Shown here: piece after piece, positions 1 to 37,132 of the stretch
How the letters are laid out: each line of letters opens with the position of its first letter
How positions within the stretch are numbered: position 1 is the first letter of the stretch
Assembly: GCA_007693965.1 (NCBI GenBank)
Contig: RECQ01000070.1
Location: 1 to 37,132 of the forward strand
Direction: 5' to 3'
Source: Phycisphaeraceae bacterium
Lineage (GTDB): Bacteria; Planctomycetota; Phycisphaerae; Phycisphaerales; UBA1924
DNA length: 37,132 bases
The notes under the pieces: generated by a model
Database searches by the model: none
Told to the model about the DNA's origin: nothing
Seen by the model: only the letters and a program-made list of their open reading frames with translations
Program-made: the position numbers and the translations under genes

Positions 1-67
1 GCCGACCGTTGCGGCCGCTCTCGCCGAGCGGGCCAAGGCCGAGCGTGCGGAAGGCTGTGACGCGTGA
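1..67 (+). CDS. 3' end of an unidentified upstream gene (partial)
   Basis: Reading from base 2, an open frame encodes PTVAAALAERAKAERAEGCD followed by Ala and a TGA at 65-67. The TGA overlaps the GTG start of the next gene as GTGA (64-67), the same kind of tight junction seen between the next two genes, so this is probably the real C-terminus of the preceding gene in the element's operon. The Ala/Glu/Lys-rich tail looks helical. Too little is visible to assign a family. Confidence 0.5.
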   Translation, partial: PTVAAALAERAKAERAEGCDA

Positions 68-330
68 ACACACCGACCGACAACCCCACCCGCCCCATCG
101 CCCTCCTCACCGCCCGCGAGGTCGCCGATCTCCTCGGCGTCCATGTCCGCTCTGTCTGGCGGATGTCCCAGACTGGTGATATCCCCGCGCCGATCCGACT
201 CTCCGAGCGCGTCGTCCGATGGCGCCTCGCGGACCTCGATTTGCATCTGCAACGGCTGGCAGACCATGCCCACCGGACCTCCGAGTTGTCTCGCCCATCG
301 GCGGCCATGCGAAACGGAGGCGCCCGATGA
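64..330 (+). CDS. MerR/AlpA-like helix-turn-helix DNA-binding protein (excisionase-type)
   Basis: This 88-residue protein starts at a GTG that overlaps the previous stop. Residues 14-60 (LLTAREVADLLGVHVRSVWR, then MSQTGDIPAPIRL and VVRWRLADLDLHL) match the compact winged-helix HTH of the AlpA/Xis/MerR-like family: a 'T..EVA.LLGV..RSVWR' recognition helix, a wing with 'PAPIRL', then 'RWR..DL'. In mobile elements such proteins act as excisionases or as activators of the integrase gene. Its stop overlaps the ATG of the replication gene (ATGA, 327-330), and an integrase follows, which fits control of excision or replication of the element. Which of these two roles it has cannot be told from the sequence. 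Confidence 0.8.
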   Translation: MNTPTDNPTRPIALLTAREVADLLGVHVRSVWRMSQTGDIPAPIRLSERVVRWRLADLDLHLQRLADHAHRTSELSRPSAAMRNGGAR

Positions 331-2750
331 ACATCACTCCCGATACCACAACACTCACTGTAGCCTTGCGCCTCGCGTCGCTCGGCCACAGGGTCTTTGC
401 CCTCGCCCCAAACGCCAAATGCCCGCGATCCGGCACACGCGGCGTCCATGACGCGACCACCGACCCCGAGACACTCGCCGTCTGGTGGCGCGCACACCCC
501 GATGCCAACCTCGGGCTCGCGCTTGGCGGAATCCTCGTCGTGGACATTGACGACCCTGACACGCCGTGGCCCGGCGACGCCGAGCGAGCCGCCGAACTCC
601 AGATGACCGCCGGCGCGATCCAAGAGACGCCCCGCGGCATCCACCTGCTCTTTCGTGCGCCCGATGGCGTCGACCTTCACTCGACCAGCGGCAAACTGGC
701 CCCCGGAGTGGACATCAAGACTGGCGCCGGCGCGTACATCGTCGTCGCCCCGAGTGTCCTCAACGGCAAGCCGTACCTCTGGCGCAAGGAGTGCGAACTC
801 GAGGTCGCCCCGAAGTCGCTCCCCATGCTGCCAGCGTGGCTGATCGACCAGATCGCGCAAGCGTCGAACCCAGTGATTCGCGCATCGATCGTGGCGGAGC
901 AGCCGGCATCGGCAACACCATGGACGGACACGATCAAGCGCGCCCGGGCATACCTCACCGGCGTCACACCGGCGCCGGTGCGAGGCCAGCGCGGCGGCGC
1001 GATGCTGTGGGCCGCGCGTGCTCTAGTCCGCGGCTTCATGCTCGACGACGACTCGGCGCGCCCACTCCTCGTCGAGCACAACGCTCGTTTCGATCCGCCC
1101 TGGCCGTCGGACGAAGCCGAGCGCGAGATCACCCGCAAACTCGCCGAGGCCCACCGCCTGCCCTTTGACAAGCCCAACGGCTGGCTGCTTACTCCGGATG
1201 TGCCCTGCGGCGTCGATCTCTCGCAGCTCGTGCAGACTCCTCGACCGCATCCTTCCATCGAGCGCTTCCGACCGTTTCCCACCGACTCACTGCCCGAGCC
1301 CGTCCGGTCCTATGTCGAGCAGGCCGCAGCTTCCATCAATCTGCACACGGCGACGATCGCCATGCCACTGCTCGCGGCGATCGCGAGCGCGATCGGCAAC
1401 GCGCGGATCGTTCGCATCAAGAGCGATTGGAAGGAGCCGTGCGTCCTCTGGTCGATGGTCGTCGCGCGCACCGGCGATGCGAAGTCACCCGGACTCGATG
1501 CCGCGGTGGGCTTTCTGCGAAGCATGGACCAGCGGGCCATCGCCGAGTGGCGCCGCGCAACCCGCGAGCACCAGAAGCAAAAGAAGGCGTCGAAACGGGG
1601 TACGCAGGACGCGCAGGATGACGATCCGCCCCCGCCGCCCAAGCGCTGCACGCTCCAGGACACCACCATCGAAGCCGCCGCTGCTGCGCTCGAGGCCAAC
1701 CCCCGCGGCCTGCTGCTCGAGCGCGATGAGCTCTCCGGCTTCTTCGCCAGCTTCGATGCCTATCGTAAGGGCGGCGCCGGCAAGGACCGCCCCTTCTGGC
1801 TCGCCGCCTATGGCGCCCGGCCGTATGTCAAGGATCGCAGCACGCAGCCGCTCATTGCCGTCGAGCGCGCCGCCGTCTCCATCACCGGCGTCATCCAGCC
1901 CGGCGTGCTGCAATCCGCGACGGATAAGACCGACCGTGAGGCCGGCCTGCTCGCCCGCTTTCTGATCGCCGCCCCACCGTCGCGAAAGAGGCCCTTCTCC
2001 GAAACGGAGACCGAGCAGCGTCTCATCGATGCGATGGGGCGCGTCTTCGACCGCCTCCTCTCCCTCGCGATGCTGCCGGACGGCGACACGTGGACGCCCG
2101 TCGAGGTCACCATGTCGCCCGAAGCCCGTGCCGTATTCATCGAGTGGCACAACGGCGCCGACGCGGAGCGCTTCGAAGAGCCCGACGCGGACATCCGAGC
2201 CCTGCTCAGCAAGGCCGGCGGCACGCTCGCGCGCCTCGCGTTGGTCGTGGAACTCGCAGCATGGGCGGGGCGCGAAACCGACACAGCGTCGGGCCTCGCC
2301 GCCGCGGTGGCGGAAGCGGGACCGATCGAGGTCACGCTCGATGCGGTGCGCCGCGCCATTGTGATCATGGACTGGTGCAATGCGGAGGCGCGGCGGGTCT
2401 ACACGATGCTCGGCGAGGAAGGTCCCGCGTCGCGCCGCCGCGAGGTAGTCGACCTCATCGAGCACCTGATCGAAGACCCCGGCCGTGGTGTCAGCCCCAA
2501 CGAACTCCGCAAACGCACTCGCCGCTTCGCGACCAGCCAGGAGGCGGAGGCTGCGCTCGATGCGCTCGTGCAGTCGGGCGCCGGCAAGTGGGACTACGCA
2601 GGCGGTGGCGCGCCAGGCCGACCCACCAAACGCTTCCGCTTCATCGAGCGCAGCACCGAAACCCCCGGCGACGCCGCCGCGGGGAGGGGTTTCGGAAACG
2701 GGGACTCAGGCGAGTGGGCCCAACCCTCGTCCGAGGCCCCCACGGCCTGA
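327..2750 (+). CDS. Prim-pol / DUF3987-type replication protein of an integrated element
   Basis: The product is 807 residues; the ATG at 327 was chosen because it overlaps the upstream stop. The N-terminal third resembles the bifunctional primase/polymerase (prim-pol) domain: VFALAPNAKCP, then WWRAHPDANLGLALG and the metal-binding strand VVDIDDPD, then GIHLLFRAP and GVDIKTGAGAYIVVAPS. A helical primase-C-terminal-like stretch follows, around residues 200-290. The middle (about 320-640) resembles the DUF3987 helicase-like family, with a degenerate P-loop-like ARTGDAKSPGLD, then LLLERDELSGFFASFD, where a Walker B-like acidic strand is expected, and ISGVIQPG-like ITGVIQPGVLQ. The end (about 690-780) looks like a winged helix followed by a disordered tail. 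Such proteins initiate replication of plasmids, phages and satellites. It is probably in one operon with the HTH gene; the integrase follows after 90 bases. Confidence 0.8.
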   Translation: MNITPDTTTLTVALRLASLGHRVFALAPNAKCPRSGTRGVHDATTDPETLAVWWRAHPDANLGLALGGILVVDIDDPDTPWPGDAERAAELQMTAGAIQETPRGIHLLFRAPDGVDLHSTSGKLAPGVDIKTGAGAYIVVAPSVLNGKPYLWRKECELEVAPKSLPMLPAWLIDQIAQASNPVIRASIVAEQPASATPWTDTIKRARAYLTGVTPAPVRGQRGGAMLWAARALVRGFMLDDDSARPLLVEHNARFDPPWPSDEAEREITRKLAEAHRLPFDKPNGWLLTPDVPCGVDLSQLVQTPRPHPSIERFRPFPTDSLPEPVRSYVEQAAASINLHTATIAMPLLAAIASAIGNARIVRIKSDWKEPCVLWSMVVARTGDAKSPGLDAAVGFLRSMDQRAIAEWRRATREHQKQKKASKRGTQDAQDDDPPPPPKRCTLQDTTIEAAAAALEANPRGLLLERDELSGFFASFDAYRKGGAGKDRPFWLAAYGARPYVKDRSTQPLIAVERAAVSITGVIQPGVLQSATDKTDREAGLLARFLIAAPPSRKRPFSETETEQRLIDAMGRVFDRLLSLAMLPDGDTWTPVEVTMSPEARAVFIEWHNGADAERFEEPDADIRALLSKAGGTLARLALVVELAAWAGRETDTASGLAAAVAEAGPIEVTLDAVRRAIVIMDWCNAEARRVYTMLGEEGPASRRREVVDLIEHLIEDPGRGVSPNELRKRTRRFATSQEAEAALDALVQSGAGKWDYAGGGAPGRPTKRFRFIERSTETPGDAAAGRGFGNGDSGEWAQPSSEAPTA

Positions 2751-2840
2751 CCGCCAGTTCGCCCAGCATTCCGCCTTCCTTGGGCGGACTTGATCCTCTT
2801 GCCGCCTTGCCCCTCAGTGTGTGCGAAAGGAATCGCCGAC

Positions 2841-4467
<1,627 letters not shown>

Positions 4468-4862
4468 GTTTGGGATTCGTTCGCGCCCCGGCGGCCTCGC
4501 GGCCGGACGGGGACCGTGAAATGTAGCCCCCGACGCCACCGTGTCAAGGCAACCGGTCGGCCCGACCCTCGAAGGGCCCGCGCCGGGCGGCCGAGGGGAC
4601 GCCGAGCCTGCGCGATAGCGAAGCGCCGAGCCGGTTCCGGACCGGATCCGGGCCGGATACGAGCAGGTTCCGGGTCGGATCTGTGCCGGTTTCAAGCGGA
4701 GATCGCGCGGTTTGAAGCAAGCCGGGCCGAGGCGCCTGGAGCCCTCTCCATCCTGCAGCGGGGCGGGGACGCCCCGGCTCGCTGACAAACGAAACCAACG
4801 CGCACCAACTCCCCAGTGCCCATCGCCCTTTCCCCATTCCCCATTCCCCATTCCCTCCCCCC
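4468..4862. repeat. Intergenic stretch with imperfect repeats; no gene seen
   Basis: No convincing gene is present. Positions 4630-4700 hold imperfect repeats of CCGGATC/CCGGATA/CCGGTTC type. Positions 4759-4782 match, over 24 bases, one arm of the hairpin at 24907-24977, so they are a solo copy of that dispersed family. Positions 4832-4852 are three tandem copies of CCCCATT just before the polA stop. The tRNA promoter should lie at about 4475-4520 on the minus strand, but no clear -35/-10 pair can be picked. Confidence 0.6.
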
Positions 4863-7742
4863 CTACTTCCCCTCATACCACGTCCGCGAGCACGCCGACT
4901 CCACCACCAGCGGCGCCGTCAACTCCATCGCCTTCTCCATGCGCTCCACGATCACCCGCCGCGCCGCCTCCGCCTTCTCCTCCGGCGCTTCGAAGAGCAG
5001 TTCGTCGTGGATCTGCACCAGCATCATCGTCCCCTCCAGCCCCCCCGCATCGCCCTTCTGCGGCGCGGTGATGCGCGTGTGCAGGTCCAGCATCGCCAGC
5101 TTGATCAGGTCCGCCGCCGAGCCCTGCACCACCGAGTTGATCGCCATGCGCTCCGCCAGCGCCTTGTCCTGCGGCCTTTTCGCATCGATCCCCGTGATCG
5201 GCCGTCGCCTTTTCAGAATCGTCTCGACATACCCGTGCTCCCGCGCCTGCGCGATGCACTCCTGCAGAAACGTCGCGATGCCCGGATACCGCGCCTTGTA
5301 GTCGTCGATGATCTTCGCGGCCTCCTTATCGCCGACGCCCAGCCGCCGCGCCAGCCCCCACGGCGTGATGCCGTAGACGATGCCGAAGTTCACCATCTTC
5401 GCCGCATCGCGCTGCTCGCGCGTCACCTGCTCGGGCTTCACATCGTTGATCTGGGCCGCCACCGCGCGATGAATATCCTCGCCGCGCCGGAACGCCTCGA
5501 GCAGCGCTTCATCGCGCGACAGGTGCGCCAGCATCCGCAGCTCGATCTGCGAATAGTCCGCCCCGATCAGCATCCTGCCCGGCGGCGCCACGAACGCCCT
5601 GCGGATCTCGCGCCCGATCTCGGTGCGGATCGGAATATTCTGCAGGTTCGGATCGCTCGAAGAAAGCCGCCCCGTCGCCGCCACCGTCTGGTTGAATGAA
5701 GCGTGGATCCGCTTCGTCTCCGGATGGATCGCCTCCTTCAGCGCGACCAGGTACGTGCTCACCAGCTTGGTGAGCTGGCGGTATTCGACGATGAGCGAGG
5801 GCACCGGCGTCGTCACCGCCGGATCCTGCGCCAGCTTCTCCAGCACCTCCATGTCGGTCGAGTGGCCCGTCTTGGTCTTGCGCAGCGGCCGGATGCCCAG
5901 CCCCGGCGCCAGCGGGTCGTCCGGCTTGTTGAACAGGATCTCCGAGAGCTGCTTCGGCGAATCCGGATTAAATGGCCGCGGCGCCGCGTCTTCGATCTGC
6001 TCGCGCAACCCCTGAATCTTCGTCCGCAGCCGCTCTGCCTGCCGGTCCAGTTCATCCGGATCAACCGCGACGCCGTTCCACTCCATCTCCGCCAGCACTT
6101 CCAGCAGCGGCGTCTCCACATCGCGCGACAGCTTCTCCAGCCCCAGCGCCCGCAGCTCGGGCTCGAGCCTGTTGCGCAGCCGCAGCGAAACATCCGCATC
6201 CTCCGCGGCGTAGGGCGTCGCCTGCTCCAGCGGCACGGCGTCGAACGTCCGCTGACTCTTCCCCTTCCCGATCAAATCCGTAATCCGCGTGCAGGTGTAA
6301 TCGAGCAGCGCCTGCGCCAGCGCATCCATCCCGTGCGAAGACCGCGATGAATCGACGAGAAAACTCCCGATCATCGAATCGAAGACGATCCCGCGCAAAC
6401 GCACACCCGCCCCCCGCAGCACCAGCAGGTCATACTTCAGGTTGTGGCCGCACTTGGGGACCGATTCATCCTCCAGCACGGGGCGCAATGCGTCGAGCAC
6501 CGTCTTCTCATCGAGGTGCGACGACGGATCGGGCGAGCGCACCGGGATGTAGCAGCCCGTTCCCTCCTCCATCGAGATCGACACGCCGCAGAGCTTGCAC
6601 TGCATCGCCGCCAGGCCCGTCGTCTCTGTGTCGATGGCGACGATCTCCGCCTTGCGCATCGCCTTCACCAGGGCATCGAGCTGCTTCTTCGTGGCGATCG
6701 TCTCGTACTGATCGCCCGTCGAGGCGCCGGAAACCGAAGTCGCCGCCCACGCCGGAGCGGGATGCTGATCGAAGAGGCCACCGGAGAAACCGCCGTCGTC
6801 CTTGCCCTCGCCGCCGCCGCGCTCACCCCGCGCAGTCGTCTGCGGCGTCGACGTCGCGCCCCCGGGCAGAAGCTGCTTCAACTCGTCCTGATACCGATTA
6901 AACCCGAGCTCACGGAAGATCGGCGCCAGCTCCTCCAGCTTCAGCCTCGAAACCGTCGTCCTCTCCAAATCGAAATCAATCGGCACATCGCGCTTGAGCG
7001 TGACGAGCTGCTTCGACAGCGCCAGCAGATCGCCCGCGGCCCGCAGCTTCTCGCCGCGCTTGCCCTTGATCTCATCCGCGTGCGCCAGCAGATTCTCCAG
7101 CGTGCCGTACTTCGAAACGAGCTGCGCCGCCGTCTTCGGCCCCACGCCCTCGACGCCCGGCACGTTGTCCACCGTGTCCCCCATCAGCGCCAGCATGTCC
7201 ACCACCTGCTCCGGCGTGACCCCCTTCTCCTCCTTCAGCTTGTCGACATCGATCAGCGTGTCGGTGTGGATGTCGTACATCTCGACGCGCCCGGGAATGA
7301 GAAGCTGCTGCAGATCCTTGTCCTTCGACACGATGCGGATGCGCAGATCCTCCCCGCCCTCCCCCTGCGCCAGCCTCGTGACCACCGTCGCGATCACATC
7401 GTCCGCCTCGACCCCCTCGACACCGATCACCGGCGCCCCGATCGCCTCCAGCATCGACACGCACCGCTCCACCTGCGGATGAAACCCCTCAGGCGCCGCC
7501 TCGCGATTGGCCTTGTACTCCGGGTACAACTCCGACCGGAACGACTCCCGATCCCCCGAAACATCGATCACCACCAGCAGATAATCCGGCCGCTGCCCGC
7601 GCAGCAGTTTCAGAAGCATCCCCGCAAACCCGAAAGTCGCGTTGGTCGGCTCGTTCGTCACCGGCGACGACATCGGCGTCCGAATCGCATGAAACGCGCG
7701 GAAGAACTGGGAGTGGCCGTCGATGATGTAGAGGGTTTTCAT
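4863..7742 (-). CDS. polA: DNA polymerase I with both exonuclease domains
   Basis: This 959-residue protein is the gap-filling and Okazaki-fragment-processing polymerase. Residues 1-295 are the 5' nuclease (YIIDGHSQFFRAFHA, VEADDVIATV, SKDKDLQQL, GDTVDNVPGVEGVGPKTA). After a Gly/Ala/Thr-rich linker (about 296-345) comes an intact-looking 3'-5' proofreading domain with Asp371 and Glu373 in AIDTETTGL, then GHNLKYDLL and the YAAEDAD motif. The polymerase domain has motif A around Asp729 (DYSQIELRML), motif B KMVNFGIVYG with the Phe typical of enzymes that select against dideoxynucleotides, and motif C around Asp913 (QIHDELLFEAPE). The length is near that of the E. coli enzyme plus a longer linker. 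Proofreading residues are retained, unlike in Taq-type enzymes. It is transcribed alone on the minus strand; its ribosome site is weak. Confidence 0.97.
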   Translation of the reverse strand: MKTLYIIDGHSQFFRAFHAIRTPMSSPVTNEPTNATFGFAGMLLKLLRGQRPDYLLVVIDVSGDRESFRSELYPEYKANREAAPEGFHPQVERCVSMLEAIGAPVIGVEGVEADDVIATVVTRLAQGEGGEDLRIRIVSKDKDLQQLLIPGRVEMYDIHTDTLIDVDKLKEEKGVTPEQVVDMLALMGDTVDNVPGVEGVGPKTAAQLVSKYGTLENLLAHADEIKGKRGEKLRAAGDLLALSKQLVTLKRDVPIDFDLERTTVSRLKLEELAPIFRELGFNRYQDELKQLLPGGATSTPQTTARGERGGGEGKDDGGFSGGLFDQHPAPAWAATSVSGASTGDQYETIATKKQLDALVKAMRKAEIVAIDTETTGLAAMQCKLCGVSISMEEGTGCYIPVRSPDPSSHLDEKTVLDALRPVLEDESVPKCGHNLKYDLLVLRGAGVRLRGIVFDSMIGSFLVDSSRSSHGMDALAQALLDYTCTRITDLIGKGKSQRTFDAVPLEQATPYAAEDADVSLRLRNRLEPELRALGLEKLSRDVETPLLEVLAEMEWNGVAVDPDELDRQAERLRTKIQGLREQIEDAAPRPFNPDSPKQLSEILFNKPDDPLAPGLGIRPLRKTKTGHSTDMEVLEKLAQDPAVTTPVPSLIVEYRQLTKLVSTYLVALKEAIHPETKRIHASFNQTVAATGRLSSSDPNLQNIPIRTEIGREIRRAFVAPPGRMLIGADYSQIELRMLAHLSRDEALLEAFRRGEDIHRAVAAQINDVKPEQVTREQRDAAKMVNFGIVYGITPWGLARRLGVGDKEAAKIIDDYKARYPGIATFLQECIAQAREHGYVETILKRRRPITGIDAKRPQDKALAERMAINSVVQGSAADLIKLAMLDLHTRITAPQKGDAGGLEGTMMLVQIHDELLFEAPEEKAEAARRVIVERMEKAMELTAPLVVESACSRTWYEGK

Positions 7743-7894
7743 GGGAGTTCAAACGAAGTCTCAAACCAGCCGCGGCGGCGCAACGACAGATCACCACATG
7801 CACGACACAAAGCGCACAACAAACGGCCCGAACATCATCCGAGCCCGGTGGAGCGGACATTGTATTTCCAACCCAGCCCGACGCGCACCCACCA

Positions 7895-8014
7895 CGCCCC
7901 GAAGGGGCGCCGGAATGTAGCCACGGGCGAAGCGAAGGCGCGACGAAGTCCGCCGAAGCGCAGCCCGTGGTGAAAAACCCGCGCAAAAACCGCCTCGGAT
8001 GGGACGGAGGGAGC
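7895..8014 (+). repeat. Dispersed intergenic repeat, copy A
   Basis: It begins with the small palindrome CGCCCCGAAGGGGCG, then ATGTAGCCACGGGCGAAGC, a variable middle, GCAGCCCGTGGT, and a distal CGGATGGGACGGAGGGAGC block. The same order of blocks occurs at 10901-11021 (opposite strand) and, shorter, at 13805-13903. It fills most of the gap between polA and the channel gene, and the spurious frames across it are not genes. The remaining bases, 7743-7894, hold nothing recognisable. Confidence 0.75.
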
Positions 8015-8037
8015 ATCGAACGAACTGGCGCAATCTA

Positions 8038-8856
8038 TCACACCTCATGGGGCGGGATCGTCTCGCCGCAATGAGGGCACACCCGTTCGCTCCGACCTGC
8101 GCCGGCACGCAATCGACCCATCGACTCGACAAACCCGCTCGCCAGGATCGCCGTCGGGAGCGCGACCAGTCCGACACAGACAATCGAAATGATCGCAGTC
8201 AGAAATTTCCCCAACCCCGTGATGGGATAGATGTCGCCGTACCCCACCGTCGTCAGCGTCGCCACAGCCCACCAGAGCGTCGCAGGAACGCTCGAGAATG
8301 CCTCCGGCTGCACGGCGTTCTCCACCTCATAGAGAACAAAGGCAGCGACAACGATGACAATGAGCATCATACCGCCGGCGACCGCGATGTCCCCTCTCTT
8401 CTGCGATAGCGTCTCACGAAGCAGAATCAGCGCGTTCGAATAGCGAGTCGCCTTGATAACCCGCACCAACCGCAGGAGTCGCAGCGCCCTGAGATACGGA
8501 CCACCAAAGGGGAACGCGGCGATATAGAACGGCAGAATCGCCAACAGATCGACAATCATCATCGGCTGCAACATGAATGCCAACCGCCCGACCACCGGCC
8601 GCCCCCGGGCTGGCCCGGATCCGCTCGCCCACACACGGAGCACGTACTCAACCGTGAACACGGCGACCGCCACGAACTCAATCGCCCACAACAATCCCCC
8701 CGCCTCCAAAGCCACGGCCTCCACCGTCGAGAGCGCTGTTGCGCACAGGCTCACCACAATCAGCGCCAGTATGAACAGATTCACAAACCTGCTCAGCGGG
8801 CTCAACTGACCATGCGCATCAAGCACGGACCAGACACGATCACGAGCAGTCGCCAT
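8038..8856 (-). CDS. Voltage-gated-type ion (potassium) channel
   Basis: The product is 272 residues from the ATG at 8856, chosen because GGAG lies 7 bases upstream; an in-frame ATG at 8874 would add six residues. The six-segment layout is visible: S1 (FVNLFILALIVVSLCATALS), S2/S3 (LLWAIEFVAVAVFTVEYVLR and MIVDLLAILPFYIAAF), an Arg-rich S4 (LRALRLLRLVRVIKATRY), S5 (GGMMLIVIVVAAFVLYEVEN), a pore helix with the filter TLTTVGYGD (TVGYGD at about 203-208) and S6 (FLTAIISIVCVGLVALPTAI). The TVGYGD filter is that of K+-selective channels. The C-terminus carries CPHCGETIPP, half of a zinc-ribbon-like motif. It starts 29 bases after the stop of the nuclease-like gene on the same strand, so the two are probably co-transcribed. 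Confidence 0.9.
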   Translation of the reverse strand: MATARDRVWSVLDAHGQLSPLSRFVNLFILALIVVSLCATALSTVEAVALEAGGLLWAIEFVAVAVFTVEYVLRVWASGSGPARGRPVVGRLAFMLQPMMIVDLLAILPFYIAAFPFGGPYLRALRLLRLVRVIKATRYSNALILLRETLSQKRGDIAVAGGMMLIVIVVAAFVLYEVENAVQPEAFSSVPATLWWAVATLTTVGYGDIYPITGLGKFLTAIISIVCVGLVALPTAILASGFVESMGRLRAGAGRSERVCPHCGETIPPHEV

Positions 8857-8885
8857 CACGATTCTCCGAACCATGCGAGTGTGGA

Positions 8886-10688
8886 TCAGGCGAGACTCAG
8901 TAGCAGCTCAGCTTTTTCCTTGTCAATCAGTTCAGTCCGGTTGAACAGACGAATGGGAAACGGCTTATTCGGCTCAGCTGTGCTCCACGACTCAGCAAGG
9001 TGCCGCAGTCCAGATGCAGTCACCAACGCGATATCCCAATTCGTTCTGGCCTTATACTGATGCGCGAGCTTGAGCGACTGCGGCGTAAAGTCAGGGCCGA
9101 TCACGAGAAAAGCAAGCGGGTTGTAGCCTTTCTCCTGCTCTCTTCGGAGATACACATCAAACTGTGAGTCCAGATGATCGTGAAGATTGACCTGTCTCTC
9201 AACCGACTTGCAGTCCCAGAGCATGCTGAAGTTGCCGTCGAGCAAAATGCGGCCGTCTGCAGTTCTACCTGATCCCTTCTTGTCGACATTCGCCCCCAGC
9301 TTTCGCTCAAACAAAAACACAGTGGCGGCCTCAAAGAAGTGCTCGATGTCCAGATCCTTTGAAATCAGCTTCTTTGCCTTGAGATCGCTGTATCGACGCG
9401 CTGCCAGCAATTCAAAATTGTTGTAATGAACCTCTCGATCGTCTTTCGTGGTCCTTTCCTCGAACGTGAGGTCGTCGTAGAAATCGATAAGACGTTCGAT
9501 AAGCCCGGGCTTGCTCCCCGATCCACTGAGCCCGACCTGCCGACACATCTCGGCGAGCTTGGGCTTGTCAAGCATCTCCAACACTTCTGCCGGCGCCAGA
9601 TCACTTCTGACGATGCGATGGATCAGTTCCTCTTTGTTTCCATACCGATCCATGCCCTTCGCAATCAGTATTCCGCGAAGATCAGCCAGCTTGACATTGT
9701 CATGCTGCAAAACACGGTAATAATTCGTATCCTGCAGCTGCAATCCAGCGACGTCATATCGCAGTGTCTTGACTACTTCAACCGGAATTACATCGTGATT
9801 CCGGTTGACTTCATCTCGATAACTCCAGAGCAACGACTCCCGCTGCAGCTTTTTCCGCGCTTCATGAACATCATCAGGTGTATGCAGGCCGCGATTCTTC
9901 TTCGGGAATCTGTTGATGTATGTCGAAATCAGCCAATGCTCCTCCATTGAAATGCTCAGATGCGCCCTGAGGGCTCTGAGCAACTGCGCCTCGTCCGCAG
10001 ATATGTCGTCATCATTTCTCCACGCGGCTTCAAGCACGATCCGGTACGTGTCATAGTGATGCCAACGAACCGCATCGTGCTTTTTCTTGTCGAAGAAATC
10101 CAGGCTCTTGGCCCTCTCGACAATCGACTTTTCAAATTCGATGACCTTCTCTTCTAGTCTGCGCTCCTCAAGGCTGTATGTCTCCTCTTGAAGCAGCACG
10201 TTGAACAGGATGATCCATTTCAGATTTCTCCGATCCACATCCGGATCGATTGCATCAAGCGCGCTCAGGACATGATCTTTTGATGCAATTTTCTTTGCCT
10301 CTCGCACCATCAAGTCCGTAAGCTCGTCATCGTTCAAGCCCTTGCGCGAATCTATGTGCTGACCGAGCACTCGCAGCTTCACGGTCTTGAGCATGTGCGG
10401 AGCAATGTCGGCAACATGTTTGCACAATGCGCGACGTCCCTGCAGTCGTTGCTCAAAAGCATCAGCTTTCGGCTTGCGATATGGGCGCTTCTTTTTTCTT
10501 GATGCGCCCTTGCGACTCTGGCCTCCAGCGTCTTCGCTACCAGAGGCATCACTGTCTGCTTCCATCTCAGAGTCGGATTGATTTTCATCTGAGGCCTCAC
10601 GATCGCTATCGGGCAACGCCTCTTGAATCGAGTCACGATCAACAGGCGCTTCTGCGCCCGTAAACGCACTCTTGTCTACGTTCTCCAT
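8886..10688 (-). CDS. SAP / TerB-like / PD-(D/E)XK-like protein, function unknown
   Basis: The product is 600 residues and no close named family was recognised. Residues 1-80 are acidic then basic and probably disordered (SDSEMEADSDASGSED, then SRKKKRPYRKPKA). About 225-300 resembles a TerB-like helical bundle (NDDDISADEAQLLRALRAHL, SISMEEHWLI). Two SAP-like helix-extended-helix motifs follow, at about 332-360 (VKLADLRGILIAKGM, NKEELIHRIV) and 373-404 (PKLAEMCRQVGLSGSGSKPG, LIERLIDFY); such motifs bind DNA. The C-terminal part (about 440-570) resembles a PD-(D/E)XK restriction-like nuclease core: ILLDGNFSMLWDCKS with Asp484 and Asp492-Cys-Lys494, then LAFLVIGPDF and NWDIALVTASGL strands. The codon use and A+T content clearly exceed those of the neighbours, suggesting horizontal acquisition. 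GGAG lies 8 bases before the ATG. Nuclease activity is inferred only from the motif. Confidence 0.75.
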   Translation of the reverse strand: MENVDKSAFTGAEAPVDRDSIQEALPDSDREASDENQSDSEMEADSDASGSEDAGGQSRKGASRKKKRPYRKPKADAFEQRLQGRRALCKHVADIAPHMLKTVKLRVLGQHIDSRKGLNDDELTDLMVREAKKIASKDHVLSALDAIDPDVDRRNLKWIILFNVLLQEETYSLEERRLEEKVIEFEKSIVERAKSLDFFDKKKHDAVRWHHYDTYRIVLEAAWRNDDDISADEAQLLRALRAHLSISMEEHWLISTYINRFPKKNRGLHTPDDVHEARKKLQRESLLWSYRDEVNRNHDVIPVEVVKTLRYDVAGLQLQDTNYYRVLQHDNVKLADLRGILIAKGMDRYGNKEELIHRIVRSDLAPAEVLEMLDKPKLAEMCRQVGLSGSGSKPGLIERLIDFYDDLTFEERTTKDDREVHYNNFELLAARRYSDLKAKKLISKDLDIEHFFEAATVFLFERKLGANVDKKGSGRTADGRILLDGNFSMLWDCKSVERQVNLHDHLDSQFDVYLRREQEKGYNPLAFLVIGPDFTPQSLKLAHQYKARTNWDIALVTASGLRHLAESWSTAEPNKPFPIRLFNRTELIDKEKAELLLSLA

Positions 10689-10900
10689 GACAATCGCTCC
10701 GCCTAGAAGGTTGACCGTGCGCTTCCCCGTTATCCCGGAGACCGCTGTATTTCAACTCTTATGATCAGTAAACGCAAAGTTTAGAGACACCACGCACAGT
10801 GTACAAAGTCGTGTGGCAACAATGCGGGCCGCCCCAGACGGGGCGGAGGAAACAACCGCCACTCTCGAAATCATCGATCGATCACACGCTGCGCAACAGC

Positions 10901-11021
10901 GCTCCCCTCGCCCCATCCGGGGCGACCCCAAAAATCGCAACTTTGTCCACGGGTTCCGCGCCGTCAGCCTTGCGGCTGCCTGCGCTTCACCCGTGGCTAC
11001 ATGCCATCGCCCCTTCGGGGC
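10901..11021 (-). repeat. Dispersed intergenic repeat, copy B (inverted relative to A)
   Basis: Read on the minus strand it shows GCCCCGAAGGGGCG, then CATGTAGCCACGGGTGAAGC, a variable middle, GGAACCCGTGGAC and CCCCGGATGGGGCGAGGGGAGC, the same block order as copy A. It points towards the nuclease/channel pair from the other side. Next to it, 11022-11085 contains three imperfect copies of a CCATGCGCCCGGACGGGGCG-type unit. The rest of the gap, 10689-10900, must contain the promoter of the nuclease-like gene, but no confident promoter boxes are visible. Confidence 0.7.
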
Positions 11022-11125
11022 TTCCATGCGCCCGGGCGGGCGCGTGCATGCGCCCGGACGGGGCGTCCATGCGCTCGGACAACTGAACATTTCCATTCGC
11101 GTTCCGCCGCCCGGCGCAACGCCGG

Positions 11126-12355
11126 TCATCCAGCCCGATCCCCCAAACCCTTCACCCGCTCCACATACCTCCCCGTCGCATCCATATCCCGCCTCCCCAT
11201 CATCGCCTCCATCGCGATCAAAAACTTCTCCATCCGGTACCGCTTCTCCCCCGCATCCGTCCACCACGCGAACGCCTCCACCGTCGCGGGCGCAAACCCG
11301 CTCACCGCAACCATCGCCCCCGTGCCGATCACAGCGCCCGTCATCAGCCGCGTGCCGATGGCGAACTTCGCATGGTCCCCCACCACCGCGCCGAGGAACG
11401 TCATCCCCGTGCGCACGCGCTTCGCCTTGGCGCTCGACTGCATCATCACTTCGCCGTAGGTGTTGAGCAGGTTCGAATTGGTCGTCCCCGCGCCGAAGTT
11501 CACCCACTCGCCCACCCACGAATCGCCGAGGTGGCCGTCGTGGGCCTTGTTCGAGAACCCCTGGAAGATCGTGCCGCCCACCTCGCCGCCGATTTTGCAC
11601 ACCGGGCCGATGGCCGTATTCGCCTTGATGTGCGCACGATCGACGATCGTCGAGCCCGCGCCGATGTACGCCGGGCCGCAGATGACCGCGCCGGGGCGCA
11701 CCACCGCGTCCGGCCCGATGACGATCGGCCCGCCCTGCGCATCCAGCGTGACCAGCGGGCAGATCTCCGCCGTCGGATCGACCGCGACATGGTGATCGCC
11801 CAGGATCGCCACGCCCGGCCCCAGCCCCTCGACCTGCTCCTCATCCGCGAAGAGCGCCAGGTCCATCGCGATCGCCGCATCGCGCAGGCGGATCACATCG
11901 CACGGATGCCGCAGCATGCAGCGCTCTTTCTGCTCGACCGACTTCAATCCCCGCGGTAGAGCCCCGGCCTTCCCCCCAGCCTTCAAAAACCGCTCCGCAT
12001 CCGCCCGCGCCAGATGCGCCGCCACCAATTCGCCTCCGCCCGCCTCGCGCAACGCCTCGCCCACCTTCAATTCCCCGATCGCCTCCGGCGGCAGCGCGCA
12101 CCGCGCACTCACCAGCAGCAGCGCATCCCCTGCAGGCAGCTCGTTCACCGCAACATCCAGCCGCTCCGAGGCCAGCCCGGCGAGCCCGTCGCTCGTCCAC
12201 ACCGCCGCGGCGTCGCGCCCGAGGGCGTGCTCGATCCGCTCCAGCGTGGTCAGCGCCCCCGTGCGCACCTCGAAGGACGCACGGAGATCGGTCATCGGAC
12301 TCAGCGACTCGGGATCGTCGTCAAAGACGATCAGCGGCGGGGGCTGCTGCGGCAT
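11126..12355 (-). CDS. GlmU-like sugar-phosphate acyltransferase / putative nucleotidyltransferase
   Basis: The product is 409 residues from the ATG at 12355; an upstream in-frame ATG at 12475 gives a low-complexity extension and was not used. Residues from about 190 on form a left-handed beta-helix of hexapeptide repeats (ILGDHHVAVDPTAEI, IVIGPDAVVRPGAVI, YIGAGSTI, HIKANTAIGPVCKIGG). The stretch GHLGDSWVGEWVNFGAGTTN corresponds to the acetyltransferase region of GlmU. The N-terminal half (LIVFDDDPESLSPMTDLRAS) lacks the classic GlmU pyrophosphorylase signature of the LAAGxGTRM type. It instead resembles the GlmU-like family found in Bacteroidetes and related phyla, annotated as putative sugar nucleotidyltransferase. 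A role in supplying UDP-amino sugars for the envelope is likely, but the substrate is unknown. Confidence 0.8.
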   Translation of the reverse strand: MPQQPPPLIVFDDDPESLSPMTDLRASFEVRTGALTTLERIEHALGRDAAAVWTSDGLAGLASERLDVAVNELPAGDALLLVSARCALPPEAIGELKVGEALREAGGGELVAAHLARADAERFLKAGGKAGALPRGLKSVEQKERCMLRHPCDVIRLRDAAIAMDLALFADEEQVEGLGPGVAILGDHHVAVDPTAEICPLVTLDAQGGPIVIGPDAVVRPGAVICGPAYIGAGSTIVDRAHIKANTAIGPVCKIGGEVGGTIFQGFSNKAHDGHLGDSWVGEWVNFGAGTTNSNLLNTYGEVMMQSSAKAKRVRTGMTFLGAVVGDHAKFAIGTRLMTGAVIGTGAMVAVSGFAPATVEAFAWWTDAGEKRYRMEKFLIAMEAMMGRRDMDATGRYVERVKGLGDRAG

Positions 12356-12465
12356 GGGGGCAGAGTGTAGCGAGGGGAGGCCGAAGCGCTCAATGGCACT
12401 GGGCGGACGCCGTGGACTGGGGGAAGTCCGGGATCGCAGCAAGAACTGGGCGCTGCGTGCTGGGT

Positions 12466-12558
12466 GCCGTGGCAAGCTTGTTTTTGCTTGCCACGCGATT
12501 CGTCAGCCAGCGTGAGAACTTCCATGCGCGTGGCAAGCAAAAACAAGCTTGCCACGGC
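12466..12558. repeat. Perfect 32-bp inverted repeat with nested hairpins (REPIN-like)
   Basis: Arms 12466-12497 and 12527-12558 are perfect reverse complements, separated by 29 bases. Each arm is itself a hairpin: a stem of GTGGCAAGC paired with GCTTGCCAC (plus one flanking C-G pair) around an 8-base T-rich loop. It lies between two minus-strand genes (upstream stop at 12584, downstream start at 12355). This is the architecture of paired REP sequences (REPINs). It could also act as a terminator for the secreted-protein gene, since T-runs lie inside the loops. Confidence 0.9.
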
Positions 12559-12583
12559 GCCCTCGCTTTGGCGCTATTAGAAA

Positions 12584-13681
12584 CTACCTCGCATCCGGCC
12601 CATACATATCCGCGCCGCCGCCGGGACCGTACATGTCTTCCCCATCCCCGGGGCCATACATGTCTTCCCCGTCGCCCGGCCCGTACATGTCCGCCGGAAC
12701 GCGCGCTGCCGGAAGCAGATTCCGCAGGTTCGAAGCGCCGACCGACTCATCGCCCAGGCGGATCGCGTTCTCGATGGCGCGCCGGGCCGAGTCGTCATTG
12801 CCGAGCAGGTAGTGCATCGACGCGAGCATGAAGTGGGCCTCGGCGTCGTTCGGGCGCCGGTCGACCAGCTCGTAGTAGCGGTGCGACAGGTTCTCGATGC
12901 GCTGCCGCAGCATGCGATCGACCGGCGTGTACATGATGCGCTCGGGGTCGAACTCGAAGGCGCGGCGCATGGCCCACGATGCCGAGCGGTCGTCGCCCCG
13001 CATCGCCGCGGCCAGTGAGTAGCCAACCTTGGGCAGACCGTCCTGCAGATTCTCAGACGCCAGCGCGCCGAACTGGCGCAGGGCCGCATCCGGCCGATCC
13101 GCGCCCAGCAGCTCCCAGCCGCGCTGCAGACTCTGAGCCGCGGCCCGGCCGGACGACGAGGCCGAAGCGGCCCGCTGATCGACCACCACCACGCTCGGCG
13201 ACCGCTGCACCACCGTGCGCGTCGGCGCCGGCGCCGCCACGATGCGACGCTCATACTCAGACGGCGGACGCTCGACCACCACCACCTGCGGCGGGGCCTG
13301 ATACACCACACGCGGCGGCGGTGAATACACACGACCATGCCGCGTGTAGGTATTCACACGCGAACGGCAGCTGCAGATGCTCACGCAGCCGCAGGAAAGC
13401 CGAGATTCATACCGATGGATCGTCCGCCGCGGCGGCGTATACGAGCTGTACAGCGGCGCCGAGAAGCCCACACTGAATCCGGAGCGCCGGCTCGAACGGT
13501 GATACCCGAAGCCGATGCGGCTTTGCGAGTAGGTCGGAGCGCAATAGCCCCGCGAGCCGATCGAGATGTGCGTTGAAAAACCGGAGCGGCTGTGCCAGGC
13601 GGAGGCGGTCTCCGACGCGATCAGGAAGGCGCCCGCGATCACGCCGCACGAAAGGACGAGACGAATATTCTTCGACGCCAT
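12584..13681 (-). CDS. Secreted Arg/Ser/Tyr-rich protein with TPR-like domain and C-terminal repeats
   Basis: The product is 365 residues from the ATG at 13681, which has AGGAG 7 bases upstream; an earlier in-frame ATG at 13768 lacks this. Residues 1-28 are a signal peptide (LVLSCGVIAGAFLIASETAS then A/WHS). About 29-150 is rich in Arg, Ser, Tyr and Gly (SGFSTHISIGSRGYC, GFSVGFSAPLYSSY) with a Cys cluster (LSCGCVSICSCRS). About 190-335 is helical and TPR-like (LQRGWELLGADRPDAALRQF, AEAHFMLASMHYLLGNDDSA). The C-terminus is four copies of a (E/A)DMYGPG(D/G)G-type octapeptide, encoded by 24-base repeats at about 12598-12690. An envelope-associated structural or assembly role is plausible, but no function is established. 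Confidence 0.75.
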   Translation of the reverse strand: MASKNIRLVLSCGVIAGAFLIASETASAWHSRSGFSTHISIGSRGYCAPTYSQSRIGFGYHRSSRRSGFSVGFSAPLYSSYTPPRRTIHRYESRLSCGCVSICSCRSRVNTYTRHGRVYSPPPRVVYQAPPQVVVVERPPSEYERRIVAAPAPTRTVVQRSPSVVVVDQRAASASSSGRAAAQSLQRGWELLGADRPDAALRQFGALASENLQDGLPKVGYSLAAAMRGDDRSASWAMRRAFEFDPERIMYTPVDRMLRQRIENLSHRYYELVDRRPNDAEAHFMLASMHYLLGNDDSARRAIENAIRLGDESVGASNLRNLLPAARVPADMYGPGDGEDMYGPGDGEDMYGPGGGADMYGPDAR

Positions 13682-13804
13682 ATCGAGTCTCCTGTTGTCA
13701 GCCTGCCACAGCATCATACGCCCGTGCCCCGGCCCCGGATGCACCGCAGGAGGAAATCGACCCGGCAAATTCGCCCAGTTTCACACCTGAGCGATTGCTG
13801 GAGC

Positions 13805-13903
13805 CGCCCCGAAGGGGCGCCAGGCTGTCGCCACGGGCGAAGTCCGCGCAGCGGACGAAACCGGTGGACAACCACCCACCCGGGGAACCGCCCCGGAGAG
13901 GCG
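13805..13903 (+). repeat. Dispersed intergenic repeat, copy C (short form)
   Basis: It starts CGCCCCGAAGGGGCGCC, continues GCCACGGGCGAAGTCCGCG and CGAAACCGGTGGACAAC, and ends CCGCCCCGGAGAGGCG. The block order matches copies A and B with a shorter middle. It sits in the 562-base gap between the secreted-protein gene and metH, which holds no gene. Confidence 0.65.
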
Positions 13904-13952
13904 GAAATAAACACGACCCCTGATTCTCCGGATCAACCGCAATCCCAAAGCG

Positions 13953-14158
13953 GGAAGGAACGCGAAGGAACACGGAGTTTTTGAGGGAGACGGAGTCGGA
14001 AGGAATAGATGGTTTCCTCGATTCGAAATCCGGCTCAGGTTGATCGACATTGCGCTTGCGTGGTCAATCTTCACCAACTTCGCTCGCAGCACTGCCCCAA
14101 TTCTCCCCCCTCCGTCTTCCTCAAAAACTCTGTGTTCCTCCGCGTTCCTCCGCGTTCC
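13953..14158. repeat. Paired inverted repeat downstream of metH
   Basis: The left arm at 13953-13995 (GGAAGGAACGCGAAGGAACA, then CGGAGTTTTTGAGGGAGACGG) pairs with the right arm at 14110-14158 (CTCCGTCTTCCTCAAAAACT, then CTGTGTTCCTCCGCGTTCC) with few mismatches. The right arm also repeats the 10-base unit TCCGCGTTCC. The arms are separated by about 114 bases with nothing recognisable between them. This belongs to the 'CCTCCGCGTTCCTCC' type of dispersed intergenic sequence. It might block read-through from metH, which ends at 14244. Confidence 0.75.
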
Positions 14159-14243
14159 ATCCCCCTGAAATCCACACGAATCGCGGTTGAATCGAAGGAC
14201 GTCCGGATCACACGCCCGGCACGAGAGTCAATCGGAATTCCTA

Positions 14244-17200
14244 TCACACATTGAAATACTTCGCCTCAGGATGATGCACCACGATCGCGCTCGTGCTCTG
14301 CTCGGGCACGATCTGGTGGTTGTCCGTCAGCACGCACCCGATCCGCTCCGGCTTCAGCAGGCGGAAGAGCTTGTCCTGGTCGCTCATGTCAGGGCACGCC
14401 GGATAGCCGAAGCTGTAGCGCGAGCCGCGGTAGGTCTGCGTGAACAGGTCGCGGATCTTCGGTGAATCCTCGCTCCCGATCCCCAGCTCCTGGCGCATGC
14501 GCTTGTGCCACATCTCCGCAAGGCCCTCAGCGCACTCGACGCCCATGCCGTGCAGGTACAGGTATTCGGTGTAATCGTTGTTGTCGAAGAGCTTCTTCGC
14601 CCGGCGGCTCACCTCTTCGCCCACCGTCACGCAGCTCAGCCCCAGCACATCCTTCTCGCCCGAATCGACGCTGCGGAAGAAGTCCGAGATGCAGAGCATC
14701 TTGCGCGACTCCTGCCGCGGGAACGTGAACCGCTCGATCTCGCGATCCTGATCCTCAGGGTGGAAGACGATCAGATCGTTCCCGTCCGACTGCACGGGGT
14801 AGTAGCCGTAGACCAGCGACGGCCGCAGCACATCCTCATCGCGGCACATCGCCTTCAGCCGCTCGAAGATCGGCTCGACATCGTGCTTGATCTGTGCCTG
14901 AAACTCCTCGTCGCTCTTGCGGCCTCGCTTGTACTGCCACTGGCCCCGGAACAGCGCAATCGTGTTGATGAAGGGATACACCTCGTCCAGCTTGATGTCG
15001 GTGATGATGCGATCGCCCCAGAACGGAGGCTTCGGCACATCCACATCGGTGCGCACGTCCGAGCGCACCTTCGCCGCCGGCTTCGTCGCCACCGCGGCGC
15101 CGCCGGAGTCCTCGGCGTCGTCGCCCGCCGCCGCGAGCGCCTCCGCCTCGGCCTCCGCCTTGGCGGCCTTCTTCTTCGCCTTCGCCGCCTCGTACTTCTT
15201 GTCGGCGTCGGCCCGCTTCACCAGCCGCTCTTCGATCTCCTGCTCCATCTCCTCGAACTCGCCGGCCATCACCCGGTCCATCAGCCGCAGGCCCTCGAAG
15301 GCGTCCTTCCCGTAGTAGACCCTGCCGGTGGTGTAGGTCTTGCGCAGCTCGGTCTCGCAGTAATTCCGAGTCAACGCGGCGCCGCCGAGCAGGATGGGCG
15401 CCTCGATCTCCCGCTCCGCCATCTCGCGCAGGTTCTCCTGCATCACCGCGACCGACTTCACCAGCAGCCCCGACATCCCCACCACGTCCGCCTCGTGCTC
15501 CTTCAGGGCGCTCATGATGTTCGCCACCGGCTGCTTGATGCCCAGGTTCACCACGTCGTAGCCGTTGTTGGTCAGAATGATGTCGACCAGGTTCTTGCCG
15601 ATGTCATGCACATCCCCCTGCACCGTCGCCAGCACCACCTTGCCCTTGCCCTTCTGGCCCTCGACCTTGGGCATGTGCGGCTCCAGATGGGCCACCGCCA
15701 TCTTCATCACCTCCGCCGACTGGAGCACGAAGGGAAGCTGCATCTCCCCCTTGCCGAACAGATCGCCCACCACCTTCATGCCCGCCAGCAGGTGATCGTT
15801 CACGATCTCCAGCGGGCCATACTCCTTGAGCGCCTCATCCAGCGTCTCCCCGAGGCTTCGTTTCTCACCATCGATGATGTGCCGCTGCAGCCGCTCATCG
15901 ACCGGCAGCTCTTCGATCGCCTGCTTGTCGGCGCCGAACGTTTCATCGCCCTCCGGAAAGAGCTTGATGAACTCCTGCAGCGGGTCGAAATCCTCGCGCC
16001 GCCGGTCGTAAATCAGATCCAGCGCCCCCTGCCACCGCTCCTCGTCGATCTTGTTCTTGGGCAGAATCTTCGACGCGTGCACGATCGCGCTCGTCAGCCC
16101 CGCCTCGCGGCATTCGTGCAGGAACGCCGAGTTCAACACCATCCGCGCCGCCGGCTTGAGCCCGAAGCTCACGTTCGACAGACCCACGATGGTGTGGCAG
16201 TCCGGCAGCCGCTCGCTGATGCGCCGGATCCCCTCCACCGTCTCCAGCGCCAGCCGCCGATCCGCCTCCACACCCGTCGTCACCGGCAGCACCAGCGGAT
16301 CAAACAGAATGTCCCCCGCGTCCAGTCCATACTTGTTCACAGCCAGGTCGTGAATCCGCTCGGCGATGGCGATCTTGCGATCCGCCGTCTTCGCCATCGC
16401 CTCTTCCGGGTCCTCATCGATCGTCCCCGCCACCACCGCGGCGCCATACGTCTTCGCCAGCTTGCAGATCGCGGCGAACTTCTCCTCGCCATCCTCCAGG
16501 TTCATCGAGTTGATGATGCACTTGCCGCCCGCCAGCTTCAGGCCCGCCTCCATCACATCGATCTGCGTCGAGTCGATCATCAGCGGCGCCGCCACCTGGC
16601 GCACGAACCGCTGCACGACCTCCCGCATGTCCTTCACGCCGTCGCGCCCGACATAGTCCACGCACACATCCAGCACGTGGCTGCCGTCGCGCATCAGCTC
16701 CTTGGCCATCGAGACGGTCTCGTCGAACTCGTCATCGCTGATCAGCCGCTTGAACTGGCGCGACCCGTTCGTGTTCGTCCGCTCGCCCACGATCAGGAAC
16801 GACGAATCCTGTCGCATCTCCACCGCCGAGTAGAGCGATGTGCACGAGGGGCGCATCGGCTCCTTCTCGACCTTCCCCGGCGGCGCATCGCCGACAGCCT
16901 CGACCATCTGACGGATGTGCTCCGGCGTCGTGCCGCAGCAGCCGCCCACGATCGAAACCCCCTCCTCGCGCACGAACTTCCGCAGCGCCTCGGCGAAGGG
17001 CTTGGGCCCCAGCGGATACTCCGTCCGCCCCTCCACCAGCGCCGGCAGCCCCGCGTTGGGCACGATGCTGATGTGCCGGTCCCAGTGCTTCGACAGCCAG
17101 CGCACGTGCTCGACCATCTCCACCGGCCCGGTGGCGCAGTTGAGACCCAGCGACGCGATCGGGAACCCACGCAGCGCGTGCGCCGCCGCCGCGATCTCCG

Positions 17201-17816
17201 TCCCCAGCAGCATCGTCCCCGTCGTCTCGATGGTGACGCTCACCATGATCGGCACATCGTCCGGCGTCTTCCCAACCTCCTCCAACGCCGCGACGCACGC
17301 GTTCACCGCGCACTTCACCTGCAGAATGTCCTGGCACGTCTCGATGATGAGCGCATCAACCCCGCCATCCAGCAGCCCCCGCACCTGCTCGCGGTACGAC
17401 TCCAGCATCGTGTCCCAGTCGGTGTGTCCCAGCGAGAGCAGCTTGGTCCCCGGCCCCATCGAACCCAGCGTGAACCGCGGCTTGTCCTTCGTCGCGTGCT
17501 TGTCGCACGCCGCCCGCGCAATCTCCGCGGCGAGCCGGTTCAGCTCGCGCGTCTTCTCCACCAGATCGAACTCGGCGAAGACCAGCTTGTTGGCCCCGAA
17601 GGTGTCCGTCTCGACAACGTCCGCCCCCACCTCCAGAAACGTCTCGTGGATCTGCTGGATGACATCGGGCCGCGTCTGCACCAGGATCTCGGTGCAGTTC
17701 TCCAGCCCCAGGTAATCCTTCTCGAGGTCCAGATCCCAGTTGTGGATCGAGGTGCCCATGGCCCCATCAATAAAGAGAGGGCGTCGTTCGAGGGCTTTCA
17801 GGAATGTGCTTGGCAT
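14244..17816 (-). CDS. metH: Cobalamin-dependent methionine synthase
   Basis: The product is 1,190 residues from the ATG at 17816 (MPSTFLKALERRPLFIDGAM); an earlier in-frame ATG at 17921 would add a poor 35-residue leader. It transfers the methyl group of methyl-tetrahydrofolate to homocysteine. All four modules are present: the homocysteine domain with zinc ligands Cys227, Cys293 and Cys294 (LNCATG, GGCCGTT); the pterin domain (FLIVGERTNTNGSRQFKRLI, DVCVDYVGRDG, MIDSTQIDVMEAGL); the B12 cap and binding domains with DVHDIGKN and lower-ligand His737; and the AdoMet reactivation domain (SRYSFGYPACPDMSDQ). A long Ala/Lys/Glu-rich linker (about 870-925) joins the last two. Full length means it can be reactivated by flavodoxin plus AdoMet. 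No cobalamin or SAM riboswitch is recognised upstream. Confidence 0.97.
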   Translation of the reverse strand: MPSTFLKALERRPLFIDGAMGTSIHNWDLDLEKDYLGLENCTEILVQTRPDVIQQIHETFLEVGADVVETDTFGANKLVFAEFDLVEKTRELNRLAAEIARAACDKHATKDKPRFTLGSMGPGTKLLSLGHTDWDTMLESYREQVRGLLDGGVDALIIETCQDILQVKCAVNACVAALEEVGKTPDDVPIMVSVTIETTGTMLLGTEIAAAAHALRGFPIASLGLNCATGPVEMVEHVRWLSKHWDRHISIVPNAGLPALVEGRTEYPLGPKPFAEALRKFVREEGVSIVGGCCGTTPEHIRQMVEAVGDAPPGKVEKEPMRPSCTSLYSAVEMRQDSSFLIVGERTNTNGSRQFKRLISDDEFDETVSMAKELMRDGSHVLDVCVDYVGRDGVKDMREVVQRFVRQVAAPLMIDSTQIDVMEAGLKLAGGKCIINSMNLEDGEEKFAAICKLAKTYGAAVVAGTIDEDPEEAMAKTADRKIAIAERIHDLAVNKYGLDAGDILFDPLVLPVTTGVEADRRLALETVEGIRRISERLPDCHTIVGLSNVSFGLKPAARMVLNSAFLHECREAGLTSAIVHASKILPKNKIDEERWQGALDLIYDRRREDFDPLQEFIKLFPEGDETFGADKQAIEELPVDERLQRHIIDGEKRSLGETLDEALKEYGPLEIVNDHLLAGMKVVGDLFGKGEMQLPFVLQSAEVMKMAVAHLEPHMPKVEGQKGKGKVVLATVQGDVHDIGKNLVDIILTNNGYDVVNLGIKQPVANIMSALKEHEADVVGMSGLLVKSVAVMQENLREMAEREIEAPILLGGAALTRNYCETELRKTYTTGRVYYGKDAFEGLRLMDRVMAGEFEEMEQEIEERLVKRADADKKYEAAKAKKKAAKAEAEAEALAAAGDDAEDSGGAAVATKPAAKVRSDVRTDVDVPKPPFWGDRIITDIKLDEVYPFINTIALFRGQWQYKRGRKSDEEFQAQIKHDVEPIFERLKAMCRDEDVLRPSLVYGYYPVQSDGNDLIVFHPEDQDREIERFTFPRQESRKMLCISDFFRSVDSGEKDVLGLSCVTVGEEVSRRAKKLFDNNDYTEYLYLHGMGVECAEGLAEMWHKRMRQELGIGSEDSPKIRDLFTQTYRGSRYSFGYPACPDMSDQDKLFRLLKPERIGCVLTDNHQIVPEQSTSAIVVHHPEAKYFNV

Positions 17817-18109
17817 GTCTTTGTTCGGCCTCTGATAGGAATCTTCCGAGTACGAACCCCTCACCCCATCCAGCCAGATGCTACCGGCCCGCCCCCGGCC
17901 GGGCAAGCCGACTCCATCCATTCATCCGGAAATACGGATAAAGCCCCGCCCCGCCCCGGCCACCCGACGCCTCCTGCCCCGGCGCGAAATCCTCACGCAG
18001 GTTTTCCGAAACTCTTTCCCAACGACACGGAATAAACATGGCTACCCTGCGCGCCCGCGGCCCACGCCCGCCCGCGAGCGACACACCCGTCCAACCCCCC
18101 GGAGTTCGC
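17817..18109. promoter_or_regulatory. Divergent promoter region between metH and the ABC exporter
   Basis: This 293-base gap separates the minus-strand metH from the plus-strand ABC genes and must drive both. It contains GGAG at 18101-18104 for the exporter and a short ATCCG...CGGAT inverted repeat near 17936. No riboswitch, clear -35/-10 pair or known operator could be identified by eye. Confidence 0.4.
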
Positions 18110-19105
18110 ATGCCACAGGATCCCGCCATCCTCATCGAGGGCGTCACCAAACGCTTCGGCGAAAAAGTCGCCGTCGACAACCTCGACCTGGTCGTCCCCA
18201 CCGGATCCATCTGCGGCTTCCTCGGCCCCAACGGCGCCGGGAAGACCACCACCATCCGCATGGTCATGTCCATCTTCCACCCCGACCAGGGCAATATCTC
18301 CGTCCTCGGCAAAAGCTCCGCCGCCGAATCCAAGCGCCGCATCGGCTACCTCCCCGAAGAACGCGGCGTCTACCGCACCATGAAGGTCGGCGAGTTCCTC
18401 ACCTTCATGGGCAAGCTCAAGGGCGTCCCCGCCTCCGGCCTCTCGAAAAAGATCGATGACTGGCTCGAGCGCGTCGCCCTCCCCGGCGTCCGCAAGAAGC
18501 GCTGCGAAGAACTCTCCAAGGGCATGCAGCAGAAGGTGCAGTTCCTCGCCGCCATCATCCACGACCCAGAGCTCATCATCCTCGACGAGCCCTTCTCCGG
18601 CCTCGACCCCATGAACGCCCTGCTCCTCCGCACCCTCATGGACGATCTGCACGCCGAAGGGCGCACCATCATCTTCTCGACCCACGTCCTCTCCAGCGCC
18701 GAGCAGGTGTGCGACCGCATCTTCATGATCAACAAAGGCCGCAAGGTGCTCGACGGCCCCATCGACGGCATCCTCGCCCGCTTCGATCCGCGCACGCTCA
18801 CCGTCGAGCCGCTTGAAACAGAGGATCTCGACGCCTTCACCGAGTCGCTGACACGCCTCCCCTCCGTCGAACGGGTCAACACGCTCAACCGGCGCTCCCG
18901 CGCCCTGGAGACCCACCTCGCCGAGGGCGTCGACCCATCGCACGCCATGCGTGAAATCGTGGCCACGCTCCCCGTGCGCCGCGTCGAGCTGCGCAAGGCC
19001 ACCATCGAGGACATCTTCGTCAACCTTGTCGCCCCCGAAGACTCCGAAGACGTCCGCGCTCTCGTGAGCGAAGGCGCCGGGCAACTGGAGGCCGCCGATG
19101 CTTAA
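18110..19105 (+). CDS. ABC transporter ATP-binding protein (NatA-like)
   Basis: The product is 331 residues from the ATG at 18110, which has GGAG 5 bases upstream; an in-frame ATG at 18038 would add a 24-residue low-complexity leader. Walker A is GPNGAGKTTT, the signature is LSKGMQQK, Walker B is LIILDEPFSGLDP, and the switch His lies in STHVLSS. The C-terminal 90 residues are the extra domain found in export-type ATPases of the Nat/DUF4162 group. It energises the permease encoded by the next gene, which overlaps it by 8 bases. The family exports Na+, peptides, antibiotics or lipids; the substrate cannot be told here. Confidence 0.93.
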   Translation: MPQDPAILIEGVTKRFGEKVAVDNLDLVVPTGSICGFLGPNGAGKTTTIRMVMSIFHPDQGNISVLGKSSAAESKRRIGYLPEERGVYRTMKVGEFLTFMGKLKGVPASGLSKKIDDWLERVALPGVRKKRCEELSKGMQQKVQFLAAIIHDPELIILDEPFSGLDPMNALLLRTLMDDLHAEGRTIIFSTHVLSSAEQVCDRIFMINKGRKVLDGPIDGILARFDPRTLTVEPLETEDLDAFTESLTRLPSVERVNTLNRRSRALETHLAEGVDPSHAMREIVATLPVRRVELRKATIEDIFVNLVAPEDSEDVRALVSEGAGQLEAADA

Positions 19106-20435
19106 TGTTCCCCTCATCGCCGCACGCGAATTCAAGGCCACGGCGATGACCAAGGCCTTCATTTTCGGCGTGCTCGTCTTCCCCGCCGTCATCATCGGCG
19201 TGATCTATGTCATCACCGCCTTCCAGCTCTTCAAGCAGGACGGCCCCACGCTCCGCGGCAATATCGCCATCGCCGACGCCCTCCCCGGCCAGCCCGTCGC
19301 TTCCCAAGCCCCCACGCGCATCCTCGAACGACTCGACCAGGTCCGCGAACAGGTCAAGGAGCAGATGGATCGCATGCCCGGCGGCGCCGACGCCGGTCCC
19401 ATGGCCGACGCCGCCATCACCCGCGCCCTCGGAGGCGATGTCGAGTTCGAAATCCTCCCCGCGGACGCCGACATCGAGCTTCAGAAACAACGCGTCCGCG
19501 ACGGCGAGCTCGTCGCACTCGTGAACATCGGCCCCGACGCCCTCGAATCCGACTCCGTCTTCGATCTCTGGCGCAGCCCCACGCTCGGCGCCCAGCTCGT
19601 CAACGAGGTGCGCTCCGGCGTCTCCGATGTTCTCGTCGACGAGCGCATCCGCAACGCCGGCCACGACCCCTCCAACATCCGCACGCTGGTCGCCACCCCG
19701 AGCTCCAACACCCGCCTCGTCACCGAGACCGGCGAAACCGCCTCCGCTGAGCAGCTCGAGATGATCATGCCCATCATCTTCATGATCCTGCTCTGGATCT
19801 CCGTCTTCACCGGCGGCCAGTACCTCCTCATGAGCACCATCGAGGAGAAATCCAGCCGCGTGATGGAGGTGCTCCTCTCCGCCGTCTCGCCCCTCCAGCT
19901 CATGACCGGCAAGATCATCGGGCAGGGGCTTGTCGGACTGAGCATCCTCGCCATCTACCTCGGCGTCGGTCTGCTCGCCGCGGGACAGTTCAACGTCACC
20001 CAGCACATCCCCTTCTCCAGCCTCGTCTGGCTGGGCGTCTACTTCGTCATGGCCTACTTCATGATCGCCGCCATGATGGCCGCCGTCGGCTCCGCCGTCA
20101 CCGAGATGCGCGAGGCCAACAGCCTCATGGGCCCGATCATGACCGTCCTGATGCTGCCGCTGTTCCTGTGGTTCCTCATCATGGACAACCCCAACTCGGT
20201 GCTGGCGATGGTCTTCAGCTTCTTCCCCCCCACCACGCCCTTCGTCATGATCCTGCGCATCAGCCAGACCGCGCACGCGGTTCCGCTGTGGGAAATCCTT
20301 GCCACCACCGTCGTCGGCTTCGCCGGCGTCTTCGTCATGGTGTGGATGGCCGCCAAGATCTTCCGCATCGGCGTCCTCATGTACGGCAAGCCCCCGAGCT
20401 TCATGGGCCTGGTCCGCTGGATCCGCGCCGGCTGA
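19098..20435 (+). CDS. ABC transporter permease (NatB / ABC-2 type)
   Basis: The product is 445 residues. The ATG at 19098 overlaps the ATPase stop (8 bases), with GGAG upstream, so the two are translationally coupled. One membrane segment lies near the N-terminus (AFIFGVLVFPAVIIGVIYVI). A large external domain of about 170 residues follows, and then at least five membrane segments in the last 210 residues (MIMPIIFMILLWISVFTGG, LVGLSILAIYLGVGLLAAG, YFVMAYFMIAAMMAAVGSA, GPIMTVLMLPLFLWFLIM, ILATTVVGFAGVFVMVWMA). The EEKSSRVMEVLLSAVSPLQL motif after the second segment is typical of the NatB/ABC-2 permease family. It forms the membrane channel of the exporter. Confidence 0.92.
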   Translation: MLNVPLIAAREFKATAMTKAFIFGVLVFPAVIIGVIYVITAFQLFKQDGPTLRGNIAIADALPGQPVASQAPTRILERLDQVREQVKEQMDRMPGGADAGPMADAAITRALGGDVEFEILPADADIELQKQRVRDGELVALVNIGPDALESDSVFDLWRSPTLGAQLVNEVRSGVSDVLVDERIRNAGHDPSNIRTLVATPSSNTRLVTETGETASAEQLEMIMPIIFMILLWISVFTGGQYLLMSTIEEKSSRVMEVLLSAVSPLQLMTGKIIGQGLVGLSILAIYLGVGLLAAGQFNVTQHIPFSSLVWLGVYFVMAYFMIAAMMAAVGSAVTEMREANSLMGPIMTVLMLPLFLWFLIMDNPNSVLAMVFSFFPPTTPFVMILRISQTAHAVPLWEILATTVVGFAGVFVMVWMAAKIFRIGVLMYGKPPSFMGLVRWIRAG

Positions 20436-20557
20436 CCCCAACTCGCCATTCCCCATTGCCCCCTCCCATTCCCTGAACACCCCCCCCGCTCCGTGCCGAT
20501 CCCTCCCGTTACAGTGTCGCCCCCGTCAGGCGTCCGATCCGTATTCGGGAGATCCGC

Positions 20558-21424
20558 ATGGAGTGGTGGCAGGCAGTCATTCTCGGCATCGTTGAAGGCG
20601 TCACCGAGTTTCTCCCCGTCAGCTCGACGGGGCACCTCATCATCGCCTCGGCGCTGATCGGCCTCGACGGCGAAGACATCAAGGACTCCGTCGACGCCTT
20701 CAACATCATCATCCAGGGCGCCGCCATCCTCGCCATCGTCGGCCTCTACTGGCCCCGCATGATGCAGATGCTCCGCGGCCTCCTCGGCCGCGACCCCAAG
20801 GGCCTGCGCCTCTTCATCAACATCGTCATCGCCTGCCTGCCCGCCTTCATCCTCTGGCCCTTCCTCGTCGGCGCCGCCAAGCAGTGGCTCTTCACCCCCT
20901 GGCCCGTCCTCGCCGCCCTCTTCCTCGGCGGCGTGTGGATGATCTGGATCGACCGCTGGCGCGCCAAACGCCTCGAAGCAGGCGCCGAGATGGACCTCGG
21001 TATCGACGACCTCACCTGGAAACAGGCCCTCGGCATCGGCTGCTTCCAGTTCTTCGCCATCTGGCCCGGAACCAGCCGCGCCATGATGACCATCGCCGGC
21101 GCCACCATGCTCGGCATGAAGCCCGCCAAGGCCGCCGAGTTCTCATTCCTCCTCGGCCTCCCCACCATCGCCGGCGCCACCGCCTACGAAATCATGCGCG
21201 AGCTGCGCCGCGACGCCGACAGCGGACCGGGAATCATCGAGGATCTGGGAATGGTCCCCATCATCATCGGCGTCGTCGTCACCATCATCGTCGCCGCCGC
21301 GGCGGTGAAGTGGTTCGTCGCCTTCCTCTCCCGCCACGGCCTCGCCGCCTTCGGCTGGTACCGCATCATCCTCTGCGTGATCATGGGCGCCATGCTCTTC
21401 ACAGGCTTCATCGCGCTGGAGTGA
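20558..21424 (+). CDS. uppP: Undecaprenyl-diphosphatase
   Basis: This 288-residue integral membrane enzyme recycles undecaprenyl diphosphate to the monophosphate carrier used in peptidoglycan and polysaccharide synthesis. The family's two catalytic regions are present: GIVEGVTEFLPVSSTGHLI at the N-terminus and WPGTSRAMMTIAGATMLGM in the middle, among seven or so hydrophobic segments. GGGAG precedes the ATG by 7 bases. Positions 20436-20557 upstream carry CCCCATT-like repeats and no gene. The last 17 bases overlap the convergent glycosyltransferase gene. Confidence 0.95.
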   Translation: MEWWQAVILGIVEGVTEFLPVSSTGHLIIASALIGLDGEDIKDSVDAFNIIIQGAAILAIVGLYWPRMMQMLRGLLGRDPKGLRLFINIVIACLPAFILWPFLVGAAKQWLFTPWPVLAALFLGGVWMIWIDRWRAKRLEAGAEMDLGIDDLTWKQALGIGCFQFFAIWPGTSRAMMTIAGATMLGMKPAKAAEFSFLLGLPTIAGATAYEIMRELRRDADSGPGIIEDLGMVPIIIGVVVTIIVAAAAVKWFVAFLSRHGLAAFGWYRIILCVIMGAMLFTGFIALE

Positions 21425-24023
21425 GCGGACGCGAGCGCCACAGCGAAGCTGGCGTCGCGACGGCCTCCTCTCGCACCCCCGCCCCCCGCCACGCCTCCAC
21501 GTGCGCCATCCAGTAATCCTGGAACGATCGCTCCCGCGAATACTGCTGCGCGTGCAGATGCGCATCCGCCCCCATCCGGCGCCGCCGCTCGCCGTCCACC
21601 ACCATCTCCACGATCGCCCCCGCCCAGCGCTCCGCATCATCCCCCGGCAGCACAAGCCCCGTCACGCCGTCCTCCACCACCTCCCGAGGCCCGCCGCGAT
21701 CGCTCACCAATACCGGCAGCCCCGACGCCTGCGCCTCCAGCGCCACCTGCCCCAGCGTGTCCGTCTCCGACGGGAACACGAACACATCGCTCGACGCATA
21801 GATGGCGCTCAGCTCCTCGCCATGCCGGAAACCGAGAAAATGCGCCCCCCGCCCGCGCAGCGCCTTCTCCATCCTCTTCCTGTGCGGCCCGTCGCCCACC
21901 ACGATCAGCTCCGCCTCCACCCCCCGCGCAACAAGCTCCGTATGCGCCTTTCGCCACGCCTTCTCCAGCAGCGGCATGTTCTTCTCCACGCTCACGCGCC
22001 CGATCGACAGCACCTTCACGCTTGTCGGCGACACGCCGGCGCAGCCCCGCCACACCGCCGGGTCCGCCCGGCGCGTGTGAAACGTCTCCACATCCACGCC
22101 CGGCGTGAACGCGCGGATCCGGCTTCGCTCCACCCCCAGCGCCTCCACCGACTCGATCGACCCCCGCGTCCGCGTCAGCACCGTGCTGAAACGCTCATAC
22201 ATCAGCCCCAGCAGCTTCGCCGCCGCCTGCCCCAGCGCCGCATCATCGAAGAGCATGCGCACATACGCCGGGAAATCGGTGTGATGCACGCCCACCACCG
22301 GCGCCCGCAGCATCTTCGCCGCCAGCAGCCCCGTCATCCCCACCGGCCCCGGCGTCGACACATGCACGATGTCCGGCTGCAGCGCATCCACCCGCCGCAG
22401 CATCGCCGTCACCGGCGGCGCCACCACCTCCAGATGCTCATACCTCGGAATCTTCCGCGCCAGCACCGGCTCGAAGCAGTGAATGTTCGGCCCCGGCTCA
22501 ACGTTCACCCGCGTGCTGGTGAAAACGTGCAGCTCGCGCCCGCTCGCCTCCGCCTGCCCCGCCATGTCGCGCACGAAGCGGGCCACGCCGTTCACATCGC
22601 CAAGCGTGTCGGTGAAGACGGCCACCCGCAGCCCCCGCGCCGGCTCCTCGCGCTCCCCCCGCGCCCCGTCCAGGCTCCGCTCCAGCTCATCGAGCAGGCG
22701 GCGCTCCTTGTTCTGGTAAAACAACATCCCCACGTGCGGCGCCTGCGCTGCCGCCATCACCGCGAAGCTCATCGCCACATCCGCAACCCCCGCCCGATCG
22801 CCCTTCCGCAGCGCCCGCGAAAGCTCCGGCGCGAGCGCCGTCGCCAGCTTCGGCGCCAGTGAATCGAACAGCTCCGCCATGCGCTCGTGCTCGCCCATCG
22901 GCGGGCCGTCCGCATCCGGCGTCAGCCGCGAGCGCAGATCGGGAAACGCCTCCAGCGCCTGCGGCAGGCACTCGCGCAGCGCCCGCGTCAGCGGCAACGA
23001 ACGACGCCGCGACAACGGCGTCCTGCGCCGAATCGCCTCGATCCACAGCTCCTTCCGCGTCGGCCGCCGAGCCTCGACTCCAGCGAACCGCGCCAGCCTC
23101 GACGCCAGCGCCTGCGTGTGCGCATCGGCGCCCTCGTGAAATCGCTTCGAATAGAAGTGAGCGCCGACCGTCGCCACCTGGTGCGCAACCCCCGCCGCCG
23201 ACGCCTCCGCCCCGCCGGGAACGCCCCGCCCCGCCATCAGCCGACGCAGGAACACCTCGGGCGAAACCATCCGCTCCCGCTCAAGAAGCGGAACACCCGT
23301 CCACGTGCGCGCCAGGCTGAGCATTGCATGATCATCGCTCCCCCCCGTGCGCGCCTTGCGCGACGACCCGGGCGCCGGCGCCGCCATCCCGTACCGCGCC
23401 GCCAACGCCGTCAACTTCGCATCCGTGAGCGAATCCAGCAGCCGCTCCACCAGTTCGCGCTGCCGCCACGTCGTGTGCGCGCCGTTCAGTGTTTCAAAGG
23501 CGTCGAACAGAAGAAAACACCGCTCCAGCTTCTCGCGCGTCAGTCGCCCGTTCTGTGCGCACAGCGGGTGCGCCAGCGCATGCGCCAGCTTCTGCTCGCG
23601 CAGCCAGTCCGAAAAGGCGTACACATCTTTGCGCAGCCCCAGCGTCTCGATCTGCTCGTGCTGCTCCGGGGAAATCCCCCACACCAGCACGTGCAGACGG
23701 CACTGGTCCTCCGGGAAATGAACCGTCACCTCCTCGCCCACGATCACGCCGTCACAGCCGCGCTCCACCAGCTCCATGGCGCCGTCGATAGTGTCGTGAT
23801 CGGTGACGGCCACGAAGTCCATCCCCCGCGCCCGCGCCATCTCGTACACCCGCTCCGGCGCCGAGAAGCACTCCGGACATCCCAGCCGCTTCAGCGCCGG
23901 GTAGACCGGCTTGCTGCTGGCGTGCGTGTGCACGTGCAGATCCGCGCGCACAAGACGCGCCGCGGCGCCGCTCGCGACCCCCGCTCTCCACTCCGAAACG
24001 TGTTGTGCTGGTTCTGTCTTCAC
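21408..24023 (-). CDS. PHP-domain / GT4 glycosyltransferase fusion protein
   Basis: The product is about 871 residues from a GTG at 24023 with AGGAG 5 bases upstream. ATGs at 24065 (AGGAGG, but 13 bases away) and 24173 are alternatives. The N-terminal third is a PHP phosphoesterase-like domain with the metal-binding blocks DLHVHTHASS, AVTDHDTIDGAMEL, VGEEVT, LAHALAHP and GGSDDHAML. A helical linker follows. The C-terminal 400 residues are a GT4 (GT-B fold) glycosyltransferase: VFTDTLGDVNGVARFVRDMA, DIVHVSTPGPVGMTGLLAA, VGVHHTDFPAYV, SIGRVSVEKNMPLL, LIVVGDGPHRKRMEKAL and SETDTLGQVALEAQASGLPV (a D-x7-E variant of the donor-binding motif). It resembles diacylglycerol or phosphatidyl-myo-inositol mannosyltransferases. 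It may act on lipid-linked or trehalose-type acceptors, but the donor and acceptor are unknown. Confidence 0.88.
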   Translation of the reverse strand: MKTEPAQHVSEWRAGVASGAAARLVRADLHVHTHASSKPVYPALKRLGCPECFSAPERVYEMARARGMDFVAVTDHDTIDGAMELVERGCDGVIVGEEVTVHFPEDQCRLHVLVWGISPEQHEQIETLGLRKDVYAFSDWLREQKLAHALAHPLCAQNGRLTREKLERCFLLFDAFETLNGAHTTWRQRELVERLLDSLTDAKLTALAARYGMAAPAPGSSRKARTGGSDDHAMLSLARTWTGVPLLERERMVSPEVFLRRLMAGRGVPGGAEASAAGVAHQVATVGAHFYSKRFHEGADAHTQALASRLARFAGVEARRPTRKELWIEAIRRRTPLSRRRSLPLTRALRECLPQALEAFPDLRSRLTPDADGPPMGEHERMAELFDSLAPKLATALAPELSRALRKGDRAGVADVAMSFAVMAAAQAPHVGMLFYQNKERRLLDELERSLDGARGEREEPARGLRVAVFTDTLGDVNGVARFVRDMAGQAEASGRELHVFTSTRVNVEPGPNIHCFEPVLARKIPRYEHLEVVAPPVTAMLRRVDALQPDIVHVSTPGPVGMTGLLAAKMLRAPVVGVHHTDFPAYVRMLFDDAALGQAAAKLLGLMYERFSTVLTRTRGSIESVEALGVERSRIRAFTPGVDVETFHTRRADPAVWRGCAGVSPTSVKVLSIGRVSVEKNMPLLEKAWRKAHTELVARGVEAELIVVGDGPHRKRMEKALRGRGAHFLGFRHGEELSAIYASSDVFVFPSETDTLGQVALEAQASGLPVLVSDRGGPREVVEDGVTGLVLPGDDAERWAGAIVEMVVDGERRRRMGADAHLHAQQYSRERSFQDYWMAHVEAWRGAGVREEAVATPASLWRSRPLTPAR

Positions 24024-24325
24024 GTCGACTCCTGAAATGGGCGCCGGCGATTCAGAAGGCCCCATCGTCCCGCGGCGGCCTCCTGGGCCCGGCGCATCCC
24101 GCCGGGCAACAATATGAGCATCCATCGGTCCATGGCGTGTCCCGGCGATCAACTCGCAGGGAATATCCCGCATGACTCACCGATTCTTCATGGTCCCCAC
24201 CCGGACCGCAATACGTCCTTCACCCGCTCTTGATGCTCGAATACCCTTGACCCGCCCGACGCCCGCGTGAACGATCGTACGAGAAGACCGATGGAGCAGA
24301 ACGCAAACCCACGAAGGAGCCGCAC

Positions 24326-24856
24326 ATGCCACGCCTGAACGTCGTCGACCCTGCCAAAGCCTCCGGAAAAGCCAAAGAGATCCTCGATGGCCCCCTCAAG
24401 GGCAAGCACTTCAACATCTTCAAGGGCCTGGCCAATTCGCCCGCAGCGCTCAACGCCTATCTCCAGTTCTCCGGCGCGCTCGGAGAGAGCTCGCTCAGCG
24501 ACGCCGAACGCGAGGCGATCCTGCTCGCCATCGGCGAGGCCAACGGCTGCGGCTACTGCGTCGCCGCCCACACCGCCCTCGGCAAGCAGGCCGGCCTCTC
24601 CGAAGAGCAGACCATCGAGGCCCGCAAGGGGCGCATGAACGACGACAAGCTCAACGCCCTCGTCCGCTTCGCCGGCGCCATCCATGAGAAGAAGGGCCAC
24701 GTCAACGACAAGGACATCGACGCAGTGCGCAAGGCCGGCTACAACGACGGCCACATCGCCGAAACCGTCGCCACATACGCACTCAGCGTCTTCACCAACT
24801 ACTTCAACCACATCAACGAGAGCGACATCGACTTCCCGCAGGCGCCGAAGATCTGA
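24326..24856 (+). CDS. Carboxymuconolactone decarboxylase / AhpD-like protein
   Basis: This 176-residue helical protein has AAGGAG 8 bases before its ATG. The AhpD core is clear: EREAILLAIGEANGCGYCVA, then AHTALGKQAGL, with redox Cys75 and Cys78 (CxxC) and His82. This is the peroxidase-related CMD family, which reduces alkyl hydroperoxides or relays electrons through the CxxC. The N-terminal region (KAKEILDGPLKGKHFNIFKG) contacts subunits in family members. No peroxiredoxin gene is adjacent. Upstream, 24174-24325 holds only the divergent promoter space. Confidence 0.9.
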   Translation: MPRLNVVDPAKASGKAKEILDGPLKGKHFNIFKGLANSPAALNAYLQFSGALGESSLSDAEREAILLAIGEANGCGYCVAAHTALGKQAGLSEEQTIEARKGRMNDDKLNALVRFAGAIHEKKGHVNDKDIDAVRKAGYNDGHIAETVATYALSVFTNYFNHINESDIDFPQAPKI

Positions 24857-24906
24857 TCTCTTCCCGCGCGCTGCGAGCACGCATCGCAGTCATCCCCCGA
24901 CACCCC

Positions 24907-24977
24907 GCGAGCCGGGGCGTCCCCGCCCCGAGGTGAATCGGCCTTGCCGAATTCGGGGCGGAGACGCCCCGGCTCGC
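24907..24977. repeat. Long hairpin between the AhpD-like gene and coaD
   Basis: Arms 24907-24931 and 24953-24977 pair at 24 of 25 positions around a 21-base loop; the core is GGGGCGGAGACGCCCCGG. The arm sequence also occurs singly at 4759-4782, so this is a dispersed family and not only a local terminator. It could end transcription of the AhpD-like gene, with TTTT following in part on the plus strand (CGCTTTTCGG). Confidence 0.85.
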
Positions 24978-25013
24978 TTTTCGGTGCGCGCACCGACCCG
25001 GTACACTCCCCAC

Positions 25014-25568
25014 ATGCCCCAGAAGACCGGCCACATCGCGATGTACCCCGGCTCCTTCGACCCCGTCACCTACGGACACCTCGATGTCATCCGCCGAGGC
25101 CGCCACCTCTTCGACCGACTCATCGTCGCCGTCGGCCAGAACCCCGGCAAGCAGCACCTGTTCAGCATGGATGAGCGCCTCGACATGGCCCGCATCCTCG
25201 TCGAAGAAATCGCCCGCGCAGAGCCCGACGCCGCCCCCGTCGAGGTCCGCCCCTTCTCCGGCCTCACCGTCGACTTCGGCGCCGAGATCGGCGCCACCGC
25301 CATCCTCCGCGGCATCCGCAACCTCTCCGACCTCCAGAACGAAGTGCAGCAGGCCATCACCAACCGCGAAGTCGCCGGCCTCGAAACCGTCTTCGTCGTC
25401 GCCGGCCAGAGCTTCGCCTACACCTCCTCCAGCCTCATCAAACAAATCACCGCAATGGGCGAAAACCTCGAAACCCTCTCCACCATGTGCCCGCCCCTGG
25501 TCATCGAACGCCTGCGCGCCAAAAAAGCCGAATCTCCACCCATACTCCGCAAACTCCGAGGCGAGTGA
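25014..25568 (+). CDS. coaD: Phosphopantetheine adenylyltransferase
   Basis: The product is 184 residues, slightly longer than the usual 160 or so. It converts 4'-phosphopantetheine plus ATP to dephospho-CoA, the penultimate step of coenzyme A synthesis. The nucleotidyltransferase motif is MYPGSFDPVTYGHLD (Thr19, His22), followed by VAVGQNPGKQHLFS, GLTVDFGAEIGATAILRGIR and the second ATP motif FAYTSSSLIKQI. The ATG at 25014 follows the hairpin by 36 bases, without a strong ribosome site. An ATG at 25041 (MYPGSFDP) would give an unusually short N-terminus. Confidence 0.95.
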   Translation: MPQKTGHIAMYPGSFDPVTYGHLDVIRRGRHLFDRLIVAVGQNPGKQHLFSMDERLDMARILVEEIARAEPDAAPVEVRPFSGLTVDFGAEIGATAILRGIRNLSDLQNEVQQAITNREVAGLETVFVVAGQSFAYTSSSLIKQITAMGENLETLSTMCPPLVIERLRAKKAESPPILRKLRGE

Positions 25569-25570
25569 GA

Positions 25571-25732
25571 GAGTACCGAGTAAGGAGTTCCGAGTTCCGA
25601 GTGCCGGGTTTTCAAGCACCGACACTCGACCCCAGTAGCGCAGGACTCGGCTCTCAATACTCAGAACTCGGTACTCGGAACTCGGTACTCCGCACTACTC
25701 CGCACTCGGAACTCAGAACTCGGAACTCGGTA
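25571..25732. repeat. Low-complexity inverted repeat of GAGTTCCGAGT-type units
   Basis: The left part (25571-25607) contains GAGTACCGAG, GGAGTTCCGAGTTCCGAGTG; the right part (25653-25732) contains many complementary units such as ACTCGGAACTCGGTACTC and AACTCAGAACTCGG. The two parts can form a long imperfect stem. It fills the whole gap between coaD and the next gene and leaves no clear ribosome site for that gene. Confidence 0.8.
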
Positions 25733-25740
25733 CGACCCCT

Positions 25741-26421
25741 ATGGACCTCCGCGTCATCAGCATCGGCGTCCTCGCCGCCCATCCGCTGTGGGATGAGCGC
25801 TCGCCCGTGCGCACCGGGCACGCCACCACCACGCTCATTCGCTCCGGCGACGCGACCATCCTCGTCGATCCCGGCCTGCCCGGACCCATCCTTCAGGCCC
25901 GCCTCGCCGAGCGCGCCAATCTCAAACCAGCCGACATCACCCACGTCTTCCTCACCAGCTTCCGCCCCGACACCACCCGCGGCCTCGACGCCTTCCCCGA
26001 AGCCGTCTGGTGGATCAGCGAGGCCGAGCGCGAGGGCGTCGGCGTCCCCCTCGCACAGACGCTCCGCCAGGCCTCCGATCAGGGCGACGCCGAGATCGTC
26101 AAGGCGCTCGAACGCGACATCGGCCTGCTGCAGCGCTGCCGCCCAGCCCCCGACAACCTGGCGCCCCACGTCGATCTCTTCCCACTCCCCGGCGTCACGC
26201 CCGGTCTCTGCGGCCTGCTGGTCTCCGAACCCGGACACACCATCCTCGTCGCCGGCGATGCAGTCCCCACCGCCGAGCACATGGAGCGCGGCATGGTCCT
26301 CCCCCAATGCGCCAGCCTCGAAAAGGCGCGTGAATCTCTCCTCGAAGCCGTCGAGATCGCCGACCTGCTCGTCCTCGGACGCGACAATGTCGTCGTGAAT
26401 CGCGGCCGGCGACCCTTCTGA
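25741..26421 (+). CDS. Metallo-beta-lactamase-fold protein lacking the metal ligands
   Basis: The product is 226 residues. The fold is recognisable from GHATTTLIRSGDATILVDPG, the strand-turn ITHVFLTSFRPDTTRGLD, LFPLPGVTPGLCGLLVS and HTILVAGDAVPT. In active family members the second block reads HxHxDH and the third has a His in a PxPGHTPG loop. Here these are SFRPDT and PGVTPG, so three of the four HxHxDH ligands (the histidines) and the PGHTPG His are gone; only the two Asp positions survive. It is therefore probably a non-metal pseudoenzyme, or one with a changed chemistry. It follows coaD and precedes the secreted 662-residue gene by 25 bases, suggesting an operon with the latter. Confidence 0.75.
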   Translation: MDLRVISIGVLAAHPLWDERSPVRTGHATTTLIRSGDATILVDPGLPGPILQARLAERANLKPADITHVFLTSFRPDTTRGLDAFPEAVWWISEAEREGVGVPLAQTLRQASDQGDAEIVKALERDIGLLQRCRPAPDNLAPHVDLFPLPGVTPGLCGLLVSEPGHTILVAGDAVPTAEHMERGMVLPQCASLEKARESLLEAVEIADLLVLGRDNVVVNRGRRPF

Positions 26422-26446
26422 TTTCACGCCAAGGAGCGCCATCCGT

Positions 26447-28435
26447 ATGCGCACACGATCGATCATCCACGCTTACACACTGCTCATCCCCCTCGCGCTG
26501 CTCGCGCTGGCGCTGCACAGCGCGCCGGCCCCGGCCCAGGAAGGAACGAACGGCGCCGAAGGGCAGCGTGTCGATGCGCTGCCGCCCGCGGTGCGCCTCG
26601 GCGTGCGCGTCGAGATCACCCGCAGGCGCCTTCCCATCTCGCCCACGCTCGTCATCGTCGAAGACGCCCACGACTACCTGCGCGCCATCGCACAATGGTC
26701 GCTGCAGCGCCGCTTCCCCGTCCTCATCGATGATGGAAGCGACGAGGCGATGGAGGACATCGCCCGCTTCGTGCGCGCGTACAAGCCCGAAGCGATTCTG
26801 CACTGGGGGCCCGCCAATGATGCGCCCGCCGGGGCGCGCATCGATCACGTCCACGCCGCCATCGCCGCGGCGTGGGATGCGGATACCTATGAAAACCTCC
26901 CTGAGCGCTGGAGCGAACTCGGCTTCGCGCCGCCCGGCGCCGTCGTCGCCTCCGAGAACGATCCCGCCTGGACCGCCGCCCTCGCCCTGGCCGCGGGGCG
27001 CGGGCAGCAGATCGTGTGGGTCGATCCCGTCCGCGTCCCGGTCGGCGCCGTGCTCAATCAGCAGCGGCTCAATGCCTTCGACAGCGCCCTCCGCGCCGGA
27101 CTCAACGACCTCGACTACCCCTGGCGCGACGAGGGCGACACCATCGACGCCCTCGCCATCTGCCTCAATATGCCAGTCCGCATCACCCAGGGCGATCGCG
27201 GCCCCCTCGCGCTCACCGACCGCATCGGACGCCACGGCGACGATGACAATGCGCCCCGCTACGCCTGGGCCGGACAACTCTTTGGCGACGAGGCGACAAG
27301 CGCCTACCGCGCCATGTGCGCCCTCTTCCTCCAGCCTGAAACCTTCTGGCTCTTCAACGGCTACTCAGGCGAGCCGCCCTTCGACCGCTTCAACATGGCG
27401 CCCGCGGCTGAGGCGCTGCAGATGGCCGGCAAAGAGTCAATCACGCTCGACAACAACCCCAACGCAGGCGTCGATTCCTGGCGCCGGCGCGCGCACAAGC
27501 CCGTTGACGCCGGCTTCATCGCCGTCAACTCCGCAGGCAACGCCGGGTGGTTCCAGCTTCACACCGCGGCGGGCGCACGGACGCGCGCCCATACCTCCGA
27601 CATCCCCATGCTCCTGCGCCCCGCGATCGTCTCATTTGTCCATTCCTTCTCGGCCCAGCGCCTCGGCAACCGGCAGACCATCGCCCCCCGCTGGCTGGAG
27701 CAGGGCGCCTACGCCTACATCGGCGCCGTCGATGAGCCCTTCCTCCACGCCTTCCAGCCGCCCGCGACCCTGCTCGGACGCCTCTTCACACCCGCCCCCC
27801 TCGGCGCCGCCGCCCGACTCGACCGCTCGCCGACGTGGAAGATCGCCGTCATCGGCGACCCCCTCATCACCATCGGCGCTCCCGTCCTCACCGAGCCGGC
27901 CGAACAGGCCCGCGCCCCCGTCGTCACGCTCGATGGCGCCGCATCCTTCGACGATCATCTGAACGATGCGCTCCAGGGCGAGCAATACCACACCGCCCTC
28001 CGCGGCCTGATCATGCTGGGCCGAGATAAAGACGCCCTCGAACTCGCAGACGCCATCCGCCGCGATGCGCCCGACGCCTGGACGCCCGCCATGGCCCGCT
28101 CCACCTTCTTCGCCGCATGCCGACAGGGTGACGCAACCGAGTGTCTGCGCCTCTTCCTCGACCTTGACGACGAATCCTCTCACGACCCGCTCATCGTGGA
28201 TCTGATGTGGATGGTCCAGCGCCCCGCGCTGAAGATGCGCCCCAGCGCCCTGGTCATCGACACCCTGCGCACCCGCACCCGCAGCGCCACACACGGCGAA
28301 GACGGCGTCCTGCTTGCCCGCGCCCTGCGCCGCATCGCCGGAGGCGCCGCCGCCGATGCGCTGCTGGATGAGCTGGCCAGGTCAACCGACAATGCAGGAC
28401 AGAGAAAAACGCTGCGGGATGAGATGGGAGGGTGA
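26447..28435 (+). CDS. Secreted gingipain-like / TIGR03790-like protein
   Basis: The product is 662 residues. AAGGAG lies 10 bases before the ATG. Residues 1-31 form a signal peptide (LLIPLALLALALHSAPAPAQ). The middle region (about 340-480) has features of the caspase-like C25/TIGR03790 group: GFIAVNSAGNAGWFQLHT, LLRPAIVSFVHSFSAQ, WLEQGAYAYIGAVDEPFLHA, LLGRLFTPAPLGAAARL, then TWKIAVIGDPLITI. The 'GA.AYIG.VDEPFL ... L...F ... W.IAVIGDPL' arrangement is typical. No confident catalytic His-Cys pair was seen: the His in SFVHSF sits where a catalytic residue might be, but no following Cys stands out. About 500-650 is a helical repeat region. It is probably an exported protease-fold protein of unknown activity. 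Confidence 0.6.
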   Translation: MRTRSIIHAYTLLIPLALLALALHSAPAPAQEGTNGAEGQRVDALPPAVRLGVRVEITRRRLPISPTLVIVEDAHDYLRAIAQWSLQRRFPVLIDDGSDEAMEDIARFVRAYKPEAILHWGPANDAPAGARIDHVHAAIAAAWDADTYENLPERWSELGFAPPGAVVASENDPAWTAALALAAGRGQQIVWVDPVRVPVGAVLNQQRLNAFDSALRAGLNDLDYPWRDEGDTIDALAICLNMPVRITQGDRGPLALTDRIGRHGDDDNAPRYAWAGQLFGDEATSAYRAMCALFLQPETFWLFNGYSGEPPFDRFNMAPAAEALQMAGKESITLDNNPNAGVDSWRRRAHKPVDAGFIAVNSAGNAGWFQLHTAAGARTRAHTSDIPMLLRPAIVSFVHSFSAQRLGNRQTIAPRWLEQGAYAYIGAVDEPFLHAFQPPATLLGRLFTPAPLGAAARLDRSPTWKIAVIGDPLITIGAPVLTEPAEQARAPVVTLDGAASFDDHLNDALQGEQYHTALRGLIMLGRDKDALELADAIRRDAPDAWTPAMARSTFFAACRQGDATECLRLFLDLDDESSHDPLIVDLMWMVQRPALKMRPSALVIDTLRTRTRSATHGEDGVLLARALRRIAGGAAADALLDELARSTDNAGQRKTLRDEMGG

Positions 28436-28437
28436 GG

Positions 28438-28541
28438 GAAAAGCAGCAAAGCGGAAAAACAGCAAAGCATCAAAATGCATGAAAGAGCGCCAACAATGGC
28501 TTCGAGTCCGACTGCAGAACTTTTCCGCTTTTCCGCTTTTC
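28438..28541. repeat. AAAGCGGAAAAGC-type inverted repeat
   Basis: Left units (GGGAAAAGCAGCAAAGCGGA, 28438-28457, and a further AAACAGCAAAGC) pair imperfectly with CTTTTCCGCTTTTCCGCTTT near the right end. It lies between two convergent genes, fills their 107-base gap, and could serve as a bidirectional terminator. Confidence 0.6.
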
Positions 28542-28542
28542 C

Positions 28543-29511
<969 letters not shown>

Positions 29512-29548
29512 GGGCCGCAGAGAATAGCGGATGGGGGGTTGGAAGGCA

Positions 29549-29579
29549 GTGGGCAATGGGCAACGGGCAATGGGGAGTG
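29549..29579. repeat. GGGCAATGGG-type short tandem repeats
   Basis: Three adjacent units, GGGCAATGG, GCAACGGGCAA and TGGGGAGTG, occur between arsM and sucD. The same motif in reverse complement (CCCCATT) is present at 4832-4852 and, degenerate, at 20450-20475. Confidence 0.55.
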
Positions 29580-29583
29580 TGGA

Positions 29584-30414
29584 TCAGGGCCTTCTGGCGG
29601 TGATGAGGAGGCTGGTGATGTAGTCGCTCGGGGTGGTTCCGGCTGGGAGGTGGTCGGTGATCTTCTGGACCAGCGGGTCGTCGCCGAGGGCCTCGATGTA
29701 GCCGCCCTTCTTCTCGATCCGCACATCCTCCAGCCCGGCCTCGCGGGCCATGCGCTCGACGTCCTCCACCAGCGCGGCGCCGGCGATGCAGCCGATCAGC
29801 GCCTCGGCCATCTCGGCGACGTCGCCGGGGAGTGGCTGGAGGAGGGCGAGGTCGGAGATGGCGGCCCGGCCGCCGGGTTTGAGCACGCGCGCGATCTCGC
29901 GCCACACCTGAGCCTGGTCCGGCGACAGGTTCAGCACGCAGTTGGACATCACCACATCGGCGCTGGCATCGGCCACCGGGATGTGCTCGATCTCGCCGAG
30001 GCGGAACTCGACGTTGTCGAGTCCGGTTGACTGTGTGTAGCTCTCTGTGTTGCGCCGCGCTTTGGCGAGCATCTCGGGAGTCATGTCGATCCCGATCACG
30101 CGGCCGGTCGCACCCACCTTCGGACCTGCGAGAAAGACATCGAACCCGCCGCCGGAGCCGAGATCGATCACGACTTCGCTGAGCTTGAGCGATGCGATCG
30201 CGCCGGGGTTGCCGCAGGAGAGCCCCATGTTCGCGCCCTCGGGCAACTCGGCGATCTCCTCGGCGCTGTAGCCGATGCGCTCGGCCAGCTCGTCCGGCGC
30301 GACAGTCGGCCCGCAGCACGCGCCCCCGCCGCAGCACGATCCTTCCTGCTCCGCGATCTGGGCATACCCCGTCCGAACAGTGTCAAGCTGCGACTGCTTC
30401 TCGTTCGTCTTCAT
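29584..30414 (-). CDS. arsM: Arsenite S-adenosylmethionine methyltransferase
   Basis: The product is 276 residues and methylates As(III) to less retained methylarsenicals. The AdoMet fold is shown by [17 protein letters not shown] and [13 protein letters not shown]. The three As-binding cysteines expected of the family are present: Cys67 (GLSCGNPG), Cys159 (MSNCVLNLS) and Cys209 ([10 protein letters not shown]). The N-terminal CC pairs ([13 protein letters not shown], Cys27/28 and 33/34) are the extra cysteines common in bacterial ArsM. It is the last gene of the arsR-arsC-arsM operon, 44 bases after arsC. That gap contains GGCATCAGGCATC-type repeats and a GGAG. Confidence 0.95.
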
Positions 30415-30458
30415 TTCAAAGGTCTCCTGATGCCTGGTGGCCGATGCCTGATGCCTCT

Positions 30459-30893
30459 TTACAAACCAACAACAAATTCCCTGATTTCATCCCGCACCCG
30501 CCGGTAGTGCCCCAGCGCCTCTTCCTCCGACTTCGCGTCCGCGGCGAGTTTCGGCGGATCCTCAAAGCCGCGGTGGATCACACGGGCGCCGGCGGGAAAG
30601 ACGGGGCACGTCTCGTGCGCATGGCCGCAGACGGTCACGACCAGGTCAAATTCATCTCCCTCTTCCGCCAACACATCTTCGATCGAGCGCGAGCGCTGCG
30701 AACTGATGTCCACGCCCGCCTCGGCCATCGCCTTCAACGCCAGCGGGTTCAGCCCTTTGGGCTCGAGCCCCGCCGCGAAGGCTTCGTACTCGTCGCCTCG
30801 GAGGGCCCGGGCCCATCCTTCCGCCATCTGGCTGCGGCAGGAGGCGCCGGTGCAGAGGAACAACACGCGATTCCGTTTCGCTGCATCTCGCAT
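30459..30893 (-). CDS. arsC: Arsenate reductase, thioredoxin-coupled type
   Basis: The product is 144 residues from the ATG at 30893. It reduces As(V) to As(III) using a low-molecular-weight phosphatase-like fold. The CX5R loop is CTGASCR (Cys14, Arg20), with Ala where Asn is more usual. The redox pair that shuttles to thioredoxin is Cys89 and Cys96 (VVTVCGHAHETCPVFP). The substrate therefore becomes As(III) for ArsM. Its first 145 bases overlap the 3' end of arsR in another frame. Confidence 0.95.
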   Translation of the reverse strand: MRDAAKRNRVLFLCTGASCRSQMAEGWARALRGDEYEAFAAGLEPKGLNPLALKAMAEAGVDISSQRSRSIEDVLAEEGDEFDLVVTVCGHAHETCPVFPAGARVIHRGFEDPPKLAADAKSEEEALGHYRRVRDEIREFVVGL

Positions 30894-31237
30894 AAAGCCT
30901 CCGGTTCGATGCTGAGGATCACGTCCAACCGCTTCGCATCGCCCGCGCCGGCCTCGCTCGCCGCGAGGTCTTCCAGCGACTGCGCGAACGTCGCCGCGGC
31001 GCCATCGAAGGCGCCCTCCGCCAGCCGGTAGTGCATCCAGCGACCGTCCTTGCGCGACTCGATCAGGCCGGCCTGCCGGAGCAGGGCCATGTGGCGCGAG
31101 ACGGTGGAGGGCGCCAGGTCCAGCAGCTCGACGAGCTGGCAGGCGCACAGCTCGCCGCGGCGGAGGGCGAGCATGGCCCGGACCCGCGAGGGGTCGGAGA
31201 GTGCCTGCGCGATCAGGATGAAGCGGTCGATGTTCAT
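30749..31237 (-). CDS. arsR: ArsR-family arsenic-responsive repressor
   Basis: The product is 162 residues. It has a winged HTH (LDLAPSTVSRHMALLRQAGL) preceded by the As(III)-sensing ELCACQL motif (Cys31 and Cys33), then the wing SRKDGRWMHYRL. When arsenite binds these cysteines the repressor leaves its operator. The core family length is about 110 residues; here the frame continues about 50 residues further into arsC, with an Ala/Pro/Ser-rich end that includes CCSS. That extension may be read only because the frame stays open; a frameshift or a natural long overlap is possible. Confidence 0.9.
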   Translation of the reverse strand: MNIDRFILIAQALSDPSRVRAMLALRRGELCACQLVELLDLAPSTVSRHMALLRQAGLIESRKDGRWMHYRLAEGAFDGAAATFAQSLEDLAASEAGAGDAKRLDVILSIEPEALCEMQRNGIACCSSAPAPPAAARWRKDGPGPSEATSTKPSRRGSSPKG

Positions 31238-31241
31238 ATCG

Positions 31242-31265
31242 TCATTTCGCCAAACGTCGAAATGA
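31242..31265. promoter_or_regulatory. Probable ArsR operator
   Basis: A perfect 8-base inverted repeat TCATTTCG / CGAAATGA, spaced by 8 bases, lies 4 bases upstream of the arsR start. Its position fits autorepression by ArsR. It might also influence the divergent secreted-protein gene at 31486. Confidence 0.7.
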
Positions 31266-31325
31266 TAGGAACCACCCCCAGCAAGTCAAGCCTCGGGGCC
31301 GCAGACCCGCCGGAGGGGTGAGGAA

Positions 31326-31352
31326 ACCCCCTTCAATCCTGAAAAAGGGGGT
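31326..31352. other. Small hairpin in the arsR/secreted-protein spacer
   Basis: ACCCCCTT pairs with AAGGGGGT around an 11-base loop. It lies 134 bases before the secreted-protein start, in its likely leader. No known riboswitch class was recognised. Confidence 0.3.
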
Positions 31353-31485
31353 GTTCTCCGCCATGCGCGGGGTATATTCGGTTTGTCGCCTCCGGGCGGC
31401 GAAACGGAGAGGACCACGTCAAACCAAGGCGCGCCTGATCGACACGCAGGACCGGGCGTCGCCGCATCGACAAGAGAAACACGCC

Positions 31486-32820
31486 ATGCATCAATTGAAT
31501 CGCAGTCGTTTCGTCGCGCTGTCCATGCGCTTCGTGTGCGCCGCAGTCGTCGCGGGCGCGGGCGCCGCCACCGCTTCCGCAAATTCCAACTTCCCCATCC
31601 GGCCCATCCTTGACGCCGCCGTCGATCTCGACGGCGTCGCCGAACCCATCGCCATCGACGGCGGCTCGATCTCGACCGGGATCGTTCACCGCGACGCTGC
31701 CTCGCGCAACTTCATCTTCCGCGCCATCTGGCCCGACGCCGATGGCGATGGTTTCGGCGACGCCGGCCTCTACGCCGTCAACGCAGGCACGGGTGTGATC
31801 ATCACCCTTCGCGGCTCCAACTTCGGCGCCGGCTTGCGCAACCCCTCGCGCCCCGCGTTCATGGGCGCGGACGCCGCCACCGTCGTCTTCTACGACGAGA
31901 TCAACAACGATCCCGGGCTCTGGACTCAGCAGGTTGTGCCGCCGGACATGATCGTGGCGCCCGACATGATCGTAGCGCCGGACATGCTCTCCGACATCGG
32001 CAACCCGGTGCTGAGCGAGAACGGCATGGCGTATTTCCGCGCGACCGATTCCTCCTCCGGCGATCCGGGGATCTACGCCGTACCCGCCGCCGGCGGCGAC
32101 TTCGTCACCCTCATCGGCGAGAATTTCGGCGGGACGCGCGTCCAGGGCCAGCCCAGCGTGAACAGCGCCGGCGACATCGCCTTCCGCGCCATCGACGACA
32201 AGGGCCAGCCCGGCATCTACACCGTCTCCAGCGACGGCGGCCTCAGCGGCACGGTCCCCAACTTTCCCTTCCCTCCCTCATCCTTCAGCGAGCCCACCAT
32301 TAACGAGCAGGGAGACATCGCGTTCAGCGCCCGCATCGAGGATCCAGACACCGGCGCGATCTCGAATCCGCTGTTTGGCTTCGAAGCGGGCGGAGAGGCC
32401 GTCAGTCTGCTGTACGAGCCCGCTGCAGGTCTGGAGATCCGGGAAACCGGCAATGTGGTCTGCTGGGGCGACAACTCGCATCGCTCCAATGGCGACCCAT
32501 TCCTCGTCTTCGGCCTGGTCGCCGATACCGACCGCGGCCTCGAAACCGACGGCCTGGTCGAGTCCATCGTCGCCCTCTTCGACCCATTCGGCGCCGCCGA
32601 AGCGCAGACCGTCGTCTCCGTCGGCGATGAGCTGCTGGGCTCCACCATCAGCCTGCTCACCTTCTCAGCCAGCGCGATGGACGAACGCGGCGAGCTGGCC
32701 TTCTACGCCGAACTCGCCGACGGCCGCAGCGGCATCTTCGCCGTCACCATCCCCGCGCCCGGCGCCGGCGCCCTCTTCGCGCTTGTCGCCCTCGGGGTCG
32801 CCCGGCGACGCCGGAACTGA
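31486..32820 (+). CDS. Secreted repeat protein with PEP-CTERM-like sorting tail
   Basis: The product is 444 residues from the ATG at 31486; a 56-codon upstream extension was rejected as leader sequence. The signal peptide covers about residues 1-32 (FVCAAVVAGAGAATASA then N). The body has repeated beta units (DAGLYAVNAGTGVIITLRGS, GDPGIYAVPAAGGDFVTLIG, GQPGIYTVSSDGG, SGIFAVTI) spaced to suggest a beta-propeller-like fold, plus a small tandem repeat PDMIVAPDMIVAPDML encoded by 18-base DNA repeats at about 31940-31990. The C-terminus IPAPGAGALFALVALGVARR plus RRN is a PAPG motif, a hydrophobic span and basic residues, like the planctomycete variant of PEP-CTERM sorting signals. It is probably anchored or processed at the cell surface. 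The function is unknown. Confidence 0.75.
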   Translation: MHQLNRSRFVALSMRFVCAAVVAGAGAATASANSNFPIRPILDAAVDLDGVAEPIAIDGGSISTGIVHRDAASRNFIFRAIWPDADGDGFGDAGLYAVNAGTGVIITLRGSNFGAGLRNPSRPAFMGADAATVVFYDEINNDPGLWTQQVVPPDMIVAPDMIVAPDMLSDIGNPVLSENGMAYFRATDSSSGDPGIYAVPAAGGDFVTLIGENFGGTRVQGQPSVNSAGDIAFRAIDDKGQPGIYTVSSDGGLSGTVPNFPFPPSSFSEPTINEQGDIAFSARIEDPDTGAISNPLFGFEAGGEAVSLLYEPAAGLEIRETGNVVCWGDNSHRSNGDPFLVFGLVADTDRGLETDGLVESIVALFDPFGAAEAQTVVSVGDELLGSTISLLTFSASAMDERGELAFYAELADGRSGIFAVTIPAPGAGALFALVALGVARRRRN

Positions 32821-32838
32821 CGCGAAGTACAGAATTGA

Positions 32839-32889
32839 AAAACGCCGCCGCGGCCGGTCGAACCCGTTCGACCACCGCGGCGGCGTTTT
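32839..32889 (+). terminator. Strong rho-independent terminator
   Basis: A perfect 15-bp outer stem (AAAACGCCGCCGCGG with CCGCGGCGGCGTTTT) continues, after a small bulge, into an 8-bp inner stem (GGTCGAAC / GTTCGACC) with a 2-base loop, and ends in TTTT. It starts 19 bases after the secreted-protein stop. Confidence 0.85.
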
Positions 32890-33067
32890 CATTTCCCGCA
32901 GCGCATGCGCTGTGGAACAATCAGAAGCACGGCGCCCATGCGACCAGCACATCGCCAGGTCGCCGCTGCCCCGGAGAAGACGCCCGCCTCGACACCCAGG
33001 GCCGCGATGTGATTTCGATGTACGAGAAAATCGCGCCGCGCAGAGCAGAGGCGAACGAACACCAGAA

Positions 33068-33264
33068 GCGCCCCCACCCCTCTCCCCCGGGAGAGGCCGG
33101 GAGAGGGCTCCTTCTCCTCCCCCCTCCTCCATCGCTCGATCAACTCAGACCCCGTTCTCCAACGCCGCCCCCCGAACGTGAACATCAGGCGTTCGAGCGT
33201 AGAAGTAGAAAGAGAAGGAGGAGCCCTCACCCTGCCCTCTCCCAGGGGGAGAGGGTTGGGGCGC
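33068..33264. repeat. Paired inverted repeat of CCCTCTCCC type
   Basis: The left arm 33068-33120 (ACCCCTCTCCCCCGGGAGAG, GAGAGGGCTCCTTCTCC) pairs with the right arm 33211-33264 (AGAAGGAGGAGCCCTC, GCCCTCTCCCAGGGGGAGAG) across about 50 positions with scattered mismatches, separated by 90 bases. It occupies the centre of the 557-base gap 32821-33377, which contains no gene besides the terminator. Open frames crossing it are artefacts. Confidence 0.85.
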
Positions 33265-33377
33265 CATCGCAATCTGTCATAGATCAGAGTTCACAGCAGC
33301 TTTTGACCACCGCCAAACGCAATCCGAACGTACTTCTCACTTATACTGTCGAGGCTCCAAACGAAGGGTGGTGTTGC

Positions 33378-34484
33378 ATGCGAGCAATCGTGGCCGGACA
33401 GGTCGGGATGGACAAGAAGCCGTACCTCAACGGCGTGAGCGATTTCGCCGCCGAGCAGGGCGAGCAGATCGACCTCTATCACGTCGGCGACCTGATGTAC
33501 AAGGAGGCGCCGGATGTGCGCCCGGGGCGGATCCTGGATCTGTCGTGGTCGCGGCTGGACGCCTTGCGCCGGGCCGCCTTCAAGGACATCATCGCCGAGG
33601 CCCGCGACTCGAAGAACCTGATGGTCAACTCGCACGCCACATTTCGCTGGCGGCACGGCCTTTTCAAGGCCTTCGACTTCGACCAGGTGAAGATGCTGAA
33701 CCTCGACCTCTACATCTGCCTGGTCGACAACATCGAGACCGTCCACTATCGACTGCACAACGAGCACGACATCGACGCCACGCTCAAGGACTGCATGGTG
33801 TGGCGCGAGGAAGAAATCCTCGCCACCGAGATCATGGCCCAGGCCATGGGCGGCAAGTTCTACATCGTCAGCCGCGGGCGCCACCAGGACAACATCGCGA
33901 CCCTGTTCCGCCTGATCACGCGGCCCGACATGAAGAAGGTCTACCCCAGCTTCCCCATGAGCCACGTGGTGAACATGCCGGACGTTCTGGCCGAGATCGA
34001 TGAGTTCCGCGCGAAGATTGCGCAGAATTTCATCACCTTCGACCCCGGCGATGTGGATGAGAAGCTGCTGCTGGACCGGGCCATCGAGGCGGCCAAGGAG
34101 GGCAAGGACTTCATCGATGTCGACCCGGCGCCGCACCACCCGCAGGGCTTCCGCGTCAAGGTGCGCGAGGTGCTGGACATCGCCGGCGACATCGACGGGC
34201 AGATCTACATGCGCGATTTCAAGCTGATCGACCAGGCGGACATGATCGTCAGCTACATCCCCGAGCTGCCCGGCGGCGTGCCCGCCCTCTCCTCCGGCGT
34301 CGAGCGCGAGCTGCACCACGCTTTCGAGCACACCAAGGATGTCTACATCGTCTGGCGCCCGCAGAAGAACCCCTCGCCCTTCATCACCGAGACGGCGACG
34401 AAGATCTTCAGGACCGTCGATGAGGCCCTCGAACACTTCGAGGAGAAGGGCTTGTTCGCCACGACGAACCTGTTCGGGCACTGA
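33378..34484 (+). CDS. Possible P-loop-kinase-like / nucleoside-deoxyribosyltransferase-like protein
   Basis: The product is 368 residues from the ATG at 33378; the frame stays open far upstream through repeat DNA, so that extension was rejected. The N-terminus MRAIVAGQVGMDKKPYLNG resembles a Walker A loop in a nucleotide-kinase fold but is altered: GQVGMDKK in place of GxxGxGKS/T. Later strands, NLMVNSHATFRWRHG and LNLDLYICLVDNIETVHYRL, fit that fold. The C-terminal 130 residues (QADMIVSYIPELPGGVPALS, SGVERELHHAFEHTKDVYIV) resemble nucleoside 2-deoxyribosyltransferase-like domains with the SxGVExE-type motif. This could be a nucleotide-processing enzyme or a sensor. The family could not be named from the sequence alone. 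Confidence 0.6.
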   Translation: MRAIVAGQVGMDKKPYLNGVSDFAAEQGEQIDLYHVGDLMYKEAPDVRPGRILDLSWSRLDALRRAAFKDIIAEARDSKNLMVNSHATFRWRHGLFKAFDFDQVKMLNLDLYICLVDNIETVHYRLHNEHDIDATLKDCMVWREEEILATEIMAQAMGGKFYIVSRGRHQDNIATLFRLITRPDMKKVYPSFPMSHVVNMPDVLAEIDEFRAKIAQNFITFDPGDVDEKLLLDRAIEAAKEGKDFIDVDPAPHHPQGFRVKVREVLDIAGDIDGQIYMRDFKLIDQADMIVSYIPELPGGVPALSSGVERELHHAFEHTKDVYIVWRPQKNPSPFITETATKIFRTVDEALEHFEEKGLFATTNLFGH

Positions 34485-34681
34485 TTGGGCCGCGGCGTCG
34501 CCTCGGCATTCGCTCTGTGAATGTGCGGATTGAGCATGGCCAGGCGCTCAGTTTGCGCAGACGCCGGATCTGCGCATTGACGAGACGAGCGCACGTGCTA
34601 ATGTGTTTTCGGAACCAAATCCCCTTGGTTCCACCGGCCACTCGCGTCACACAGCGCCGGCGATCCGAACCGGAGAAACCA

Positions 34682-35293
34682 ATGCTCTTTCAGCGCGGCG
34701 CCCCAGCACTTTGGCTCTTGTCGCTGTCCTGCATCGTCGCAGCACCCGCCACGGCCTCTGAGAGGGAAGTGGGTGGAGAGACTGCGCCGCAGGAAGCGTC
34801 GGCCGAACGGGATACGAAAAAGGCTACCGACACGGCATGCACCAAGAGCGCGGCGCCGGACAAGCCGCCCTCCGCCGGCGAATTGCTCCGCCCCATCGCG
34901 ACGGTCGTGATCTGCAACGATGTCGGCCGCCGCGCAGGCGGCGACGGCGCACCCGACGAGGACTTCGGCCTCGACGCCCTCGATGAGTCTGACTGGGGGC
35001 CGACCCCCGGCGATCTGCGGCTGCTCTCGGCGCAGCCGCTCAGCAACTGCATCACTGTGGACCTGCAGCGTTCGGAAGCTTCGGGACATGTGTGGAGCCA
35101 TTCCGAACTCAGCATGTTTCTCTCGCAGGTCTTCTCGTTCGCCGCGATCGATTTCCGTCGCTATCGAGCGAGCGCAACGAGTTACGCGTGGATCCAGCCC
35201 GGAGACTTTTCCTCCATCTGGCTGCTCACCGAAACCAGCGAAGCTCTCAACGAGATCGACCCGCTCGAAACGCTGGACGCCGAGATCCGCTGA
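34682..35293 (+). CDS. Small secreted protein, unknown function
   Basis: The product is 203 residues from the ATG at 34682, which has GGAG 6 bases upstream. A signal peptide lies around residues 1-24 (ALWLLSLSCIVAAPATA). A Lys/Glu/Ala-rich linker follows, then a compact region (GELLRPIATVVICNDVG, PTPGDLRLLSAQPLSNCITV, FLSQVFSFAAIDFRRYRASA, AWIQPGDFSSIWLLTETSEA). There are four cysteines in the whole frame: one in the signal peptide (LSLSC), then one each in DTACTKS, VICNDV and SNCITV, which could form one disulphide. No family was recognised. Confidence 0.65.
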   Translation: MLFQRGAPALWLLSLSCIVAAPATASEREVGGETAPQEASAERDTKKATDTACTKSAAPDKPPSAGELLRPIATVVICNDVGRRAGGDGAPDEDFGLDALDESDWGPTPGDLRLLSAQPLSNCITVDLQRSEASGHVWSHSELSMFLSQVFSFAAIDFRRYRASATSYAWIQPGDFSSIWLLTETSEALNEIDPLETLDAEIR

Positions 35294-35334
35294 AGCACAT
35301 CCGCACCGCGCTCCCTGCATCCGCGCAGGAAAAT

Positions 35335-35364
35335 GGCCCGATCCCACGCGGCGGGGACCGGGCC
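35335..35364 (+). terminator. Hairpin after the small secreted protein gene
   Basis: GGCCCGATCCC pairs with GGGACCGGGCC (one mismatch) around an 8-base loop, 42 bases after the stop. There is no T-tract, so termination is only possible, not certain. Confidence 0.4.
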
Positions 35365-35415
35365 AAAGCGGAAGTGCCTCGATACGAAAGAGGACTGATG
35401 TTTCTGCAACGCCCG

Positions 35416-35463
35416 CCATGAAGCGGTCCGGGCGCCTGTCGCTCGTCCGGACCCGCTTCATGG
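35416..35463. repeat. Inverted repeat in the gap before truA
   Basis: CCATGAAGCGGTCCGG pairs with CCGGACCCGCTTCATGG (one bulged C) around a 15-base loop. The rest of the 385-base gap 35294-35678 holds nothing recognisable. Confidence 0.6.
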
Positions 35464-35678
35464 AGGGCCGGAAAGACCCGCTGTCGCCTCGAATCCGCTT
35501 GCGTCATTCCCGCCGGCGTCTGGAGGTGAGTGGATCAAACCTGTCACTTGGTTATTCGTGTTTCCGGCTCAGTGGTTCCACAATCTGCGCGAAAGTTCTT
35601 CACACGACTTCTGGCGCCCTATTCTCCGCACTCCCAGCCACCAAGCCCGCCGGACACCCCACCCCATCGCCACCGACC

Positions 35679-36545
35679 ATGCCCCACTACAAGCTCACCA
35701 TCGCGTACGACGGAACCGACTTCAACGGCTGGCAGAAGCTCGCCGCCGAGGCGACTGACCCGCCCGGCGAGGACGCCCCCGCCGCGCCGGCCGATGCGGG
35801 CGCCCGGCCGCTGCGCACCGTGCAGGACGTCGTCGAGCGGGCGGTGCGGGAGGTCGTGCGCGAGCCCGTCGAACTGCGAGGCGCCAGCCGCACGGATTCA
35901 GGCGTGCACGCCAGGGCCCAGGTCGGCGCCTTCACCCGCCTCGACGCCACCCGCGGCCCGCCCGAGGACCGCCTCGACCTCGCCATCAATTCGCGACTTC
36001 CCGAAGATGTGCAGATCGTGGATGTGCGCCGCGTGCGCGACGACTTCGACCCGATCAGCCACTGCGAGTCGAAAGGCTACCGCTACACGCTGCACATCGG
36101 CCGGCGCCCGCCGCTGTGGAACCGCAGGTACGTGCATCACCTGCACGTCGGGCTGAACGAGGACGCGATGCGCACCGCCGCGGCGGAGCTGGTCGGCGAG
36201 CACGATTTCGGCGCCTTCACCAACGCCGGACACGGACGACTCTCCACCGTGCGCACCGTGCTGGGCTGTGAGGTGAAGCGCCTCGACGACCCCGAACTGC
36301 TCGCCATCGACGTGTGGGGCACGGGATTTTTGTTCCGCATGGTGCGCATCATCGCGGGCACGCTGGTGCAGGTGGGCAAGGGAAAGATGAACGCCGAACA
36401 GGTGCGCGAAGCCCTGCGCACCGCCGACCGCCGCCTCGCAGGCCCCACGCTCCCGCCAACGGGCCTGTGCCTGGAATGGATCCGCTATCCCGAGGAAGTC
36501 GAAACGCCACCCGAATCGGATCCCGACGCCGACGCACCCAACTGA
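35679..36545 (+). CDS. truA: tRNA pseudouridine(38-40) synthase
   Basis: The product is 288 residues from the ATG at 35679. It isomerises uridines 38-40 in the anticodon arm of many tRNAs. The start YKLTIAYDGTDFNGWQ and the catalytic block ELRGASRTDSGVHARAQVGA (nucleophile Asp73) are classic, followed by HCESKGYRYTLHIG, HDFGAFTNAG and GTGFLFRMVRIIAGTLVQVG. About 25 Ala/Pro/Glu-rich residues (25-49) are inserted after the first strand compared with the E. coli enzyme, where the Asp is at residue 60. An Asp/Pro-rich tail follows the core. Confidence 0.96.
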   Translation: MPHYKLTIAYDGTDFNGWQKLAAEATDPPGEDAPAAPADAGARPLRTVQDVVERAVREVVREPVELRGASRTDSGVHARAQVGAFTRLDATRGPPEDRLDLAINSRLPEDVQIVDVRRVRDDFDPISHCESKGYRYTLHIGRRPPLWNRRYVHHLHVGLNEDAMRTAAAELVGEHDFGAFTNAGHGRLSTVRTVLGCEVKRLDDPELLAIDVWGTGFLFRMVRIIAGTLVQVGKGKMNAEQVREALRTADRRLAGPTLPPTGLCLEWIRYPEEVETPPESDPDADAPN

Positions 36546-36602
36546 ACGCGGCAATACACTCACGCACACAACGAGCCTGAAGCGCAAGCGAGGGAAAAGA
36601 AA

Positions 36603-36725
36603 ACCACCGAGACACTGAGACACTGAGACACTGAGACACTGAGAAGAATCAGGAAAAGACTCTGAATCACAACTTCTTCTCTTTCTCTTATTCCAATCCC
36701 CTCTCCGTGCCTCTGTGCCTCCGTG
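36603..36725. repeat. GAGACACT tandem repeats paired with a CCTCCGTGG arm
   Basis: Positions 36609-36640 are four tandem copies of the 8-base unit GAGACACT. The flanking CCACCGAGACACTGAGACAC (36604-36623) is imperfectly complementary to GTGCCTCTGTGCCTCCGTGG (about 36706-36725), so the whole block can fold. It lies between truA and the PIG-L gene; the remaining gap bases look featureless. Confidence 0.75.
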
Positions 36726-36769
36726 GTAATCCCTCTTAATTCCGCCCGAAACGCACACAAGGAACCGAC

Positions 36770-37132
36770 ATGGCCAACATTCTCGTCGTCGGCCCCCATC
36801 CGGATGACCAGGAGCTCGGCATGGGCGGCGCCATCGCGCGGCTCGTCGGCGACGGCCACGATGTGCTGCTCCTCGACATGACCAGCGGCGAGCCGACGCC
36901 CTACGGCGATCCCGAAACGCGCAAGAAGGAGGCCGCGGCGGCGGCGAAGATCCTCGGCGCGCGGCGCACCGCCCTCGACCTGCCCAACCGCTGGGTTCAG
37001 CACACGATCGACGCCCGCAAGCAGGTGGCGGCGGTGATCCGCGAGCACCAGTCGCAGATTCTCTTCGTCCCCTTCTTCGAAGACGCCCACCCCGACCACC
37101 GCGCCGTCACGCGCATCGTCGAAGACGCCCGC
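36770..37132 (+). CDS. PIG-L-family deacetylase (BshB1-like), partial
   Basis: The ATG at 36770 has AAGGA 5 bases upstream; the gene runs off the end after 121 codons. The zinc-site motif GPHPDDQELGMGG (His10, Asp12, Asp13, Glu15) and the later FFEDAHPDHRAV mark the LmbE/PIG-L deacetylases, which remove N-acetyl groups from sugars. The stretches MTSGEPTPYGDPETRKKEAA and AKILGARRTALDLP resemble the bacillithiol-biosynthesis BshB1 branch, but with the C-terminus missing other substrates (N-acetylglucosaminyl lipids, mycothiol precursors) remain possible. Confidence 0.9.
   Translation, partial: MANILVVGPHPDDQELGMGGAIARLVGDGHDVLLLDMTSGEPTPYGDPETRKKEAAAAAKILGARRTALDLPNRWVQHTIDARKQVAAVIREHQSQILFVPFFEDAHPDHRAVTRIVEDAR

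What the first reader, a model, noticed from the sequence alone, without database searches (positions are those of the whole stretch)
12466..12558. Perfect nested inverted repeat
Two 32-base arms with no mismatch, each folding into its own hairpin (GTGGCAAGC/GCTTGCCAC), separated by 29 bases. Perfect identity suggests a recent insertion or active maintenance, as for REPINs mobilised by a RAYT transposase.
Basis: seen in the sequence. Interest (0 to 1): 0.5.

Follow-up and report, generated by a model that had tools for sequence, protein, structure and literature searches.

The report
A REPIN with an unusual tag
The perfect inverted repeat is one copy of a tiny mobile DNA element (a REPIN) that a single-strand transposase encoded elsewhere in the same genome most likely copies around, and this element and relatives in related bacteria carry a recognition tag different from the textbook one.

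Summary
In detail: two 32-nt arms, no mismatch, 29 nt apart; with one mismatch they extend to 36 nt, window 12462-12562. The genome holds 19 places within 3 mismatches of the 26-nt hairpin, 0 for the reversed pattern, 13 of 19 in inverted pairs, and one intact RAYT gene (contig C65) with these hairpins on both sides. A second, more diverged hairpin family shares the same ends. So this is a REPIN with its RAYT.

RAYT homologues in related genomes, sharing a GGG(Y/F)DRN-type motif, are flanked by hairpins with other stems but the same kind of foot, GGGTG(C/G)C: both flanks in 41 of 64 loci, 2 of 64 in distant flank, 0 of 6 canonical RAYT loci, which all carry GTAGG. GTGC lies outside the GT(A/G)G descriptor of a published REP survey. 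In one distant genome a related RAYT stands in nine near-identical copies ending exactly in such hairpins: IS-like, apparently self-moving. Cleavage and mobility are inferred, not shown.

The parts
12462..12468 (+). left terminal tag GGGTGCC, outside the hairpin stem
   Evidence: GGG(T/C)GCC stands outside the hairpin at 19 of 19 places, and bases further out are not conserved in 53 aligned rows
12469..12494 (+). left REP hairpin GTGGCAAGC-TTGTTTTT-GCTTGCCAC (C12468/G12495 add a tenth pair)
12496..12529 (.). REPIN spacer; read on the minus strand it begins with a stretch (CATGGAAGTTCTC) resembled by the spacer at C73:52541 and, more weakly, at C73:55275
12530..12555 (-). right REP hairpin, exact reverse complement of the left one
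12556..12562 (-). right terminal tag, GGGCGCC read on the minus strand
12584..13768 (-). gene upstream of the REPIN (TPR-type protein, C-terminal MYGPG repeats); its stop lies 21 nt from the REPIN end
11126..12355 (-). gene downstream in the same direction (sugar nucleotidyl transferase with hexapeptide repeats); start placed by me at ATG 12355, so that the REPIN lies wholly between genes

Best explanation
The inverted repeat is a REPIN: a miniature, non-autonomous, single-strand-transposed element made of two REP hairpins in inverted orientation (tags outward) with a short spacer, dispersed by the one RAYT (TnpA-REP, HUH/Y1 nuclease) of its group found in this genome, which carries the same REPs on both sides of its gene. 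Shown: dispersed inverted pairs with sharp ends, stem covariation, RAYT linked to the cognate REPs, and the same architecture with genome-specific stems but a common foot in related genomes. Inferred: the RAYT recognises REP hairpins on single-stranded (probably lagging-strand or transcribed) DNA, reads the unpaired foot G(T/C)GC as its guide in the place where canonical RAYTs read GTAG, cuts beside it through the catalytic tyrosine of YIHDNP, and moves or copies the hairpin-spacer-hairpin unit. By the published cross-pairing rule for guides a GTGC foot should select a G|C or G|A site instead of C|T.
For: Copies: 19 places against 0 in the control; 18 exact-stem places. GGG(C/T)GCCGTGG: 76 places against 8 for the reversed pattern. 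With a slightly wider pattern 82 distinct heads are in the held own-genome stretches, 50 with a full hairpin. Orientation: of 24 neighbouring tag pairs within 200 nt, 13 are + then - (one of these, C53, is 29 nt long and no hairpin pair), 1 is - then +, 10 are same-strand. Stem covariation: T-A to G-C at the second GTGG position, in both arms of one REPIN (C31:15053/15172); in the 28-nt family 26 double-change cells against a shuffle mean of 5.5, maximum 11 in 1000; in the window's own 26-nt family 4 against a mean of 0.5 but a maximum of 4, so weaker. RAYT: (only PDB match up to E 0.1: 4er8 TnpArep, E 1.8e-5); HVH motif and Y---NP signature. Family test: GTGCC ranks first of 1024 5-mers at hairpin feet, 25 of 43 loci, 20 of 43 on both flanks, against at most 10 and 6 for the other 29 permutations of its letters. 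Wider set: GGGTG(C/G)C on both flanks in 41 of 64, far zone 2 of 64, reversed pattern 1 of 64, best of six permutations 9 of 64, canonical RAYTs 0 of 6. Genome-specific stems: 135 places in G035, 0 in four other genomes; the window's hairpin in 0 of 40 relatives. IS-like parallel: nine REP-RAYT-REP copies with exact ends.
Against: No movement or cleavage was observed. No empty site could be compared. Of the seven homologues that score best against the window genome's RAYT (L051-L056, L080; 52-58% identical) only L080 has tagged hairpins on both flanks and L052 one; L051 and L053-L056 have none by my detector, though tag-bearing repeated pieces lie beside L051, L054, L055 and L056. 23 of 64 group loci lack GGGTG(C/G)C on one or both flanks and 9 of 64 on both; six of these 9 show GTGCC after other letters, three (L074, L151, L161) none that I saw. 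The second base of the tag is C in 16 of 53 own-genome rows, so GTGC is not strict. The random-window control for GTGCC was 8.65 of 43. The guide role rests on analogy.
Confidence: 0.9

Rival explanations
1. A transcription terminator or mRNA 3'-end stabilising hairpin of the upstream TPR gene, kept for regulation, with no mobility.
For: It lies 21 nt after a stop codon, between two genes of one direction, and folds very stably.
Against: No terminator-like site was found at 12300-12700, and no Rfam family there. The same sequence recurs at other places and around a RAYT, with a conserved tag outside the stem, often in inverted pairs. A side role in mRNA stability is not excluded.
Confidence: 0.05
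2. A terminal-inverted-repeat MITE of an ordinary DDE transposon.
For: Short, non-coding, inverted ends, dispersed copies.
Against: Each arm is itself a hairpin with covarying pairs. Aligned flanks show no conserved bases next to the ends; I did not test for target duplications systematically. The linked transposase is HUH/Y1.
Confidence: 0.02
3. A REPIN whose recognition motif is still the canonical one: the GTGG at the base of the stem acts as the GT(A/G)G tetranucleotide, and GGGYGCC is only flanking sequence.
For: GTGG stands at the base of nearly all own-genome REPs listed (the pattern asked for GTGG or GGGG), and known REPs carry GTGG.
Against: Here GTGG is paired, with its T-A pair replaced by G-C on both sides in two arms of each family. 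In many related RAYT loci the stem base is something else (CACTG, CATGG, CACGG, CCGGG) while the foot GGGTG(C/G)C stays.
Confidence: 0.12

Closest known systems
REPINs of Pseudomonas fluorescens SBW25 (Bertels and Rainey 2011, PMC3116915; passages seen)
   Same: Inverted REP doublet with spacer, dispersed, REP clusters beside the cognate RAYT, single-copy RAYT.
   Different: Foot GGGYGCC; the SBW25 REPs listed in PMC2817692 begin GTGG or contain TGT(G/A)G (one passage seen). Hairpin loop of 8 nt in the window's family; tens rather than hundreds of arms.
GTAG-tagged REP superfamily and REPtrons (Di Nocera 2013, PMC3733652; abstract, sections 5 and 16, and passages read)
   Same: Tagged hairpins, dimers 20-100 nt apart mostly with tags outside (HH), RAYT flanked by REPs; GTAG and CGTC families were reported in Planctomycetes.
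   Different: Neither GTAG nor CGTC tag. GTGC is not named in the sections read; the figures are not held.
TnpA-REP subclasses and class 3 of Quentin 2018 (PMC6006769; abstract, sections 12, 27, 38 and passages read)
   Same: HUH plus Y---NP class 2 signature; REP-like structures with copies elsewhere in the genome.
   Different: Their automatic REP descriptor demands GTAG or GTGG 0-2 nt from the stem; class 3 feet are CnGA. Which subclass the GGG(Y/F)DRN group falls in was not determined.
TIRtrons / TIRYT (Di Nocera 2013)
   Same: RAYT-like gene between repeats that are not GTAG REPs.
   Different: The repeats here are short tagged hairpins in REPIN pairs, not long TIRs, and do not fit GGGGWSAS.

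Membership tests
REPIN | two REP hairpins in inverted orientation with a spacer | tested here: met
   13 +/- neighbours within 200 nt against 1 -/+ among 24
REPIN | dispersed multi-copy family in the genome | tested here: met
   19 places, control 0; 76 tags against 8
REPIN | cognate REPs flank a RAYT in the same genome | tested here: met
   C65:47229-48469 around the RAYT at 47683-48336
REPIN | extragenic location | tested here: met
   for the window copy only, 12356-12583; other copies not tested
REPIN | movement as a unit | not testable with these tools
   no strain series or reads; empty-site attempt failed
RAYT / TnpA-REP | HUH motif and Y---NP catalytic motif | tested here: met
   HVH and YIHDNP
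RAYT / TnpA-REP | passes the curated family model | tested here: met
   NF047646 91.7 bits, cut-off 80; of 8 further proteins 7 pass, L156 with 76.0 does not
RAYT / TnpA-REP | cleaves its REP next to the tag | not testable with these tools
   needs the purified enzyme
GTAG REP superfamily | GTAG or GTGG tetranucleotide unpaired at the hairpin foot | tested here: not met
   foot is GGGYGCC; the GTGG present is paired
GTAG REP superfamily | guide-contact residues Q95 and R104 of E. coli TnpA-REP | tested here: not met
   L and Y in the window genome's RAYT; in the 64 group rows Q95 is kept in 55 and R104 in 15, in the 6 canonical rows both in 6
IS200/IS605 element | transposase inside the repeated unit | tested here: not met
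   the element is 101 nt; the RAYT is single-copy in this genome
TIRtron | TIRs with GGGGWSAS (a motif of some TIRs) | tested here: not met
   ends read GGGYGCC
Class 3 TnpA-Y1 | Y----Q motif and CnGA foot | tested here: not met
   YIHDNP and a G(T/C)GC foot

The most novel reading that the evidence does not exclude
A phylum-wide third REP superfamily tagged GGGTG(C/G)C, bound to its own RAYT clade (GGG(Y/F)DRN in place of RF(W/Y)EH): in its main form the last base of the guide has changed from G to C and with it, by the cross-pairing rule, the cleavage and target dinucleotide. Neighbouring members that still move as whole REP-RAYT-REP units (nine copies in G228) would be living intermediates between IS200/IS605 transposons and domesticated RAYTs.
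Probability: 0.45. Interest if true: 0.65.

Novelty: new variant of a known kind. Interest (0 to 1): 0.5.

Why it matters
The REP survey whose method I read looks for GTAG or GTGG at the hairpin foot and so would pass over GTGC-tagged families. A RAYT clade with a changed guide region and a changed foot gives a natural test of the open question how TnpA-REP chooses its cleavage site. A multicopy RAYT with REP ends would run against the published view that RAYTs are single-copy and appear unable to move themselves (PMC3116915, passages), and would give a system in which REP-end mobility can be assayed directly.

Tried and rejected
Hairpin in named genomes: 24 stretches in genome contigs match GTGGCAAGC-N8-GCTTGCCAC, one place each; 0 of 24 have the tag; taken as chance.

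Empty-site comparison: the transferase gene was searched in 31 genomes (29 matched, own included); tblastn found no TPR-gene homologue in the 19 relative loci held (1.5 kb on each side, less at contig ends), so there was no orthologous intergenic stretch to compare.

Own-genome Y1 genes other than the RAYT (C35, C19, C25, C3): none has the window's hairpin within about 1.5 kb.

RAYT on plasmids: one weak match only, Bernardetia, 26%.

Tag states on the RAYT tree were assigned by hand. later showed that many of the rows labelled 'none' (for example L051, L054-L056, L061, L064, L084, L085, L090-L093) carry GTGC- or GTGG-type pieces that my hairpin filter had missed or that I had not counted. I therefore use that tree only for the split between the canonical RAYTs and the rest, not for counts of tag changes.

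A conserved insertion target upstream of GGG: none found; only an excess of C/T at -1 (35 of 50, p 0.007), not built upon.

Paper searches for prior reports: RAYT+REPIN, RAYT+Planctomycet, TIRYT, REPtron, REP-associated tyrosine transposase+Planctomycetes, domesticated bacterial transposases, TnpAREP+crystal structure+GTAG+REP, repetitive extragenic palindromic+Planctomycetes+transposase, tyrosine transposase+REP sequences+GTGC (0 papers), RAREFAN. I saw no GTGC-tagged REP superfamily in these listings or in the parts of the five papers that I opened (PMC3733652, PMC6006769, PMC8266576, PMC2817692, PMC3116915); other listed papers were not opened, and subscription papers (such as Bertels 2017, recalled) are not held.

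Full report
Observation. The window (the whole of contig C2 of a 3.48 Mb, 74-contig assembly) holds at 12466-12497 and 12527-12558 two exactly complementary 32-nt arms with a 29-nt spacer. With one mismatch the arms reach 36 nt, 12462-12562. Each arm is itself a hairpin, GTGGCAAGC-TTGTTTTT-GCTTGCCAC. As DNA the stretch folds with z -11.6. It lies between two genes of the same direction: 21 nt after the stop of a TPR-type gene and 106 nt before the ATG that I take as the start of a sugar nucleotidyl transferase gene.

Copies. Within 3 mismatches the 26-mer occurs at 19 places, 6 exact, on eight contigs, control 0. 13 of the 19 lie in inverted pairs of whole hairpins: 61 nt apart as in the window (C73:55214/55275), 60 (C18) or 114-119 (C65 twice, C73, C31; the C31 partner appears). 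Outside the stem stands GGG(T/C)GCC at 19 of 19 places, and further out nothing is conserved in 53 rows. A search with GGG(C/T)GCCGTGG found 76 places against 8 for the pattern read backwards. I held stretches for all but 2 of these and found a second hairpin family, GTGG(T/C)A(A/G)AGCCGTC(C/T)TCGGCT(C/T)TGCCAC and variants, in pairs of 84-87 nt between tag ends (four; one more of 121 nt on C12) or as single arms. By a pairing rule there are 21 arms of the 26-nt type and 28 of the 28-nt type, with 33 heads left over; some of the latter are chance, some are truncated REPs. Stem pairs covary: T-A becomes G-C at the second GTGG position in two arms of each type; the 28-nt type has 26 double-change cells against a shuffle mean of 5.5 and maximum of 11; the 26-nt type, with 11 distinct arms, has 4 against a mean of 0.5 and a maximum of 4.

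Transposase. Five Y1_Tnp matches exist in the genome. The one on C65 lies amid these REPs: 47229+, 47355+, 47469-, 47614- on one side and 48330+, 48444- on the other. Its 218-codon open stretch (P0001; a likely ATG start lies at residue 34) has HVH and YIHDNP, passes NCBIfam REP_Tyr_transpos (91.7 bits, cut-off 80), and its only PDB match up to E 0.1 is E. coli TnpA-REP, 4er8. It is the only match to itself in this genome at E 0.001.

The tag. In 60 relatives plus the own genome, 35 of 61 have a match to this RAYT. I took 50 loci: the 30 returned and 20 of the further rows (14 strong, 6 remote). 43 share the motif W-x2-GGG(Y/F)DR (A, P or S allowed at the second G, H at Y/F) and 7 do not. Among hairpins (stem 9 or more, one mismatch) within 600 nt, stems differ from genome to genome but the foot recurs. 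Of all 1024 5-mers GTGCC is the commonest at the foot: 25 of 43 loci, 20 of 43 on both flanks; the other permutations of the same letters reach at most 10 and 6. Random windows in the same flanks gave 8.65 of 43, inflated by REP arrays. A phylum sample (199 genomes, 20 with a match at E 1e-30, own included) added 27 loci, and E. coli K-12 was added as a known RAYT, 78 in all. 64 have the GGG motif, 6 the canonical R(F/Y)(W/Y)EH motif, 8 neither. GGGTG(C/G)C within 400 nt: any flank 55 of 64, both flanks 41 of 64, both far flanks 2 of 64; reversed pattern on both flanks 1 of 64, six permutations 0 to 9 of 64; canonical 0 of 6. GTAGG on both flanks: 6 of 6 canonical, 5 of 64 for the GGG set near the gene and 8 of 64 far. 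These loci are not independent (several per genome), and contig ends shorten some zones. By the commoner of the two forms, 30 loci are GTGCC-rich, 22 GTGGC-rich, 12 neither. In the RAYT tree the canonical six split from the other 70 rows with 100/100 support.

Why the change may matter. Published work shows that E. coli TnpA-REP tolerates no change in GTAG, that Q95, position 100 and R104 are among the residues at the motif, and that in a more flexible system (REPtron Mb) changing GTAG to GTGG or GTAC moves cleavage to CC or to GA/GT (PMC8266576, passages). In the GGG group the region has one extra residue; position 100 is D in 64 of 64 and 101 R or K in 64 of 64 (the motif used for selection demands these), Q95 is kept in 55 of 64 and R104 in 15 of 64, against 6 of 6 for E100, H101, Q95 and R104 in the canonical rows. 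D100 and R101 are also known from GTAG-type subclasses, so they are not by themselves a mark of the new tag. A GTGC guide would be expected to pick G|C or G|A. This is inference. The survey that defined REP types automatically required GTAG or GTGG (PMC6006769, section 38), so GTGC feet would not have been counted by it.

Genome-specific stems. The window's hairpin is in 0 of 40 relatives and, with its tag, in 0 of 24 matches elsewhere. G035's tag-stem sequence has 135 places in G035 and 0 in four other genomes. This fits one RAYT evolving with one REP set in each genome.

A moving RAYT. In G228 nine copies, 93-99% identical over about 773 nt, of a unit CGCGGGTGGCCCCC...RAYT...GGGGGCCACCCGCG stand in unrelated flanks with exact ends; beside one (L177) a further end piece follows in tandem. 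28 end sequences within 2 mismatches are in the genome, ten more than nine units need. The protein of one copy passes the RAYT model (89.8 bits) but lies outside the GGG motif set, in another branch of the tree, and its foot is of the GTGG form. It supports the idea that such enzymes mobilise DNA between inverted tagged hairpins.

Limits. No organism names were given for the genomes. That they are Planctomycetota is my recollection from the protein motifs and genome character, not a tool result. Movement, cleavage and the guide role are not shown.

Noticed in passing
L171-L179 (genome G228): Nine near-identical REP-RAYT-REP units with exact ends at unrelated sites: an apparently self-moving, IS-like RAYT, contrary to the usual single-copy picture. 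About ten further end sequences occur without such a unit.
   Followed up: partly
L003 (twice), L005, L006, L102, L106, L128, L136 (own genome): Eight truncated 5' REP heads (GYGCCGTGG plus 6-18 nt) lie directly before an intact REP in the same orientation, against 1 in a control zone 100-134 nt upstream. Possibly a footprint of insertion or template switching.
   Followed up: partly
own-genome 28-nt REP family (L101-L137): The pair at the fifth stem position after the closing C/G pair is T opposite G in 22 of 28 arms, a kept mismatch or wobble reminiscent of the stem irregularity that E. coli TnpA-REP needs.
   Followed up: no
G035 (L060 and 135 places): A RAYT flanked by long arrays of REPs of two stem types; 135 places of one tag-stem sequence in a 4.5 Mb draft, several near contig ends.
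   Followed up: partly
window 12597-12691: 27-nt repeats encode the C-terminal MYGPG(D/G)G repeats of the TPR-type protein beside the REPIN.
   Followed up: no
own genome C19:9588-9923: A Y1_Tnp gene (93 bits) interrupted by one TAG: probably a decaying copy.
   Followed up: no
window 4394-4467: The only Rfam match at gathering score in the window, a tRNA gene on the minus strand.
   Followed up: no
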